Assembly (NCBI GenBank): GCA_023138875.1
Contig: JAGLOO010000009.1
Coordinates: forward strand, 1-64,000
Direction of reading: 5' to 3'
Length of the DNA stretch: 64,000 nucleotides
Origin: Bacteroidales bacterium
GTDB lineage: Bacteria > Bacteroidota > Bacteroidia > Bacteroidales > GCA-2748055
Position numbers and translations under genes: made by a program. The notes below the pieces were generated by a model. It had not been told where the DNA came from. It saw nothing but the letters and a program-made list of their open reading frames with translations, and made no database searches. Shown here piece by piece: positions 1 through 64,000 of this stretch; position 1 is the first letter of the stretch, and every line of letters begins with the position of its first letter.

Positions 1-438
1 CTCCCGGGTTAAAAGCCTTGTGAATGATAAGGCTGTCAATTTCCAGCTGCCATTTTGTTTTACATACACTTCTGTAACCTCAAATGGATTTGTTACTTCA
101 TTACCGCCGACTTCTGCCAGAAGATCAATTCGATTTACCAGGATTGCGGTATTATCGATGATATTTACCGAAACTTCATGGATATCCGCTTTCTTATACC
201 AAATCCCTCCACCTTCGATGATATTGAGTTCCCGATCTGTGCCCCAGGATCCTCCCATGTGCACGAACACAGCTTTTTCGTGAAAGAGATCCTTTAGTGC
301 ATCAACATTTTTGTCGGCCATCCATTGCCACTTGTTTTTGGAAAGTGTAATGATTTCCTGGTCAACTGCTGATTGTTGTGCAAAGGACCAGTGCGCACTC
401 AGGATGATCATCAATAGTCCTAATACTGTAGTTTTCAT
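1..438 (-). CDS. Secreted NTF2-like (DUF4440/SnoaL-type) protein, partial
   Basis: The frame starts at an ATG at 438 and stays open for 146 codons to the window edge, so the C-terminal end is missing. The first ~20 residues (MKTTVLGLLMIILSAHWSFA) form a signal peptide ending before QQ, which predicts export to the periplasm. The rest has the NTF2-like/DUF4440 pattern: an early helix with KNKWQWMADKNVDALKDLF, then beta-rich segments ending in SWKLTALSFTRL, the usual last strand of this fold. Such proteins are small cone-shaped domains; some bind ligands or act as isomerases, many have no known reaction. No catalytic residues can be assigned. It lies 37 bp downstream of the hydrolase gene on the same strand, so the two are probably co-transcribed. 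Family assignment is by pattern only. Confidence 0.72.
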   Translation of the reverse strand, partial: MKTTVLGLLMIILSAHWSFAQQSAVDQEIITLSKNKWQWMADKNVDALKDLFHEKAVFVHMGGSWGTDRELNIIEGGGIWYKKADIHEVSVNIIDNTAILVNRIDLLAEVGGNEVTNPFEVTEVYVKQNGSWKLTALSFTRLLTRE

Positions 439-475
439 GTTTATCGGTTTTATTATTTCTTACAATAGATTCCAT

Positions 476-1528
476 TTATTTATCCAGATCTTTTTCTTCT
501 AGCCATTCTGACATCAGGTTGGCTATTTCTACATTGTTTAAATCTGAAAAGGGGAAATGGGTATTACCTTTAATTCCTATATCTGGTAAATGCACCACCG
601 TGACATCACCTCCATGATTATTTACTGCATCCCTCCAAAACTTTGCCATTTGAAGCCGGACCCGCCAGCCATCGGTTCCCGGATTGGCATCAGGTTCAGA
701 CGGAATGTTATCCCCATAATATATTATGATGGGAATCTTCGTGAGCTTTAAAAACTCTTCCTTAGAAACCTCAACAGCCTGCAAAGCTCCTGAGGAACTT
801 TCTAATGCGGGGGGAGCTTCTCCTTCAGGGAAAATAAATCCGCTTCCAGGCTCATAAGAAACAACTGCCTTAACATTAGGATTCTTCGCAGCAATCAGCC
901 ATCCCATTCCTCCAGAATGTGAATGTGTAACCAATACTCCAGGCCCTATCTCATCAAAAAGTGCAGAAACAGCCTCCACATTTACATTTATATCTATAGA
1001 TCCAATATCAGGTGTCATCTGACGAAAGTATTGACTGAGAGCCTCCGGATCTTTTGAGAATTGCACGCCAGGGAAATAGTCGGGCCAAACACCCACCCGA
1101 AATACATTGAACCAGAATTGTTCGTCGGGAGTGGGAGTAATCGAAGCCTCAGCCATACTGCGTCCTGCATTTCCTCTGCGAGGTTGATCGATCAGATACA
1201 CGGGGAAGCGCCTCCGTAAAAAAATGTTCTGGAAACCTTCCCTGCCATCGGGGGTGGTCTCCCAGGTTTTTGAAAACTGTCCGAAACCATGCCACATCAC
1301 TAAGGGGTAAAGGCGGGCCTTTACCGGAATTTGGTAAAAAACATAAGCATGATCAGCATGGAAAGTCTGCCCTTCAGGCGTGCGCTCGATGGCATCAAAT
1401 GTCCCCGGATTTGTTTTGACAGAACCACCTGCAGCAAAGCTACCCTGCTCTTGAATTATCATAGGTTTTTGTTGAGCAAAAGAAGCCAGGCTGACGAATG
1501 CCAGTACAAATAACAAAGCCAGCCTCAT
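476..1528 (-). CDS. Secreted alpha/beta hydrolase, esterase-713-like
   Basis: A 350-residue alpha/beta-hydrolase with signal peptide MRLALLFVLAFVSLASFA. I chose the ATG at 1528 because it starts exactly at the signal peptide; an in-frame ATG ten codons upstream (1558) is possible. The segment WETTPDGREGFQNIFLRR followed by VYLIDQPRRGNAGRS resembles the esterase 713 family. The nucleophile elbow is SHSGG with Ser about residue 205. The Glu of VSYEPG (about 226) and the His of GNTHFPF (about 324) fit the Ser-Glu-His arrangement known in that family. Predicted role: periplasmic ester hydrolysis, substrate unknown. The NTF2-like gene follows on the same strand. Fold and triad look sound; the substrate cannot be inferred. 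Confidence 0.8.
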   Translation of the reverse strand: MRLALLFVLAFVSLASFAQQKPMIIQEQGSFAAGGSVKTNPGTFDAIERTPEGQTFHADHAYVFYQIPVKARLYPLVMWHGFGQFSKTWETTPDGREGFQNIFLRRRFPVYLIDQPRRGNAGRSMAEASITPTPDEQFWFNVFRVGVWPDYFPGVQFSKDPEALSQYFRQMTPDIGSIDINVNVEAVSALFDEIGPGVLVTHSHSGGMGWLIAAKNPNVKAVVSYEPGSGFIFPEGEAPPALESSSGALQAVEVSKEEFLKLTKIPIIIYYGDNIPSEPDANPGTDGWRVRLQMAKFWRDAVNNHGGDVTVVHLPDIGIKGNTHFPFSDLNNVEIANLMSEWLEEKDLDK

Positions 1529-1558
1529 GTAAAGCTCTTCACTATTATTATTTCTCAT

Positions 1559-1849
1559 CGAATGATTTTATTTGTTTTACAATTGGACAACAAAAGCTGA
1601 GAAAGGTTTACTAAGATTTGATTCAGTAAGCACATACAATACCTGCTACAATCATAGACTTTGTTCCCCTTTTGTAAGTGTTATAGTATGCGATTACAGT
1701 GAACCAATCTTGGATTCTATCAGGTATTGTTAGTGGGGGTAGTGTTGCTCGCAGCGCTCGCGAGTCCAAAGGGGGGTGCTGTATCTAACCTCGATTTGGT
1801 GAAGGGTATTGCTGAAGTTGTTGAATATTTGAATCCTAAAGAGTGATAG
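1559..1849. other. Intergenic stretch with one copy of a direct repeat
   Basis: This 291-bp gap between the hydrolase and the broken ORF6N gene holds no convincing gene. It contains the left copy (1735-1765) of a repeat that recurs at 2451-2485 beyond the ORF6N gene. Nothing else is recognisable. Confidence 0.5.
1735..1765 (+). repeat. Direct repeat, left copy
   Basis: A 17-nt block GGGGGTAGTGTTGCTCG (1735-1751) and a 9-nt block CTCGCGAGT (1757-1765) both recur in the same order and orientation at 2451-2467 and 2477-2485. The pair brackets the inactivated ORF6N gene, so they may be ends of a small mobile unit or two copies of a dispersed repeat. Confidence 0.7.
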
Positions 1850-2398
1850 TCATTGCTCTTCCGTTTGTATTTTAAACCCTATTCGGTTTCTTGGGGGAGG
1901 ATTCTCTTGTTTTTCGATTAATTCATCTAAATATGAAAATACAAGCTCAAGATTCTGGTCCTGATTATGAAGTCGTTTCTTGATTTCTTCAATATCGAGT
2001 TTGATCCTGAGTGAATCAATTAGCATTTCTCTAATCCTGGAGAAGACTAACATAATCTGAATATTAACCTTTATAGCTCTTTTACTCCTAAGTACACTTG
2101 ACAACATAGCTACCCCTTATTCAGTGAATGCAAATGGCATTTTACGGGTACCTCCCCAACTTGATGTCACAATTTGTGATATCAAGATTTCGAATTCACC
2201 AGGGCTAAGTTGAAACATAAATTCTTCTGGAAACCGGGCAAGGTTTCTACTAACGGCCTGGTTTAATGCCCTGGTTTCCACTTTATATAGTTCTGCCAGG
2301 TCTCTGTCCAGCATAACTTTTTTATCCCGAACTATATAAATCTTACTGGTGACGAGGCTCTCAGTGATCGCCAATTTTTGTTTTTCCTTTTCCATCAT
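1850..2398 (-). pseudogene. ORF6N-domain protein gene broken by an in-frame stop
   Basis: The upstream part (2398 to 2117) encodes an ORF6N DNA-binding domain: IYIVRDKKVMLDRDLAELY, then ETRALNQAVSRNLARFPEEF, FMFQLSPGEF and GGTRKMPFAFTE. It then hits TAA. The same frame resumes at once with GVA and MLSSVLRSKRAIKVNIQIM, the normal continuation of this family, and ends with a helical tail at 1850. The family usually reads FTEQGVAMLSSVL, so a single C-to-T change (CAA to TAA) explains the break. ORF6N proteins occur in phages and scattered through Bacteroidota chromosomes, where their role is mostly unknown. An internal ATG at 2107 could yield an 85-residue C-terminal product, but a working full-length protein would need readthrough. 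Direct repeats flank the locus. Confidence 0.82.
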
Positions 2399-2450
2399 AC
2401 CTGTTTATGTGGGATATCGGAGAAAATCGGTCGAGGATGTTGGTTTCTTC

Positions 2451-2485
2451 GGGGGTAGTGTTGCTCGGTATGCTGCCTCGCGAGT
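2451..2485 (+). repeat. Direct repeat, right copy
   Basis: Second copy of the 17-nt plus 9-nt pair found at 1735-1765, with a 9-nt instead of a 5-nt gap between the blocks. It lies between the ORF6N gene and the terminator of the initiator tRNA. Confidence 0.7.
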
Positions 2486-2510
2486 GCCATTTTTGGGGAT
2501 GCTTTACTAC

Positions 2511-2542
2511 AAAAAACCCGGTGCACTTTCGTACACCGGGCT
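2511..2542 (-). terminator. Rho-independent terminator after tRNA-fMet
   Basis: On the minus strand CCCGGTG and CACCGGG form a 7-bp GC-rich stem around a 10-nt loop, followed by a run of six T. It begins about 10 nt after the tRNA 3' end, so it should end the tRNA transcript. Confidence 0.85.
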
Positions 2543-2550
2543 TTCTTTAG

Positions 2551-2623
<73 letters not shown>

Positions 2624-2679
2624 ATATATTTTAGTACTTATGGTCTTTTCCAAAAAACCGTTAACTGCGTTTGCGGATG

Positions 2680-2710
2680 CAAATATAGTGGATGTTTGGC
2701 GAATCTCAAA
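2680..2710 (-). promoter_or_regulatory. Promoter of tRNA-fMet (TTTG-N19-TATATTTG)
   Basis: Read on the minus strand, TTTG (2710-2707), 19 nt and TATATTTG (2687-2680) match the Bacteroidota housekeeping consensus TTTG-N19-21-TANNTTTG exactly. Transcription would start near 2673, leaving a ~50-nt leader before the tRNA. Confidence 0.8.
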
Positions 2711-2827
2711 ATCTATGTGCTGGTTTTTGGCCCGATAACTGCATGTTCTGTGGGTAATCCGCAGCCCAGACCCGGATCGGCATCTGTTTTAAGGTTTCCG
2801 GGTTTTCATAACTATATGCGTTGTTAG

Positions 2828-5167
2828 CTAGTTGGAGAGGATGGATAGAAGTTGCTGATAATTAGCATCATCCGGGTAGTGCTTTACCAGTTTTTGTGCA
2901 TATTTCAAGGCATCCTCGTTTTTCCCGTTTTCCATGGATATGGTGGCCAGGCTGTAGAGGATATTCCGGTCATATGGGTGATCTTCAAGGGCAGCTTCAA
3001 GTATGTTCAGGGCCTCTCCGGGTTTCTGCTGAGAGTTAAGTCCGATGGCGTATACATAACTGTAATGGGGATCAGCCGGATCATTTATTGCAGCTTTTTC
3101 AAGATAGGTCAGTGCCTCCTCCTGATCTCCCTGCCTCACTTTCAGCAGGCCCAATGAATAGTGTATGGGTGCCAGGTCCGGATACTTTTTCAGTGCACTT
3201 TTCAGTGCCTTTTCCCCCTCATCATCCTTGTTTAATCTTCGGTAAAGGTCAGCAAGGTTGATATATGGACCCACAAGTCCCGGTTCTATTTCAATGGCCT
3301 CCCGGTAGGACGCTTCTGCTTTCTCATAATCACCCGTATTCAGGTAGAGGTTTCCAAAATTGAGGTGGGTGGAGGGATGATCGGCATTGATCATCAGGGA
3401 AGCATTGTACTCTTCCAGGGCAGCGTTCAGTGCCTCAGAAGAACTGGATGGGATCAGGTTTCGAGGTACAGCTGTAAGAGAACTGGCTGCCATCAACCTA
3501 ACCAATTTTATGGAGTCCTTTAGCCTGGGAACAGCAAGGTCCCGGATGAATTCGGACTCACCAGACTGGGCCACCGTGAGGGTGGCATAGCGGATCAGTG
3601 GATCCGGATCATTTACAGTACGCCTAAGCAATTCGGTGGTTGCCTGATCCGGATAATTGCCGAGAAGTAAAATTGCGGTGGCCCTGATCATGGGTGCCTG
3701 TTCCCTGTCACTTCCAAGCCTGATTAACCCTGCATGTGCTTCCGGGTAGCGCTGGCGGCCTGCCCAGAAAACTTCACCGTAATGTTCCTGGTCCAGCAGG
3801 TCATCTCCATACCATTCCCTCAAATACCCTGTGGCCCATTGGGTGGATTTGTCATCATGGCATTGATTGCATGCATTGGGTGTACCCAGTTTGTCTGAAA
3901 GATCGGGCCTGGGGATGCGGATGCTGTGATCGCGCCGGGGGTCCACCACCATGTATGTACGTTCGTGCATGTGGCACTCAAAGCAGCTGGCTCCCTCTTT
4001 TGCAGGATCATGAAAATGGTGCTTCCGGCTTCCGTATTCGGTAGCCATGTGGCAGCGGTAACAGAGTGCATTTCCCTGCACAAAAACCTTTCCGCTGTGG
4101 GATTCATGGCAATCTTTGCAAACAACCCCTGCCTGGTACATTTTACTCTGAAGGAATGATGCATAGACATATACCTCCTCCTGGATCTGGCCGTCTGCAA
4201 AATAGAGGTCTTCTTCCAGCAGAGAGGGCCAGTGGGTATCCAGCAATGACCCTCCGTGGTAATAATCTTCTGTGGCAACCGCCCTGCGGGCATGACAGCG
4301 GGAACACATTTGCACCAGTTCGTCAGATTGGCGGGGGACTGAACGGCGTGCGGTAATTGAATCGAGATCGAAAACCCAGGTGGCATTGTCAGTGTCGTTC
4401 AACCTGACCACCAGTCCCATGTCAGGGTATATATCGGGACTGCTGCCTTTTTCCACACGTTCTGCCCAATCAATATGCTCCGATCCGGGACCGTGACAGG
4501 CCTCGCAGGATACATCGATCTCCGACCAGGTGGTATGGTATGCTTTTTCATTATAGACGTAGTTCTTCCTCAGGTTGGTGGAGTGGCATTCTGCACACAT
4601 GTAATTCCAGTTCTGGGTTACCCGGGTCCAGTGAAGTATATCACCGGGAGGGATCCTTTCATCCTGGTATATATGAAACCAGCGCTGTCCGCCCTGATCG
4701 GCCGGACGGGTATCCCAGCAGATAGGCAGGCACTGGTACCTTCCACCGGGAAATTCAATCAGGTATTGCTGAAGGGGCCTGATACCGAATACATAAGATA
4801 CCTCATAATCTTCCATCTCTCCTTCGGGACCTTCTGTATTTACATAATACTTTCCATCCGACATGTAAAACCTGGAGGTGATCCCAAAATGGGTGAACGT
4901 AGCATTGTTAAAGTCACCCAGCACTGTTTCGGGTGTGGTCAGGTCCATGGCCATGTCATGATCCGATCCAAGGAACAGATTATACTCCTTTTCGTGACAC
5001 TCCCTGCAACTTTCCCGGCCCCGGTATTCAGCGGTCTGTCCGGCTTCAATGGTGGGATTTTCGGGGTTACTGGCTGAATCGCCACGTTGACAATTGATTA
5101 CTGTTATCAGTATAACAACAATAAGTACAACGGCTCCCAGCACCTTTGGAACAAATCCCGTCTTCAT
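2828..5167 (-). CDS. Octaheme c-type cytochrome with HEAT and TPR regions
   Basis: A 779-residue exported cytochrome. Residues 8-25 are a hydrophobic signal or anchor; the Cys at 26 has Asn before it, so a lipoprotein site is doubtful. Eight CxxCH heme motifs begin at about residues 54, 191, 221, 288, 350, 369, 395 and 433. Residues ~480-570 look like HEAT repeats (APMIRATAILLLGNYPDQ, DPDPLIRYATL), and ~575-775 are tandem TPRs (NADHPSTHLNFGNLYLNTGDYEKAEASYR and following; quoted in part only). The heme half resembles cytochrome c554/NrfA-like multiheme modules, suggesting electron transfer or reduction of a small substrate. The repeats suggest docking to partner proteins. It is divergent, by 114 bp, from the Rieske/cytochrome b/octaheme operon and is a likely partner of that complex. 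The enzymatic activity, if any, is unknown. Confidence 0.85.
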   Translation of the reverse strand: MKTGFVPKVLGAVVLIVVILITVINCQRGDSASNPENPTIEAGQTAEYRGRESCRECHEKEYNLFLGSDHDMAMDLTTPETVLGDFNNATFTHFGITSRFYMSDGKYYVNTEGPEGEMEDYEVSYVFGIRPLQQYLIEFPGGRYQCLPICWDTRPADQGGQRWFHIYQDERIPPGDILHWTRVTQNWNYMCAECHSTNLRKNYVYNEKAYHTTWSEIDVSCEACHGPGSEHIDWAERVEKGSSPDIYPDMGLVVRLNDTDNATWVFDLDSITARRSVPRQSDELVQMCSRCHARRAVATEDYYHGGSLLDTHWPSLLEEDLYFADGQIQEEVYVYASFLQSKMYQAGVVCKDCHESHSGKVFVQGNALCYRCHMATEYGSRKHHFHDPAKEGASCFECHMHERTYMVVDPRRDHSIRIPRPDLSDKLGTPNACNQCHDDKSTQWATGYLREWYGDDLLDQEHYGEVFWAGRQRYPEAHAGLIRLGSDREQAPMIRATAILLLGNYPDQATTELLRRTVNDPDPLIRYATLTVAQSGESEFIRDLAVPRLKDSIKLVRLMAASSLTAVPRNLIPSSSSEALNAALEEYNASLMINADHPSTHLNFGNLYLNTGDYEKAEASYREAIEIEPGLVGPYINLADLYRRLNKDDEGEKALKSALKKYPDLAPIHYSLGLLKVRQGDQEEALTYLEKAAINDPADPHYSYVYAIGLNSQQKPGEALNILEAALEDHPYDRNILYSLATISMENGKNEDALKYAQKLVKHYPDDANYQQLLSILSN

Positions 5168-5195
5168 CGCAAAATAATTCGTAATGATATAATTT

Positions 5196-5203
5196 CAAAT
5201 GTA
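5196..5203 (-). promoter_or_regulatory. Candidate -7 element of the octaheme-TPR gene
   Basis: TACATTTG on the minus strand fits TANNTTTG, 29 nt upstream of the ATG. No clear TTTG is found at the expected -33 distance, so only the -7 box is supported. Confidence 0.4.
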
Positions 5204-5281
5204 TATAAATTAGATAAATCGACTCTTCGGAGGCACCTATTCAAAAAGAATCTATATAATTTTAGTATTTCAAGCTGTTAA

Positions 5282-5722
5282 ATGAAAAGGAGACATTTTA
5301 TAAAGAAATCGGCAAGCACCTTTGTTGTTGTGGCAGGAGCGCTTGTTGCCGTAAGCTATCTTCGCCAGTTTTTCCCACGATTGGCAGGAGAGAAACGACG
5401 TGTTGCAATTGGAGCTCCCCGGCAGTTTCCAGTGGATACCTATACTTATATTGATGAGCACAACTTTTATGTCTACAGGGACCACGAAGGGATCAAGGCA
5501 GTATCGGCCGTATGTACCCACCTGGGATGCATCCTTGAGAAGAGCACAGATGGATTTGAATGTCCATGTCACGGGTCGTGCTACAACAACAATGGAGAGG
5601 TGCTTTCCGGGCCTGCTCCCAGGAACCTCCCCTGGTACCAGGTGAGTAGGGCTGCCGATGGAAAAATTGTTGTTGATCCCGGGAAGATTGTAGGAGCTGA
5701 GGATAAATTCCTAACCTCCTGA
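5282..5722 (+). CDS. Rieske [2Fe-2S] protein of a bc-type complex
   Basis: A 146-residue protein, typical in size for bacterial Rieske subunits. The N-terminus has a twin-arginine signal (KRRHFIKK at 2-9) and a hydrophobic segment ~12-28, which acts as an uncleaved anchor in this family. The cluster motifs are CTHLGC (78-83) and CPCHGSC (94-100), giving the two Cys, two His and the disulfide-forming Cys pair. [10 protein letters not shown] after the second box is the usual Pro-loop. It should move electrons from quinol bound at cytochrome b to the neighbouring cytochrome c, on the periplasmic face. The next gene starts 2 bp after its stop, so the genes are coupled. Export fits with the tatA gene at 12998. 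Confidence 0.95.
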
Positions 5723-5724
5723 GT

Positions 5725-7125
5725 ATGGATGTGGAAACCAGCGGGAAAGAGCAAAACACCCTTGACCAGCAGGTGCCTTCTGTCAGAAAAAGGAGGGTGG
5801 GAAGGATTACCCAAAATTTCTTTCTTCACATCCATGACACAAGGGTGCATCTGCACTCTTTGAAACCCACCTATACTTTCGGACTGGGAATGATCCTTGG
5901 CTTTCTTTTCCTGATCATGATTTTTACCGGTGTGATCCTGATGATCTATTACACTCCCTCGGTTGAAACAGCATACCAGTCTGTGAAGAACATTGTTTTT
6001 ATTGTGCCGGGCGGACGCATAGTCAGGAATATGCACTGGTGGGCTTCACAGGGCATGGTCATTGTAGTTTTCCTTCATCTCCTGAGGGTATTTTATACAG
6101 GCTCCTACCTGGGCAACAGGTCACTGAACTGGGTGATCGGGGTGGTCATGCTGATTGTGACTCTGTTGAGCAATTTCAGCGGATACCTGTTGCCGTGGGA
6201 CCAGCTTGCTTACTGGGCGGTTACTATTGGTTCCAATATTGCAGCATCTGCAAGAGAGCTGACAGACCTGTTGGGTATTACCAGCGTTATTGATCCGGGA
6301 GGATTTCTGAAAAAACTGTTGATCGGGGGAGAGACGGTGGGACAACCGGCCCTGTCACGTTTTTTTGCCCTTCATGTAATATTCCTTCCCCTGACCATGC
6401 TGGTGTTGATGAGTGTCCATTTCTGGAGGATCAGAAAGGATGGCGGATTGAGCCGGCCAGCACAATATGCAGGAGACAAAGGGGGAACCAATAAATGGTA
6501 TGCCTGGCCTGTGTTGATGTGGACCGAACTGGGTATCCTGATCCTGGTTGTTGTTGTGGTCCTTTTCATTGCACTTTTGACAGATGCCCCCCTTCTGGAA
6601 CAGGCCAATCCTTCCTTCCCCGAAAATCCAGCCAAATCGCCCTGGTATTTCCTGGGTATCCAGGAACTTGTATCATACTCGGCATTTTCCGGTGGATTGT
6701 TGATCCCCGTGCTCTATTTAGTATTCCTCTTCTCTATTCCTTACAAGGACAGGGAGGATAGGTATGTGGGGGAATGGTTTTCAGGACGAAAAGGATTAAA
6801 ACTGGTACTCTATTCGGCAGGTTTTGCATTGTTGCTGGTCATATCCCAGCTCTTTGTAATGGTCAGGTACGGGTGGTTCAGGGACTGGTTTCCGGGGATT
6901 TCCCAGTGGTTTGTGATACTGCTGAACCCGGCCACCATTACAGCTGTCATATTTATCCTGTTGGCTGAATTTACCAGGCGTCGGATGAATTCTACCAGGA
7001 TGGGTTCACTGGTCCTTTTTACCTGTGCCTTCGTGGCACTGGTTGTGTTTACAGTGGTGGGCATCTGGTTCAGAGGCCCCAACTGGGAGTTTTTCTGGTC
7101 AACCAACCACTGGCCGGTTCTATAG
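5725..7125 (+). CDS. Cytochrome b, fused cytb6/subunit IV type
   Basis: This 466-residue integral membrane protein joins the four-helix heme domain and the subunit-IV region in one chain. Heme ligands are visible as His104 and His118 (H-x13-H in helix B) and His217 and His232 (H-x14-H in helix D); the x14 spacing is that of b6f-type rather than mitochondrial-type cytochromes b. LLPWDQLAYWAVTI after helix C is also conserved. At the quinol-oxidation site the usual PEWY is replaced by SPWY (about 305-308), so the Glu is absent there; a Glu follows in GIQE. A ~50-residue basic cytoplasmic extension precedes the first helix. It is the membrane core of the complex, sandwiched between the Rieske gene and the octaheme gene with almost no spacing. 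Confidence 0.94.
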   Translation: MDVETSGKEQNTLDQQVPSVRKRRVGRITQNFFLHIHDTRVHLHSLKPTYTFGLGMILGFLFLIMIFTGVILMIYYTPSVETAYQSVKNIVFIVPGGRIVRNMHWWASQGMVIVVFLHLLRVFYTGSYLGNRSLNWVIGVVMLIVTLLSNFSGYLLPWDQLAYWAVTIGSNIAASARELTDLLGITSVIDPGGFLKKLLIGGETVGQPALSRFFALHVIFLPLTMLVLMSVHFWRIRKDGGLSRPAQYAGDKGGTNKWYAWPVLMWTELGILILVVVVVLFIALLTDAPLLEQANPSFPENPAKSPWYFLGIQELVSYSAFSGGLLIPVLYLVFLFSIPYKDREDRYVGEWFSGRKGLKLVLYSAGFALLLVISQLFVMVRYGWFRDWFPGISQWFVILLNPATITAVIFILLAEFTRRRMNSTRMGSLVLFTCAFVALVVFTVVGIWFRGPNWEFFWSTNHWPVL

Positions 7126-7134
7126 AAAGCATTG

Positions 7135-9177
7135 ATGAACGAACAGAAATATACATACAGGGTACAATGGCTTGTTCTTATTGGAGCAGTCTTGCTATTC
7201 CTGTTGCTGTTCAGCGCCTGGATCAGTGAGGGATTGAATAAAGAGTGGCGAAAACAACAGAAGGCCTATGTAAAGCTTCTACGGGAACAGGCAGATTTGG
7301 ATGGAATCTCGGGGGGTGGAGACTTTGAGAGGGGAATCTTCCAGGTAGAACTTCCACGCTTTAACAGGGCTGACCGATGCATATCCTGTCACCACGGACT
7401 TGAGGATCCACGCATGGTTGATGTACCACAACCCCATACCATGCATCCCGGCACATTTCTGGAAGACCATCCGGTACAACAATACGGTTGCACCATCTGT
7501 CACGGTGGCCAGGGAGGGGCCCTTACGCAGAATGATGCTTTTGGCCGACTTCCGGATACCCACTGGCCATACCCGCTCCTGGAACAACCCTATATCCAGG
7601 CTTCTTGCGGGAAGTGCCATCTTGCCATCTTTAATGGCGCTGGATCTGTAAACCATGAAGAAATGAGCGGAATGGAGGTATTCCAAAGGGGGAAAAATAT
7701 CTTCTCCCTGGAGGGATGCCTGGGCTGTCACAAGGCCAGGGGTGTGGGAGGAATTGTTGCCCCGGACCTTACCCAGCAGGGAGAAAAAACAAAACATGAA
7801 TACAGCTTCCAGAACATCATGGGAGAGCAAACCATTTCCAACTGGTTAAAGGAGCATTTTAAGGACCCTGAAATGGTATCACCGGGTTCCCAGATGCTCA
7901 GTATCAACCTGGAAGAAACAGAGATGGAAGCCCTTGCTGTTTTTGTAATGGGACTTTCAAAACCCGATATTCCATTAGATTATTTCACCATGGCCACCCT
8001 GACTGAGTTCAAGGGGATCAGGGATCCCCTGGAAGGAAAATCCGGATATGACTACCTCTGTTCGGCCTGTCATGGCAAGGAGGGTGAAGGTAAAGATTTC
8101 AATGATTATACTACTGGTGTTCCAGCCATTGGCAATACAGATTTCCTGAGAGTTGCTTCCCGGGAGTTCATCAGGTTCACCCTTGAAAAGGGCAGAAGCC
8201 TGCGGCAGATGGGTAGCTGGTCTTTCGATGTCTCCGGCCTTCGGGAGAATGAACTTGATGAAATTAGCACCTATTTAAAAATTAGCGAGGGCAAAATGAT
8301 CGAAGATATATCAGGTAAGTACCCTGGTATTGGAACCAGGGGCCAGCAAATGTTTACCAGTTATTGCACGGCATGCCATGGAGAGGAAGGGAAAGGTGGT
8401 GTTGCTGTGGCCCTGAATCAGCTGGGGTTCCTGGAAAGAGCAACAGATGATTTTATCCTGGAAACCCTGCTTCGTGGCAGGAGTAATACAGCCATGCCGG
8501 GTTGGTCACACCTGGATAATGCAGCCCTGGCGGACCTGCTGTCATATCTCCGGTCGTGGAATGGTGCGATGCCCATCAGCCCGGAAATGGTAATACCACC
8601 AGCAGATGTGGAAGACGGGGGACTGAAGTACCATTTTCTGTGTTCGCGCTGTCATGGTGAATTTGGAGAGGGGGAGACCGGTCCGGCTATCATCAATCGT
8701 GATTTCCTGGATGCGGCTGACAACAGGTATCTCTATGAGACCATTGCCAGGGGCCGTATGAATACAGCCATGTTCGGATGGTCGGCCGATGTGTACAACC
8801 AGGAAAAGCTGGAACTCGGGGATATCAGCAACATCATAACATTCATGAGAAGTGCGGCAGGTGGTCCGCTTACCTATATTTTCCCGGGAAGTAATCCGGG
8901 CAGCAGGGTAGACGGGGCAAAGATTTTTAAAACACGTTGTATTGAGTGCCATGGAATATCGGGCGAAGGAACAAAAGGTCCGGCCATCAACAACCAGGAG
9001 GTCCTGAGTGCGGCGTCCAATGGGTACATCATGGCCACCATTACCCTGGGCAGGGGTGGAACCGCCATGCCGTCGTGGGGTTATGGACAAGGTGACTATC
9101 CAGCGCTGTCGGGAACAGAGCGTCAGGACCTGGTTGCATTCATTCGGTCGTGGCAACGCATCAGGATCAAGTATTAG
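7135..9177 (+). CDS. Membrane-anchored octaheme c-type cytochrome of the bc-type operon
   Basis: I start this 680-residue protein at the ATG at 7135; a TTG sits one codon earlier. A transmembrane helix at ~11-30 anchors it with the bulk in the periplasm. Eight CxxCH motifs begin at about 82, 119, 158, 195, 309, 411, 503 and 602. The first three form a compact N-terminal multiheme part. The remaining five each sit in a class-I cytochrome c domain, the last four being clear repeats with CHGxxGEG, GPAI and a TAMPGW-like distal segment bearing the Met ligand. Its position, 9 bp after cytochrome b, suggests it replaces cytochrome c1 as electron acceptor from the Rieske protein. Terminal acceptor unknown. 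The repeated domains probably arose by tandem duplication. Confidence 0.9.
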   Translation: MNEQKYTYRVQWLVLIGAVLLFLLLFSAWISEGLNKEWRKQQKAYVKLLREQADLDGISGGGDFERGIFQVELPRFNRADRCISCHHGLEDPRMVDVPQPHTMHPGTFLEDHPVQQYGCTICHGGQGGALTQNDAFGRLPDTHWPYPLLEQPYIQASCGKCHLAIFNGAGSVNHEEMSGMEVFQRGKNIFSLEGCLGCHKARGVGGIVAPDLTQQGEKTKHEYSFQNIMGEQTISNWLKEHFKDPEMVSPGSQMLSINLEETEMEALAVFVMGLSKPDIPLDYFTMATLTEFKGIRDPLEGKSGYDYLCSACHGKEGEGKDFNDYTTGVPAIGNTDFLRVASREFIRFTLEKGRSLRQMGSWSFDVSGLRENELDEISTYLKISEGKMIEDISGKYPGIGTRGQQMFTSYCTACHGEEGKGGVAVALNQLGFLERATDDFILETLLRGRSNTAMPGWSHLDNAALADLLSYLRSWNGAMPISPEMVIPPADVEDGGLKYHFLCSRCHGEFGEGETGPAIINRDFLDAADNRYLYETIARGRMNTAMFGWSADVYNQEKLELGDISNIITFMRSAAGGPLTYIFPGSNPGSRVDGAKIFKTRCIECHGISGEGTKGPAINNQEVLSAASNGYIMATITLGRGGTAMPSWGYGQGDYPALSGTERQDLVAFIRSWQRIRIKY

Positions 9178-9295
9178 GGCAACATATGTACATATAACAC
9201 TATTTCATAAAGGAAATGACAGGATATATCAAATGAAAGGTAACCATTTCTAATATTTGACGTATTTTGTGTTAACCTAATGACCCTGGCAACAT

Positions 9296-9559
9296 ATGAA
9301 TTATAAAGTCTTTGTTCTCTATTCACACACGAATGACAGGCTATTTGTGGGATACACTACCAGCCTTACCGATTATATGATTACCATGAATGTGATGGAA
9401 TCAGATAATCCGTTATATGAGTTCAGACCATGGACCCTGATCCATATGGAGTTATTTGTGGCGGAAGATGAAGCCATGGTCAGGGAAGGATTCCTGAAAC
9501 AGGAGATAGGCCAGGCTTATATCCGTCGCGAGATCCTGCCCATGTTTGATTTCCAGTAA
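9296..9559 (+). CDS. Degenerate GIY-YIG-domain protein
   Basis: An 87-residue protein with the overall shape of stand-alone GIY-YIG domains: YKVFVLYSHTNDRLFVGYTT matches the first two strands, with VLY in place of GIY and FVG in place of YIG. The family then has a catalytic Arg in a helix (ERRLxxHN-like); here the equivalent reads LTDYMITMN and the Arg is gone. The later Glu in the AxxRE-like helix (AMVREGFLK) remains. GIY-YIG enzymes cleave DNA, but loss of the Arg suggests this copy is inactive or binds nucleic acid only. It stands alone between the cytochrome operon and the M23/dxr operon. Fold assignment is moderate; activity is unlikely. Confidence 0.7.
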   Translation: MNYKVFVLYSHTNDRLFVGYTTSLTDYMITMNVMESDNPLYEFRPWTLIHMELFVAEDEAMVREGFLKQEIGQAYIRREILPMFDFQ

Positions 9560-9575
9560 TGGTTCTATATCTTTG
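9545..9575 (+). promoter_or_regulatory. Promoter of the M23-dxr-rseP operon (TTTG-N19-TATCTTTG)
   Basis: TTTG (9545-9548), 19 nt and TATCTTTG (9568-9575) match the Bacteroidota consensus exactly. It overlaps the end of the GIY-YIG gene. Transcription would start near 9581, ~18 nt before the ATG at 9599. Confidence 0.82.
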
Positions 9576-9598
9576 TGCCGTTATGGTAATCTGTTCCA

Positions 9599-10471
9599 AT
9601 GAGTATTAAGCCAGAGAAAAAGCGAAGAAAGTTATTTCATAAGCTGATCCATAAATACCGGATGGTCCTTTTGAATGAGGACACATTCGAAGAGGTTGGC
9701 TATCTGAGGCTTACCCGATTGAACCTGATCGCCGCAGTGGGAGTTGTTTTGATCTTTCTTGTGGCCATTGTCTATGTCCTGATTGCCTATACCTCCATTC
9801 GCGAATTTATTCCGGGATATCCCGATGCGGCCATGCGGCAGAACATACGTCAGAATGCAATGAAACTGGACTCTCTGGAATATGAACAGGCCATCCGGGA
9901 CCAGTATTTTGATAACCTGAAACGCATCATCACCGGGGAGATGCCAGAGAATTACATGAATGATACCACCGGGTTGGTCAACCAACAGGAGATAACCTTC
10001 CTGCGGTCGACCAACGATTCGTTGCTGAGACAACAGGTGGAAGAAGAGGAACAGTTCAGGCTGAGCGTTCTTGACGGAGATCAGGTGAACAGGCACCTGT
10101 ATGAAATGCATTTTTTCACCCCGGTCAACGGGATCATTACCCGGTCGTTTAATCCCATGGAAGGCCATTATGGGATCGACCTTGTAGCGGCACCCAACGA
10201 GGTCGTTAAAGCTGCGCTGGACGGAACGGTAACCATATCCACATGGACCCTTGAAACGGGTTGGGTTATACAGATCCAGCATGATTTTGAACTTATGTCG
10301 GTTTACAAGCACAATGCCACTCTGTTTAAATCAGTTGGGCAGAAAGTTGCTGCCGGAGATGCCATAGCCATCGTAGGTAATTCCGGAGAACTCACCACCG
10401 GGCCCCATCTTCATTTTGAGTTGTGGCACGACCGTGCCCCGCTAAATCCGGTAGAATATATCGTATTTTAA
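9599..10471 (+). CDS. M23-family metallopeptidase (LytM), membrane-anchored
   Basis: A 290-residue protein with a basic cytoplasmic N-terminus, one transmembrane helix at ~44-64 and a periplasmic region ending in an M23 domain. The zinc motifs are present as HYGIDL (HxxxD) and GPHLHFELW (HxH); the C-terminus DRAPLNPVEYI is the usual end of the fold. Such proteins cut peptidoglycan cross-links or activate amidases during division and growth. A helical segment lies between the helix and the peptidase domain. It begins the operon with dxr (3-bp gap) and rseP. Active-site residues are intact, so it is probably a real endopeptidase. Confidence 0.92.
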   Translation: MSIKPEKKRRKLFHKLIHKYRMVLLNEDTFEEVGYLRLTRLNLIAAVGVVLIFLVAIVYVLIAYTSIREFIPGYPDAAMRQNIRQNAMKLDSLEYEQAIRDQYFDNLKRIITGEMPENYMNDTTGLVNQQEITFLRSTNDSLLRQQVEEEEQFRLSVLDGDQVNRHLYEMHFFTPVNGIITRSFNPMEGHYGIDLVAAPNEVVKAALDGTVTISTWTLETGWVIQIQHDFELMSVYKHNATLFKSVGQKVAAGDAIAIVGNSGELTTGPHLHFELWHDRAPLNPVEYIVF

Positions 10472-10474
10472 CGC

Positions 10475-11623
10475 ATGCAAAAAAAAATCGCTATACTTGG
10501 CTCAACTGGATCTATTGGAACCCAGGCCCTGGAGGTTATTTTCAGTTACCCTGAAGCATTTGCAGTTGAAATCCTCACCGCCAGGAACAATGCCGATCTT
10601 CTGATCGAACAGAGTATTCTTCATGTGCCCAATGCAGTGGTTATTGGGAACGAAAATCATTACCAAAAGGTGAAGGAAGCCCTCAGGCATCACCCAATAA
10701 AGGTCTATTGTGGAGATGAATCGGTGGCACAGGTGGTTGGATCCGAATCGGTGGATATGGTGCTTACAGCCATGGTGGGATTCAGTGGATTGAGACCAAC
10801 CCTGGAAGCCATCAAGGCAGGAAAAGATATTGCACTGGCTAATAAGGAAACCCTGGTGGTTGCTGGTGAACTGATCATGGAGGAAGCCAGGAAGAAACAG
10901 GTAAATATTATCCCTGTGGATTCTGAGCATTCAGCCATTTTTCAATCCCTTGCCGGGGAGCGACAGAATGAAATTGAAAAGTTGATCCTGACTGCTTCGG
11001 GGGGTCCTTTCAGGGGTAGGAACTTGGAAAACCTGCTAAAGGTTACACCGGAAGAGGCACTCTGTCATCCAAATTGGTGCATGGGTCCGAAAATTACCAT
11101 TGATTCGGCTACACTGATGAATAAAGGACTGGAAGTGATTGAGGCCAGGTGGCTGTTCGGTGTCACCCCTGAACAAATAGAAGTGGTGGTGCATCCACAG
11201 TCCATCATCCATTCTTTGGTCCAGTTCGTAGATGGTTCCATCAAGGCACAGATGGGACTGCCGGATATGCGACTGCCCATTCAATATGCCTTTTCATTCC
11301 CGGAACGGCTCCCTTCCGATTATGACAGGTTCAGTTTTAAAGATTTTCCGGAATTGACCTTTGAGCAGCCGGATACAAAAATTTTTCGTAATCTTGCAAT
11401 TTCTTATGAATCGCTGAGGAAAGGGGGGAACTGGCCATGCATTCTGAATGCAGCCAACGAGGTCGCAGTTGAGGCCTTCCTGGAGAATAAGATTGGATTC
11501 CTTGATATACCCGATGTTATTGAAAACACCTTGGGTAAGTCAACCTTTATTAAGGCTCCTTTGTTGGATGATTATTTTGAAACGGACCTGCTGGCCAGGC
11601 AGATCGCAAAAGAACTAATTTAG
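10475..11623 (+). CDS. dxr: 1-deoxy-D-xylulose 5-phosphate reductoisomerase
   Basis: Converts DXP to MEP with NADPH, the first committed step of the non-mevalonate isoprenoid pathway, in the cytosol. The 382-residue length is typical. The NADPH-binding start KKIAILGSTGSIGTQALEVI is diagnostic. ANKETLVVAGE, PVDSEHSAIFQ, TASGGPF, HPNWCMGPKITIDSATLMNKG (quoted in part of the region 1040-1130 of the gene) and EVVVHPQSIIHS are the conserved substrate and metal loops. It follows the M23 gene by 3 bp and is 6 bp before rseP, an arrangement common in bacteria where dxr and rseP travel together. Confidence 0.97.
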   Translation: MQKKIAILGSTGSIGTQALEVIFSYPEAFAVEILTARNNADLLIEQSILHVPNAVVIGNENHYQKVKEALRHHPIKVYCGDESVAQVVGSESVDMVLTAMVGFSGLRPTLEAIKAGKDIALANKETLVVAGELIMEEARKKQVNIIPVDSEHSAIFQSLAGERQNEIEKLILTASGGPFRGRNLENLLKVTPEEALCHPNWCMGPKITIDSATLMNKGLEVIEARWLFGVTPEQIEVVVHPQSIIHSLVQFVDGSIKAQMGLPDMRLPIQYAFSFPERLPSDYDRFSFKDFPELTFEQPDTKIFRNLAISYESLRKGGNWPCILNAANEVAVEAFLENKIGFLDIPDVIENTLGKSTFIKAPLLDDYFETDLLARQIAKELI

Positions 11624-11629
11624 GTAGTA

Positions 11630-12949
11630 ATGGATGTAATAGTTAGAATAGCGCAATTTCTCTTAAGTCTATCGATCCTGATCGTCATGCACGAGTTGGG
11701 ACACTTTACCCTTGCCAGGGTATTTAAAGTGCGGGTAGAAAAATTCTATCTTTTTTTTGATGCCGGGTTCTCCCTGTTTAAGAAGAAGATCGGGGATACG
11801 GTATATGGGATCGGGTGGCTTCCCCTGGGTGGTTATGTGAAGATCAGCGGTATGATCGATGAATCCATGGACCGGGAGCAGATGAAAAAACCACCCCAGC
11901 CCTATGAATTCAGGTCGAAGAGAGCGTGGCAACGATTGCTGATCATGCTCGGGGGTGTAATTGTAAACTTCCTGCTTGCCCTGCTCATCTACATACTGGT
12001 GTTTTTCAGATGGGGCGAATCCTATGTCCCGGCTAACCGCCTGGTATACGGTTACATGTTCGACAGTACATTCGTGGACATGGGATTGAGGAACGGGGAT
12101 AAGATCCTTGCCCTTGATGGCGTGGAGGTGGAAAAGTGGAGATCGATCCACCACGATATTGTGGTCAATGAAACAGAGGTGATCAAGGTTGAGCGGGGAG
12201 GAAAACTAATAGATATTCACGTTCCTGATGATATGACTTCCCGGTTGCTAAAGGCCGAATTCCCGATCTATCCGAGGTTACCGTTTGAGATAATTGGTGT
12301 ACGGGAAGATGGAGGAGCCCGGAAAGCTGGAATAGAGGTCGGGGACCAGATCATTGCCATCAACGGTGAACCTGTTTACTTTTTTGATCAATTCAAGGAA
12401 AAGCTAAGTGGAGCTTATAATACAGAGTTTGATGTTATTGCGGTGAGAGGATCCGATACCATGCAGATGGTGATAAAAACAGATGAAGCAGCGCTGTTTG
12501 GCATCGAAAACAAGAGATTGTATGATTATTTTGAACCAGTTGTGGTGAAGTATACGTTCTTGCAGTCAATCCCGGCTGGAATAAATAGGGGGGTGGACAT
12601 TACAAAAAGCTACCTCAAACAGCTTAAGATGCTCTTCAAACCAAAAACAAAAGCATATGAGGAGCTTGGCGGCTTTATTAAGATCGGCAGTATATTTTCG
12701 CCCACATGGGACTGGCAGAGTTTCTGGAATATGACAGCGTTCCTTTCCATCATACTTGCCATCATGAACATCCTTCCCATACCTGCGCTGGATGGCGGAC
12801 ATGTGTTGTTTCTGTTGTTTGAGATCATTACAGGCAAGAAACCTGGCGATAAGTTTCTTGAGTATGCGCAAATTGTTGGAATGGTCCTGTTGCTAAGCCT
12901 TCTGCTCTATGCCAATTTGAACGACATCATTGGATTATTTAATAAATAG
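11630..12949 (+). CDS. rseP: RseP-type site-2 metalloprotease (M50)
   Basis: A 439-residue intramembrane zinc protease that cuts anti-sigma factors and residual signal peptides within the membrane. HELGH (21-25) in the first helix supplies the zinc ligands and catalytic Glu, and NILPIPALDGGH near residue 380 supplies the third ligand. Two PDZ-like regions lie between (~115-180 and ~205-275; GVREDGGARKAGIEVGDQII is the second). Helices follow at ~110 and at the C-terminus. Last gene of the M23-dxr-rseP operon. No anti-sigma factor gene is visible nearby, so the substrate is not identifiable. Confidence 0.95.
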   Translation: MDVIVRIAQFLLSLSILIVMHELGHFTLARVFKVRVEKFYLFFDAGFSLFKKKIGDTVYGIGWLPLGGYVKISGMIDESMDREQMKKPPQPYEFRSKRAWQRLLIMLGGVIVNFLLALLIYILVFFRWGESYVPANRLVYGYMFDSTFVDMGLRNGDKILALDGVEVEKWRSIHHDIVVNETEVIKVERGGKLIDIHVPDDMTSRLLKAEFPIYPRLPFEIIGVREDGGARKAGIEVGDQIIAINGEPVYFFDQFKEKLSGAYNTEFDVIAVRGSDTMQMVIKTDEAALFGIENKRLYDYFEPVVVKYTFLQSIPAGINRGVDITKSYLKQLKMLFKPKTKAYEELGGFIKIGSIFSPTWDWQSFWNMTAFLSIILAIMNILPIPALDGGHVLFLLFEIITGKKPGDKFLEYAQIVGMVLLLSLLLYANLNDIIGLFNK

Positions 12950-12963
12950 ACCAATTATTTAGC

Positions 12964-12971
12964 TATTTTTG
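12964..12971 (+). promoter_or_regulatory. Candidate -7 element upstream of tatA
   Basis: TATTTTTG fits TANNTTTG and lies 26 nt before the tatA ATG. The best -33 match is TTTA 22 nt upstream, slightly beyond the usual spacing. Confidence 0.45.
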
Positions 12972-12997
12972 TATCAGAAACCTTTTAATCAATAGAA

Positions 12998-13213
12998 ATG
13001 GAAGCTTTTATAACCCTTGCAATAGGAGTTTGGCAGATAGTTGTTGTTGTTTTGCTTGTTTTGCTGCTCTTTGGTGGGCGTAAGATCCCTGAACTGATGC
13101 GCGGTATTGGACAGGGAATGAAGGAATTTAAAAAAGCAACAGCTGAAGATGTGGATGATGAAGTGGTAGACGACACGGAAGAACCGAAAAAAGTTAAGGA
13201 TGGTAAGGAGTAA
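12998..13213 (+). CDS. tatA: Sec-independent translocase subunit TatA/TatE family
   Basis: A 71-residue protein with one N-terminal transmembrane helix (~6-24), the FGGRKIPELMRGIGQGMKEF hinge and amphipathic helix, and an acidic tail. This is the TatA signature; TatA oligomers form the pore that carries folded twin-arginine proteins across the inner membrane. The Rieske protein in this window, with RRHFIKK, is an obvious client. No tatC is present here. The DUF4837 gene starts inside its last codons (14-bp overlap), implying translational coupling. Confidence 0.93.
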   Translation: MEAFITLAIGVWQIVVVVLLVLLLFGGRKIPELMRGIGQGMKEFKKATAEDVDDEVVDDTEEPKKVKDGKE

Positions 13214-14240
13214 AATCCGAAAGATCATTAAGGCCTGTCTGCTGTGGTGGACAGGTTTTTTTGTCATGGTTGGTTTTGTCCTGATCACATCATCGTGTGA
13301 TACAACAAGCAACCAGGGGGGAGCAAGAGGGAGGATCATGCCAAACATTTCCGGTGCAGCCGGAGAGGTACTGGTGGTCATGGATAATTTCAACTGGGAG
13401 AACTCAGCCGGGAATTTACTGCAGGATATTTTGAAGGAGGAGTACCCGGGACTTCCTCAATCTGAACCGCTTTTTGATGTGATCCATATTACTGCGGCAT
13501 CGTTTGATAATGTTTACCAGTTTCATCGCTCCATCGTATTAACAACCATTCAATCCGGGTCGGAACCAAGGATCCGCTTCAGGGAAAACGTATGGGCAAA
13601 ACCCCAGATCCTTGTTCAACTGGAAGCACCAACAGGAGCCGAACTGAAACAGTTGATCAGCGATAATGAACAGCGGATACAGAGTTTCCTGGTACAATAT
13701 GACCGGAACAGGTTGATGGATACCTACAAAGACTCGAAAGACCTTGCAATTCAAAAAGAAATTACCGATCACCATCAGATAAGACTGGCCATTCCGAGGG
13801 GTTACAATCTGGATTTCAGCAAGGATGAATATACCTCAATATCCATTGAAGCACCTGATCTTTCACAGGTGATACAGGTGTATGATTATCCTGCAGCAGG
13901 ACCCAAAGACCTGAATACGTTACAACTCATTGAGCAGAGAAACAGAATTACTAAATCTTACACTCAGGGCCCCAGGGAAGATTCTTATATGACCATCTCC
14001 TCCATGTTTGAACCAATTGCTTTTGATTTGAAGAACAACAATATGGACGTGGTTGAACTCAGGGGATTGTGGGAGTTGGAGAACGGATTTATGGGAGGCC
14101 CTTTTATCAGTCATTCTGTTTTTGATGCAAAGCGGAACCGGATTGTAACGGTGGATGGTTATATCTATCATCCCAATCTGAAGAAGAGGACAAAACTAAA
14201 ACAGCTGGAAGCCATTATTTATTCCATGGAGATCATTTAG
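13200..14240 (+). CDS. DUF4837-family lipoprotein
   Basis: A 346-residue protein of a family found mainly in Bacteroidota and of unknown function. The N-terminus is basic, then hydrophobic, and ends in ITSSC, a lipobox with the modified Cys at about 33, so it should be lipid-anchored. The body is alpha/beta with GAAGEVLVVMDNFNWE near the start and FEPIAFDLKNNNMDVVELRGLWE near the end, both recurring in the family. The start overlaps tatA by 14 bp. The gene ends convergently with the hybrid kinase, sharing 8 bp at 14233-14240. No enzymatic motif is visible. Confidence 0.82.
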   Translation: MVRSKIRKIIKACLLWWTGFFVMVGFVLITSSCDTTSNQGGARGRIMPNISGAAGEVLVVMDNFNWENSAGNLLQDILKEEYPGLPQSEPLFDVIHITAASFDNVYQFHRSIVLTTIQSGSEPRIRFRENVWAKPQILVQLEAPTGAELKQLISDNEQRIQSFLVQYDRNRLMDTYKDSKDLAIQKEITDHHQIRLAIPRGYNLDFSKDEYTSISIEAPDLSQVIQVYDYPAAGPKDLNTLQLIEQRNRITKSYTQGPREDSYMTISSMFEPIAFDLKNNNMDVVELRGLWELENGFMGGPFISHSVFDAKRNRIVTVDGYIYHPNLKKRTKLKQLEAIIYSMEII

Positions 14241-15807
14241 AGCTGGCCAGGTGTTTCTTCAGATTGGCCATGAGCATGTCCCTTGTAAATGGTTTCATGA
14301 TGTAGTCGGTAAAACACCCTGCAAAGAGTCCGTCCTGTATCTCTCCTTCAAAAGTAAAGGCCGTCTGGGCAATAACAGGAACCTCTTTGCGTATGAGCCT
14401 TATTTTTGTAGTGGCTTCATAACCATCCAGGCCAGGCATCAGAATATCCATAAGGACCAGGTCAATCTCAGGATGTTTTTCAAAAATTTCAACTGCTTCA
14501 AGCCCATCTCGGGCCCGAAGTATATTCATTTTTGTAGGCGCGAGCAATTCTTTGATATAGAGATAATTTGACTCAATGTCTTCAGCCACCAATAATTCAA
14601 AGGAGGACCAATCTTCGTATTCCTTTTTGGATTTGGGTCTGGCAGCAATAATCTGCTGGGTTTTTGAGTAAGTGATAGGCAGGGTAAAATAGAACTTACT
14701 TCCATGGCCCAGTGCGGTCTCTACCCAGATATCGCCGCCCATGAGTTTCACCAGGTCATGCGCAATGGCCAGGCCAAGTCCTGCGCCCCGCAATAAAGTT
14801 TCGTTTTTGTCAACCAGCTTTACAAACCTGTCAAATATGATTTTTGTTTTATCTTTCGAAATACCACCACCGGTATCTTTCACATAAAACAGCAATGTAT
14901 CATAGCCACCGTCGGACTCCTCTTCAAGGTAGGCATACCCCAGGGTAATTCGGCCGCTGCTTGTAAATTTCACTGCGTTTTCCAACAGATTATTCAGTAC
15001 TTCTAAGATACGTATGCGGTCAGCCTGCACCACGAAATCTTCTTCATTCCTTCCGGGTTCAAAGATCAGTTCTATACTTTCCTTACCTGCATCAACAAGG
15101 ATTTGCTGGTATTTTTCCTGGAGTTCTTCCAGCCTCCTGTTAACGAAAAATTGTCGCCTGTTGATTTTGATCTGTCCCAGGTCAATCCTTGAAATTGAAA
15201 TGGTTTTTTCTATCAACTGTAACAGGTCGGTACTGCCATTGATGATCTGCGTCAAGTATAGAATCTTTTTCTCTTCGGTGAGTTCATCCATCTGCAGCAA
15301 TGAGGCAAATCCAACAATGGCATTCATGGGTGTCCTTATTTCGTGCGAAAGGTTGCCCAGAAATGCAGTTTTGAGTCTGTCGGATGCTTCGGCTTTTGAT
15401 CTGGCACTTTTCAGTATGCTCTCGTTCTCTTTTTGCTCCGTTATATCGATAAGCGAAAGGATTATCAACCTGGAGTCTTTCAGGAATACACCCCACAGGT
15501 AAGCTGTCTTCAAACTGCCATGCCTGTCCAGGAACCTGCATTCATATTTAGCAGGAAGACCGATGCCGTCTGCTTTAAGCATGCGGAGCAGGTTTTTCAG
15601 GATAGCTCTGTCTTCGGAAAGCACCATTTCGATCCACTTACGCTGCCCTTCCAGTTCATGACGGCCATAACCTGTAATCTTCTCCAACTCACTGTTGACC
15701 ATTTTAATGGTGGTGCTTTTATCAACCACCATCATTGCTGCCGGGGAATTTTCAAAGATTGACTGGAGTATGTTCAATTCATTGATCAATGCTGTCCTGT
15801 CTTCCAT
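14233..15807 (-). CDS. Hybrid sensor histidine kinase (PAS-HisKA-HATPase-REC)
   Basis: A 524-residue cytosolic protein without transmembrane helices. Domain order: PAS sensor (~8-125), HisKA with phospho-acceptor His155 in SHEIRTPMNA, HATPase with LNNLLENAVKFT, DTGGGIS and GAGLGLAIAH, and a C-terminal receiver with phospho-acceptor Asp454 in LMDILMPGLDG. It would sense an intracellular signal through PAS and relay phosphate from His to Asp. No response regulator with an output domain or Hpt gene is adjacent, so the partner is unknown. The ligand cannot be read from the sequence. Confidence 0.93.
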   Translation of the reverse strand: MEDRTALINELNILQSIFENSPAAMMVVDKSTTIKMVNSELEKITGYGRHELEGQRKWIEMVLSEDRAILKNLLRMLKADGIGLPAKYECRFLDRHGSLKTAYLWGVFLKDSRLIILSLIDITEQKENESILKSARSKAEASDRLKTAFLGNLSHEIRTPMNAIVGFASLLQMDELTEEKKILYLTQIINGSTDLLQLIEKTISISRIDLGQIKINRRQFFVNRRLEELQEKYQQILVDAGKESIELIFEPGRNEEDFVVQADRIRILEVLNNLLENAVKFTSSGRITLGYAYLEEESDGGYDTLLFYVKDTGGGISKDKTKIIFDRFVKLVDKNETLLRGAGLGLAIAHDLVKLMGGDIWVETALGHGSKFYFTLPITYSKTQQIIAARPKSKKEYEDWSSFELLVAEDIESNYLYIKELLAPTKMNILRARDGLEAVEIFEKHPEIDLVLMDILMPGLDGYEATTKIRLIRKEVPVIAQTAFTFEGEIQDGLFAGCFTDYIMKPFTRDMLMANLKKHLASSK

Positions 15808-15852
15808 GAGGATAAGGAGTTATTTCTTATAGAAGAGATTGGGTTTTTCAAA

Positions 15853-16044
15853 TTAGAACAATGTGGGATAATCTTCATCAAATCGTTTCAGGATCTCCGT
15901 CAGGATGGCTTCTCTCATAAATTTGGACTTGTTTCTGATCTTATATTTTTCACAATAGTGATTAATGGCCTCCTGTTCACGGTTGTTGAATAGCAACGAG
16001 GCCCTGTTGGTCCTTCTCAGCTTTTCGTCTTTTTTTTGCTCCAC
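15853..16044 (-). CDS. Small ribbon-helix-helix-like protein
   Basis: A 63-residue basic protein starting at GTG (16044). RTNRASLLFNNREQEAINHY followed by KYKIRNKSKFMREAILTEIL has the strand-helix-helix pattern of RHH (Arc/MetJ-type) DNA-binding proteins; NKSKFMREAI is a typical second helix. It could be a small regulator. It lies 45 bp before the hybrid kinase on the same strand. No toxin partner is seen, so an antitoxin role is not supported. The assignment rests on pattern only. Confidence 0.6.
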   Translation of the reverse strand: MEQKKDEKLRRTNRASLLFNNREQEAINHYCEKYKIRNKSKFMREAILTEILKRFDEDYPTLF

Positions 16045-16275
16045 TTTGCATTTATTAATTTGGTTCCACTAAAAATAGTTAAAGCCCACAGTTTAACCGG
16101 GTCCACAGAGTATGAACAATTAACAAATTCCTAACATTTGACATTCTTCGAAAATATAACGGAGTAAAAAACACTATAAAGTATAGTGTAAATATTTTAA
16201 AAACAGCAATTAAGCGGTACCATTGTATGGCTAAAATGTATGTAATAGTGATGAAGTCAAACGGAATCACCGTCT

Positions 16276-17718
16276 CTATTCTTCGTTGCTATTGACGATG
16301 GACAACAACTCCTTGGGTTTGATCAGTCCGAGCAGCAGTGCACTGGCCATGCAGGAAATGAGCAGGAGCATGAAACCGGGGATCCAGCCGGGAATGAGCA
16401 AGGTGAGATAGCCTGTGATAATATTGAATGCCAGGAATCCTGTGAGCTTTATCAGAATATCCACATTCAGAGGGATCTTCACCAACCGTATTGAAAGTAC
16501 TATCTGAAGAAGGGCATAATATCCCTGAGATATCAGGCTGGAAATGGCTGCGCCATAGGCCTGGTAGCGGGGGATCAATATCAGGTTCAGTGTGATATTT
16601 ATTACAACTGTAGACGCGGCAACAATATTCAGCTGACGAAGGTTATTATTGGCAGTAAGGAGTGTCCCGTAGATGTAACTGGTGGAAACAAACAGGAATC
16701 CGATCATCAGGACACCGAATATCCTGGAACTGTAGGGAGCATGTGCCGTGTAAAGGAGATCAATGATCTCCTGGTTATAATAATTGCTTGCAATGGCCAG
16801 GGAAAGACCTGCAACCATAAGCAGGGGCAATGCCATCCTGATCAATTCATTTACATCCTGCTTTAATCGAAGCATCCTCGAAAACATAGGTAGCAGCAAC
16901 ATAGCAAACAAAAAGGAGAACTGGGATGCAGCGTCGAAGATCCGGAATGACTGGGCGTAGATGCCGGCTTCCTGTTTCCCGTTTTCCAGTAGACGTTCCA
17001 GCATGACTGAGTCGACCCTGTTAAATAGTGCCATTAACAGGATCAGAAGAGCAAAAGGGTAACTCTGTCGAAGGATCTTCATTGAGTGGGACAGGCTGAT
17101 CCTGGGAATGAAAGATCCGGACCGGTATCGGACGATCAGAGCAACCGTGATGAGGGTAAGGGTATATGAGACAGTCTGAGCATAAACAAACCATTCAATC
17201 TGGAATGGTTTGTTTATGAAATTGCCCCAGAGCAGCAATCCAGTGAACAGGATCATCAGGCTTCGGTCCATCACCGACAGGAGGCTGTCGGTGCGGTAAT
17301 ACTGCAGGCCGCTGATGTTGGTCCTGAAATAGAGGATGAATGATGCTAGGAACTGGTTCAGGACAAGGACCCATAGCATCCTGAACTGTTCGGAAGAATA
17401 CCCGATGATTTTTCCCAAAAGAAAGACCACTACTGCATAGATCAGTGATAAAAAAAGTTTTAGGGGGATGATGGCAGCCAGATGGTCCCTGAGTAGTGTG
17501 CTATTCCTTGCTATGGCCCGGTTGTTGAAATTGTTGATCCCCACATCAAGGAGGATATTGAGGATAAAGGCAAAATTGAAGAGAGAGAAATAAAAACCAT
17601 ACATCTCTTCACCGACCCTATTCTGAACGCCCACTTCAATTCCAAAAAACCAGAATGGTTTGATCAGCAGGTTCAGAAAGACCAACAGAGCCAGGTTTGT
17701 GATAAATCGCTTTTTCAA
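16276..17718 (-). CDS. Polysaccharide flippase (MOP/Wzx-like)
   Basis: A 480-residue integral membrane protein with about 12-14 hydrophobic helices and the layout of the MOP superfamily polysaccharide biosynthesis proteins, which flip lipid-linked oligosaccharides across the inner membrane. NNFNNRAIARN in the first cytoplasmic loop and NRVDSVMLERLL in the middle resemble Wzx-type loops. The start is a TTG at 17718 (LKKRFITN); no better ATG lies close. It is divergent from a glycosyltransferase gene, so both likely serve the same surface polysaccharide or glycan. The substrate is unknown. Confidence 0.85.
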   Translation of the reverse strand: MKKRFITNLALLVFLNLLIKPFWFFGIEVGVQNRVGEEMYGFYFSLFNFAFILNILLDVGINNFNNRAIARNSTLLRDHLAAIIPLKLFLSLIYAVVVFLLGKIIGYSSEQFRMLWVLVLNQFLASFILYFRTNISGLQYYRTDSLLSVMDRSLMILFTGLLLWGNFINKPFQIEWFVYAQTVSYTLTLITVALIVRYRSGSFIPRISLSHSMKILRQSYPFALLILLMALFNRVDSVMLERLLENGKQEAGIYAQSFRIFDAASQFSFLFAMLLLPMFSRMLRLKQDVNELIRMALPLLMVAGLSLAIASNYYNQEIIDLLYTAHAPYSSRIFGVLMIGFLFVSTSYIYGTLLTANNNLRQLNIVAASTVVINITLNLILIPRYQAYGAAISSLISQGYYALLQIVLSIRLVKIPLNVDILIKLTGFLAFNIITGYLTLLIPGWIPGFMLLLISCMASALLLGLIKPKELLSIVNSNEE

Positions 17719-17813
17719 ACTCGATCTAATTAATGTTGATCAAAGGGATTGACGGCCAAAAATATTTTTTAATTCAATACAAATGTAATAAGTTCGCTCC
17801 AGAAAAATCAGGG

Positions 17814-17821
17814 TAACTTTG
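17814..17821 (+). promoter_or_regulatory. Candidate -7 element and RBS of the glycosyltransferase
   Basis: TAACTTTG fits TANNTTTG, 15 nt before the ATG at 17837. AGGAG at 17826-17830 is an unusually good Shine-Dalgarno for this window and supports that ATG. The -33 box is weak. Confidence 0.5.
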
Positions 17822-17836
17822 AACCAGGAGATAAAA

Positions 17837-18973
17837 ATGAAAACGATTGCTGTGAATACCCGCCTTCTAATGCCCGGGAAACTGGATGGCATTGGATGGT
17901 TCACTTACGAAACACTGAGAAGGATTACCGCGGCCAACCCCAATTATCATTTCTTATTCTTATTTGATCGGAACTACAGCAAGGAAGTGGTTTTCGGCGA
18001 AAACGTTACTCCGGTAATATTGAGACCTCCCACCCGGCATCCGGTATTATGGTATTACTGGTTCGAATGGCGGATCAATGCTTTCCTGAAAAAGGCAAAG
18101 CCCGATTTGTTCCTGAGTACCGACGGGTTCTTACCCCTGCGGTCAAAAATACCTTCGGTGGCTGTTATCCATGACATTAGCTTTGAACACAGGCCGGGTG
18201 ATCTTCCCTGGCTGGTGAGGAAGTATTACCGCTATTTTTTCCCACGGTTTGCACGAAAGGCTTCCCGTATTTTTACGGTGTCGGAGTACTCCAGAAGGGA
18301 CATTATTAACCAGTATGATGTTGCGGAGGAGAAAGTTGACATGGCTTATAACGGAGCCAATGAACGGTATCAACCGTTGACAGAAGAAAGGGCCGCTGAA
18401 GTCAGGAACGAATTTACAGCTGGATCTCCCTATTTCGTTTTTGTGGGAAGCCTGCATCCCAGAAAAAATATCACAAACCTTTTAAAGGCATTTCAGCTCT
18501 TCAAGGACGAAAACAGAGGAAATTATAAGCTGGTCCTGGTGGGCGAAAAATTTTTCCTTACCAGGCCCATGGAAGAGCAGATGGAAAAAATGAACAATAA
18601 GAAAGATGTGATCTTTACTGGCCGTCTTTCCCCTACCCGGCTCAATGATGTACTGGGGGCAGCATGGGCCATGACATTTGTACCCTATTTTGAAGGATTT
18701 GGAATACCCATCGTTGAAGCCATGAAGTGCGATATTCCGGTAATCGCTTCCAAAGTAACAAGCCTCCCTGAAATAGCCGGAGATGCTGCAGTTTTTGTAG
18801 CACCTGAAAGCCCGGGAAGCATACGGGACGGCATGATCAGGATCGTGAGAGAACCGGGCTTGCGGCAGGAAATGATTGAGAAGGGAAGAAAAAGGAGGGA
18901 GCAATTCAGCTGGGACCACACTGCAAATCAGTTATGGGGTTCCATTCAGCATGTGTTGGAGGCAGATGCTTAA
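17837..18973 (+). CDS. GT4-type glycosyltransferase
   Basis: A 378-residue GT-B fold enzyme. I start at ATG 17837, preceded by AGGAG. The N-terminal half has NTRLLMPGKLDGIGWFTYE, the acceptor-side loop of GT4 enzymes, and VIHDISFEHRPG. The C-terminal half has FVFVGSLHPRKNITNLLKAF, the nucleotide-sugar site, and FGIPIVEAMKCDIPVIASKV with the E-x7-E-like motif. It would transfer a sugar from a nucleotide donor to a growing glycan on the cytosolic face, and pairs with the divergent flippase. Donor and acceptor cannot be deduced. rnhB starts within its last codons. Confidence 0.9.
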   Translation: MKTIAVNTRLLMPGKLDGIGWFTYETLRRITAANPNYHFLFLFDRNYSKEVVFGENVTPVILRPPTRHPVLWYYWFEWRINAFLKKAKPDLFLSTDGFLPLRSKIPSVAVIHDISFEHRPGDLPWLVRKYYRYFFPRFARKASRIFTVSEYSRRDIINQYDVAEEKVDMAYNGANERYQPLTEERAAEVRNEFTAGSPYFVFVGSLHPRKNITNLLKAFQLFKDENRGNYKLVLVGEKFFLTRPMEEQMEKMNNKKDVIFTGRLSPTRLNDVLGAAWAMTFVPYFEGFGIPIVEAMKCDIPVIASKVTSLPEIAGDAAVFVAPESPGSIRDGMIRIVREPGLRQEMIEKGRKRREQFSWDHTANQLWGSIQHVLEADA

Positions 18974-19568
18974 ACCATTTCATACAGAAGGTATTATTGA
19001 AGCAGGATGCGATGAAGCCGGGAGGGGTTGTATCGCCGGTCCGGTCTTTGCTGCGGCCGTTATCCTGCCTGCGCAATTTCGTGATCCCGTTCTGGATGAC
19101 AGCAAGAAGCTGTCGGCAAAAACCAGGGACAAGCTGCGCAGGGTCATCGAAACCGAAGCCATTGCGTATGGGGTAGGTATTGTTGATGAAAAGGAAATTG
19201 ATCAGATCAACATCCTGAATGCCTCTTTCCTTGCCATGCAGCGGGCTGTGGAAAAACTGAATCCTGTTCCTTCACACCTGCTTGTGGATGGCAATCGCTT
19301 CAAACCTTATAGGGAGATCCCCTTTACCTGCATCATAAAGGGAGATGGTATTTATGCTTCCATCGCGGCAGCCTCCATACTTGCAAAAACCCATCGTGAT
19401 GAATACATGGAAAGTCTGCACAGAGAACATCCCGGGTATGGATGGCATAACAACAAGGGATATCCAACCAGGTCACACAGGGAGGCAGTATTGAAATATG
19501 GACCCAGTGTGTATCACAGGCGTTCATTCAGGTTATTGAACGATCAGATGCAACTGGACTTGTCTTAA
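18966..19568 (+). CDS. rnhB: Ribonuclease HII
   Basis: Cuts the RNA strand of RNA-DNA hybrids and removes single ribonucleotides from DNA. I use ATG 18966, giving 200 residues; it overlaps the end of the glycosyltransferase gene by 8 bp. GCDEAGRGCIAGPVFAAAV holds the first Asp-Glu pair, DDSKKLS the conserved loop, and HLLVDGN and KTHRDEYM the other acidic residues. YGWHNNKGYPTRSHREAV is the C-terminal signature. All four carboxylates are present, so the enzyme should be active. Confidence 0.95.
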   Translation: MLKPFHTEGIIEAGCDEAGRGCIAGPVFAAAVILPAQFRDPVLDDSKKLSAKTRDKLRRVIETEAIAYGVGIVDEKEIDQINILNASFLAMQRAVEKLNPVPSHLLVDGNRFKPYREIPFTCIIKGDGIYASIAAASILAKTHRDEYMESLHREHPGYGWHNNKGYPTRSHREAVLKYGPSVYHRRSFRLLNDQMQLDLS

Positions 19569-19686
19569 ATGATGCCAGGTGTTCTTAAAACAGTAATTTC
19601 TATTATACTTTCAGAAAGAATTTTGTAATATTTGCAGTTTGCACTGGCAAACAGGTATTCATCGAATTATGATAAATGATACAAGC

Positions 19687-21843
19687 ATGAGAAAACTAAC
19701 TCTTTTAGTAATCGTACTGGTCGCTGCATTCCAGATAAGGGTATATGCAGATGAAGGAATGTGGTTGTTAAACCTGATCGGGCAGGTGAACATGGATGAG
19801 ATGACCGAAATGGGTTTGCAGCTTACCGCTGAGCAGATCTACAGCATTAACCAGGCTAGCCTGAAGGATGCTGTGGGTGCGCTGGACAGGGGATCCTGCA
19901 CCGGAGAGTTGATTTCACCGGATGGACTCATGTTGACCAACCACCACTGTGGATATGGCGAAATACAGTACCACAGTTCGGTGGAGCATGACTATTTAAA
20001 GAACGGCTTCTGGGCCATGACAAGGGATGAGGAGTTGCCCAACGAAGGCAAGACCATTACATTCCTGGTCAGGATGGAAGAGATAACGGATCAAATTATT
20101 CCGGAACTGAATGAAGAGATGACCCAGGAGGAGCGCAATACAATAATCCGTTCCCTTTCGGGAGCCATTGTTTCAAAAGCAACTGAAGGTAATCATTATG
20201 ATGCCAGGATCAGGGATATGTTTAACGGGAATCGTTTTTTCCTGTTCATTTCAGAAACATTCAGAGATGTACGGCTTGTGGGTGCGCCTCCCGAGTCCAT
20301 TGGTAAGTATGGTGGAGATACTGACAACTGGATGTGGCCGCGCCATTCCGGTGATTTTTCTATCTTCAGGGTCTATACGGATCCCGACGGTAAGCCGGCC
20401 GATTACAGTCCGGATAACATCCCCCTGAAATCAAAACACTACCTTCCGGTCTCAATGAAAGGGTATGAGAAGGACGATTTTACCATGGTACTGGGATATC
20501 CTGGAAGAACGGATCGCTACATGACCTCATGGGGGATCCAGGAATTGCTTGATATTATCCATCCCAACAGGATCCACATCAGGGGAATCAAGCAGGAACT
20601 GCAGATGGAGGATATGATGACCGATGAAAAGGTGCGGTTACAGTATGCTTCAAAATATTCCCGTTCTTCCAACTACTGGAAATATTCCATAGGACAGAGC
20701 AAAGGCCTCAGGAGACTGAATGTAGTGGCCAAAAAGCAGAAGCAGGAAGAGGCATTCGAAGCATGGGCAAACCAGAGCAATGACCGAAGGGAATTGTACG
20801 GAAACGCATTGCAGGACATCCGGATGGCTGTTGAAGGAAGGAAAGAAATCCGGAATGCAATGCAATATCTGGAAGAGGTCCTGTTCCGTGGAGGAATGGA
20901 GTCGGCATATTTTGCACGTAATCTCAGGGAGCTTGAAAGGGCTATGGCTCAGGAGGAGCCTGACCAGGAAGAGATCGATGCAGTGGCCGAAGACCTGAAG
21001 GAAAATTCTGCTGACTTCTATAAGGACTATCATCCGTCCACCGATAAAAGGGTTATGGCTGCCATGATCAAATTGTTGATCGAAGAGCTGGATGATCAGT
21101 ACCTGCCTGCTAATGTACTTGAGGTGAAAACCAAATACAAAGGAGATGTGGATAAATACGTTGAGAAGTATTTTAAGAAATCTTTTGTTCCTGACCAGGC
21201 GAAATACTTTGCCTTTATGGACAATCCTTCTCTGAAGGTATTGCGGAAAGATCCGGCATACAAAGCAGCCCTCGCTGCATCGAAGTACTTTGAAGTACGT
21301 GGAAAGTTTGCCGAGTTTAATGAATCCTATGTCAGGGGCAGCAGGCTCTACCTGAAAGGGCTCGTGGAAATGTACCCCGAGAAGGATTTCTATTCTGATG
21401 CCAATTCAACCATGCGTATGAATTATGGTGTAGTAGGTGATTATATGGCAAGGGATGCCGTCCTGTACACCCATTACACCACCCTGGGCGGAGTCATGGA
21501 AAAGGAGGATCCTTCCAATTTCGAATTCATCGTAACTGATAAGCTTAAAGAGTTGTACGCTAAAAAGGATTTTGGACCCTATGGTGAAGATGGCAAGCTG
21601 AATGTATGCTTTACCTCCAACAACGACATCACCGGTGGAAATTCCGGAAGTCCGGTAATCAACGCCAGAGGTGAACTGATCGGGCTTGCATTTGATGGCA
21701 ACTGGGAGGCAATGAGTGGAGATGTGGCATTTGAAACGGAACTTCAGAAGTGCATCAATGTGGATATCAGGTATGTGCTATTCATTATCGATAAATATGC
21801 CGGGGCTGGCCATCTTATTGAGGAGATGAAACTTGTGTACTGA
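19687..21843 (+). CDS. S46-family dipeptidyl-peptidase, DPP7-like
   Basis: A 718-residue secreted peptidase that removes dipeptides from the N-terminus of periplasmic oligopeptides. I start at ATG 19687 because MRKLTLLVIVLVAAFQIRVYA is a clear signal peptide. The chymotrypsin-like triad is seen as His in TNHHCGYG (~86-87), Asp in GDTDNWMWPRHSGD and Ser653 in GNSGSPV. The residue 18 after the Ser is Gly (AFDGNWEAMSGD). In this family Gly at that S1 position marks DPP7 (hydrophobic P1), whereas DPP11 has Arg. The preference is therefore inferred, not shown. Such enzymes feed amino-acid catabolism in Bacteroidota, and gdhA, asparaginase and proline dehydrogenase are also in this window. Confidence 0.94.
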   Translation: MRKLTLLVIVLVAAFQIRVYADEGMWLLNLIGQVNMDEMTEMGLQLTAEQIYSINQASLKDAVGALDRGSCTGELISPDGLMLTNHHCGYGEIQYHSSVEHDYLKNGFWAMTRDEELPNEGKTITFLVRMEEITDQIIPELNEEMTQEERNTIIRSLSGAIVSKATEGNHYDARIRDMFNGNRFFLFISETFRDVRLVGAPPESIGKYGGDTDNWMWPRHSGDFSIFRVYTDPDGKPADYSPDNIPLKSKHYLPVSMKGYEKDDFTMVLGYPGRTDRYMTSWGIQELLDIIHPNRIHIRGIKQELQMEDMMTDEKVRLQYASKYSRSSNYWKYSIGQSKGLRRLNVVAKKQKQEEAFEAWANQSNDRRELYGNALQDIRMAVEGRKEIRNAMQYLEEVLFRGGMESAYFARNLRELERAMAQEEPDQEEIDAVAEDLKENSADFYKDYHPSTDKRVMAAMIKLLIEELDDQYLPANVLEVKTKYKGDVDKYVEKYFKKSFVPDQAKYFAFMDNPSLKVLRKDPAYKAALAASKYFEVRGKFAEFNESYVRGSRLYLKGLVEMYPEKDFYSDANSTMRMNYGVVGDYMARDAVLYTHYTTLGGVMEKEDPSNFEFIVTDKLKELYAKKDFGPYGEDGKLNVCFTSNNDITGGNSGSPVINARGELIGLAFDGNWEAMSGDVAFETELQKCINVDIRYVLFIIDKYAGAGHLIEEMKLVY

Positions 21844-21873
21844 TTTTATTCTTTTTCAGATTCCGAAGCAACC

Positions 21874-22362
21874 ATGCCACCCGGTGAAATAGTCATTTAT
21901 ACCGACGGAGCTGCCAGGGGAAATCCCGGTCCGGGTGGTCTGGGTGTGGTGTTGCTGTATGGAACGCACAGGAAGGAGTTGGCCGAAGGATACACGTTAA
22001 CCACCAACAACCGGATGGAACTGCTCGCTGTGATCAGGGGTTTGGAAACCTTGAAACGGAAGGATTTACAGGTAAAAATCTATACCGATTCCAGGTATGT
22101 TTCCGATGCAGTGAACAAGGGTTGGGTTTTTAACTGGGAATCGAAAGGATTTAAGAAAAGGAAGAATGTTGATCTCTGGAAGCTTTTTCTGGAATTATAC
22201 AGAAAGTATTCCGTCACATTTATCTGGGTGAGAGGACATGCCAGCATTCCGGAGAATGAACGATGTGATCAACTGGCCGTTGAGGCCAGTCACCGGGACG
22301 ATCTGATGGAGGATTCCGGGTATGTGGATAACAACAATGAATCTTTCATTAGTTTTTCTTAA
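21874..22362 (+). CDS. rnhA: Ribonuclease HI
   Basis: A 162-residue RNase HI, cutting RNA in RNA-DNA hybrids. IYTDGAARGNPGPGG gives the first catalytic Asp (about 10), NNRMELLAVIRGL the Glu, and IYTDSRYVSDAV the second Asp; RGHASIPENERCDQLA ends with the fourth acidic residue. The basic handle region (ESKGFKKRKNVDLWK) is present. The last ~15 residues form a short acidic and Ser-rich extension beyond the usual end. The SiaB-like gene follows 25 bp later on the same strand. Confidence 0.95.
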   Translation: MPPGEIVIYTDGAARGNPGPGGLGVVLLYGTHRKELAEGYTLTTNNRMELLAVIRGLETLKRKDLQVKIYTDSRYVSDAVNKGWVFNWESKGFKKRKNVDLWKLFLELYRKYSVTFIWVRGHASIPENERCDQLAVEASHRDDLMEDSGYVDNNNESFISFS

Positions 22363-22387
22363 ATTTAGGTATCTAACCTGACACGCA

Positions 22388-22900
22388 ATGTTGAGTAAGT
22401 CAGTCCTGTCGTACCAGGGTCCGCTTTCTTTCAGTACCATTGACTGGTTGCTGTCCGAATTTAAATTGGCTGCTCAGGATCATGACATCTCCTTCAAGAC
22501 CTATAAGAAAGTGATTTCCATTATGATTGAGGCTCTTGAAAACATCACCAGATACAGCGACCAGTTCAGTTGTAATGGAGATTCTAAATCCGGATTTTGC
22601 CCCTCTTTCTTTATCAACAGGAGTACATCCAGCATTGAGCTTATCACCAAGAATCCGGTCAAAATAAGGGATGTGGGCTCCCTTCGCTCCACGATCGATA
22701 ATGTAAATAGCCACAACAAGGAGGAGTTGAAGGAGCTCTACAAATCCACCATCACCAATGGTGAGTTCACAGCCAAGGGAGGAGCCGGTCTGGGATTCAT
22801 TGAGATGGCCAAGACAGCAGGGAATAAACTGGAGTATACCTTTGAAAGCCTTTCAAAAGAATATTCACTTTATACTTTCCGGGTTTTCTTCAACATTTAG
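22388..22900 (+). CDS. SiaB-like protein kinase family protein
   Basis: A 170-residue cytosolic protein. The central KVISIMIEALENITRYSDQF resembles the N-box of GHKL ATPases, and KGGAGLGFIEMAKTAGNKL the glycine-rich lid, which together match the SiaB family. In Pseudomonas SiaB is a kinase that phosphorylates the anti-sigma-antagonist-like SiaC. No siaA, siaC or siaD homologue is adjacent here, so its partner is unknown. The ATP-binding residues look intact. It sits between rnhA and an ABC permease on the same strand. Confidence 0.78.
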   Translation: MLSKSVLSYQGPLSFSTIDWLLSEFKLAAQDHDISFKTYKKVISIMIEALENITRYSDQFSCNGDSKSGFCPSFFINRSTSSIELITKNPVKIRDVGSLRSTIDNVNSHNKEELKELYKSTITNGEFTAKGGAGLGFIEMAKTAGNKLEYTFESLSKEYSLYTFRVFFNI

Positions 22901-22948
22901 TTGCACATTGTCCCACGAAAACTGTTTATTATTACCAAAGAAGGTGTG

Positions 22949-25399
22949 ATGTGGAGGAATTTTTTTACTGTAGCACTCAGAAATATCAGTAAGAACAAGG
23001 TTTTTACCCTGATCAATGTATCCGGGCTGGCCATTGGTCTTGCCAGTTCTATCCTGATTCTACTGTTTATCATCAAGGAACTGAGCTATGATCGGTTCCA
23101 CGAGCATACCAACCACATTCACAGGCTATATATAGACGGGGAAATAGGCGATCAAACGTTCAGAGGAGCATGGACCTCCATGATCATGGCCCCCACCTTC
23201 ACTGAAGAGATCCCGGAGATTGAGAAATTTGTACGGTTTGATGTATTCAACCAGCAGTTAATCTGGTACGATGGAGAAAAATACATGGAGGACCATTTCC
23301 TGTTTGCCGATTCATCCATCTTTGATATTTTCAGCATTACCTTTTTAAGGGGGGATCCGGCTACTGCACTTACAAGACCCAAATCAATCGTTATTACAGA
23401 AGAAAAAGCCAGGCTTTATTTCGGAGACAGGGATCCACTGGGCCTGCCTCTCAGCGTAAATAAAGACAGCAACTATTATGTGGTTACAGGGGTGATCGAA
23501 CCATTACCGGAGAATTCTCATTTTTTCGCCGATTTCATTGCTTCCATGGTAACCCTCGATTATACCCTGAATAGGACCTGGTTCCAGAATTCAATATTTA
23601 GTTATGTCCTGCTAACTCCCGGTGCTGAACAGATTATAGTGGAAGAGAAAATGGCAGGAGTGTTGCTGAAACATATCAGGGGAGAACTGGAAGCAGTTCT
23701 GGGAATGGGACCTGAAGAATGGGAGGCAGGAGGGAACCGGTATAGGATATTCCTGCAACCTCTGAAGGACATTCATTTACAACCAGACATTGAGGTTGGA
23801 CTTGATATCTGTTTTCGGCCGGTAAACGACAGGCTATACATCTACATATTTGCCCTGGTGGCCTTCTTCATCCTGATCATTGCATCCATCAATTTTATGA
23901 ACCTTTCCACTGCCAGGTCTGCTATGAGGGCGCGGGAGATTGGATTGAGAAAGGTGGTGGGTTCTGATCGAAAACTATTGATCCGGCAGTTTCTCACCGA
24001 ATCGGTAATCCTTAGCATGATCGCTCTGGGTTTTGCCCTGATCATGGTTGAACTCTCTCTTCCCTGGTTCAACAGGACCATGGATCTGGATCTGAGGATG
24101 GATACCTCGCATCAGTATTACCTCTTCCCTCTGTTCATCCTGCTGGCCCTGGTGGTGGGACTGGTAAGTGGAGCATATCCGGCATTTTTCCTGTCAAGGT
24201 TCAAACCTGTTGAAGGGATCAGGGGAGGATTCCAGGGAGGTCGCCGTGCAAGTTATTTCAGGAACCTGATGGTGATTGTGCAGTTTACCATTTCTGTAGC
24301 CATTATAGTGGGAACGCTTATCGTTTCTATTCAACTTCGTTATATGCTCAACAAAGACCTTGGGTATGAGAAGGAACAACTGGTGGTGATGAAACGGATC
24401 TACCCGCTTGAGAACAGCATCCAGACGTTTTGCAGAGAAATTGAGAAAATCCCCGGGGTGGCAGGTGCCACAAATTCAACCACCTACCTTGGGTTTAATA
24501 ACAGCACCGAAACCTACCAGATCCAAGGCAGAGAAGCGTCTAAAAGTTTCATGTTCGCCACCAATTATGTGGATCATGAGTTCATGAAAACTTACAATTT
24601 TAAACTGACTGACAGGGAGGGTCGGTTTTTTGATTACAGATTCCCGTCAGATACCTCAGCCATTCTGATTAACGAAACCGCTGTGAAGGAATACGGCATA
24701 ACAGATCCCTTCAATACCGTAATTCTGGAACCCACCATGAGGGGAGATACCAGTAAACTCGGGATCATTGGTGTTTTTGAGGATTTCCACCACAGCTCCT
24801 TAAGGGATCCTATAGGTCCCTATATGCTCCGATTTAAAACTGAAGATCCCGGCTGGGCCGGGTATATCACCATTAGGCTGGGTGTGGCCGGAAAGGGAGT
24901 GCCCAGCACTCTGAACAGGATAAAAAAAACCTGGATGAAGATGTCCAATGAGGCCCCTTTCCAGTATTTTTTCCTGGATGAGGAGCTGGGGAATTACTAC
25001 AAGGAGGAGCGGCGTACCGGAAGATTATCGCTGTTGTTTGCCATACTTGCCACCTTTATCGCCTGCCTGGGCTTGTTTGGACTGACCCTTCATAATACAC
25101 AACGAAAAACCCGGGAGATCGGGATCAGGAAGGCCATGGGTGCCAGTATAAGTGAGGTGATTATGGTGGTGTCCCGTGAAATTGTTATGCTTATGGGTGT
25201 TTCGGTTTTACTGGCCTGGATTGCAGCCTACTTATTTATGCAGAGTTGGTTGCAGGATTTTCCATATAATATTGGATTCAAACCCTGGATTTATGTGATA
25301 TCTGCCCTTACAGCCATGGTGGTTTCACTACTAACCGTTTCTCTCCTTGCTTTCAGGGCAGCAAGGGCCAATCCTGCCGATATCCTGCACTATGAATAG
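22949..25399 (+). CDS. MacB/FtsX-type ABC transporter permease
   Basis: An 816-residue permease. I start at ATG 22949 (MWRNFFTVALRNISKNKVF), preceded by AAGG. It has an N-terminal helix (~20-40) followed by a large periplasmic MacB-PCD domain, three helices at ~300-420 with the FtsX-domain signature RSAMRAREIGLRKVVGSDRK, then a second periplasmic domain and a second FtsX unit with NTQRKTREIGIRKAMGAS. This double arrangement is typical of Bacteroidota export or lipoprotein-handling permeases. The ATPase subunit is not next to it and must be elsewhere. Substrate unknown. Confidence 0.9.
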   Translation: MWRNFFTVALRNISKNKVFTLINVSGLAIGLASSILILLFIIKELSYDRFHEHTNHIHRLYIDGEIGDQTFRGAWTSMIMAPTFTEEIPEIEKFVRFDVFNQQLIWYDGEKYMEDHFLFADSSIFDIFSITFLRGDPATALTRPKSIVITEEKARLYFGDRDPLGLPLSVNKDSNYYVVTGVIEPLPENSHFFADFIASMVTLDYTLNRTWFQNSIFSYVLLTPGAEQIIVEEKMAGVLLKHIRGELEAVLGMGPEEWEAGGNRYRIFLQPLKDIHLQPDIEVGLDICFRPVNDRLYIYIFALVAFFILIIASINFMNLSTARSAMRAREIGLRKVVGSDRKLLIRQFLTESVILSMIALGFALIMVELSLPWFNRTMDLDLRMDTSHQYYLFPLFILLALVVGLVSGAYPAFFLSRFKPVEGIRGGFQGGRRASYFRNLMVIVQFTISVAIIVGTLIVSIQLRYMLNKDLGYEKEQLVVMKRIYPLENSIQTFCREIEKIPGVAGATNSTTYLGFNNSTETYQIQGREASKSFMFATNYVDHEFMKTYNFKLTDREGRFFDYRFPSDTSAILINETAVKEYGITDPFNTVILEPTMRGDTSKLGIIGVFEDFHHSSLRDPIGPYMLRFKTEDPGWAGYITIRLGVAGKGVPSTLNRIKKTWMKMSNEAPFQYFFLDEELGNYYKEERRTGRLSLLFAILATFIACLGLFGLTLHNTQRKTREIGIRKAMGASISEVIMVVSREIVMLMGVSVLLAWIAAYLFMQSWLQDFPYNIGFKPWIYVISALTAMVVSLLTVSLLAFRAARANPADILHYE

Positions 25400-25480
25400 G
25401 AAACTATTGATTAAATCTTTTTGAATCCGGCTAAAATTGTAATTTTGTCATGTTTTCAGGTTATTTTGTCAGAGATTAAG

Positions 25481-26725
25481 ATGGAGATTCAACAGATAAA
25501 GCAGCGGTTTGGGATCATCGGAACCTTCAGTGGACTCGAAAGGGCCATTGATATAGCCAGACAGGTTGCACCCACAGATTTGAGTGTACTTATTACCGGG
25601 GAGAGTGGTACCGGAAAGGAAGCATTTCCACAGATCATTCACTCGCTAGGAGGAAGGAAGCACGGACCGTATATCGCTGTTAATTGCGGGGCCATTCCCG
25701 AAGGCACCATCGATTCCGAATTATTCGGGCATGAGAAAGGAGCTTTTACAGGAGCCCATGATAGCCGGAAGGGTTATTTTGAAGCGGTCAACGGGGGTAC
25801 CATTTTTCTTGATGAGGTGGCTGAATTACCGCTTTCCACCCAGGTGCGACTGCTGAGAGTACTTGAAACAGGCGAATTTATCAAGGTGGGATCCTCCAAG
25901 GTGGTGAAGACCGATGTCAGGGTAGTTGCGGCTACGAACCTGGACATCACACAGGCCATAAGGAAGGCCAAATTCAGGGAGGATTTATTCTACCGACTGA
26001 ATACTGTCCCCATTCATATCCCTTCTCTGAAAGAACGGGGCAATGATATTCTGCTGTTGTTCAGAAAATTTGCTTCCGATTTTTCGGAGAGGTATCGGAT
26101 GCCGGCCATCAGGCTGGTCGAGGAAGCGAGTCAGATTCTTCTGAACTATGAATGGCCTGGAAATGTAAGGCAGTTAAAAAATATAACGGAACAGCTTTCC
26201 ATCATTGAACAGGAGCGGGAAGTGACCGCCTCGGCCCTGATGCATTACCTGCCTGACTATCAGAAAACCCGGTTGCCTGCTCTGATCAGCAAGGGCCCGG
26301 TGAGTGAAGAGGCTTTCAATTCGGAAAGAGAGATCCTGTACAAGGTGTTGTTCGATATGAAGAATGACATGAACGACCTGAAGAAACTGGTTGCCCAGAT
26401 CATGGAAAAGGGCTCGGTAAGAAGTGATATTGAGCAGGAAAATGAAGGACTCATTAAAAAGCTTTATTCCACGGTGGATGATGTGCCTGCTGAGGCTGAC
26501 AACCTGATTACCTCTCAAATGTCTGTTAAGAAGAGCAGGGATGAGGACCGGATCATGGATACGGAAGAGATTGTTGAAGAATCCCTGTCCCTTGAAGATA
26601 AAGAGATAGAGTTGATCATCAAGGCGCTGGAAAAACACAACGGAAAAAGGAAATATGCCGCCCAGGACCTGGGCATTTCGGAACGGACGCTGTATAGAAA
26701 GATAAAAGAATATAACATCGAGTAA
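25481..26725 (+). CDS. Sigma-54-dependent transcriptional activator, Fis-type HTH
   Basis: A 414-residue AAA+ activator that remodels sigma-54 RNA polymerase. I start at ATG 25481 (MEIQQIKQRF). There is no N-terminal receiver or sensor domain, so the AAA+ unit begins at once: Walker A GESGTGKE (40-47), GAFTGA loop (87-92) that contacts sigma-54, Walker B TIFLDEVAEL, and the arginine-finger region FREDLFYRLNT. Residues ~280-370 are a charged linker and ~372-412 a Fis-type helix-turn-helix (KRKYAAQDLGISERTLYRKI). It heads the conserved Bacteroidota order with lptE, a TPR-like gene and secG. The input signal is unknown, perhaps protein level or a binding partner. Confidence 0.93.
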   Translation: MEIQQIKQRFGIIGTFSGLERAIDIARQVAPTDLSVLITGESGTGKEAFPQIIHSLGGRKHGPYIAVNCGAIPEGTIDSELFGHEKGAFTGAHDSRKGYFEAVNGGTIFLDEVAELPLSTQVRLLRVLETGEFIKVGSSKVVKTDVRVVAATNLDITQAIRKAKFREDLFYRLNTVPIHIPSLKERGNDILLLFRKFASDFSERYRMPAIRLVEEASQILLNYEWPGNVRQLKNITEQLSIIEQEREVTASALMHYLPDYQKTRLPALISKGPVSEEAFNSEREILYKVLFDMKNDMNDLKKLVAQIMEKGSVRSDIEQENEGLIKKLYSTVDDVPAEADNLITSQMSVKKSRDEDRIMDTEEIVEESLSLEDKEIELIIKALEKHNGKRKYAAQDLGISERTLYRKIKEYNIE

Positions 26726-26729
26726 GGAG

Positions 26730-27260
26730 ATGAGAACGAACAGGAAACGCATGAGGAAATCGGCAATGGTGCTGATGATGATCACCATGGCCTTGACACT
26801 GCAGCAGTGCAAGGTGACCTACTCTTTCAGCGGTGTGAATATCTCTCCCGAGGTTCAGACCTATTCGGTACAATATTTTCACAACCGGGCTCCTATTGTT
26901 CAGGCCCAGTTGAGCCAGCTGTTCACCGATGCCCTGATGGATAAGATTCTGGGCAATACCAGCCTGAACCTTTCCACCGATGGCGGCGATGTGGATTTTT
27001 CAGGTGAGATCACCAATTATGCAACCAGGCCTACAGCCATTACGGGGAAGGAAACAGCTGCCCGCAACAGGCTGACCATCACAGTTAGGGTGAAGTATAT
27101 GAATCTGCTGGAGCCCGATCTGGATTATGATACGAGCTTCTCCAGGTTTGAGGATTATGATGCTTCCAAGAACCTGTCGGACGTGGAAAACGAGCTTATC
27201 GAACTGATTGTAGATAACCTGATTGAGGATATATTCAACAGGGCCTTTATCTCCTGGTAA
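26730..27260 (+). CDS. lptE: LPS-assembly lipoprotein LptE
   Basis: A 176-residue outer-membrane lipoprotein. The N-terminus has a basic start, a hydrophobic stretch and the lipobox LQQC with Cys about residue 27. VTYSFSGVNISPEVQTYSVQ is the hallmark N-terminus of LptE in Bacteroidota, followed by NRAPIVQAQLSQLFTDAL and a long amphipathic C-terminal helix. LptE plugs the LptD barrel and helps deliver lipopolysaccharide to the outer leaflet. It begins 4 bp after the sigma-54 activator gene and is 11 bp before the TPR-like gene. Confidence 0.92.
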   Translation: MRTNRKRMRKSAMVLMMITMALTLQQCKVTYSFSGVNISPEVQTYSVQYFHNRAPIVQAQLSQLFTDALMDKILGNTSLNLSTDGGDVDFSGEITNYATRPTAITGKETAARNRLTITVRVKYMNLLEPDLDYDTSFSRFEDYDASKNLSDVENELIELIVDNLIEDIFNRAFISW

Positions 27261-27271
27261 CATTTTGAATT

Positions 27272-28003
27272 ATGGACCCTTCAGATTTTAATCGCCTGCT
27301 TAATACCGACCATTATTCTCCTGCTGACCTGGAGGAAATCAGTGGCCTTTGCAGGAACTATCCCATGTTCAACCTGGCGCACATGCTAAAGGTCCGGATC
27401 AGCGAAGTCCTGGGACAGGATAAGGAACCTGACCTGAAGGTGGCAGCCATCTATTCGAGTGACAGAAAGAAATTATTCCAGCTGGTGAACGAGGTGGTTA
27501 AACCCCAACTCGCGGAAGAGGCAACCTTGCCCGAAGAGCCTGCCGGGATACAGTTCTCCGATGAACCTCATCAGCAGGCCGATGTAATTATCGAACAACA
27601 TGCTCCATATGCCTCCACTGGTACAGACGATGATCTGCTTGAACTGGATGAAGAGGCATCGGAGGAACCAGTGCCTGACCACAGCCAGGAAACACTTGTC
27701 ATTGATGAGGTGAAGCCAGAGAAGATAATTTCAAAAAACAACAGGCTGATCCGGAGTTTCATTCATGATGAACCCGGACCCATAAGGGCAGATAAGCAAA
27801 CCGGTATTAAGGAGGATGTTTCGCTGTCTTCCATCAGGGAGCATGATGGCTTTATTACTGACACACTTGCACAGATCTATGTGAAGCAGGGTTTGTATGC
27901 AAAAGCCGTTTATGCCTACGAGAAATTAAGTTTGAAATATCCGGAAAAAAGTGCTTACTTTGCAGCTCAAATTGAGAAAATAAAGAATATAAACCATTCA
28001 TAA
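27272..28003 (+). CDS. Conserved TPR-like protein of the lptE-secG cluster
   Basis: A 243-residue cytosolic protein. The N-terminal ~75 residues form a helical domain (DFNRLLNTDHYSPADLEEIS). The middle (~85-150) is very acidic and probably disordered. The C-terminus (~190-240) has TPR-like helices (DTLAQIYVKQGLYAKAVYAY, then EKSAYFAAQIEKI). No catalytic motif is present. It lies between lptE and secG with 11- and 12-bp gaps, an order I recognise from other Bacteroidota, which suggests a link to envelope biogenesis or secretion. The function is unknown. Confidence 0.75.
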   Translation: MDPSDFNRLLNTDHYSPADLEEISGLCRNYPMFNLAHMLKVRISEVLGQDKEPDLKVAAIYSSDRKKLFQLVNEVVKPQLAEEATLPEEPAGIQFSDEPHQQADVIIEQHAPYASTGTDDDLLELDEEASEEPVPDHSQETLVIDEVKPEKIISKNNRLIRSFIHDEPGPIRADKQTGIKEDVSLSSIREHDGFITDTLAQIYVKQGLYAKAVYAYEKLSLKYPEKSAYFAAQIEKIKNINHS

Positions 28004-28015
28004 AGAGGTAATAAA

Positions 28016-28360
28016 ATGTTTGTTGTATTTACGGTAATGATAGTTGTCACATGCGTCTTTACCATATTGATCGTACTGGTTCAAAACTCAAAAGGTGGTG
28101 GTCTGGCTTCAAACTTTTCATCTTCCAACCAGTATATGGGTGTTCGTAAAACGGCCGATTTTCTTGAAAAAGCCACCTGGACCCTTGGCGCAGCACTGAT
28201 CCTGTTCAGCCTTCTGGCCGGGATTACCATTCCCAAGGCTGGTGAAACTGCCAATTCGCGTTTGCAGGGACAATTTGATGAGACCATGATTGACCAGCCC
28301 TCACAGACCATCGATCTTCCTGAGTCATTTGGAACAGAACCTGCAGAAGGAGGCGAATAA
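28016..28360 (+). CDS. secG: Preprotein translocase subunit SecG
   Basis: A 114-residue membrane protein with two helices (~2-22 and ~55-75). Between them, VLVQNSKGGGLASNF and the MGVRKTADFLEKATW loop are the SecG signature. It assists SecYE in exporting unfolded proteins. The C-terminal ~35 residues are an acidic periplasmic or cytoplasmic tail common in Bacteroidota SecG. Last gene of the sigma-54 activator-lptE-TPR-secG cluster, followed by a strong terminator. Confidence 0.93.
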   Translation: MFVVFTVMIVVTCVFTILIVLVQNSKGGGLASNFSSSNQYMGVRKTADFLEKATWTLGAALILFSLLAGITIPKAGETANSRLQGQFDETMIDQPSQTIDLPESFGTEPAEGGE

Positions 28361-28387
28361 TAGAAAGTTAAAAGTATTTTTTGATTG

Positions 28388-28427
28388 AAAAGTGTCAGTA
28401 TGTCATATTACTGACACTTTTTTTTTG
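28388..28427 (+). terminator. Rho-independent terminator after secG
   Basis: AAAGTGTCAGTA and its near-perfect complement TTACTGACACTTT form an 11-12 bp stem around a short loop, followed by a run of nine or more T. Confidence 0.9.
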
Positions 28428-28503
28428 TTTTACTCTTTTGGCACAGATTATGATAATGAGATAGCGATTTTGATAATGTCGAACCTATAAATAATTAAAA
28501 AAA

Positions 28504-28785
28504 ATGGCAGAACTTAAAGGTAAGGTCCTTGCAGGTAAAATACTCGTTAAGCCTTCAGAAGCTGATGAGAAAACAGCCAGTGGTATTATTATTCCTGAAA
28601 CAGCAAAAGAAAAACCACAGCATGGACAAGTGGTAATGGTTGGGGCCGATAAAAAGGATGAGCCCATGGAAGTAAAAGTTGGAGAAAAGGTCCTTTACGG
28701 TAAATTCGCCGGTCAGGAATTAACCATTGATGAAGAAGATTATCTTCTTATATCACAGAGTGATGTTTTATTCATTTCAAAGTAA
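28504..28785 (+). CDS. groES: Co-chaperonin GroES
   Basis: A 93-residue lid of the GroEL folding chamber. GKVLAGKILVKPSEADEKTA holds the start of the beta barrel and the mobile loop (SGIIIPETAKEKPQHG). VGEKVLYGKFAGQELTID and the final LLISQSDVLFIS match the family end to end. Heads a two-gene operon with groEL 22 bp downstream. I looked for a CIRCE-type heat-shock operator upstream and did not find one. Confidence 0.97.
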   Translation: MAELKGKVLAGKILVKPSEADEKTASGIIIPETAKEKPQHGQVVMVGADKKDEPMEVKVGEKVLYGKFAGQELTIDEEDYLLISQSDVLFISK

Positions 28786-28789
28786 GTAA

Positions 28790-30439
<1,650 letters not shown>

Positions 30440-30463
30440 GATCATTCGTATTCAAATAATAAC

Positions 30464-30496
30464 AAAGGTTGTCTCAAATGGGGCAACCTTTTTTTT
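30464..30496 (+). terminator. Rho-independent terminator after groEL
   Basis: AAAGGTTG and CAACCTTT pair around a 12-nt loop and are followed by a T run. Confidence 0.85.
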
Positions 30497-30571
30497 CTCC
30501 TTCCACATATGTTATAACACAACATAACTTTGTGCTGCGCACAAACTAGAGGCTGCTTTTATAAGTTTGAC

Positions 30572-30579
30572 TATCTTTG
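30572..30579 (+). promoter_or_regulatory. Candidate -7 element of lepA
   Basis: TATCTTTG fits TANNTTTG exactly, 26 nt before the ATG. A second match, TAACTTTG, is at 30525-30532. Neither has a clear TTTG at -33. Confidence 0.5.
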
Positions 30580-30605
30580 TGCTCGAAAAATCGAGGATCA
30601 TTCCT

Positions 30606-32393
30606 ATGGATCACTTACGTAATTTTTGCATCATCGCTCATATCGATCATGGTAAAAGTACCCTGGCAGATCGGTTGCTTATCCGGACCGGAACCCTGAA
30701 TGAAAGGGATTTCCAGGACCAGGTGCTTGATAACATGGAACTGGAGCGTGAACGCGGGATTACCATTAAAAGCCATGCCATCCAGATGCTTCATGAGTAT
30801 AAAGGAAGGCAGTATACCCTGAACCTGATCGATACACCGGGCCATGTAGATTTTTCTTATGAAGTGAGTCGCTCCATTGCCGCCTGTGAAGGCGCATTGC
30901 TTATAGTGGATGCCACCCAGGGGATCCAGGCTCAGACCATTTCAAACCTCTATCAGGCCATTGATCATGACCTTGAGATCATACCTATCCTGAATAAAAT
31001 GGATATGGACAGTGCCATGCCCGAAGATGTAAAGGACCAGATTGTGGACCTGATCGGGTGTGACCGTGAGGAGATCATTGAAGCCAGTGGCAAGACCGGT
31101 CTGGGCGTGGATGAGATTCTTGAAGCCATCATCGAACATATACCTGCACCCACAGGTGACACCGGGGCTCCCCTTCAGGCACTTATATTTGATTCGGTGT
31201 TCAATTCCTACCGGGGGATATTTGCCTATTTCAGGATTTTTAATGGTTCCATCAGGAAAGGTGAGCATGTGAAATTTATGGCCACCGGAAAGGAGTATCA
31301 TGCAGATGAAATCGGGGTTTTGAAGCTGGGGACCGAGCCAAAGGAGGAAATGGCGGCGGGTGACGTGGGCTACATTATCTCTGGGATCAAAACGTCAAGT
31401 GAGGTGAAAGTAGGGGATACCATTACTCATGTGGATCGTCCCAGTGATAGGACCATTGCCGGATTTGAAGATGTGAAACCCATGGTATTTGCAGGGATCT
31501 ACCCGGTGGATGCCGATGACTATGAAGACCTGAGGGCATCCATTGAAAAGCTGCAGTTAAATGATGCTTCACTCACTTTTGTGCCTGAATCATCCGCTGC
31601 TTTGGGATTTGGATTCCGCTGCGGATTTTTGGGCCTGTTGCACATGGAGATCATCCAGGAACGGCTCGACCGTGAATTCAACATGGATGTGATTACCACG
31701 GTTCCCAATGTTTCGTTCAAAGTAGCGACCACAAAAGAGGAGATGGTTGAGGTGCATAATCCTTCCGGATTGCCTGTCGCCACCGCCATTGACCATATCG
31801 AGGAGCCCTACATCACGGCCCAGGTGATATCGAAGGCAGAATATGTGGGGTCCATTATGAAACTGTGCCTGGATAAAAGGGGCACATTGAAAAACCAGGT
31901 GTACCTCACCAGCAACAGGGTAGAACTTAGCTTTGAAATGCCCCTGGCAGAAATTGTATTTGATTTCTATGATAAGCTGAAGAGCATCTCCAAAGGATAT
32001 GCATCTTTCGATTACCATCCTCATGGTTACAGGAAGGCCGACCTGGTGAAGCTGGATATCCTTCTGAATGGAGAAATGGTAGATGCACTCTCCACCCTGA
32101 TCCACCGGTCCAATGCCTATGATTTCGGCCGAAGAATCTGTGTGAAGCTAAAGGAACTGATTCCCCGTCAGCAATACGAAGTGGCCATCCAGGCTGCCAT
32201 CGGTGCCAAGGTGATTGCACGAGAGACCGTTAAGGCAGTGAGAAAAGATGTAACTGCTAAATGCTACGGAGGCGATATTACCCGGAAGAGGAAACTGCTT
32301 GAAAAACAGAAAAAAGGAAAGAAAAGAATGCGCCAGGTAGGGAATATTGAAGTTCCCCAATCGGCATTTCTTGCTGTGCTAAAACTGGATTAG
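30606..32393 (+). CDS. lepA: Elongation factor 4 (LepA)
   Basis: A 595-residue ribosomal GTPase acting in translation elongation and 30S assembly. I start at ATG 30606 ([20 protein letters not shown]), which puts the P-loop AHIDHGKST at the usual place. [13 protein letters not shown] is switch I and IDTPGHVDF the G3 box; NKMDMD is G4. The C-terminal LepA-specific domain with GYASFDYH and [19 protein letters not shown] is intact. It stands as a single gene between the groEL terminator and the convergent two-component operon. Confidence 0.97.
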
Positions 32394-32401
32394 GTCAAAA
32401 C

Positions 32402-33100
32402 CTATACTTCATCCACCACCAGTTTGTAACCCTTACCATGAACATTGATGATCTGTACATTGGGATCCGGTTTCAGGTATTTGCGTAATTTGGTGATGTA
32501 TACATCCATACTCCTTGCGTTAAAATAGTTGTCATCAATCCAGATGGCCTTCAGGGCAAAATTCCGCTCAAGTATCTGGTTAATGTTGTTACACAGGAGT
32601 TTCAGCAGTTCGGATTCTTTGGTGGTTAGTTTCTGTTCGGTGCCTGTACCAGTAAGCACCTGTTTCTTGACATCGAAAGAAAATGAGCCGATTTCCCATA
32701 CATTTTTGTCACCACCCTTATGGCCCCTGGTCCTTCTCAGGATCGCTTCAATCCTGAAAAGCAACTCTTCCATGCTGAAGGGTTTGGTGATGTAATCGTC
32801 TGCACCCAGCGAGAATCCTTTCAGTACATCTTCCTTCATGGATTTGGCAGTAAGAAAGATAATAGGGATATCGCCGTTGAGGATACGTATCTCCGATGCC
32901 AGGGTAAAACCATCTTTTACAGGCATCATCACATCCAGCAGGCAGAGATCATAATGGAATTGCTCAAAATGCCTGAATGCCTTTTCTCCGTTATTGACCC
33001 AATCGGTCTCATAATTCTTTGCCTGGAGATACTCCTGCAGCAGCGATCCCAGGTTTTCGTCATCTTCTGCAAGCAGTATCCTGCTTTTGATTTCGTTCAT
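32402..33100 (-). CDS. OmpR-family response regulator
   Basis: A 232-residue regulator. The receiver has AEDDEN with the acidic pocket, phospho-acceptor Asp56 in LLDVMMPVKDG, Thr in FLTAKS and Lys in ITKPFS. A winged-helix DNA-binding domain (~135-230) ends with the recognition helix and wing, RSMDVYITKLRKYL and NVHGKGYKLVVD. It resembles RprY of Bacteroides, but I do not assign the name. Its start overlaps the kinase stop by 4 bp (ATGA), so the two are translationally coupled. A likely target is the divergent acidic secreted protein gene. Confidence 0.94.
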   Translation of the reverse strand: MNEIKSRILLAEDDENLGSLLQEYLQAKNYETDWVNNGEKAFRHFEQFHYDLCLLDVMMPVKDGFTLASEIRILNGDIPIIFLTAKSMKEDVLKGFSLGADDYITKPFSMEELLFRIEAILRRTRGHKGGDKNVWEIGSFSFDVKKQVLTGTGTEQKLTTKESELLKLLCNNINQILERNFALKAIWIDDNYFNARSMDVYITKLRKYLKPDPNVQIINVHGKGYKLVVDEV

Positions 33101-34689
33101 TTGCCAGTGGATTGTTTTTCTACCTGCAAAGGTAGGAGAATATCAAACTGAGAACCTTCATTGGGTTCACTTTTTATCCTGATGGAACCATGGTGCTGAT
33201 CTACGATCAGTTTCACGTAACTGAGTCCCAGTCCAAATCCTTTCACATTATGTACGTTCCCGGTTGGTACCCGGTAAAACTTGTCAAAAATCCGTTTCTG
33301 GTTCTCCTTACTGATCCCGATCCCGTTATCGATGATCGAGATCAGGATGGAACTGTTTTCATTCCTGGTGGCGATCCGGATCACCGGTGTGCGGCGGGTA
33401 TATTTCATAGCATTCTCGATCAGGTTGGAGACCACGTTGGTGACGTGCATGGAATCTCCTAGAATGACTACTTCTTCAGCTTCCGGCAGGAACTCCAGTC
33501 TGCCTTGCCGTTTATCAACCTGGAGCAGGAAATTCTGAGCTACAGTCTCTATGATGTCATGCATGTCCACCTCTTCCATCTTTAATTTAAGTTGACCATG
33601 ATCAAAGATCGCCATCTGCAATACCCTCTCGACCTGGAATCCAAGTTGTTTGCTTTCCGTCTGAATGATACGGGATATTTGAGCAATGTTTTTCTGTTCA
33701 TCGGGGATGGTCCGGTCATTCAGCATCTGTGAAGCCAGGCTGATGGTTGAGATCGGGGTCTTCAGCTCGTGGGTCATGTTGTTCACAAAATCGTTTTTCA
33801 TTTCAGAGAGCCGCTTCTGTTTGAAGATGATAAAGAGCGCCAGGGTGAACAGCATCACGATGGAGAGGGTGATCAGCAGCGATGTTGCCCCCATCATGCC
33901 CATGGACTTAATAAGGTGTTTTCTTTCATCCGGAAAATAGACACTGATCAGTGTGGTTTTATTAAAGATCCCCACGGGGAAAAGCGAAGCACGAAAATAT
34001 TTGCAATCTTCATATTCGTTGAAAAGCTCTGATTGGTAAATGGGCTTTTTTCCTTCCTCGTAAACCGCGTATTCAAAGGGCATATCCAGGCCCCGTTCGG
34101 AGAGTTTCTTACTTAAAAGAGTTTCAACCTGGGATTTTGAGATCTTATCTTCAATGCTCTCGTCTTCGATCAGCATTCTCTCGACAATCTTATGTACGAA
34201 TAACTCCTGCTCCAACAGGTTTTTATTCAGTTCCATCCGGACCTTTTCGGGTTTCATGGCCGAGATCAGTATGGTATCCCGCAGATACTCATCTTCGCCC
34301 AGGATGACCAGAACAGAATCATCAATCATCTCCACCTTCTGGTTTTTCAGGGATCTGGGGGGAGAGGTATAAAGAATGATCTCTTCGTTCAGGTGAATGT
34401 CTTCCCGGGTAGTTATGTCATAGGTACTGCGGGCATCTATGTGAAAGTTCCACACTGCTTTGCTCTGGTGTTGAAATACGGGTGGCCGGATCTCATCCAG
34501 GATATGCATCACCGTTTCGTTCTGGACAAGTTCATCGGAGACCTCCGATAACACCTGGGTTACCACCAGTCCCAGCTGCTTCTCCTCGGATTTGATGGAG
34601 TGCTTGATCCAGTATGTCTGAACAGCTACCAAGGCTATCATGGCCAGGCTCAGAAAAACAGTCATTATCCACAGTACGGTGCGGCTCAT
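33097..34689 (-). CDS. Membrane sensor histidine kinase
   Basis: A 530-residue two-pass kinase. Helices at ~5-27 and ~266-290 flank a ~235-residue periplasmic sensor region with no family I recognise. The kinase core follows: His307 in NNMTHELKTPIS, the N-box VVSNLIENAMKYT, DNGIGIS and the G-box KGFGLGLSYV. It phosphorylates the OmpR-type regulator encoded next to it. The arrangement is like RprX/RprY of Bacteroides. The first codon is preceded by a promoter-like TATCTTTG only 4 nt away, so the transcript may be leaderless. The signal is unknown. Confidence 0.93.
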   Translation of the reverse strand: MSRTVLWIMTVFLSLAMIALVAVQTYWIKHSIKSEEKQLGLVVTQVLSEVSDELVQNETVMHILDEIRPPVFQHQSKAVWNFHIDARSTYDITTREDIHLNEEIILYTSPPRSLKNQKVEMIDDSVLVILGEDEYLRDTILISAMKPEKVRMELNKNLLEQELFVHKIVERMLIEDESIEDKISKSQVETLLSKKLSERGLDMPFEYAVYEEGKKPIYQSELFNEYEDCKYFRASLFPVGIFNKTTLISVYFPDERKHLIKSMGMMGATSLLITLSIVMLFTLALFIIFKQKRLSEMKNDFVNNMTHELKTPISTISLASQMLNDRTIPDEQKNIAQISRIIQTESKQLGFQVERVLQMAIFDHGQLKLKMEEVDMHDIIETVAQNFLLQVDKRQGRLEFLPEAEEVVILGDSMHVTNVVSNLIENAMKYTRRTPVIRIATRNENSSILISIIDNGIGISKENQKRIFDKFYRVPTGNVHNVKGFGLGLSYVKLIVDQHHGSIRIKSEPNEGSQFDILLPLQVEKQSTGK

Positions 34690-34693
34690 GGTT

Positions 34694-34701
34694 CAAAGAT
34701 A
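34694..34701 (-). promoter_or_regulatory. Candidate -7 element of the two-component operon
   Basis: TATCTTTG on the minus strand fits TANNTTTG exactly and ends 4 nt before the kinase ATG, which predicts a nearly leaderless mRNA. A -33 TTTG is not evident. Confidence 0.5.
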
Positions 34702-34777
34702 GGTTACCTCATTGATTCACATAGAGCGTTTTAACAATCTTTAACATCCTTTAAACGTATGTAACTATAATCTGCTA

Positions 34778-34785
34778 TAGATTTG
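34778..34785 (+). promoter_or_regulatory. Candidate -7 element of the acidic secreted protein
   Basis: TAGATTTG fits TANNTTTG, 25 nt before the ATG at 34811. The -33 region is unclear. Confidence 0.4.
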
Positions 34786-34810
34786 TTCCCATAAACTCAA
34801 AGCATCCATT

Positions 34811-35182
34811 ATGAAAAAAACAATACCCTTTTCGGTCCTCACCCTTGCAGCAGCATTTATCTTTTCATCCAGCCTCTTTGCACAGGAAACAGAGATTACA
34901 ATTCAGGTGAAAAAGGATGGCAAAGTGGTCCAGGACACCACATACCAGTTTGATGATGATGCAGATTGTGCAAAGAAGAAGCACGTAAAGGTGGTTGTAT
35001 CGGGTGATGAGCACGGAACCTGGCATATGGAAGAGGAAGGACTGGTTGAGGTTGAAGAGGAGGTGTATGTGATCACTGGGGATGATGCGGAGGTTGAACT
35101 GGAGAAGATCCTTGAAGAACATGGTGGGGATGAGGAGAATGTGAAGATCATCGTGATTAAAAAGAAATATAAGAAGCAATAG
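34811..35182 (+). CDS. Small acidic secreted protein
   Basis: A 123-residue protein with a signal peptide (MKKTIPFSVLTLAAAFIFSS, ending before Gln in LFAQE). The mature part is short, beta-rich and acidic (VEEEVYVITGDDAEVELEKI) with a Lys-rich end, and has a single Cys. I recognise no family. It is divergent from the two-component operon with only 121 bp between start codons, which suggests it is controlled by that system or serves as its periplasmic accessory. A strong terminator follows. This link is an inference from position. Confidence 0.7.
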   Translation: MKKTIPFSVLTLAAAFIFSSSLFAQETEITIQVKKDGKVVQDTTYQFDDDADCAKKKHVKVVVSGDEHGTWHMEEEGLVEVEEEVYVITGDDAEVELEKILEEHGGDEENVKIIVIKKKYKKQ

Positions 35183-35216
35183 CAGGCGATTTGGTTTAGT
35201 TTTAGGGTTAGTTGTT

Positions 35217-35250
35217 AAAGCTGTCCGTCCTCCCGGCGGACAGCTTTTTT
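35217..35250 (+). terminator. Rho-independent terminator after the acidic protein gene
   Basis: AAAGCTGTCCG and CGGACAGCTTT form an 11-bp stem with a 9-nt loop and a run of T. Confidence 0.9.
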
Positions 35251-35293
35251 GCTGGTTGTCAGGGATTGGATATCTTGCAGGAAAAATAGCAGC

Positions 35294-36529
35294 TTGACGG
35301 CAAAGGATTATTATAAGGTTCTGGGATTGTTACGCGGAGCTTCCGAGAAACAGATCAAATTTGCATACCGGAAGTTGGCTTTGAAATACCATCCCGACCG
35401 CAATCAAACTACCGGAGCCAGGCAGAAGTTCCAGGAGATCACCACTGCTTATGATCATTTGATGTCCCACCCTGAGCCTGCCGAAGATGAAGCTTCTTCC
35501 TATGAGGATCAGGTGGCCCGGGAAGTACTTCGAAGGGAACGGGAGCGGATGCAGAAGCAGGCAAGGGCGAGGCGGGAAAAGAAGAGACAGGAAGAAGAAT
35601 TCTTCAACAGGCCCGAGTGGCATGATCCCATTCTTTTCCTGAGATATATACTTCGTATATTTACCCTGTTGTTTGCCACAACAGCCATTGTTTTTCCTAT
35701 ACTACTGGCCATATTCGGCGATCCGGCGAGCCTGACCGGCACCTTCTTCTTCCTGGTGGTGGGCGCATTCCTTATGATCTATATGTACCAGCACAGGAGC
35801 TCCTGGTTCAGGCTGGGCCGGTTTAAAACCAGATGGAAAGATATGGCGGGTTTTATAAAAATGGAACAGGGCCATCCGTCCATCGACCACTGTTGCTATA
35901 GCCGGAATTATATGGCCAACGGGAAATCCTACAGGATCGAATTGCTGAAAACAGTTGATATAAAAATCAGATCCTATGGTGCTCTTAATCATGAGGCTAA
36001 GTATAAGAACAAGTTCAAAAGGGTGGTGATCCCCCGGAGTGTAAGGGCCCACTTCTTTCACAGGATCTCATCGGTGGTGAAAGTCATTTCAATCTTTTCC
36101 TGTCTGCTCTTTTTCCCGGTGGAGAGTATTTTGTGGAGGTTTCTGGCAGGCATGGTATCCGGGGGGATCCTATCGTCGATTTTGCTTGGAATCGCCGGTG
36201 TACGCTCCATGGTAAGTTACCTGCTAACCCCGGGACTCCTTATCAAGGCATTGATCTGGTTATTTGCACTCTTTAAAATTAGTATTCTGGGACCAGGCTT
36301 TAATATCCAGACTACGGGAATTGTATACATTGTTGTGGCAGGCCTCCTCTTCCTTCTGGATATGGTATTTGACCTGATCATGGGATTTTTCCCGTTTTAC
36401 CCGTGGCTATTCCGTCCCCTGGTCCGCCAGGGCACCATACTCAATTCACTCTACAGGGAAGGCTATCAGAATTACCAGGAGCTTCCAGTCTATTCAGTTT
36501 TATTTCCCCTTTATAAATGGTTGTCTTAA
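35294..36529 (+). CDS. Membrane protein with N-terminal DnaJ (J) domain
   Basis: A 411-residue protein. The J domain comes first: KDYYKVLGLLRGASEKQIKF and YRKLALKYHPDRNQ with the HPD tripeptide that stimulates DnaK. I see no ATG before it; a TTG at 35294 gives the expected N-terminus, with GGAAAA upstream. Next is a highly charged helical linker (~75-105, rich in Arg, Glu and Lys), then transmembrane helices at ~125-165, ~275-325 and ~330-375. It lacks the zinc and C-terminal domains of classical DnaJ, so it is a membrane-tethered J protein that may recruit DnaK to a membrane site. Client unknown. It ends 5 bp from the convergent IPExxxVDY gene. Confidence 0.82.
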   Translation: MTAKDYYKVLGLLRGASEKQIKFAYRKLALKYHPDRNQTTGARQKFQEITTAYDHLMSHPEPAEDEASSYEDQVAREVLRRERERMQKQARARREKKRQEEEFFNRPEWHDPILFLRYILRIFTLLFATTAIVFPILLAIFGDPASLTGTFFFLVVGAFLMIYMYQHRSSWFRLGRFKTRWKDMAGFIKMEQGHPSIDHCCYSRNYMANGKSYRIELLKTVDIKIRSYGALNHEAKYKNKFKRVVIPRSVRAHFFHRISSVVKVISIFSCLLFFPVESILWRFLAGMVSGGILSSILLGIAGVRSMVSYLLTPGLLIKALIWLFALFKISILGPGFNIQTTGIVYIVVAGLLFLLDMVFDLIMGFFPFYPWLFRPLVRQGTILNSLYREGYQNYQELPVYSVLFPLYKWLS

Positions 36530-36534
36530 TGTGC

Positions 36535-36963
36535 CTACCAGAGCAGCAACCGTTCTTTGTTCCGGATCTTTTTCAAATCCACCGGAACACACAGTCTTAC
36601 CTGGGGAAGTGCACCGGCATGATGAAGGAATGAGTTGATTTTTTCCGAGGAGATTTCTCCCTGGATATGGACCAGGAAATCCAGGTTCTTCAGTTCATCC
36701 AGGAAATAACCCCGATCCGATTTATTATTGATGATCCGGTAAGTAAGTAAAGCATCCTCATCCTGGTATCCAAATATGGAAAAGACCTGATCCACCTGCA
36801 GTTTCCGGTGGAAAAGTTGCAGGTCATCCAGTTTCTCGAAGGCCAGTTCAAGCGCATTGTTGATCATCCAGCATAACTTATAGTCAGGCTCGTCCGCTAC
36901 CATGCCCAACAGGCAAAAGTCCTCCTCGATGGAGACATCCAGCTTGTGTTTTTTTACCGCCAA
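36535..36963 (-). CDS. IPExxxVDY-family protein
   Basis: A 142-residue protein of a Bacteroidota family of unknown function. The start AVKKHKLDVSIEEDFCLLG and DYKLCWMINNALELAF match the family. The name-giving segment IPExxxVDYFLF appears here as LDELKNLDFLVH, so it is recognisable but diverged. I favour a TTG at 36963, which gives the usual N-terminus; a TTG at 36990 is the other option and no ATG fits. The family is usually encoded beside rnc, fabF and acpP, and that context is kept here. Role unknown. Confidence 0.8.
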   Translation of the reverse strand: MAVKKHKLDVSIEEDFCLLGMVADEPDYKLCWMINNALELAFEKLDDLQLFHRKLQVDQVFSIFGYQDEDALLTYRIINNKSDRGYFLDELKNLDFLVHIQGEISSEKINSFLHHAGALPQVRLCVPVDLKKIRNKERLLLW

Positions 36964-37062
36964 TATTCCGTGGATTGGTTCTACATACAAAAATAGGAAA
37001 CGAACATGATTTTATTAATTATAAATTACAAAAACATGTAATGAAACAAAATCAGGTGCGAT

Positions 37063-37755
37063 TTAAACCGTATGAATGGTATGAAGGGCTTCTCTGGCGG
37101 CCCGTTGCTCAGCCTCTTTCTTGGACTCCCCTCTTCCGATTCCCTTCTCTTCACCCTTCAGCAATATAGTTGAAATAAAGGAGGGGGATTTATCAGTGGA
37201 CCTGTGCTCCTTTTTGCTTTCGAACACTACCTCTATGCGGTTTTTCTGGGCCCATTCAATGATCCTGCTTTTATAATCCGGATCTTTTTTCACCAGTTGT
37301 ACCAGGTCAATGTGTTTCCGCATGATCTTCCTCACAAAGAACCTCCTGGCTGTACCATATCCCCTGTCCAGGTAAATAGCACCGATCAATGCCTCAAGTG
37401 TATTCCCGTAGAGGTGTTTAGATGTATTCCCTGGAGATGCACTGGAGATAATCATCCTGGGGATGTCTAACCTGGTGGCCAGGTAATCCAGGTTTTTGCG
37501 TTTCACAATGCGGGCTCTCATTTTGGTCATGAAACCTTCATCCCCTTCGGGAAACCTGCTAAAAAGGTAATCGGCCACAATGGCGTTCAGCACGGCATCT
37601 CCCAGGTATTCAAGGCGTTCATTGTTTAAATAGATCCCTGTAGGATGTTGATGCAATGCAGATTTTGGCAAAAAGGCCAGTCTGTAACAAGAAATTTTAC
37701 GGGGTAGAAAACCCAGTATGCCGACCAGTTCAAAATAGAACCTGCGGTTTTTCAA
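37063..37755 (-). CDS. rnc: Ribonuclease III
   Basis: Cuts double-stranded RNA in rRNA and mRNA processing. NERLEYLGDAVLNAIVADYL is the signature helix with the catalytic acidic residues, and GNTLEALIGAIYLDRGY the second Glu. A dsRNA-binding domain occupies the C-terminus (DPDYKSRIIEWAQ, ending KKEAEQRAAREALHTI). I prefer the TTG at 37755, which gives 230 residues and a 4-bp gap to fabF. A TTG at 37812 would add 19 residues but overlap fabF by 53 bp. It follows acpP and fabF in a standard cluster. Confidence 0.94.
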   Translation of the reverse strand: MKNRRFYFELVGILGFLPRKISCYRLAFLPKSALHQHPTGIYLNNERLEYLGDAVLNAIVADYLFSRFPEGDEGFMTKMRARIVKRKNLDYLATRLDIPRMIISSASPGNTSKHLYGNTLEALIGAIYLDRGYGTARRFFVRKIMRKHIDLVQLVKKDPDYKSRIIEWAQKNRIEVVFESKKEHRSTDKSPSFISTILLKGEEKGIGRGESKKEAEQRAAREALHTIHTV

Positions 37756-37759
37756 CCTT

Positions 37760-39007
37760 TCAGTCGTTAAATTTTCTGAAGATGGCGGATGTGTTGTGTC
37801 CCCCGAATCCAAAGGTATTACTCAGACCCACATTTACCTCACGGTTCTGTGCTTTATTCGCTGTGAGATTCAGGTTAGGATCGATCTCAGGATCCAGAGT
37901 TTCCAGGTTAATGGTTGGTGGCACCACGCCATTTATAATAGACATAATCACCACGATTGATTCGATGGCTCCGGCAGCACCAAGCAGGTGACCGGTCATC
38001 GATTTTGTAGCGCTGATGTTCAGTTTGTATGCATGGTCGCCAAATACTTTCTTGATGGCTATGATCTCGGAAAGATCGCCCAACGGGGTAGCAGTACCGT
38101 GCACGTTGATATAATCCACGGCTGAGGGTTCTATTTTGGCATCCCTCAGGGCATTGGTCATTACCAGCCTGGCACCTTCTCCTTCAGGATGCGGAGCAGT
38201 AAGGTGGTGGGCATCAGCCGACATGCCTCCGCCAATAAGCTCAGCATATATTTTTGCACCACGCTTCCGGGCATGTTCCAGTTCCTCAAGGATCAATCCG
38301 CCTCCTCCATCGCCCATGACGAAACCGTCGCGGTTGACGTCGAAGGGTTTGGATGCGGTTTTGTAATTCTCATTGTTGGTTGAAATCGCCTGCATGGAAT
38401 TGAATCCTCCGATCCCGGCTTCAGTAATGGCTGCTTCAGATCCTCCTGTGATAAAAAGGTCGGCCATATCCAACCGGATCAGGTTATAGGCATCAATGAT
38501 TGCATTTGTAGAGGATGCACAGGCAGATACGGTGGCATAATTGGGACCCCTGTAACCATACTTCATGGATAGATGGCCTGCTGCGATATCCGATATCATC
38601 TTGGGAATAAAGAAAGGGCTAAACCTGGGCGTCCTTCCGCCTTCCAGGTAGCCCTCTATTTCCTTTGTGATTGTATCGATTCCGCCTATGCCTGAAGCCC
38701 AGATCACACCGGCGCGGTCTTTGTCAAGATCCGCTTCAGCAAGACCGGCATCCTGATAGGCCTCTTCGGCTGTTATCATGGCATACTGGGCGTAAGGGTC
38801 AAGCTTTCTTGCCTCTTTCCTGTCAAAATAATCCAGCGGATTGTAATTCTTAACCTCGCAGGCAAATTTGGTCTTGAACTTTTCAGTATCGAAACGGGTA
38901 ATTAGTTCGCTCCCGCTTTCTCCTTTCACAAGTGCGTCCCAAAAATCCTGTAAATTTTTTCCCAGGGGAGTGAATGCCCCCAGGCCTGTTACAACAATCC
39001 GTCTCAT
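37760..39007 (-). CDS. fabF: 3-oxoacyl-ACP synthase II
   Basis: A 415-residue condensing enzyme that extends acyl-ACP with malonyl-ACP in fatty-acid synthesis. It starts RRIVVTGLGAFTPLGKN. The catalytic Cys is in VSACASSTNAI, and the two His residues are in NVHGTATPLGD and TKSMTGHLLGAAG. GLSNTFGFGGHN closes the active site. Length is normal. It follows acpP by 31 bp and precedes rnc. Confidence 0.98.
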   Translation of the reverse strand: MRRIVVTGLGAFTPLGKNLQDFWDALVKGESGSELITRFDTEKFKTKFACEVKNYNPLDYFDRKEARKLDPYAQYAMITAEEAYQDAGLAEADLDKDRAGVIWASGIGGIDTITKEIEGYLEGGRTPRFSPFFIPKMISDIAAGHLSMKYGYRGPNYATVSACASSTNAIIDAYNLIRLDMADLFITGGSEAAITEAGIGGFNSMQAISTNNENYKTASKPFDVNRDGFVMGDGGGGLILEELEHARKRGAKIYAELIGGGMSADAHHLTAPHPEGEGARLVMTNALRDAKIEPSAVDYINVHGTATPLGDLSEIIAIKKVFGDHAYKLNISATKSMTGHLLGAAGAIESIVVIMSIINGVVPPTINLETLDPEIDPNLNLTANKAQNREVNVGLSNTFGFGGHNTSAIFRKFND

Positions 39008-39038
39008 ACCGTATATATTTTGAACTAAGGACTAAAGC

Positions 39039-39275
39039 TTATTCCGCGTTGTCTTCAATATATTTGACTGCATCCCCAACGGTTGAAATGCTCTCAGCCT
39101 GGTCATCAGGAATACCCATGTTAAACTCCTTTTCAAATTCCATGATAAGCTCAACTGTGTCGAGAGAATCAGCTCCCAGGTCATTTGTGAAGCTGGCTTC
39201 CGGCGTTACTTCATTCTCATCAACACCTAATTTGTCTACAATGATTGCTTTTACTCTTGTGGCAATGTCAGACAT
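39039..39275 (-). CDS. acpP: Acyl carrier protein
   Basis: A 78-residue acidic carrier protein. The 4'-phosphopantetheine Ser sits in [32 protein letters not shown] is the first helix. It carries growing acyl chains for FabF. First gene of the acpP-fabF-rnc cluster and preceded by a good promoter. Confidence 0.98.
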
Positions 39276-39318
39276 GACTATAAATTTTAATTAATAATAT
39301 TGGTTATTTTTAACGGTG

Positions 39319-39349
39319 CAAAGAAATGCAAAATTCGACTATTATCAAA
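39319..39349 (-). promoter_or_regulatory. Promoter of acpP-fabF-rnc (TTTG-N19-TTTCTTTG)
   Basis: On the minus strand, TTTG (39349-39346), 19 nt and TTTCTTTG (39326-39319) match the consensus except for T instead of A at the second -7 position. The transcript would start ~35 nt before the acpP ATG. Confidence 0.65.
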
Positions 39350-39438
39350 AAATTGCCCTTTTTTTGGCGTTTTTTTCATTGAAATAATAAGAAATAGTTT
39401 TAATTATTTTCTTTTTCTGAAAATGTAAACTATAACAA

Positions 39439-40008
39439 ATGAAGAGCATAGCCATATTTGCCTCCGGATCGGGGACCAATACTGAGAACCTTATCCGTTA
39501 TTTTCGAACGAATCCTGCAGGACAGGTAAAACTCGTATTAAGCAACAGGCCTGATGCCTATGTGATCAATCGGGCGCGGTCGTTTGATATTGAGGCTGTT
39601 GTAATTAACCGGGAGCAGTTTTACCAGTCGGAGGAGGTCGTGGCCCTGTTGAAGGAAAAGGGGATTGATTTTGTCGTGCTGGCTGGATTCCTGTGGCTGG
39701 TTCCGGGAAACTTGCTGGAAGCATTTGAAGGAAAGGTGGTCAACATTCATCCTGCCCTGTTACCCCGGTATGGCGGTAAAGGGATGTACGGACAGCGGGT
39801 TCATGAGGCTGTGATCGCCAGCGGTGATGTGGAATCGGGAATCACAATTCACCATGTCGATTCGGGGTATGACGAAGGGGGAATTATTTTTCAGGCCACC
39901 TGTGCAGTAGAACCGGGTGAAACTCCTGAATCCCTTGCGGCTAAGGTGCATGTGCTGGAATATGAGCACTTTCCTGTGGTTGTGGAAAATCTGTTACATA
40001 AGCTTTAA
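39439..40008 (+). CDS. purN: Phosphoribosylglycinamide formyltransferase
   Basis: Third step of purine synthesis, transferring formyl from 10-formyl-THF to GAR. A 189-residue protein, typical. IAIFASGSGTNTENLIRYF binds the phosphate; VNIHPALLPRYGGKGMYG carries the catalytic Asn and His; VDSGYDEGGIIFQ the catalytic Asp. Divergent from acpP across 163 bp of AT-rich DNA. Its last 15 bp overlap the end of the convergent M23 gene. Confidence 0.96.
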   Translation: MKSIAIFASGSGTNTENLIRYFRTNPAGQVKLVLSNRPDAYVINRARSFDIEAVVINREQFYQSEEVVALLKEKGIDFVVLAGFLWLVPGNLLEAFEGKVVNIHPALLPRYGGKGMYGQRVHEAVIASGDVESGITIHHVDSGYDEGGIIFQATCAVEPGETPESLAAKVHVLEYEHFPVVVENLLHKL

Positions 40009-41247
40009 AGACTGCATAGTGATGATTCGGATGATCTCAAAAGAAATCCTGTTCTGCTCATCCACGGGTTCCACCGGGGGTGCTTCGACCTTTAGTGGAT
40101 TTACGGCACTCCCATTCTTATAAAACCTGAAATCCAGGTGGGGACCGGTGGATAGTCCGGTGCTTCCCACATAGCCGATTATATCACCCTGTTTTACATA
40201 TACCCCCTGCCTGATCCCTTTACCGAATCGGCTGAGATGCATGTATGCGGTACTATAAACGCTGTTGTGCTTGATCTTCACATAATTGCCACCACCACCT
40301 TTCTGGTAGGCGGCTTTGGTCACCACACCGTCTCCCACAGAAAGAACCGGAGTGCCGGTGGGAGCCACATAGTCCACCCCATGGTGCGGACGGCGGATCT
40401 TCAGGACAGGATGCAACCGGGAATGTGAAAATCCGGAACTGATCCTGGAAAACCTGAGTGGAGCTTTGAGGAATGCCTTCCTCAGGCTGTTCCTCTCTTC
40501 ATCAAAGAAACTTCTGACTTCATTCTGTTCAAATGGGATGCCCCAGAAATCTGTTTCATTATGGTAAATCCAGGCCCCCATGATCCTGTTGATCCCGATG
40601 GATTGAGAATCCACAAAGGATTCCTCATAAATAACTTTGTACCTGTCGCCTTTCTGTACGCCAAAGAAATCGATGGCCCAGGCGAAGATCTCACTCAATT
40701 CTATAGCCAACATGGGATTTGCCCTGCTGTCGCGCATGGACTCCCAGAGGGAGGTTTCAATAGTTCCAGAGGCAAACTGAAGCCTGCTTTCGATGGTTTT
40801 TTCCCCATTCTGGGCCCATAGAGAATCAGAGGCAAGACGGATCACCACATAGTTAAGAGGATTCTTTTCATACACAAAGTAGGCGGGAGTGGTATCACTG
40901 GTGCTGAAAATGGTGTAGCTGTTGCCGGGCCTGATTTTCCGTTCGTCAATGAGGGTGTCGGAAAGCTGTGAGATCATGAGGATCTTCTGAAGGGAAACAC
41001 CGTGGGGATGAAGCAGTTCCGCCAGCGACTCTCCCCGCCGCACCTTCCCGTTTATTATATCATAGGAAGCGAGCGGTATCCCGTACATTTTTTTTGCCGG
41101 AGCGGGCTGGATCCATTCACTGCCGGTTGCTTCCTGTGGCTGATCGGGCTCCGGCGAGGGCATTGAATCTGTGGACAGAAGAAGTGATGCCAGGGTGGTT
41201 CCCAAGGTTAACAGCAACATGACAACCAGGTCCTTCCAGCTTTTCAT
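39994..41247 (-). CDS. M23-family metallopeptidase with N-terminal anchor
   Basis: A 417-residue envelope protein. Helix ~7-24 is a signal anchor. Residues ~55-130 look like a LysM/OapA-like substrate-binding region (GKVRRGESLAELLHPHGVS). The C-terminal M23 domain has HSRLHPVLKIRRPHHGVDY (HxxxD) and TGPHLDFRFYKNG, where the second zinc motif reads HLD rather than the usual HxH. Because HxD at that place is seen in some active members, activity remains possible but uncertain. leuS stops in the same TAATG where this gene starts, so translation is coupled. Confidence 0.88.
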   Translation of the reverse strand: MKSWKDLVVMLLLTLGTTLASLLLSTDSMPSPEPDQPQEATGSEWIQPAPAKKMYGIPLASYDIINGKVRRGESLAELLHPHGVSLQKILMISQLSDTLIDERKIRPGNSYTIFSTSDTTPAYFVYEKNPLNYVVIRLASDSLWAQNGEKTIESRLQFASGTIETSLWESMRDSRANPMLAIELSEIFAWAIDFFGVQKGDRYKVIYEESFVDSQSIGINRIMGAWIYHNETDFWGIPFEQNEVRSFFDEERNSLRKAFLKAPLRFSRISSGFSHSRLHPVLKIRRPHHGVDYVAPTGTPVLSVGDGVVTKAAYQKGGGGNYVKIKHNSVYSTAYMHLSRFGKGIRQGVYVKQGDIIGYVGSTGLSTGPHLDFRFYKNGSAVNPLKVEAPPVEPVDEQNRISFEIIRIITMQSLKLM

Positions 41248-43901
41248 TACAATACGATATTGATGATCCTTTTCGGGACGTGAATAAACTTTTTAGGGTC
41301 ATTTCCCCCGGTCCATTTTATGGCTGTTTCATGCCCGAGCACTTGCTTTTTTATTTCTTCCGCAGGCAGATCCAGTGGAAGCACGGTTTTAAATCTCAGT
41401 TTGCCGTTGATCATCACAGGGTATTCATAGGTATCTTCTTGCAACAGCGATTCATCATATTCAGGCCAGCTTGATTCGGCAATGGATGTCTCATTCTTCA
41501 GGATGCTCCAGACTTCTTCGGCAAGGTGTGGGGCAAAGGGCGCCAGTATCCTGATAAAAGCTTCCGCTGTGGACCGGTGAACCTTTCCCTTCTTGATGCA
41601 GAGGTTGGTAAAGATCATCATCTGGGAGATGGCCGTATTGAAATGCAACACCTCAATGTCATCCCCTACCTTTTTAATGGTCTTCTGAAGGGATTTCAAA
41701 ACCTCCGAATCCTCATCTTCATGGTGGTATTTGGAAGGATCTGCAAAGAATTTATGAACCCTGTTGAGGAAGTTATAGACCCCTTTAACTCCATTTTCTA
41801 CCCAGGGCTTTACAGCATCAAGAGGTCCCAGGAACATTTCATAAAGGCGCAGTGAATCGGCACCATACACGGCAACCACATCGTCGGGATTCACCACATT
41901 TTTCAGGGATTTGGACATTTTAGCAACAATCTGGTTCAGAGGCTCACCAGTATTCCTGTGAAAATATTCTCCGTTCTTATCTTCTACAAGGTCGGTGGTC
42001 ACCTTTGCCCCGGATGCTGTTTCGTAAGCGAATGCCAGGATCATTCCCTGGTTATAAAGCTTGTTGTAAGGTTCATCGGTGGAAACAATCCCCAGGTCAA
42101 ACAATACTTTATGCCAGAACCGGCTATAAAGCAGGTGAAGTACTGCATGCTCGGCGCCTCCGATATAAAGGTCCACCGGCATCCAGTAACTCTCTTTCTC
42201 TTTCGAAAAGGGTTCCTGGTCATTGTCGGGATCAATATACCTGAGGTAATACCAGCAGGAGCCAGCCCACTGTGGCATGGTATTGGTCTCACGGCGTCCT
42301 TTGCGTCCATGTTCATCGGTCACATGCAACCATTCGGTGGCATTGGCCAGGGGGGATTCACCGTGGCTGCCCGGCTCATATTTTTCCAGTTCAGGAAGTA
42401 TAATGGGCAGTTCAGCATCATCAAGCAGTGTAATTTCCCCGTCTTCCCAGTGAATTACCGGGAAGGGTTCTCCCCAGTATCTCTGGCGGCTGAAAAGCCA
42501 ATCCCTGATTTTGTAATTAATGGCTGCCTTTCCCAGGTTTCTTTCCTGGAGCCATTCAATGGTCCTTGTAATCCCTTCCACTTTTGAGAGACCATTGATG
42601 TCCAGTCCTGTTTCCTGGTGCGAAGAATTGATGTAGCTGCCATCTTCAGTCCAGCAGGCCTGTCCGTCGAGTACATTGCTCCGAAGTTCCCGGTCATCTG
42701 CTTTTGGGTCCATGATGCAGAGAATGGGAAGGGAAAAAGTACTGGCAAATTCGAAGTCCCTGGTATCGTGACACGGAACAGCCATAATGGCACCGGTTCC
42801 ATACCCCATCAGCACATAATCGGCCACCCATATGGGGATGCGTTTGTTATTGACAGGATTGATGGCATAGCTGCCGGTGAACATGCCTGTCTTTTCACGT
42901 GAAAGGTCTGATCTGTCAAGTTCTGACTTCAAACAGGCGTTGGCCACGTATTGTTCAACCTCATCCTTCTGATCTGCCGTAATCAGTTCTGTCAGCATCG
43001 GATGTTCAGGAGCCACTACCATGTAAGTAGCCCCGAATAACGTATCGGGGCGGGTGGTGAACACCCTCAGTTGTTGTTCGGTCCCTTCAACCTGGAAATC
43101 AACCTCGGCCCCGGTCGACCTGCCAATCCAGTTCCTCTGCATATCCTTTACTCCTTCGGGCCAGTCCACCTCTTCAAGTCCTTCCAGAAGCCGTTCCGCA
43201 TAAAGAGGTATTCGCAACATCCATTGCTTCAGGTTTTTCTTTTCAACCGGGTTCCCACACTTTTCGTGGGTACCATCATTCAACACCTCTTCATTGGCGC
43301 AAACAATCCTGCAATGTGGACACCACCACACCTGCGCGTCATCATAATATGCAAGACGGTGATCGGCTCTATATTTTTGAATGGCTTGTGTGCCTTCAGC
43401 CCTGATATGATCCGGGATGTCCAGTTCGTCGATGGGCCGGCTTTTCTGCAGGTCCGGATCGAACCAGGTGTTGTAAAGCTGGATGAAAATCCACTGGGTC
43501 CATTTGAAATAGCCTTCATCAGTGGTATTGATCTCACGGTCCCAGTCGTATCCCAGTCCGAGGGATTTGATCTGTCTACGGAAGTTATGGCAATTCTTTC
43601 GTGTAGTGACAGAAGGATGGGTCCCTGTTTCAATGGCAAATTGTTCGGCAGGCAATCCAAAGGCATCCCAACCCATGGGATGGAGCACATTATAACCTTT
43701 CATCCTCTTGTATCTGGCCACAATATCAGTTGCGGTGTAACCTTCCGGATGTCCTACATGTAAACCTGATCCTGATGGATAAGGAAACATGTCAAGCACG
43801 TAGAATTTAGGTTTGGAGTAATCATCCTCGGTCCTGAAGGTCCTGTTAGATTCCCAATAGTCCTGCCACCGCTTCTCAATTTCTGTAAAATTGTATTTCA
43901 T
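41247..43901 (-). CDS. leuS: Leucyl-tRNA synthetase
   Basis: An 884-residue class I synthetase. I use the ATG at 43901 (MKYNFTEIEKRWQDYW), the usual N-terminus; the frame is open upstream without a good start. HVGHPEGYTATDIVARY is the HIGH-type motif, the editing domain is inserted after the first Rossmann half (TRPDTLFGATYMVVAPEHP), and KMSKSLKN is the KMSKS loop. The C-terminal anticodon-binding part is complete. Editing residues appear intact. Confidence 0.98.
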   Translation of the reverse strand: MKYNFTEIEKRWQDYWESNRTFRTEDDYSKPKFYVLDMFPYPSGSGLHVGHPEGYTATDIVARYKRMKGYNVLHPMGWDAFGLPAEQFAIETGTHPSVTTRKNCHNFRRQIKSLGLGYDWDREINTTDEGYFKWTQWIFIQLYNTWFDPDLQKSRPIDELDIPDHIRAEGTQAIQKYRADHRLAYYDDAQVWWCPHCRIVCANEEVLNDGTHEKCGNPVEKKNLKQWMLRIPLYAERLLEGLEEVDWPEGVKDMQRNWIGRSTGAEVDFQVEGTEQQLRVFTTRPDTLFGATYMVVAPEHPMLTELITADQKDEVEQYVANACLKSELDRSDLSREKTGMFTGSYAINPVNNKRIPIWVADYVLMGYGTGAIMAVPCHDTRDFEFASTFSLPILCIMDPKADDRELRSNVLDGQACWTEDGSYINSSHQETGLDINGLSKVEGITRTIEWLQERNLGKAAINYKIRDWLFSRQRYWGEPFPVIHWEDGEITLLDDAELPIILPELEKYEPGSHGESPLANATEWLHVTDEHGRKGRRETNTMPQWAGSCWYYLRYIDPDNDQEPFSKEKESYWMPVDLYIGGAEHAVLHLLYSRFWHKVLFDLGIVSTDEPYNKLYNQGMILAFAYETASGAKVTTDLVEDKNGEYFHRNTGEPLNQIVAKMSKSLKNVVNPDDVVAVYGADSLRLYEMFLGPLDAVKPWVENGVKGVYNFLNRVHKFFADPSKYHHEDEDSEVLKSLQKTIKKVGDDIEVLHFNTAISQMMIFTNLCIKKGKVHRSTAEAFIRILAPFAPHLAEEVWSILKNETSIAESSWPEYDESLLQEDTYEYPVMINGKLRFKTVLPLDLPAEEIKKQVLGHETAIKWTGGNDPKKFIHVPKRIINIVL

Positions 43902-44019
43902 GCTGTCTACTTCTGATACAGTGTGCGAAATTAGATTTTTTTTACATTTATTTAGCAACAAACGTTTGACTTCAAAGCTAATTTTTTAGTAAATTGTGTC
44001 TGAACCAAATATTTTACGA

Positions 44020-44619
44020 ATGAAACTAACCATTAAACACCAGGAACGGTATTCCCGGGGGGAATTGTTGCTCAGGACCTTATTTGGCTGGCTCTACATC
44101 TACCTTCCCCACGGCTTTTTGTTAATGTTTGTAAGTTTATGGGGTGCAATCCTTCAATTTGTGGCATTCTGGGTCATCCTCTTCACAGGGCGTTATCCCG
44201 AGAGTATGTTTGAGTTTCAGGTTGGACTCCTGAAATGGAACGTTCGTGTAACTGCCAGGATGTACAATGTATCTGACGGTTACCCGGCATTTGGTATAAA
44301 GAGTACCGACGACCATACCGACATCACAGTTCCCTATCCCGAAAAGGTAAGCAGGGGACTAACGCTGGTAAGGCTGTTATTCGGGATTTTTTATGTCTAT
44401 CTTCCACATGGATTTATATTGATGTTCAGGGCCTTCTTTGTGGGGATCCTTCAGTTCCTGGCCTGGTGGGTAGTGCTGTTCACTGCCGAGTATCCAAAGA
44501 ATATGCACGACTGGATTGTCGGGCAGGTGCGCTGGCAGATGAGGGTGAACCTGTACATGATGTTCATGACAGATACCTATCCCCCTTTTACGGGAGATGA
44601 ATTACCCGATGAAGCATAG
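44020..44619 (+). CDS. DUF4389 membrane protein, two tandem repeats
   Basis: A 199-residue protein. I start at ATG 44020. Two DUF4389-type units repeat: residues ~1-95 and ~105-195, each with a basic amphipathic start, LPHGF followed by hydrophobic helices (LLMFVSLWGAILQFVAFW and LMFRAFFVGILQFLAWW), then RYPESMFEFQVG or EYPKNMHDWIVG. DUF4389 proteins are small membrane proteins of unknown function. The next gene starts 6 bp downstream, and an M48 protease follows, so the three likely form one operon. Confidence 0.82.
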   Translation: MKLTIKHQERYSRGELLLRTLFGWLYIYLPHGFLLMFVSLWGAILQFVAFWVILFTGRYPESMFEFQVGLLKWNVRVTARMYNVSDGYPAFGIKSTDDHTDITVPYPEKVSRGLTLVRLLFGIFYVYLPHGFILMFRAFFVGILQFLAWWVVLFTAEYPKNMHDWIVGQVRWQMRVNLYMMFMTDTYPPFTGDELPDEA

Positions 44620-44625
44620 AAGAAT

Positions 44626-45111
44626 ATGAAGTACCATCCTATTCCCCAGCCCGATGAAATTGAGGTCAGGGTCAGGGAAGATGCAATGGGGGCATACCTG
44701 ATGATGTTTGCAACAGCTGCACTTGGGTTGCCCCTTCCCATTCTGAACCTGGTTGCTGCCATTGTCTATTATTATGTGAATCGGGACAAGGGTAAATTCG
44801 TGCAGTTCCATATGCTCCAGTCCCTCTATTCTCAGATCCCTGTAACCTTGCTGAATTCTGGTCTTGTAGCCTGGACCATTGTTAATTTTGTCCGGGATTT
44901 TAACTTCACCAGTATTTATTGGGGATACCTGATCATGACCGGAGTGGCAGGTCTGGTCTATCTCATTTTCAGTATTGTAGGTGCGGTAAAAGCCAGGAAG
45001 GGACTGTTCTACTATTTTATTTTTTTTGGGAAGATTGCTTACCATCAGGTCTACAGGATCAGACCGGAGCAAACCGGTTCGACTCCCAGTAACCAGCCTC
45101 CGGGTTTATAA
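44626..45111 (+). CDS. DUF4870-like membrane protein
   Basis: A 161-residue protein with about four transmembrane helices (~22-50, ~70-90, ~105-130). NRDKGKFVQFHMLQSLYSQI matches DUF4870/Tic20-like proteins, where an amphipathic stretch joins helices. Function unknown. It sits in an apparent operon, 6 bp after the DUF4389 gene and 11 bp before the M48 protease, suggesting a shared membrane role. Confidence 0.72.
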   Translation: MKYHPIPQPDEIEVRVREDAMGAYLMMFATAALGLPLPILNLVAAIVYYYVNRDKGKFVQFHMLQSLYSQIPVTLLNSGLVAWTIVNFVRDFNFTSIYWGYLIMTGVAGLVYLIFSIVGAVKARKGLFYYFIFFGKIAYHQVYRIRPEQTGSTPSNQPPGL

Positions 45112-45122
45112 AAAGAGCGATC

Positions 45123-45902
45123 ATGCAACAATCTATTTTAAGGGACCTGGGCATCCTGCTGGGTATTTTCGGCCTTATCTGGCTGGGTGCCTCTCTGTTC
45201 TCTTTTTATCCGGAAGATCCCCAGTTGTTGAGTATTGAAAGAGAACAGAAACTTGGAGACGCCTATGTGGACCTGGTATTGCTGAATCCCATGTTCCAGG
45301 AGTTGGAGAATGAGAAGATTGATTCATCCATTCAGGTGATCGGGGACCGGCTTTCCGGGGGCTTGAACCAGTCGGAATTTGATTACCGGTTCATTGTGTT
45401 TGATAGTGAGATGATCAATGCCTTTACTCTGCCGGGTGGAAATATTCTGATCTCCACAGGATTGATTGGATTTAGTGAGTCGCCCGAAGAGCTGGCTGCC
45501 GTGATTGCCCATGAAATGGGACATGTTGAAGAAAGGCATGTGGTAGCCAGGCTCATAAAGGAACTGGGTATTGAGATCCTTACCTCGGGCGATCCCTACG
45601 TACTGGGGGAGGTGACCGGGATGCTGACGTCTACACGTTTTGACAGGAAACAGGAGGAAGAGGCAGACCTGTTTGCCTGTCATTTGCTGGAGGATTCAAA
45701 CATTGAACCAAGGACACTGGCCACTGTTTTCAGGCGGCTTGAACAGGAAACAGGCAACGAACTTCTGGAACATTTCGAAATTATTTCCACCCACCCCAAT
45801 TTCAGATCACGCATCCGTGATGTGCTTTCATATCTGCCTGAAGATGATTTTACGGTAGAACCATTTACCATGGATTGGGAGGAGATAAAATCCGGGCTTT
45901 AG
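45123..45902 (+). CDS. M48-family metallopeptidase
   Basis: A 259-residue protein with one N-terminal transmembrane helix (~8-28). The zinc motif HEMGH (130-134) and the third ligand Glu in KQEEEADLFACHL are those of BepA/HtpX-like M48 peptidases; the catalytic Glu is present. The helix puts the protease outside the cytosol. Family members degrade misfolded outer-membrane or membrane proteins. Its neighbours are small membrane proteins of unknown function. The stop lies 31 bp before tRNA-Arg. Confidence 0.92.
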   Translation: MQQSILRDLGILLGIFGLIWLGASLFSFYPEDPQLLSIEREQKLGDAYVDLVLLNPMFQELENEKIDSSIQVIGDRLSGGLNQSEFDYRFIVFDSEMINAFTLPGGNILISTGLIGFSESPEELAAVIAHEMGHVEERHVVARLIKELGIEILTSGDPYVLGEVTGMLTSTRFDRKQEEEADLFACHLLEDSNIEPRTLATVFRRLEQETGNELLEHFEIISTHPNFRSRIRDVLSYLPEDDFTVEPFTMDWEEIKSGL

Positions 45903-45912
45903 GAAAAAATAT

Positions 45913-45920
45913 TAACTTTG
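45913..45920 (+). promoter_or_regulatory. Candidate -7 element of tRNA-Arg
   Basis: TAACTTTG fits TANNTTTG and lies 12 nt before the tRNA 5' end. No TTTG is at the -33 distance. Confidence 0.45.
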
Positions 45921-45932
45921 CCCTCCGTTATT

Positions 45933-46008
45933 GGCCTCATAGTTTAACAGGATAGAACGTGGGATTCCGGTTCCCATGGTGGGGGTTCGAGTCCTCCTGA
46001 GGTCACCA
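45933..46008 (+). tRNA. tRNA-Arg (CCG), CCA encoded
   Basis: Full cloverleaf: acceptor GGCCTCA/TGAGGTC, anticodon stem TGGGA/TCCCA around loop TTCCGGT with anticodon CCG, T-arm GGGGG/CCTCC with loop TTCGAGT. Reads codon CGG. CCA is encoded at 46006-46008, unlike the two other tRNAs here. An AT-rich accessory region begins right after it. Confidence 0.93.
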
Positions 46009-46156
46009 CGTTGCCCTGTAAGTCCATTGTTTGCAAGGTTTTTCTATTACTGCTTGGATTAAAAGCTTGCTACTTGTATTCCTGTATCTTATTATTAAGT
46101 AGACAATGCTTGGTGGATATTTAACTTTTTGGCTCTATGTTAAATATAGTGGGTAG

Positions 46157-46468
46157 TTAAATTTCAGTTTCCCGCAAATGAAGTAAATCATATTGATAAA
46201 GTTGTCTATATTTCTTGATAAACTTAGTCTCATACTGAAATACTACTCCAGTGATTTTGAGGAAATAAATGCCTTTTTCTAACTGGGCTAGTTCAATGCT
46301 AATCTCCATTTCTGATCCTCCGGCGAATTCTTTCCTGATTAATTGGCCATGCACATTATACAATTCAATCATTAAGTCTTTTGATTGGACAGGAAGATTG
46401 ATGAGGTGAATTCTATTGTCAGCAGGGTTGGGGTAGACAGCAAGACAAGAAAGTGCATGAAATCCCAA
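46157..46468 (-). pseudogene. T9SS C-terminal sorting-domain remnant
   Basis: A ~100-residue frame with the type-A sorting domain of type IX secretion: VYPNPADNRIHLINLP, a middle strand with IELYNVHGQLIRKEF, and LEKGIYFLKITG, ending in a basic tail. In intact genes this domain is the end of a large secreted protein. Here an in-frame TGA lies directly before the frame and no cargo region is visible upstream, so it is a 5'-truncated remnant. It shows the host (or a donor) uses T9SS. Confidence 0.8.
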
Positions 46469-46509
46469 TCAATTCATTCCACCATTAGCAATAGTTGATT
46501 GCGTTATAA

Positions 46510-46665
46510 ATCAGGATATTCAATATAGTTTGGTCACATAAGGCTAAGATCAGACTGGTGGCAGAAATCCTGGATCTCTACTACCAAAGAAATAGGAGTA
46601 AGGCATACCTTAAGAGACTCTATCAGGAGTTTCAGAAAAATCTTAAAAATCAGATAATTAAGTAA
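46510..46665 (+). pseudogene. Possible C-terminal gene fragment
   Basis: A short open frame without a start codon, beginning after a stop and running through RLVAEILDLYYQRNRSKAYL and KRLYQEFQKNLKNQIIK to TAA. The helical, basic composition looks like a real protein tail. I do not recognise it. Confidence 0.3.
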
Positions 46666-46691
46666 TCAACTATTGCTGACGTTGTATCAAT

Positions 46692-46799
46692 GCCAGTTTG
46701 TGTCCTGGAAAGGAATTTGCCCGCCAAGCAGACTTATTTATCTTTATAAAGAAAGGTAAGTCAACCAAGCCCGCTTGGCGAACAAGGACACAAACCAGC
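46692..46799. repeat. Nested imperfect inverted repeat (large hairpin)
   Basis: Outer arms GCCAGTTTGTGTCC (46692-46705) and GGACACAAACCAGC (46786-46799) pair along 14 nt with one mismatch and one G-T pair. Inside, CGCCAAGC (46722-46729) pairs with GCTTGGCG (46773-46780), then GACTTA with TAAGTC, then CTTTATAAAG is self-complementary. All are nested, so the DNA could form one long cruciform. It lies directly before the acetyltransferase gene. Confidence 0.75.
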
Positions 46800-46808
46800 A
46801 CATACACC
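46795..46808 (+). repeat. Short direct repeat before the GNAT gene
   Basis: ACCAGCACATACAC, followed 2 nt later by GAACC. The same 14 nt and the GAACC recur at 47647-47667, directly after the GNAT gene. Confidence 0.75.
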
Positions 46809-46836
46809 CGAACCATTGTGTGCAAATATTAGAGAA

Positions 46837-47640
46837 ATGCAGTACGATATTGTAAAACATACTGATTTAGAAGAAATTGGGGATTTGCAGCCTGATGGGT
46901 GGCCAGATATAATTAATGAATTTGGATTCTATATAACCTATGATTTTTGTAATCCCATAAAGGCAACTGTTGATAATAGGATTGTTGGAGTGGGGACTTC
47001 AATAATGTTTGAAAATACTGGTTGGTTAGCGCATATAATTGTAGATAGTAATTTTCGGAATAAAGGTATCGGATTTCAAATTATGGAGAGATTACTCAAT
47101 GACCTTAAGGAGAAATCTATTGATTCAGTTTTGTTGATAGCCACGGAGATTGGAGAACCAGTGTATAAGAAGGCGGGATTCAAGGTAATATCAGACTACA
47201 TTTACCTTAGAAAAGAACAGCCATGGAATGAGACTTCGATTTCAAAAAATATTGTGCCTTACAAAGAGGAGTTTTATACGGAGATTATGAAGCTTGACAA
47301 AAAAATATCAGGTGAGAACAGAGAATCCTTGATTAAAAAGTATCTTGATAGTTCTTTAATGTTTATAGATAACAATGAATTAAACGGATTCTATCTGCCA
47401 AACTTAGGAGAAGGAATAATATTCGCGGATAATTCAGTAGCAGGAATAGAATTGATGAAAAAGAAATATTCGAAAGTGGATACGGCCGTGATTCCATCAG
47501 AGAACCTGTTAGGGATTGATTTTCTGAAACAGAATGGATTTATTGAATCCGAAACAAGAGGCAAGAGAATGATACTTGGTGAGGACATTTGTTGGAAACC
47601 AAATAATTATTTCAGCAGAATTGGAGGCAATTATGGATAA
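46837..47640 (+). CDS. GNAT-family N-acetyltransferase
   Basis: A 267-residue protein starting at ATG 46837 (MQYDIVKHTDLEEIG). The N-terminal GNAT domain has AHIIVDSNFRNKGIGFQIM, the acetyl-CoA loop with an R-x-x-G-I-G form, and EPVYKKAGFKVISDYIYL as its last strands. A second GNAT-like half (~130-265, with GFIESETRGKRMILG) completes a tandem structure. It should acetylate an amine of unknown identity. The gene is much more AT-rich than its neighbours and is flanked by a short direct repeat, so it was probably acquired. Confidence 0.85.
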   Translation: MQYDIVKHTDLEEIGDLQPDGWPDIINEFGFYITYDFCNPIKATVDNRIVGVGTSIMFENTGWLAHIIVDSNFRNKGIGFQIMERLLNDLKEKSIDSVLLIATEIGEPVYKKAGFKVISDYIYLRKEQPWNETSISKNIVPYKEEFYTEIMKLDKKISGENRESLIKKYLDSSLMFIDNNELNGFYLPNLGEGIIFADNSVAGIELMKKKYSKVDTAVIPSENLLGIDFLKQNGFIESETRGKRMILGEDICWKPNNYFSRIGGNYG

Positions 47641-47646
47641 TAAATA

Positions 47647-47660
47647 CCAGCACATACACA
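47647..47660 (+). repeat. Short direct repeat after the GNAT gene
   Basis: Second copy of ACCAGCACATACAC, followed 2 nt later by GAACC as in the copy at 46795. It lies in the 34-bp gap between the GNAT and sulfatase genes. Confidence 0.75.
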
Positions 47661-47674
47661 GAACCGTATCACCA

Positions 47675-49159
47675 ATGAAAAAAATGGATATTAAAAAAGG
47701 ATTATACTCAATAGTAATACTGTCGTTACTTATTTTATCATGTTCAAGCATGCGTGATAAAAAAAATGAACATTCTAATAATAGAGCGCCTAATATTATA
47801 TTGATTGTTGCAGACGATTTGGGGTATGCAGATATAAGTGCAGCAAAACTCACAGATGACGTTAACACTCCTAACATAGACCGTATCGCTGAAAGAGGAG
47901 TTCGTTTCACTCAAGCATATGACAATTCGCCTATCTGTAATCAATCTAGGATTGGAATAATCACAGGCAGTTATCCACAGCGGTTAGGCTCATATTGGTA
48001 CAGAGCACAGGGATTACATGACCCAGAATTTGAAACTATTCCAGAATTATTGAAAAACAAAGGTTTTCATTCAGGATATATTGGAAAAGTACATTATGGC
48101 CAAAATGATGCAGACACCAGTCATAGAAGTTTTCCCCTTAATCATGGTTTTGACTATTATTTTGGACACACTTCTGCTCGGAAGCATTATTTGAATCATA
48201 AAAAGGAAATAGAGGACGCTTTTCTTCAGGTAAAAAAACAACATAACAGAACTGGGCAATCTCTCGTACAGGGATCTTTATGGGAAAATAAAAAGGCAGT
48301 GGATACCATTGCTTTCTTTACAGAGTTGGTAGGCGAGAAGTCCAGACAGTTCATTGAAAAGAACAAGAACAGTAAATTTTTTCTACAAATCGCTTTTAAC
48401 ACGGCTCATAATTTCACACATCAACTACCACAAGAATATTTAGAGAAACACAATCTTGAAGGTTATCATGATTGGAACCCTGCTATAGAGGAGTATTATG
48501 AGTGGTATACCAAAGGGCGATACCCCAACAACGATGAAGGAAGAGCTCATTACCTTGGTCAGTTGTATTATATGGACAAAGAAATCGGGAAACTTCTTGA
48601 CATGCTCGATGATCAAAATTTAAGAGAAAACACACTTATCTTTTTTATAAGCGACAATGGAGGATCAACACCAATTTATGCGAACAATACCCCTTTGAGA
48701 GGCTCGAAATATTTATTATATGAAGGTGGTATTCGAGTACAAATGTTGGTGTCGTATCCAGGCACGTTTGGAGAAAACAAAGTATATCAGAATATGGTGA
48801 GTGCCATGGATATCTTACCGACTATTTGCAAACAGGCAAATGTAGTAATACCCAAGTATATCGATGGTATAGATTTAACCCCTATTTTAAAGGGTAAAAA
48901 TAGTAACCTACAGCATGATGTGCTTTTTTGGGATACAGGTCATGAAATTGCTATCAGAAAAAAACAGTGGAAATTACGCAAATCATACAATGATGAAAAT
49001 GCCAAATATGAAATGGTAGAATTAGAATTGGGGGAGTTTCTCCATGATTTAAACAATGATGTTGGTGAAAAGTTGAACTTAATTGAAGAAAAACCAGATA
49101 TATTGAATGATCTGGAGAAAGAGTATTCGATTTGGAAATCGCAACTTGGAAAGAAATAA
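47675..49159 (+). CDS. Sulfatase-family lipoprotein with non-canonical active-site motif
   Basis: A 494-residue alkaline-phosphatase-superfamily protein. I start at ATG 47675, where a basic start, hydrophobic stretch and the lipobox LILSC predict an outer-membrane or periplasmic lipoprotein. NIILIVADDLGYADIS holds the metal-binding Asp pair. The formylglycine site, normally C-x-P-x-R, reads CNQSR within SPICNQSRIGIITGSYPQR, so Pro is replaced by Gln. DNGGSTP is the distal metal site. It probably hydrolyses sulfate esters of a polysaccharide, if maturation of the Cys works with this motif. AT-rich like the GNAT gene and part of the same accessory block. Confidence 0.88.
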   Translation: MKKMDIKKGLYSIVILSLLILSCSSMRDKKNEHSNNRAPNIILIVADDLGYADISAAKLTDDVNTPNIDRIAERGVRFTQAYDNSPICNQSRIGIITGSYPQRLGSYWYRAQGLHDPEFETIPELLKNKGFHSGYIGKVHYGQNDADTSHRSFPLNHGFDYYFGHTSARKHYLNHKKEIEDAFLQVKKQHNRTGQSLVQGSLWENKKAVDTIAFFTELVGEKSRQFIEKNKNSKFFLQIAFNTAHNFTHQLPQEYLEKHNLEGYHDWNPAIEEYYEWYTKGRYPNNDEGRAHYLGQLYYMDKEIGKLLDMLDDQNLRENTLIFFISDNGGSTPIYANNTPLRGSKYLLYEGGIRVQMLVSYPGTFGENKVYQNMVSAMDILPTICKQANVVIPKYIDGIDLTPILKGKNSNLQHDVLFWDTGHEIAIRKKQWKLRKSYNDENAKYEMVELELGEFLHDLNNDVGEKLNLIEEKPDILNDLEKEYSIWKSQLGKK

Positions 49160-49169
49160 AAATTTTGGA

Positions 49170-50264
49170 ATGAAAGAAAGAATCACTCAACTATTCGATC
49201 AATGGACGGGTACAACCACCTCGACATGGATCATCGCTGCATCGGTTATCCTGTTCAGCCTTCTTGTCTATTATGTTTTTTCCAGGGTTTTGTCCAGAAT
49301 CTGGAAAAAATCTCCCGATCATTTGATCAAGATCGTGTGGCATAAGTTCAGGAATCCCGTGCTGGTTGTTATTCTTTTATTTGACTTTATTATCCTGAAG
49401 GAGTTGTTTTCTTCGGGAGAGAAGGCCTCTTCAGGTATCAATCAGTTTATTACCGTAGCAATCATCTTTTGCATCACCTGGATACTGATCCGTTCGATCA
49501 ATCTGGCCCGGGAACTTGTTCTTCGCCAATATGACATTACACAGGAGGATAATTTAAGAGCCCGAAGGATATTTACACAATTCAGAATTCTGGAGCGGAT
49601 TATTATCTTTATTGTGATCCTTATATCCATAGCCATTGCCCTGATGACCTTTGAAGGCATCAGGCGCATAGGCATCAGTTTATTTGCTTCGGCAGGTGTG
49701 GCTGGAATTATCTTAGGTTTTGCTGCTCAGAAACTTCTGAGTTCCATAATGGCCGGATTTCAGATTGCACTGGCCCAGCCCATACGGATTGATGATGTGG
49801 TGATCGTGGAGAACGAATGGGGTTGGATTGAAGAGATTACCCTTACCTATGTGGTGGTCAGAATTTGGGATAAAAGACGACTGATCGTACCCACAACCTA
49901 CTTTATAGAAAAGCCTTTCCAGAACTGGACACGGGCTTCCTCGGATATTCTGGGAACAGTTTTTATCTACACAGATTATCAGGTACCGGTTGACAGGTTA
50001 AGAACTGAACTTACACGGATCCTTGAGAATAGTGATTTATGGGATGGGCAGACAAATGTCATGCAGGTGACAAACGCCACCGACCGGTCAGTAGAGATCA
50101 GGGCCTTGATGAGTGCAGCCAATTCACCCACTGCGTGGGATCTGCGCGTACTTGTAAGGGAAAAGTTAATCACTTTTCTCCAGAAAAACTATCCGGGTAG
50201 CCTGCCCCGCACCCGCATTGAGATGACTTCCCGACCGGCAGACAATTTCCCGCCGGGAGATTGA
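49170..50264 (+). CDS. MscS-family mechanosensitive channel
   Basis: A 364-residue membrane protein starting at ATG 49170. Helices at ~20-40, ~65-85, ~95-115 and ~150-170 lead to the pore helix FASAGVAGIILGFAAQKLLS, rich in Gly and Ala as in MscS. The beta domain follows (PIRIDDVVIVENEWGWIEEI). Such channels release solutes on osmotic downshock. It marks the return to normal base composition after the AT-rich block. Confidence 0.92.
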   Translation: MKERITQLFDQWTGTTTSTWIIAASVILFSLLVYYVFSRVLSRIWKKSPDHLIKIVWHKFRNPVLVVILLFDFIILKELFSSGEKASSGINQFITVAIIFCITWILIRSINLARELVLRQYDITQEDNLRARRIFTQFRILERIIIFIVILISIAIALMTFEGIRRIGISLFASAGVAGIILGFAAQKLLSSIMAGFQIALAQPIRIDDVVIVENEWGWIEEITLTYVVVRIWDKRRLIVPTTYFIEKPFQNWTRASSDILGTVFIYTDYQVPVDRLRTELTRILENSDLWDGQTNVMQVTNATDRSVEIRALMSAANSPTAWDLRVLVREKLITFLQKNYPGSLPRTRIEMTSRPADNFPPGD

Positions 50265-50390
50265 TGTCTCTGTCTGCAATCATTATAATATGGCCTGTTA
50301 TTGATCTCTGTTGATATTTCATCCTGGAAGCAGCAACTTTTTTGCATATTTTCAGTAAATGGTTTTTAATATTTAATATACAACGTATAT

Positions 50391-51374
50391 ATGGCTGCTG
50401 AATTTCTATCCTCTGTTGGAACATCTTACCAGATTGATCGCCTTATTTCGGAGGCGAAAGGCGAAATTGTTTTCTTATCGCCTGTCTTTAAAATGCATGA
50501 AAGCATCATCCTGAGATTTAACCAGGCTGATCAGCGCAATGTGAGGACTACCCTGTTATACGGGAATGAACGTAACCAGATCAGGGGGCAGAAATGGTTC
50601 AAGGAGTTAAAGAACCTGCGGATCCTCTATCATGATAAGCTCAATTCATGCATATACAGAAACGAGAAAGAATTGATCGTAACTTCCATGGGTCTGACGG
50701 ATCTGAGTTCAAGTGTACATACCAATATGGGTGTTCTGATCACTAAATTGCGCGACAGGAAGGCCTTCGAGGATGGGATTTATGAACAGGAACTGCTTAT
50801 TGAAGATGCAGAGGAGGTTTTTTCGGGTACAAATTATCAGAAATCCGAAGAATCATCCGATCCGGATGAGATCATTGCTGAGATGCCATACCTGACCTAT
50901 TTCGGGATTGAGGACAGGAGTCTGGTGAATGGAAAGGTGAAAGCTCCCAGCGGAAAACTCTATTTCCCTGAAATGGAGTTATACAACGATGGAACCATCA
51001 AGTACCAGGGCTTTAAAAAGACCCGTCAGAGACATGGAGAATGGATCTTTTATTCTTACGAGGGATTTGTAAATGAGGTCGTTATCTATGAGAATGGGAG
51101 CTATGTACATAAGATCTATTGTGACTACGAAAATCCGGCAAAAGCCATTTCCAAGTATTACCTTCTGTTTGGGATCGGGAATTCGATCAAAAAATTATAC
51201 GACAGGAATATCAGTGAACTCTATTTTGACAGCCGAATTGAGGATTTCACCGGGTTTGAAAAAACCAAGCTCTACTATCATACGGAACGTTTTTTAAAGA
51301 AACGTTCAGTATTTGACCAACCGGAAACATTCCAGGACATGGTTGATCAGGTATATGCGGCCCTGTATGAATAA
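50391..51374 (+). CDS. PLD-like (single HKD half) protein with MORN-like tail
   Basis: A 327-residue protein. Residues ~1-140 resemble one half of a phospholipase-D-type domain: EIVFLSPVFKMHESIILRF, then ILYHDKLNSCIYRNEKELIV with an H-x-K motif and SMGLTDLSS. The expected second HKD half is missing, so activity would need a dimer. The segment ~190-245 (KYQGFKKTRQRHGEWIFYSY, EVVIYENGSYV) is MORN-like beta-hairpin sequence. No signal peptide is visible, so it is probably cytosolic. Substrate unknown. The gene ends 54 bp from the convergent ExbD gene, with a terminator between. Confidence 0.7.
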   Translation: MAAEFLSSVGTSYQIDRLISEAKGEIVFLSPVFKMHESIILRFNQADQRNVRTTLLYGNERNQIRGQKWFKELKNLRILYHDKLNSCIYRNEKELIVTSMGLTDLSSSVHTNMGVLITKLRDRKAFEDGIYEQELLIEDAEEVFSGTNYQKSEESSDPDEIIAEMPYLTYFGIEDRSLVNGKVKAPSGKLYFPEMELYNDGTIKYQGFKKTRQRHGEWIFYSYEGFVNEVVIYENGSYVHKIYCDYENPAKAISKYYLLFGIGNSIKKLYDRNISELYFDSRIEDFTGFEKTKLYYHTERFLKKRSVFDQPETFQDMVDQVYAALYE

Positions 51375-51404
51375 AAAAGAGGGCAGCCCAACAGGGTGCC
51401 CTCT
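51373..51404 (-). terminator. Rho-independent terminator of the ExbB/ExbD operon
   Basis: AGAGGGCA and TGCCCTCT form an 8-bp stem. On the minus strand a T run of six follows, which ends transcription from the ExbD genes. It may also slow the opposing plus-strand gene. Confidence 0.85.
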
Positions 51405-51428
51405 GTATAAAAGTATCTGGTTATCCAG

Positions 51429-51929
51429 TTATCTGGTTCTTCCCTGTTCCCTGTACTCCTTCCTTGCAGAATAGTTGATGATCAGGGCTTTGGCTCGTCT
51501 GAGCGCCAGCTTCACATCATCCACCTTACCCATGGGAATTTTCTCGTCAACCCTGAGAGACATGGTCATCCTGTTTTTATCAGATTCAGGGAGTTTTTCC
51601 CTTTCGAACAGGACAAAATCCTGGATCGATTCATAGGGGATACCTTCTTCACTCACCAGTTTATCATTGAGCTGGATCAGCGGTTCTGTTCCATACATCC
51701 TGGCCACATGTGCCACAGGACGTCCAATGTATATATAACTCACCAGGGATTTCTTCTCCAGCTTCTTGACCTCTGTGGCTTCAGGTACGGTTACCCTTAC
51801 CTGCACTTCAGTTTCCCTCATTGTTGTCGTCACCATGAAAAAGAACAACAACATAAAGACAATGTCCGGAAGGGAAGCTGTGTTGATCCTCGGCAGGCCT
51901 TTTCCTTTTTTTCGTCTGAATTTCGACAT
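51429..51929 (-). CDS. ExbD/TolR-type biopolymer transporter
   Basis: A 166-residue inner-membrane protein: basic cytosolic start, one helix (~18-38) with the proton-path Asp in LPDIVFMLLFFFMV, and a periplasmic domain. With ExbB it turns proton flow into mechanical work on outer-membrane partners. Its start overlaps the stop of the preceding exbD (TAATG). The periplasmic domain is longer than in plain ExbD. Confidence 0.9.
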   Translation of the reverse strand: MSKFRRKKGKGLPRINTASLPDIVFMLLFFFMVTTTMRETEVQVRVTVPEATEVKKLEKKSLVSYIYIGRPVAHVARMYGTEPLIQLNDKLVSEEGIPYESIQDFVLFEREKLPESDKNRMTMSLRVDEKIPMGKVDDVKLALRRAKALIINYSARKEYREQGRTR

Positions 51930-52558
51930 TAGTTGAGTCCTCCTATGTTTTTGGGTTCCGACTCGGAAATATTCATTTTATAGATCTTCCGGATTCCATC
52001 ATAGATATCCTCTTCAATCGGATTGGCCGTGTTTAGTTCCGCATATTCCTTATCGAAATAAAGTTTACTGAAGTTGTTCCTCAGTTCATTCACAGCAGCC
52101 ACCAGTTCATTCTGCACCTGCAGGTATTTTCCATAGGTGGTGGAACGGTCATTCTGAAGCGAAATTACCCCCTTCGATACCTTTCCCCTCCATATACCAT
52201 CGGGAGGTAACAGGGAAGAGCTTCCCGGAGGAAACTGAACCTCTGTCTCTTCCATTTCGGGAAGGTTCTCATTGTTCGAGGGGTTGGTGAAGAATTCAAG
52301 GGTCTTGGCCTTGAGCGCTAAACGGTCCATCACTTCTCCGCCCACCATCAGGAGATCGCTTCTATTGAGAAGTACTACCAGTACATTACGTTTATTCACC
52401 TTGACCTCGATCTTATCTTCCTCTTCAGGCTCGGGAGGTAAAAGCCGGGTAATACCGGTATCAATATCCATGGTGGTGGTAACCAGGAAGAATATCAACA
52501 GAAGGAAAGCAATGTCCGCCAGTGATCCTCCATTAACTTCCGGTGTTTCTCTTGCCAT
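51929..52558 (-). CDS. ExbD/TolR-type biopolymer transporter, second copy
   Basis: A 209-residue relative of the downstream ExbD. GGSLADIAFLLLIFFLVTTT includes the helix and its Asp, placed very near the N-terminus. The periplasmic part (~40-209) contains an insertion with PPGSSSLLPPDG and long helices. Two different ExbD proteins with one ExbB suggest a mixed motor complex. It follows the membrane protein gene by 26 bp. Confidence 0.88.
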   Translation of the reverse strand: MARETPEVNGGSLADIAFLLLIFFLVTTTMDIDTGITRLLPPEPEEEDKIEVKVNKRNVLVVLLNRSDLLMVGGEVMDRLALKAKTLEFFTNPSNNENLPEMEETEVQFPPGSSSLLPPDGIWRGKVSKGVISLQNDRSTTYGKYLQVQNELVAAVNELRNNFSKLYFDKEYAELNTANPIEEDIYDGIRKIYKMNISESEPKNIGGLN

Positions 52559-52584
52559 CGGTTCTTGTTTTTCTAAACGATTTC

Positions 52585-53238
52585 TTACTTAAATGCTCGT
52601 GATATAACGGCATACAGAATGGACAGCAATGCCAGTCCAAATAGTATGTACGTTACAAATAGTGTAGTATCTATCATTTTAAGCGTTCCTGCATCACTGT
52701 TGCTGGTTCCGGTGTATCCAATGATATAAAGGGGTGTATCCGATGCCATCAGGTAGGAGATTAACACCAGAACAGCAGCTCCGGCGAGAACAACTGCCAG
52801 TCTGATCAGTCCCTTTAGATTTGAAAACACAGAGATCAGGGGGAACACGACAGCGGCTATGGCAGTAATCAGGAGGAGGATGTAGGCCCAAATCAGTGCT
52901 ATGTCGGTACGGAACCAGACCAGGTATTCCCATCCTGAGATGTGCTCCCGCAAGTGCGTACCCGAAGTGTCAATTGGATCTACAGTGGCAAAAGCGCCCC
53001 CTTCATCTTCTTCCTCAACAGCTGCTACTTCCTCAACGGAAGCAGAATCCTGCGCTGTTGTATCCACGGTGGGCAATGGGGCCGGGGTCATGTCTACCGG
53101 GTTCAGGGCCTTAGTCACGCGAATCTCAAGCTCGTCATAATCTACGGTCTTGGGGCTGGCGTAAAAGAACAGAACCACGAGAAGGGATATTCCAGCGACC
53201 ACATATAATAATATTCTAGTTATTTTGGAAAAAGCCAT
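52585..53238 (-). CDS. Five-helix membrane protein of the ExbB/ExbD operon
   Basis: A 217-residue protein: one N-terminal helix (~7-25), an acidic periplasmic stretch (~50-100, Glu- and Ala-rich), then helices at ~113-135, ~140-163 and ~188-212. I recognise no named domain. It lies 7 bp after the ExbB gene and 26 bp before exbD, so it is probably a structural part of the same motor. Role unknown. Confidence 0.7.
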   Translation of the reverse strand: MAFSKITRILLYVVAGISLLVVLFFYASPKTVDYDELEIRVTKALNPVDMTPAPLPTVDTTAQDSASVEEVAAVEEEDEGGAFATVDPIDTSGTHLREHISGWEYLVWFRTDIALIWAYILLLITAIAAVVFPLISVFSNLKGLIRLAVVLAGAAVLVLISYLMASDTPLYIIGYTGTSNSDAGTLKMIDTTLFVTYILFGLALLSILYAVISRAFK

Positions 53239-53245
53239 GGCTTCT

Positions 53246-54082
53246 TTATTTTTTAAGATTGTGTTTTACCAGCATGTCTAAAAGTGAAATGGAAGCATCT
53301 TCCATCTTATTGACGATGCCGTCAATCTGTGAAACAAGGTAATTGTAGAAAACCTGAAGAATGATGGCTACCATCAGACCGGTTACGGTTGTGATCAGGG
53401 CGATCTTGATACCTCCGGCAACAATGGTAGGTGAAATATCACCCTGCTGCTGGATCGTATCAAAAGCTTCGATCATCCCGATTACCGTTCCCATAAAACC
53501 AAGCATAGGGGCGATGGCAATAAACAGTGAGATCCAGGATAGGTTTTTCTCCAGAAGACCCATCTGTACACTGCCGTAAGCCACAACCGATTTCTCAACC
53601 ACGTCAATGCCTTCATCAATGCGATCCAGTCCCTGGTAGAATATGCTGGCTACCGGTCCGCGGGTATTGCGGCATACTTCTTTGGCAGCTTCCACACCGC
53701 CTTCGTTCAGCGCCTCTTCAACGGAATTGAGAAGTTTGTCGGTATTGGTGGAGGCCAGGTTCAGGTATATAACCCGTTCCAAAGAGAGGGCCAGACCAAA
53801 GATCAATGTCAGAAGAACAGCACCCATAAATCCGGCGCCACCTTCAATGAATTTTGTCTTCAAGGTGGTGTGCAATACAGACACACCTCCTTCTTCTTCG
53901 GCTTCCACTGCCTCTTCGGCTTCCACTGCCTCTTCGACTACAGGGATTTCTACTGCAACCTCTTCGGCAACTTGCGTGGTATCTTCAGATGCAGGAGATT
54001 CTGTGGTTTCATCCTGCGCAAAGATTGATGCTCCCATAAAAAGCATCCCGAATACGGCTATCAATGCAAATAATTTTTTCAT
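53246..54082 (-). CDS. ExbB/TolQ/MotA-family proton channel with signal peptide
   Basis: A 278-residue protein. Residues 1-22 form a signal peptide (MKKLFALIAVFGMLFMGASI), then an acidic Glu/Ala/Val stretch (~25-68) that includes a repeated EEAVEA unit. The ExbB body follows, with helices at ~83-105, ~180-205 and ~228-255 and the signature FIAIAPMLGFMGTVIGMIEAF. It forms the ring that carries protons for the motor. First gene of a four-gene operon with a membrane protein and two ExbD genes. The repeated unit is an exact 18-bp tandem duplication at 53901-53936. Confidence 0.92.
   Translation of the reverse strand: MKKLFALIAVFGMLFMGASIFAQDETTESPASEDTTQVAEEVAVEIPVVEEAVEAEEAVEAEEEGGVSVLHTTLKTKFIEGGAGFMGAVLLTLIFGLALSLERVIYLNLASTNTDKLLNSVEEALNEGGVEAAKEVCRNTRGPVASIFYQGLDRIDEGIDVVEKSVVAYGSVQMGLLEKNLSWISLFIAIAPMLGFMGTVIGMIEAFDTIQQQGDISPTIVAGGIKIALITTVTGLMVAIILQVFYNYLVSQIDGIVNKMEDASISLLDMLVKHNLKK
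53901..53936. repeat. Two exact 18-bp tandem repeats in the exbB gene
   Basis: The plus-strand unit GCTTCCACTGCCTCTTCG occurs twice back to back, encoding EEAVEA twice on the minus strand. Copy number could change by slippage without shifting the frame. Confidence 0.9.
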
Positions 54083-54155
54083 GGTGTTGTTTGTTTTACT
54101 TTATGATTTAACGTGAATATTGCCTAATTTAAGTAAAAAACTCTAATATACTATG

Positions 54156-54243
54156 CGGAGAGAGAGGGATTCGAACCCTCGGTACCCTTTAGAGGTACAC
54201 ACGCTTTCCAGGCGTGCCAGTTCAACCACTCCTGCACCTCTCC
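54156..54243 (-). tRNA. tRNA-Ser (GGA)
   Basis: An 88-nt class II tRNA with a long variable arm (GTACC/GGTAC stem). Anticodon stem CACGC/GCGTG around loop CTGGAAA gives anticodon GGA, reading UCC and UCU. T-arm GAGGG/CCCTC with loop TTCGAAT; acceptor GGAGAGG/TCTCTCC with discriminator G73. CCA is not encoded. Confidence 0.94.
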
Positions 54244-54384
54244 GGTAAATCTATCTTCTCTCCCTGGTTTGTTCAAACCCATTTATCTCCAAATTTTTAT
54301 AAGAACCACTCCTGCTTCAGTTTATGTTTAAACTCTCAGGAGAATTTCGCGGCGAAAAATACAAAAAAATATTAAAAACAACAC

Positions 54385-55422
54385 TCAAAGGAGCGTGATT
54401 TCTCCCCGAAGCGATTTATTTAAAAGCATTTTAACCTCATTAACCTCCAGATTCTGCGCCAGTAAAACCATAAGTTTGGTCGTGGCAGCTTCAGTGGTAA
54501 TATCATAACCGCTTATAACTCCGGCATTTAAAAGGTGCCTGCTGGTCTCATACCTGCCCATTTCAACACTCCCCCTGCTGCACTGGGTCACATCAAGTAT
54601 GATGATCCCTTTAGCCACTGTTTTTTTGATTCGCCTGAGAAACCAGGTTTCGGTAGGAGCATTTCCCGCACCGTAGGTCTCCAGGATCACCGCTTTCAGA
54701 CCTTCACTCTCCAGGATGGCATCCATATATTCACGGTTCAATCCAGGAAACAGTTTCAAAATGGCAATATGATTGTCAAAGTTCTTGTGTACCACCAGTT
54801 TCTCAACCCGCTCCGGATATCTGATAATCTCGCGGTTATAAACCAGGTGCACTCCTGCTTTGGCCAGGTAAGGGTAATTGGCTGACTGAAAGGCGTTAAA
54901 ATGCTCTGCATTTACCTTGGTAGTTCTGTTTCCACGGGATAGTTTGCTCTCAAAGTATATACACACTTCAGGTACCACAGGAGCACCATTTTCCTTTGCA
55001 GCAGCAATCTCCACGGAGGTAATCAGGTTTTCTTTTCCATCGGTTCTCAGGGTCCCGATGGGTAGGGTAGCGCCAGTAAAGATGACCGGTTTGGATAGGT
55101 TTTCCAGCATGAAACTTAATGCTGAAGCCGAGTAGGCCATGGTATCCGTTCCATGCAGAACCACAAATCCGTCAAAAGCATCGTAGTGCTTTTCAATGAT
55201 CTCTGCAAGACGTGTCCAGGTGGAGGTGCTGATATCAGATGAGTCAATGGGTGGATCAAAACTTTCTGCCTGGAAATGGTAACCAAACTCCTTAATTTCA
55301 GGAATCTGAGTCATTATTTTATTGAAATCGAAATGCTTGAGTGATCCTGTATCAGGATCTTTCATCATACCGATGGTTCCCCCGGTATATATGATTAATA
55401 TGGAACGATCGTTATGATCCAT
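54385..55422 (-). CDS. ansA: Type I (cytosolic) L-asparaginase
   Basis: A 345-residue enzyme converting asparagine to aspartate and ammonia. ILIIYTGGTIGMMKDP gives the first catalytic Thr; GFVVLHGTDTMAYSASAL the second, with its Asp. No signal peptide, so it is cytosolic. It overlaps the upstream TatD gene by 11 bp. With gdhA nearby it fits amino-acid use. Confidence 0.94.
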   Translation of the reverse strand: MDHNDRSILIIYTGGTIGMMKDPDTGSLKHFDFNKIMTQIPEIKEFGYHFQAESFDPPIDSSDISTSTWTRLAEIIEKHYDAFDGFVVLHGTDTMAYSASALSFMLENLSKPVIFTGATLPIGTLRTDGKENLITSVEIAAAKENGAPVVPEVCIYFESKLSRGNRTTKVNAEHFNAFQSANYPYLAKAGVHLVYNREIIRYPERVEKLVVHKNFDNHIAILKLFPGLNREYMDAILESEGLKAVILETYGAGNAPTETWFLRRIKKTVAKGIIILDVTQCSRGSVEMGRYETSRHLLNAGVISGYDITTEAATTKLMVLLAQNLEVNEVKMLLNKSLRGEITLL

Positions 55423-56194
55423 TTAGAGGGTGTATTTGAAAGAGGTTATTTGCATTCCGGGTTGTAATCACACCGATTTCTTCTTTTGTCAAGTTATGAA
55501 TTTCCGCCAGTTTTGCTGCAATTTCCACCAGATAACTGCTCTCGTTTCTCTTTCCCCTGTATGGAACCGGTGCAAGAAAAGGTGAGTCCGTTTCAAGCAA
55601 CAGCCGTTCAAGGGGGATGGATCGAACCACCTCTCCCAGGTTTGAATTCCTAAAAGTGACGATGCCGTTGATGCCGATCATAAATCCATAGGAAAGGGCC
55701 TTCCCCAGGTCCTCCCTGTTGCCTGTAAAACTGTGAAATACTCCCCGCAATCCGTTTACACCGGTCTCATCCAGTGCGCGGAAGATCTCGGGAAATGAAT
55801 CCCTGGCATGGATCACCAGCGGAAGCTCCAGGTCCTTTGCCCAGCCGATCTGTGTTTTGAAAACCTCCTCCTGTTCCCGGATGAAGGTTTTATCCCAGTA
55901 GAGGTCAATTCCGGTCTCACCCACGGCAATGATCCCCTGCCGGTCCAGATACGTTTCAATGCTATTCAACTCTTCCCTGTAGTTTTCTTTAACTGATGTG
56001 GGGTGAAGCCCCACCATGGGGAAACAGTACGTAGGATATTGATCCGCCATGCTGAACATTGACCCGGTGGTGGTACTGTCAATATTGGGAAGGAACATGC
56101 GGGAAACACCTGCATCAACAGCCCGTCTGACCATCTCGTCCCGGTCTCCGGAAAACGCATCCAGGTACAAATGGGTATGTGAATCGGTGTACAT
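55412..56194 (-). CDS. TatD-family metal-dependent DNase
   Basis: A 260-residue TIM-barrel hydrolase. TDSHTHLYLDAF holds the first metal ligands, AVGETGIDLYWD the Glu, VIHARDS and VFHSFTGN the His residues, and LLLETDSPFLAP the last Asp. TatD proteins cut DNA or phosphodiesters; the cellular role is unsettled. Starts the two-gene unit with asparaginase. Confidence 0.95.
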   Translation of the reverse strand: MYTDSHTHLYLDAFSGDRDEMVRRAVDAGVSRMFLPNIDSTTTGSMFSMADQYPTYCFPMVGLHPTSVKENYREELNSIETYLDRQGIIAVGETGIDLYWDKTFIREQEEVFKTQIGWAKDLELPLVIHARDSFPEIFRALDETGVNGLRGVFHSFTGNREDLGKALSYGFMIGINGIVTFRNSNLGEVVRSIPLERLLLETDSPFLAPVPYRGKRNESSYLVEIAAKLAEIHNLTKEEIGVITTRNANNLFQIHPLNGS

Positions 56195-56271
56195 CTTTTT
56201 TCAATTGCGGAGATAAAAATACAACATCGCCGCATATATTAAATCATATGCTCCAGGGGGAAGCCTTTTAC

Positions 56272-56303
56272 GAAAAGAAGAAGCCGTCCCTTTTGAGACG
56301 GCT
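56272..56303 (-). terminator. Terminator after gdhA
   Basis: AGCCGTC and GACGGCT form a 7-bp stem with an 8-nt loop. On the minus strand a T-rich but interrupted tail follows (CTTCTTCTTTT), so strength is moderate. Confidence 0.7.
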
Positions 56304-56329
56304 CCTTTGAATCAATATTAGATGTAACA

Positions 56330-57670
56330 TTAAACAACACCTTGTGCTATCATGGCATCGGCTACTTTCACGAAACCTCCAATGTTGGCGCCATTCACGT
56401 AATTTACATAGTTATTGGATTCCTTTCCAAAGTCCACACAGGTCTGGTGGATGTTCTTCATGATGGTTTGCAACCGGCTGTCGACCTCCTCTCTGGACCA
56501 GGGAAGACGCATGCTATTTTGGGTCATTTCCAGCCCGGAAACTGCTACACCCCCTGCATTGGCAGCTTTACCCGGACCGTAAAGAATCTTTGACTCAAGG
56601 TATACCTCGATGGCATCCGGGGTAGAAGGCATGTTTGCTCCCTCACTGATAACCCCGCAACCATTTTTTATCAGGATCTCAGCATCTTCTTTGCTAATTT
56701 CATTCTCGGTGGCCGACGGGAAAGCTACATCGCACTTCACGTGCCATGGCCGTTTTCCTTCAAAATATTCACATCCGAATTGATCTGCATATTCTTTGAT
56801 TCTTCCCCTGCGAATATTCTTTAAGTTCATGACCCAGGCAAGCTTTTCAGCATCAATCCCATCGGGATCGTAAATGGATCCACCGGAATCGGAGAGGGTA
56901 ACGGCTTTTCCGCCTAGCTCGGTTAGTTTCTGTACCGTAAACTGTGCCACATTGCCTGATCCTGAAACAGCGGCCACTTTCCCTTTCAGAGAATCCCCTT
57001 TAGTTTTTAGCATCTCTTCGGCAAAATAGACCGCACCATACCCGGTCGCTTCAGGCCTTATGAGGCTGCCTCCCCACTCCAGGCCTTTCCCGGTGAGCAC
57101 ACCGGTAAACTCGTTCTTGATGCGTTTGTACTGTCCGAACATGAAGCCGATTTCACGACCCCCCACCCCGATGTCACCGGCGGGGACATCTGTATTGGGA
57201 CCAATGTGCCTGCACAATTCGGTCATAAAGCTCTGGCAGAAGCGCATCACCTCATTGTCAGATTTGCCCTTGGGATCAAAATCAGATCCTCCCTTACCGC
57301 CGCCCATGGGAAGGGTGGTAAGACTATTCTTAAGCACCTGTTCAAAAGCAAGGAACTTCAATATACCCAGGTTCACGGTGGGGTGAAATCGAAGGCCACC
57401 CTTGTAGGGACCAATGGCCGAATTCATTTCGATCCTGAAACCCCTGTTGATCTCCACTTCACCTTTATCATTGATCCAGGGGACCCTGAATAAAATAACC
57501 CTCTCAGGTTCGGCTATCCTTTCCAGGATTTTTGCATGTTTATATTTTGGATTTTCCTCAATGAATGGGATCAGCGATTCGGCAACTTCGTGTACTGCCT
57601 GGTGAAATTCCGGTTCTGCCGGATTTTTGGCCTTAATCTTGGCCATGAATTGTCCAACTTTTGGGTCCAT
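56330..57670 (-). CDS. gdhA: NADP-type glutamate dehydrogenase
   Basis: A 446-residue enzyme interconverting glutamate and 2-oxoglutarate plus ammonia. GPYKGGLRFHPTVNLGILKF has the substrate Lys, MGGGKGGSDFDPKGKSD the catalytic Lys and the family signature, and VAAVSGSGNVAQFTVQKL the dinucleotide fold. Length and motifs match the ~450-residue bacterial NADP form; the cofactor is inferred from that. It stands as a single gene. Confidence 0.96.
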   Translation of the reverse strand: MDPKVGQFMAKIKAKNPAEPEFHQAVHEVAESLIPFIEENPKYKHAKILERIAEPERVILFRVPWINDKGEVEINRGFRIEMNSAIGPYKGGLRFHPTVNLGILKFLAFEQVLKNSLTTLPMGGGKGGSDFDPKGKSDNEVMRFCQSFMTELCRHIGPNTDVPAGDIGVGGREIGFMFGQYKRIKNEFTGVLTGKGLEWGGSLIRPEATGYGAVYFAEEMLKTKGDSLKGKVAAVSGSGNVAQFTVQKLTELGGKAVTLSDSGGSIYDPDGIDAEKLAWVMNLKNIRRGRIKEYADQFGCEYFEGKRPWHVKCDVAFPSATENEISKEDAEILIKNGCGVISEGANMPSTPDAIEVYLESKILYGPGKAANAGGVAVSGLEMTQNSMRLPWSREEVDSRLQTIMKNIHQTCVDFGKESNNYVNYVNGANIGGFVKVADAMIAQGVV

Positions 57671-57730
57671 GTTTGTTTTTTATTGGGTTAAACTGCTCGT
57701 AAAACTATAATTATTTCAACTACTGTCCGA

Positions 57731-57738
57731 CAAAAATA
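57731..57738 (-). promoter_or_regulatory. Candidate -7 element of gdhA
   Basis: TATTTTTG on the minus strand fits TANNTTTG, 60 nt before the ATG. No TTTG at -33. Confidence 0.4.
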
Positions 57739-57790
57739 GTAAAAAATGAGAAAAGTACTTACCTGAGGGTTCCCCCTGCAGGCAGGTAAA

Positions 57791-58918
57791 TCAGGGTATG
57801 CTTATTCTGAGCCGGTATCGGTTCCCTGGCTCAATGGAGATCCATTCCTTCAGTTCCATTCCCATCAGCAGGGCGAGTGTTCTGTTGATGGGGATCTCTG
57901 TGCGGGTACTGATAGTTCCCGACACAATGCCCGGTACCTGTTCAATCAGTGCCATAATCCTTTTCTCATCCATGGACGGGGATATCTCAGGTGCTGGTAA
58001 ACTCCTCGCTGGCAGGGTACTCTCTTCCCAGTTCAGATGGTTGATAATATCTACCGGGGTTTCTACGAGCGCGGCCAGATTGCTCCTGATCATGCCATTG
58101 CAACCCCTGGATCTTTCATCATCCACACGGCCAGGAACGGCCAGGACGTCACGGTCATACGATGCAGCCATGTCCGCCGTGATCAGCGCTCCTCCTTTTT
58201 CACCCGATTCTATGACCAGGGTGGCATCTGATAAACCGGCTATGATCCTGTTTCTTCGAAGGAAATTGTTTCGTTCGGGACCCATACCTGAATGGAAGTC
58301 GGTTACAAGAGCACCCTGTTTGCTGATCTTTTTTGCTGTTTCGCGATGGACCCACGGGTAGATGGTTGAAAGTCCGTGTCCGAGTACGGCCACAGTCAGC
58401 AAACCACATTCCAGGGCTGTCCTGTGGGCGATCACATCTATACCGTATGCGAGACCGCTGACGATGACAGGATTATCCAGCAAGGATGCAAGGCCCCTGA
58501 TGAGTTCCCTGCAGATGTCCCTGCCATAGGAGGTGGCCTTTCGGGTGCCCACCACACTGAGGATCCTGCCTGCATTGAGGCCTTGCTGCCCGCGGGCATA
58601 AAGCAGAATGGGGGCATCCTCACAATGTTTCAGGCGTTCGGGATAATCCTGGTCCAGGTAGTAATATGCAGAGATTCTGTGCCTGAGCAGGAACTCCACC
58701 TCTTTCTCGGCTTCTCCCAGTAAGCGTACCGATTTGATGGAGCCTGACAAACGGGGCCCAATGCCCTTGATCTTCATCAGGGTTTCCTGTTTTTCTTCGA
58801 AGATCGCCCTCACAGTTCCTATTTTATCGATCAGCTTTCTGGCTGTTATAGGACCAATTTCCGGGACCATGGTCAGGGCAATCCGGTATTGCAGTTCAGA
58901 GTGGTCAGGGTGAGACAT
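57791..58918 (-). CDS. dprA: DNA-processing protein DprA
   Basis: A 375-residue protein that loads RecA onto incoming single-stranded DNA in transformation. I use ATG 58918 (MSHPDHSELQYR). The N-terminus has a helix-hairpin-helix region (IGTVRAIFEEKQETLMKIKG), the middle the Rossmann-like domain (SVVGTRKATSYGRDICRELI, VSGLAYGIDVIAHRTAL, GGALITADMAASYDRDV), and the end a winged-helix (EQVPGIVSGTISTRTEIPIN). All family blocks are intact. Other competence genes are not in the window. Confidence 0.95.
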   Translation of the reverse strand: MSHPDHSELQYRIALTMVPEIGPITARKLIDKIGTVRAIFEEKQETLMKIKGIGPRLSGSIKSVRLLGEAEKEVEFLLRHRISAYYYLDQDYPERLKHCEDAPILLYARGQQGLNAGRILSVVGTRKATSYGRDICRELIRGLASLLDNPVIVSGLAYGIDVIAHRTALECGLLTVAVLGHGLSTIYPWVHRETAKKISKQGALVTDFHSGMGPERNNFLRRNRIIAGLSDATLVIESGEKGGALITADMAASYDRDVLAVPGRVDDERSRGCNGMIRSNLAALVETPVDIINHLNWEESTLPARSLPAPEISPSMDEKRIMALIEQVPGIVSGTISTRTEIPINRTLALLMGMELKEWISIEPGNRYRLRISIP

Positions 58919-58984
58919 CTCTTTTTGAGGGTTTATGTGTTGCAAACCCCGCTTATCGTTACCCGGATCCTGAAAAGTGAGTGA

Positions 58985-59464
58985 TTAAGAAGTAATGTAT
59001 TTGCTGAGGGACTGGATGATCTTTTCCCTGTCTTCTTTGTCCAAGGCAGACAGGCTGATGGGAGGGTATTTGGCAACCTTGTTCCTGAAATTCTGGTAAA
59101 GGATGATCTTCTGCTGGCTGCCCATCAGGAAATCCTGGAGTTCAAACTTCACGAATTGTTTTTTAGGTATTTCAATGGAGTGTTTCCGGCTATTAAAAAT
59201 ACTCACGGGATAATAACGCATGACGATCTTCTCTCCCTGGTCACTGAATGAAACGAAATTCGGGTTCTTGAGATAGTTCACCAGGGAGATAACAATGTAG
59301 ATCATACCGACAGCAATGATCAGATGGTATTTGCTCAGCCACATGTCAGCTACTTCAAACCACGGCAGGAACAGGATCAGAAGGATCAACAGGGTGAAGA
59401 GAATGGTCAAAATGAGCCTCCTGATCCATATGCGGTAGGTATTACGCTGGTTGTCAACTTTCAT
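58985..59464 (-). CDS. Two-helix membrane protein with PH-like region
   Basis: A 159-residue protein with helices at ~14-34 and ~44-62 followed by a cytosolic beta-rich part (PNFVSFSDQGEKIVMRYYPV, KQFVKFELQDFLMGSQQKII) that resembles small bacterial PH-like domains. I recognise no named family. It lies between dprA and the proline dehydrogenase gene on the same strand, 13 bp after the latter. Confidence 0.65.
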   Translation of the reverse strand: MKVDNQRNTYRIWIRRLILTILFTLLILLILFLPWFEVADMWLSKYHLIIAVGMIYIVISLVNYLKNPNFVSFSDQGEKIVMRYYPVSIFNSRKHSIEIPKKQFVKFELQDFLMGSQQKIILYQNFRNKVAKYPPISLSALDKEDREKIIQSLSKYITS

Positions 59465-59477
59465 GTGTTTCTATTTA

Positions 59478-60662
59478 TTATTTTGGCATGGACGGTTCAT
59501 GTTTCTTTCTTCTTATCATTTCTTTCTTAATAAGGGAGAGTTCCCTTCCGGTCTGTCCCTTCACAGAGGAGTTCTCCTCCACCCGTCTCATCAGGTAGGG
59601 CAATACATACCTCACCGGTCCGTAAGGTACATATTTGGCCACATTGAAGCCGGCAGCGGCCACGTTGAAACTGATGTGTTCGCTCATTCCAAAAAGCTGG
59701 GAGAACCAGATCCGGTTATCCGAAGGCTTGATCTTCCTCTCATTCATCAGTTCTGTCAGGTACATGCTGCTGTACTCATTATGGGTCCCGTTAAAGATAG
59801 ATACCACATCGATGTTATCCATGGAGATCTTTAGGGCCAGGTTATAATCCCTGTCGGTACTCTCCCTGTCGGGCTGGATGGGATCCATGTACCTTAGTTT
59901 TCGAGCGCGCTCCCTTTCCCTTTCCATGTAGGCTCCCCTCACAAATTTGGCCCCCAGGTAAAAGTGTCCCTTCCGGGCTGATGCTATATCGGCCTCCAAC
60001 ACTCCGATCCGGTCGTGCCGGTACATCTGGTAAGTATTGAAGACGATGGCTTTTTTATAATTGTATTTGCGCATCATATCCATCACCACCGAGTCGATGA
60101 AGCGCTGGTAAAAGGTATCCTCAGCATCGATCATAATGGACGTATCGTTATCAAAGGCAGTTTTGCACAGCAGGTCGATCCTGGACCGGAATTTTTCTCC
60201 TTCCCGGATGACATCCTTGTCGGGGACTGAGGCACCGCTGAGGATCTCAAGTGCCCTGCTGTTGCCAAAGGCAGTGGGTTTGAAAACGGCAAAGGGTATA
60301 TCGGGGTTGTTGCCGGCATGTTTGACAGCCCTCAACGTTTCCTTGAGGGCGGCCTCAATAGCTTTGTCAGTCTCCTTCCCTTCCACAGAATAGTCGAGGA
60401 TCGAATACACATTAACTGTTTTGAGCTTTTCCACGGCAGGCTGACATGCCTCCAGGGTCGCTCCGCCCACAAAATGCTTGAATGCGGTGGGTTTTACAAT
60501 CCATCCGATAGGGATCCTCAGTGCCGAGCAGAGTTGGATCACGGGGTTCCCGATTTTCACAAGGATGGGGTATGAGATTAGTTTAAACAGCACATATGCC
60601 CTGCGAAGGTCCCTGTCAGATTTAATGCTGAAAGCCGTCCTGGTGTCTTCAAAGTCTATCAT
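59478..60662 (-). CDS. Proline dehydrogenase
   Basis: A 394-residue flavoenzyme oxidising proline to pyrroline-5-carboxylate. I use ATG 60662; a TTG sits two codons earlier. Family blocks include DYSVEGKETDKAIEAAL, MIDAEDTFYQRFID, VFNTYQMYRHDRIGVLEAD, GAKFVRGAYMERERERA and SQLFGMSEHISFNVA, covering the substrate and FAD site. It is the single-domain form without the P5C-dehydrogenase half of PutA, which must be elsewhere. Fits a proline and peptide diet with the S46 peptidase. Confidence 0.92.
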   Translation of the reverse strand: MIDFEDTRTAFSIKSDRDLRRAYVLFKLISYPILVKIGNPVIQLCSALRIPIGWIVKPTAFKHFVGGATLEACQPAVEKLKTVNVYSILDYSVEGKETDKAIEAALKETLRAVKHAGNNPDIPFAVFKPTAFGNSRALEILSGASVPDKDVIREGEKFRSRIDLLCKTAFDNDTSIMIDAEDTFYQRFIDSVVMDMMRKYNYKKAIVFNTYQMYRHDRIGVLEADIASARKGHFYLGAKFVRGAYMERERERARKLRYMDPIQPDRESTDRDYNLALKISMDNIDVVSIFNGTHNEYSSMYLTELMNERKIKPSDNRIWFSQLFGMSEHISFNVAAAGFNVAKYVPYGPVRYVLPYLMRRVEENSSVKGQTGRELSLIKKEMIRRKKHEPSMPK

Positions 60663-60719
60663 AGTCAATTTTTCAAATTGCGATACACACTATTTACGGG
60701 ACGAATATATGCTATTTAT

Positions 60720-60727
60720 TATCTTTG
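60720..60727 (+). promoter_or_regulatory. Candidate -7 element of aroA, probably leaderless
   Basis: TATCTTTG fits TANNTTTG exactly and ends only 4 nt before the ATG at 60732. The predicted start of transcription falls at or next to the A of ATG. Confidence 0.5.
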
Positions 60728-60731
60728 GACT

Positions 60732-61964
60732 ATGAAATATATCATCTCGGGACCATTAAAACCAATACAAGATACAATATATATACCTTCCTCTAAAAGC
60801 ATATCCAACCGGATGCTGATCATGAGTTCTCTGTCAGGTTCCGATGCCGATCTTACCAACCTTTCTGACAGCGACGATACCATGGTGCTTCAAAAGGCAC
60901 TGAAGGAAGGATCGGCAATGAAAGATATTGGTCACGCCGGAACTGCCATGCGATTCTTAACTGCTTATTATGCCACCTGTGACGGAGAAGTTATTCTGAC
61001 AGGTTCCGACCGGATGAAGGAACGGCCCATCGGTCCGCTGGTGGAAGCGCTCAGTGGGTTGGGTGCCCACATTGAATACCTGGAAAAGGAAGGATGTCCC
61101 CCTTTGAAAATATTCGGAGGTCTCCAGGCGGGTGGTAGCATCGCCATCGACGGGGGGATCAGCAGTCAGTTCATCAGTGCCCTGATGATGGTTGGCCCGG
61201 TGTTGGAGGGTGGATTGCACATCACCCTTACCGGAGATGTAGTTTCAGCTACCTATATAGAGATGACCCTGGCCCTGATGAACCTTTGTGGAATTGGAGC
61301 AACATTTGACGGACAGCAGATCGTGATACCACAGGAGCCATATACCCTGGATCGCTTCACGGTGGAATCCGACTGGAGTGGCGCTTCCTACTGGTACCTG
61401 GTAGCATCTCTTTCTCCAGGTTCGAAAATATTCCTCCCCCATCTCCTGGAAGAGAGTCTGCAGGGTGATTCTGCATTGGTACGGCTCTTTGAACCCCTAG
61501 GTGTAGTGAGCCTGTTCGGGGATAAGGGAGTGACCCTTGAGGTTGAGAAAAGGAGCAAACCAGGGGGCATGCAGCATGACTTTACGGGATGTCCGGACCT
61601 GGTGCAAACCTATGCGGTTACCTTATGTGCACAGGATGTGCCATTCAGGTTCTCCGGTACCCGGACCCTGAGGGTGAAGGAGACAGACCGTATTTCTGCC
61701 CTTCAAACAGAGCTTGGGAAACTGGGTTTTGTGATTGATTCCGATCAGGGTGGGGACTGGATCTCATGGGATGGAACCCGTTGTGAACCGGAGAAGGATC
61801 CGGTGATCCATACCTATCATGACCATCGCATGGCCATGGCGTTTGCCCCACTGGCCGGACGCTTTGGTTCGATCACCATTGACGATCCCATGGTGGTGAC
61901 CAAATCATACCCGGATTTCTGGAAGGACCTGGAGAAAGCTGGTTTTAGAATTTCACCCGCCTGA
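60732..61964 (+). CDS. aroA: 3-phosphoshikimate 1-carboxyvinyltransferase (EPSP synthase)
   Basis: A 410-residue enzyme of the shikimate pathway joining PEP and shikimate-3-phosphate. I start at ATG 60732 (MKYIISGPLKPIQDTIYIPS). SSKSISNRMLIMSSLSG holds the substrate-binding Lys and Ser; HAGTAMRFLTAYYA is the PEP loop (standard NAGTAMR, here HAGTAMR); LRVKETDRISALQTEL the Arg and Glu; DHRMAMAFAPLA the C-terminal block. Divergent from the proline dehydrogenase gene. Confidence 0.95.
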   Translation: MKYIISGPLKPIQDTIYIPSSKSISNRMLIMSSLSGSDADLTNLSDSDDTMVLQKALKEGSAMKDIGHAGTAMRFLTAYYATCDGEVILTGSDRMKERPIGPLVEALSGLGAHIEYLEKEGCPPLKIFGGLQAGGSIAIDGGISSQFISALMMVGPVLEGGLHITLTGDVVSATYIEMTLALMNLCGIGATFDGQQIVIPQEPYTLDRFTVESDWSGASYWYLVASLSPGSKIFLPHLLEESLQGDSALVRLFEPLGVVSLFGDKGVTLEVEKRSKPGGMQHDFTGCPDLVQTYAVTLCAQDVPFRFSGTRTLRVKETDRISALQTELGKLGFVIDSDQGGDWISWDGTRCEPEKDPVIHTYHDHRMAMAFAPLAGRFGSITIDDPMVVTKSYPDFWKDLEKAGFRISPA

Positions 61965-61992
61965 TTTTAAGCACCGTCCGGGTAACAGGACA

Positions 61993-62451
61993 CTAATGCT
62001 GCAGGTTCCGGTGTTTCAGAAAAAACTGTTTCAGCAGTGTGGAAGATTGATTTTCAAGGATCCCGGGGATCACTTCGGTCTTTTTGTGCAAAATCGACTC
62101 TTCCAGGTGGGAGAAGCCTTCCCGGGGATCTTTAGCACCATATATGATCCGGTCGAGCTGTGCCCATTTCAGGGCCGCAGCACACATGATGCATGGTTCG
62201 AGGGTGACATAAAGCGTACAATCGATCAGGTATTTGGCTCCAAGGTAATTGGATGCTGATGTGATGGCAATCATCTCAGCGTGGGCGGTCACATCATTAA
62301 GCTGCTCTGTCATATTGTGGGCCCGTGCAATAATGCGGTTCTGTGTTGCGATAACAGCACCCACCGGCACCTCTTCCACATCAAAGGCCTTCTGTGCCTC
62401 TTTGAGTGCTTCATTCATAAAATACTCATCTGATAAAACCGGGTATGCCAT
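61993..62451 (-). CDS. tadA: tRNA-specific adenosine deaminase (TadA-type)
   Basis: A 152-residue zinc deaminase that makes inosine at the wobble base of tRNA-Arg(ACG). The zinc and catalytic motifs are TAHAEMIAI (H-A-E) and LEPCIMCAAAL (P-C-x-x-C). GAKDPREGFSHLEESIL is the TadA C-terminal pattern, favouring TadA over other nucleoside deaminases. Ends near aroA convergently. Confidence 0.9.
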   Translation of the reverse strand: MAYPVLSDEYFMNEALKEAQKAFDVEEVPVGAVIATQNRIIARAHNMTEQLNDVTAHAEMIAITSASNYLGAKYLIDCTLYVTLEPCIMCAAALKWAQLDRIIYGAKDPREGFSHLEESILHKKTEVIPGILENQSSTLLKQFFLKHRNLQH

Positions 62452-62466
62452 GCTCCGTGAAGTTTC

Positions 62467-62499
62467 TTTACTAATCGTCTTTAAAAGTTGCTAAATTTG
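62467..62499 (+). promoter_or_regulatory. Promoter of aspS (TTTA-N21-TAAATTTG)
   Basis: TAAATTTG (62492-62499) fits TANNTTTG; TTTA lies 21 nt upstream in place of TTTG. The leader would be ~53 nt. Confidence 0.55.
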
Positions 62500-62558
62500 C
62501 ACCACATTGCATTACAAAAATAAGAATAGAGAGCTTTTCTCAAATAAAAACTTACAAA

Positions 62559-64000
62559 ATGTACAGGACACACAATTGCGGCCAGTTGACAATGGAAAAT
62601 GTCGGTGAAGGAGTGATCCTTTCCGGTTGGGTTCAGAAATCCAGAGATCTGGGAGGGATGACTTTTGTGGATCTGCGTGACCGTTATGGGATTACGCAGT
62701 TGGTATTCAACATGGAGACCGATCCCGGTCTGTGTAAAGAAGCCCGTAAGCTCGGCCGCGAATTCGTGATCAGGGCAGGGGGAAAGGTGGCTGAAAGGAG
62801 CAATAAGAATCCTCAGATCGCCACCGGTGATATTGAAATTATTGTAGAGAAGCTGGATATCCTGAACATCTCCAATGTGCCTCCCTTTACCATTGAAGAC
62901 AATACGGATGGGGGAGACGATCTGCGTATGAAATACCGTTACCTGGACCTGCGGAGATCGGTGGTCAGGGAGAACCTTCAGCTACGCCACCGAATGGCAA
63001 TTGAGATCAGAAAATATATGAGTGAAGAGGGCTTCCTGGAGGTGGAGACCCCTGTCTTGATAAAATCCACACCCGAAGGGGCCAGGGATTTCGTGGTGCC
63101 TTCCAGGATGAACCCTGGTGAGTTTTACGCACTGCCACAGTCACCCCAGACCTTCAAGCAGCTGCTGATGGTGGCGGGATTTGATAAATACTTCCAGATC
63201 GTGAAGTGTTTCAGGGATGAGGACCTGAGGGCCGACCGTCAGCCCGAGTTTACACAGATCGATTGTGAAATGTCGTTTGTGGACCGTGATGACATTCTGG
63301 ATGCTTTCGAAGGACTGGCCAAACATCTGTTCCGCGCCATCAAGGGAGTGGAGATCGATGGAAAGTTTCCGAAGATGGCTTACTCCGAGGCCATGAGCCG
63401 GTACGGAAATGACAAGCCCGATCTCCGTTTTGGCATGGAGATCAGCGAGATGTCCGGCCTGGTAAAAGACAAAGGCTTCCAGGTATTTGATTCGGTGGAA
63501 TACATAGGCGGGATCTGTGCTGAAGGATGTGCAGGGTACAGCCGTAAGCAGCTGGATGCGCTAACCGATTTTGTTAAGCGGCCCCAGATTGGTATGAAGG
63601 GTCTGGTCTATCTCAAATACAATGAAGACGGAACCATGAAGTCATCAGTGGATAAATTCTATGATGAAGCTTCCCGGAAACAGTGGGTGGAATTATTCAA
63701 CGCAAAGCCGGGCGACCTGATCCTGGTACTTGCCGGGGAGCAGGAGCTGACCCTGAAGGCGCTTAGCGAGTTGAGACTGGAAATGGGCAATCGACTGGAA
63801 TTGAGGGATCCGGATGTATTTAGACCTCTATGGGTGGTGGATTTCCCACTCCTTGAATGGGATGAGGAAACAAAACGCTTTCATGCCATGCACCATCCCT
63901 TTACCAGCCCATACGAAGAGGATCTGGAACTATTCCGGACCGATCCCGGCAAAGTAAGGGCCAGGGCATACGACCTTGTGATCAATGGTGTGGAGATTGG
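62559..64000 (+). CDS. aspS: Aspartyl-tRNA synthetase, partial
   Basis: The first ~480 residues of a ~580-residue class II synthetase, cut by the window end. The anticodon-binding OB fold starts at residue ~15 ([20 protein letters not shown]). Motif 1 lies around [18 protein letters not shown], motif 2 around [20 protein letters not shown], and the bacterial insertion domain follows in ~290-420. [11 protein letters not shown] near the end is family-specific. It charges tRNA-Asp. Confidence 0.97.

Follow-up and report, generated by a model that had tools for sequence, protein, structure and literature searches.

According to published accounts, Kuenenia (Kustd1480-1485 and Kuste4569-4574), Nitrospina gracilis and Methylomirabilis oxyfera encode a Rieske protein and a b6-like cytochrome b together with a hexa- or octaheme cytochrome c that replaces cytochrome c1 or f (PMC12954380, PMC3578206). 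In the same accounts, the cytochrome b of these systems is split, Kuste4569-4574 adds an HAO-like octaheme protein, and a putative NAD(P) oxidoreductase is part of both Kuenenia complexes. In Nitrospirales, an octaheme nitrite reductase, named ONR, adjoins petBC (PMC12342949), and in Caldithrix Rieske/cytochrome b genes adjoin the HAO-type eHao (PMC5317091); in both cases these texts propose the complex as electron donor to the octaheme protein. The ext cluster of Geobacter comprises ExtO (Rieske)-ExtP-ExtQ with ExtN, ExtM and others (PMC5877670).

Here we analyzed a locus within a stretch of 64,000 nucleotides from a Bacteroidales bacterium (the window). Proposals of a Rieske/cytochrome b pair beside an octaheme reductase already exist for Nitrospira, anammox bacteria and Caldithrix, and the window locus is a variant of this theme. 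It shares with the Kuenenia, Nitrospina and Methylomirabilis systems the Rieske protein, the b6-like cytochrome b and a multiheme cytochrome c (C8) in place of c1 or f, whereas its cytochrome b is whole, no NAD(P) oxidoreductase is encoded between its four genes, and its second octaheme protein (TPR8) is OcwA/MccA-like with HEAT/TPR repeats. The TPR8 profile matches OcwA, c554 and MccA, in contrast to the names ONR and HAO-type given to the Nitrospirales and Caldithrix proteins in those texts. Geobacter ExtP is the best NCBIfam match of the window cytochrome b, the second half of which also matches ExtQ, but both curated cut-offs were missed (233.4 versus 290 and 54.4 versus 150 bits). The open-access literature searched yielded no octaheme cytochrome with HEAT/TPR repeats in association with a bc complex; what is new is TPR8 beside the bc complex, rather than the multiheme replacement of c1.

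Table 1. Features of the locus, with positions in the window.
Feature	Position	Strand	Remarks
TPR8	2828-5167	(-)	779 aa, 8 CxxCH; octaheme plus HEAT/TPR, lipoprotein-like
TPR8, HEAT/TPR solenoid	2831-3790	(-)	residues about 460-779
TPR8, octaheme part	3857-5008	(-)	residues about 54-437
TPR8, putative lipobox Cys26	5090-5092	(-)	codon
Divergent promoter region shared by TPR8 and Rieske	5168-5281		conserved blocks
Promoter block 1	5194-5213		minus-strand sequence TACATTTG
Promoter block 2	5237-5265		includes ATTC-N5-GAAT at 5239-5251
Rieske [2Fe-2S] protein	5282-5722	(+)	146 aa; Pfam PF00355, E 4e-15
Cytochrome b, full length	5725-7125	(+)	466 aa; Pfam PF00033, E 8e-38
C8, anchored octaheme cytochrome c	7135-9177	(+)	680 aa, 8 CxxCH; from ATG

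The gene order and heme counts reported in an earlier note on this DNA were all reproduced, as were its gaps of 2 bp between Rieske and cytochrome b, 9 bp between cytochrome b and C8 (counted from the ATG; a TTG at 7132 is an alternative start) and 114 bp between TPR8 and Rieske. Relatives whose proteins are roughly 45-87% identical show the gene order again, and given this recurrence the arrangement is not due to chance.

The Rieske protein has an N-terminus that looks twin-arginine-like by inspection and the cluster motifs CTHLGC and CPCHGSCY (CxH and CxxH types), which are common to its relatives. Cytochrome b consists of a b6-like and a subunit-IV-like half. Its four heme ligands (His104, His118, His217 and His232) are kept in 94 of 94 aligned sequences with spacings of 13 and 14, as in b6. 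The Qo motif is SPWY (residues 305-308); A/S-P-W-Y occurs in 93 of the 94 sequences and SSWY in one, and the acidic second residue of the PEWY/PDWY type is absent from all of them, so that a normal Q cycle is an assumption for the window complex. The heme cn Cys of b6f is likewise absent, the aligned column being Gly in 92 and Ala in 2 of the 94. The window's cytochrome b is the only PF00033 match in the genome. Cytochrome c1, noted before as absent from the locus, is also absent genome-wide by a search with PF02167 at E 0.001; this model matched one genome (Caulobacter) in a control set of 14.

C8 starts with a hydrophobic helix, followed by a three-heme base (CxxCH at 82, 119 and 158) and five single-heme stretches (CxxCH at 195, 309, 411, 503 and 602; candidate Met ligands at 254, 359, 454, 546 and 645), and Pfam recognized four Cytochrom_C stretches. 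The AlphaFold2 model (pLDDT 86.9, pTM 0.82) contains the N-terminal helix. In an alignment (A3) with 32 of 71 relatives, picked by heme number and match, the hydrophobic N-terminus and hemes 1-5 are present in 33 of 33 proteins including C8 itself, heme 6 in 32, heme 7 in 22 and heme 8 in 21. The CxxCH number across the 71 relatives, some of them truncated, is 5 to 10 in 70 and 19 in one. Among the matches listed for C8, those of Foldseek either are or contain class I cytochrome c domains, and those of VIA-align all start at model residue 299 or later. The three-heme base was therefore hardly probed, and the fold searches are no proof of a new fold for this part.

A C8-like open reading frame follows cytochrome b in 77 of 80 loci examined, and the remaining three (L037, L043, L084) stop inside cytochrome b or at most about 210 bp past it; L037 still carries a 53-residue match to C8 at this place, and L043 (masked stretch) was excluded from alignment A2. 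Rieske-cytochrome b-multiheme c is thus a widespread type, found in 80 loci wherever the contig reaches. The idea that C8 takes the place of c1 is strengthened by this gene order and by the confident model with its N-terminal helix, although the replacement proves less special than first thought, the type being widespread and partly published.

Pfam searches with TPR8 returned Cytochrome_C554/C7, HEAT_2 and many TPR models. Cys26 occurs in all nine sequences of one alignment, the window's protein among them, and in 92% of a set of 49 TPR8 proteins. To enter this set a protein had to carry 8 CxxCH, neither more nor fewer, and have a length of 560 aa or more; besides the motif His, all 49 members share six invariant His. 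L226, in which 7 CxxCH were found, was excluded from alignment A4. A profile of the octaheme part (24 sequences) matched OcwA of Thermincola potens (6I5B) in the PDB with an E value of 1.3e-25, c554 with 8.1e-8, MccA (4RKM) with 8.6e-6 and NrfA with just 0.024, and none of the nine matches at E up to 0.1 is labelled HAO or ONR. A chain labelled cystathionine beta-synthase matched as well (9e-7), and CxxCH motifs alone may inflate profile matches among multiheme proteins. Judged from these sequence matches, the octaheme part groups with the NrfA/c554/MccA/OcwA superfamily, with homology along the heme motifs.

In both sequence and motif order, this part of TPR8 is like OcwA and MccA, but OcwA heme 5 is missing from it and the HEAT/TPR C-terminus is its own feature. 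In the paper on OcwA, heme 5 is stated to be missing from MccA too, and the OcwA hemes are given as six bis-His, one His-Met and two open ones, hemes 2 and 5 (PMC6703420). The TPR8 core would be built like OcwA/MccA, corresponding to OcwA hemes 1-4 and 6-9, and an open coordination site is expected at heme 2, which aligns with OcwA heme 2. Heme 4 was located via c554 rather than OcwA, and the best matching stretch of MccA is the heme-1 region only. By residue counting by hand, a pocket His of the missing OcwA heme 5, which is not a ligand, is the counterpart of one among the six invariant His of TPR8. In a model from 8 close sequences the HEAT/TPR part is confident, while most of the octaheme part has a pLDDT below 50 and the strands predicted between hemes 1 and 2, a further likeness to OcwA and MccA, are of low confidence. 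Since the octaheme part of the model is unreliable, it is homology alone that suggests the open heme. c554 has an open heme and yet is not known as a reductase; TPR8 is, by its likeness to OcwA and MccA, probably a terminal reductase.

The relation of TPR8 to the bc genes was followed across genomes. The C8 search gave 26 matches, of which two very weak ones (G043, G057) were dropped, and the TPR8 search gave 57 genomes with a match, reduced to 23 by removal of TPR-only matches. TPR8 adjoins Rieske divergently in 21 of 22 members of the window clade; the 22nd (G014) is cut by a contig end, yet the promoter blocks are visible there. C8 and TPR8 lie on one contig in 18 of the 21 genomes having both and on separate contigs in three, and all four genes are in order in 15 of those genomes, a number that includes the window and accepts genes cut by the end of a contig.

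Within the intergenic region, all eight aligned loci of the genus are identical over two stretches of 24 and 23 columns, while the flanking coding DNA diverges; nine loci had been chosen, of which L033 was lost for length, and later scoring used all 22 clade rows. Block 1 (at most 3 mismatches) and block 2 (at most 5) were each detected in 14 of the 22 rows and together in 11, the other 11 lacking at least one of them, compared with 0/22 and 0/22 for the reversed-sequence control. Block 1, which resembles the Bacteroidota -7 box TAnnTTTG, occurs once in the window. A look for a regulon sharing block 2 gave a single additional copy of its core elsewhere in the genome, differing at 3 positions. 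E. coli-type promoters numbered 12 in a scan, versus 9.8 (sd 3.1) in shuffled sequences.

A second arrangement was found in another lineage, where C8 is lacking and cytochrome b, Rieske and a TPR8 homologue form an operon in this order. In one order (146 genomes sampled), Rieske lies directly 5' of TPR8 on the same strand in 8 of 10 TPR8-bearing genomes, and cytochrome b precedes it in seven of these, the contig of G551 starting within Rieske. The operon also occurs in a genome from the window's own family (G018); bc genes are missing from two TPR8-bearing members of the operon clade (G200, G354), and one operon-type TPR8 (G539) shows 7 CxxCH. In the stretches read, TPR8 is the only multiheme cytochrome beside the operon-type complex. 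By a simple rule devised for this analysis, the N-terminus is lipoprotein-like in every TPR8 protein of the window clade (22) and in every other one that is not operon-encoded (27); in its place, all nine operon-encoded proteins have a membrane helix without Cys. Window-type and operon-type TPR8 each form a supported clade (100/98 and 98/100; the bootstrap was not fully settled). In a quick, unrooted tree of 49 chosen cytochromes b, three groups (window type, operon type and other phyla) are each separated from the rest by a branch, with support values of 79, 97 and 100, and the union of the window-type and operon-type sequences is neither supported nor rejected; TPR8 may have joined bc complexes once or twice.

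The conserved divergent adjacency, the promoter blocks and this unforeseen operon bear out the proposal that TPR8 is a partner of the bc genes, and the genetic link is well supported. The partnership is not strict. Of 30 TPR8 genomes in the phylum sample, 28 have no bc genes next to TPR8. Among these 28, a PF00033 cytochrome b is missing altogether from 22, gives a weak match in two and exceeds the cut-off in four, where it is located on a different contig or at a distance of about 0.5 Mb. Conversely, 68 C8-type loci (L044-L111) have no TPR8 within the flanks examined, so neither partner strictly requires the other. Most TPR8 proteins elsewhere are separate from any bc complex, which goes against the earlier note's idea of one complex that includes TPR8.

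Contact, electron flow and catalysis in the C8/TPR8 system are inferences. In the preferred reading, for and against which we see about equal weight, the Rieske protein and cytochrome b encoded by the locus would form a menaquinol-oxidizing complex that has a multiheme arm and, in TPR8, a dedicated periplasmic partner. Menaquinol would be oxidized by cytochrome b and Rieske, and the Rieske cluster would pass electrons to the three-heme base of C8, standing in for c1. The five single-heme domains would serve as a tethered wire, from the far end of which electrons would reach TPR8, a putative lipoprotein with an OcwA/MccA-like core, and finally a small periplasmic or cell-surface acceptor. In the operon type, TPR8 would be anchored to the membrane through a helix of its own; C8 would be dispensable there because the reductase would sit on the complex itself. 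That Bacteroidota possess a complex III with its own octaheme solenoid reductase as natural acceptor, in one arrangement as C8 plus a lipoprotein and in the other as a membrane-anchored sole c-type subunit, is a broader and more tentative proposal. If true, the result would be a menaquinol:substrate reductase complete in itself, operating with a Q cycle and uniting the functions of complex III and terminal reductase. This touches the question of how bc complexes support anaerobic respiration without soluble cytochrome c: a proton-translocating complex would be coupled directly to a periplasmic reductase, and energy would be conserved in reductions that normally receive their electrons from non-translocating quinol dehydrogenases, such as NrfH and NapC. 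C8 is present in one arrangement and absent from the other, and the octaheme protein is anchored differently in each; together they offer a natural comparison for the role of the multiheme arm.

Other readings were weighed against this dedicated route. C8 could conduct electrons, like a wire, to the outer membrane as part of extracellular electron transfer, with TPR8 a hub among cytochromes and not a terminal reductase. The variable count of single-heme domains at the end of C8 is wire-like, other multiheme cytochromes are encoded in the genome, and OcwA, the top solved-structure match of TPR8, is described as a cell-surface reductase for solid acceptors (PMC6703420). We nevertheless consider it rather unlikely, as the operon variant fixes TPR8 to the inner membrane and inspection revealed no obvious surface-export signal after Cys26. 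It is less probable still that TPR8 stands outside the electron path as a solenoid assembly or scaffold factor, or merely shares a promoter. HEAT/TPR repeats usually bind proteins, and the many TPR8-bearing genomes without a PF00033 cytochrome b (22 of 28) would fit such a role, but the six non-motif His invariant in all 49 eight-CxxCH proteins are hard to explain by it, and in the operon type TPR8 is the sole multiheme cytochrome beside the complex in the stretches read.

The same components might work in reverse, a periplasmic donor feeding TPR8, then C8/Rieske/cytochrome b and, uphill, the quinone pool. c554, which receives electrons from hydroxylamine oxidoreductase, is among the TPR8 profile matches. 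Nitrite oxidizers provide a precedent in bc complexes that are thought to work in reverse (PMC3578206). Acceptor-side enzymes such as NrfHA in the genome fit an anaerobic respirer instead, and we regard this direction as improbable. The titled relatives are metagenome-assembled, and misbinning is conceivable for the Aminicenantes copies (L038, L040, L041), but a chance neighbourhood through assembly accident or contamination is already contradicted by the contigs shared by C8 and TPR8, the conserved promoter blocks and the separate operon arrangement, and hardly deserves belief.

Returning to the dedicated route to TPR8, the genome encodes NrfHA, two NrfD proteins that may or may not belong to an alternative complex III, a bd oxidase and a COX1 homologue, none of which indicates a TPR8 substrate. 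In keeping with that route, no aa3- or cbb3-type oxidase was recognized, the sole COX1 homologue scoring far below both models; this divergent protein may be a nitric oxide reductase. The bd oxidase draws its electrons from quinol. Further multiheme cytochromes of the genome (L216) have 7, 10 and 6 hemes. By inspection, the gene for the COX1 homologue adjoins those for a small Cys-free protein and an Rrf2-like protein.

The earlier note described an octaheme cytochrome with HEAT and TPR repeats (TPR8) divergent from genes for a Rieske protein, cytochrome b and an anchored octaheme cytochrome in the place of c1 (C8), and all four genes, their CxxCH counts and the gaps between them (TPR8/Rieske 114 bp, Rieske/cytochrome b 2 bp, cytochrome b/C8 9 bp) were found as described. 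The domain types were confirmed by Pfam matches to Rieske, cytochrome b, class I cytochrome c, C554/C7, HEAT and TPR. Consistent with the noted absence of cytochrome c1, no PF02167 match was obtained in a profile search of the whole genome (4.8 Mb, 87 contigs, 99.6% complete), and the same type of search gave no second PF00033 match.

Features of the window locus and of two further loci in the window's own genome (G000).
Feature	Location	Position	Strand	Motifs
TPR8	window	2828-5167	-	8 CxxCH
Rieske	window	5282-5722	+	
Cytochrome b	window	5725-7125	+	
C8	window	7135-9177	+	8 CxxCH
COX1 homologue, 187-aa Cys-less protein and Rrf2-like regulator (by inspection)	G000 C53, L218	8746-11452		
Multiheme cytochrome cluster	G000 C45, L216	5142-12155		

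The proposal that these genes encode one complex was examined through conserved adjacency. Among 61 genomes (the window's own and 60 relatives), C8 was found in 24 (26 matched, two very weak ones being left out) and a TPR8 match extending past the TPR repeats in 23. Both occur in 21 genomes; 18 of these have them on a single contig, while in G008, G014 and G017 they lie on different ones. In a TPR8 tree of 60 rows, whose bootstrap was not fully settled, the window's clade (support 98/100) comprises 22 rows, 21 of them divergent from Rieske; at the remaining one, G014, the contig ends, with the promoter blocks still visible. The contig of G022 ends after TPR8 and Rieske, and a search of this 88%-complete genome gave no cytochrome b. 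The same set of four genes occurs in an Aminicenantes MAG (L041), where 916 bp separate Rieske from cytochrome b.

Across eight aligned loci of the genus, two stretches of the TPR8/Rieske intergenic region, 24 and 23 columns long, are fully identical, whereas its coding flanks diverge. When the two conserved blocks were scored over the 22 clade rows (at most 3 mismatches for block 1 and 5 for block 2), each was found in 14 and both in 11, compared with 0 and 0 of 22 in the reversed-sequence control. Only block 1 was present in G002 and L033, near kin of the window's type, and neither block was found in the Aminicenantes locus. Block 1 on the minus strand (TACATTTG) resembles the Bacteroidota -7 box, and block 2 contains ATTC-N5-GAAT. 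This pattern supports co-regulation of the divergent genes near the window, fading with distance.

Adjacency did not extend to the phylum as a whole, where 30 of the 395 genomes sampled had a TPR8 homologue. In 28 of these, the stretches read around TPR8 (9 to 16 kb for 19 genomes, at most 1.5 kb a side for nine) showed neither Rieske nor cytochrome b, and 22 of the 28 gave no PF00033 match anywhere in the genome; G121, G195, G231 and G302 have a match over the cut-off elsewhere and two others a weak one. Of the 30, only the window's own genome and G405 have bc genes next to TPR8, and G405 shows a second arrangement, cytochrome b-Rieske-TPR8, co-directional and without C8. In the order of G405, TPR8 is present in 10 of 146 genomes and lies directly 3' of Rieske in eight, preceded by cytochrome b in seven; in the eighth, G551, the contig begins within Rieske. 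TPR8 is not behind Rieske in G200 and G354, neither of which has a PF00033 match. This operon type also occurs in G018, of the window's own family, and the operon group forms a clade in the TPR8 tree (100/98; nine with the operon, two without). A second PF00033 cytochrome b, away from the operon, was noted in each of two genomes with the operon (G530:C1:635870-636409, G531:C12:85057-85596). In three genomes of one family, where bc genes are not adjacent, lipoprotein-like ankyrin-repeat proteins lie directly upstream of TPR8 (L202 6649-7299, L203 8726-9346, L206 8313-8942).

By a simple hydropathy-and-Cys rule applied to the N-terminus, all nine operon-encoded TPR8 proteins have a hydrophobic helix and no Cys, while a lipoprotein-like Cys is present in 22/22 proteins of the window clade and 27/27 others; outside the operon, the operon-clade proteins of G200 and G354 have a helix and a Cys, respectively. 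TPR8 is thus helix-anchored where no other c-type cytochrome is encoded with the complex, and looks lipoprotein-like beside C8.

A cytochrome b scan gave at least 574 confirmed relatives, the best 80 of which were kept for locus reading. By title these belong to Bacteroidota, Aminicenantes, Acidobacteriota, Planctomycetota, Omnitrophota, Nitrospirota, Myxococcota/Deltaproteobacteria, Wallbacteria, Verrucomicrobia, Spirochaetia, Poribacteria and others, the nearest being Bacteroidales/Bacteroidetes MAGs. Of these 80 loci, 78 have a Rieske ORF upstream (L038 and L040 offer under 1 kb of sequence ahead of cytochrome b) and 77 a C8-like ORF 3' (in L037, L043 and L084 the sequence stops inside cytochrome b or at most about 210 bp past it). 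The four heme His of cytochrome b are kept in 94/94 aligned proteins, and A/S-P-W-Y replaces PEWY in 93/94. An alignment of 33 C8 proteins, the window's among them, shows hemes 1-5 in 33, heme 6 in 32, heme 7 in 22 and heme 8 in 21; His104, His112, Met254 and Met359 do not vary, and 97% of the proteins have Met454. Judging by this alignment, the anchored core of C8 is therefore conserved and its tail of single-heme domains variable. Its predicted structure is confident (pLDDT 86.9, pTM 0.82), and the matches to the C-terminal domains of the model include cytochrome c6 and bcc cytochrome c subunits. At one locus of a Phycisphaeraceae MAG (L054 9418-12273), the C8 relative 3' of the same Rieske and cytochrome b has 19 CxxCH in 952 aa.

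The octaheme part of TPR8 was searched as a 24-sequence profile against solved structures. CxxCH motifs contribute to such matches, yet OcwA (1.3e-25) stands far above multiheme cytochrome 6QVM (3e-13), c554 (8e-8), a chain labelled cystathionine beta-synthase (9e-7), MccA (9e-6), two additional cytochromes (2e-5 and 6e-5) and two weak matches (0.015 and 0.024), NrfA among them. In our reading of the alignments, TPR8 hemes 1-3 correspond to OcwA 1-3 and 5-8 to OcwA 6-9, with heme 4 placed via c554 heme 4; OcwA heme 5 would therefore be absent, as the OcwA authors state for MccA (PMC6703420). According to the same paper, OcwA hemes 1, 3, 4, 6, 7 and 8 are bis-His, heme 9 is His-Met, and hemes 2 and 5 are open. 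Six non-motif His (70, 231, 357, 383, 386, 414) are invariant in 49/49 TPR8 proteins, which also have invariant Met; this is compatible with a mostly bis-His octaheme that has a single putative open site. However, His383 is aligned with a residue of an OcwA pocket and not with a ligand, and the octaheme part is poorly modelled in the predicted structure. In G302 and G392, of one family, a heptaheme TPR8 relative lies beside the octaheme one (L207 9994-12012, L214 3987-6077).

A general pairing of the two cytochromes is opposed by the 68 loci L044-L111, among the best 80 of at least 574 cytochrome b relatives, where C8-type complexes manage without TPR8 in the flanks read, and most TPR8 proteins likewise manage without a C8-type complex. 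The idea that bc-like genes are paired with an octaheme or multiheme cytochrome is already known, since earlier papers report an octaheme as the only cytochrome c neighboring the bc-like operon of Nitrospina, a situation shared by Kuenenia and Methylomirabilis (PMC3578206), hexa/octaheme subunits with an HAO-like partner in Kuenenia (PMC12954380), an octaheme nitrite reductase adjoining petBC in Nitrospirales (PMC12342949), eHao adjoining Rieske/cytochrome b in Caldithrix (PMC5317091) and ExtOPQ accompanied by multiheme cytochromes in Geobacter (PMC5877670). As far as our literature searches reach, an OcwA/MccA-like HEAT/TPR octaheme as the partner, the two arrangements and the anchor difference are new.

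We propose that menaquinol would be oxidized by cytochrome b/Rieske, that C8 would serve as c1 substitute and wire, and that TPR8 would be the acceptor and probable terminal reductase. The genes, motifs, kinship and conservation on which this builds are observed; we infer the contacts, the electron direction, the open heme and the substrate. The score of the sole COX1 homologue of the genome falls far short of the aa3 and cbb3 models, and the gene adjoins one for a small protein without Cys, so that no oxidase fed by cytochrome c was recognized in the window's genome and the complex would need another acceptor; instead of an oxidase, the COX1 homologue may be a nitric oxide reductase. The genome does have a bd oxidase and NrfHA. 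At L216 it also holds a cluster that brings to mind the mix of rhodanese and cytochromes in the Geobacter ext cluster. Encoded there are a heptaheme cytochrome carrying a C-terminal TM helix, a small membrane protein resembling cytochrome b, a lipoprotein that by inspection is rhodanese-like, a lipoprotein-like decaheme protein and a hexaheme protein that includes a collagen-like stretch.
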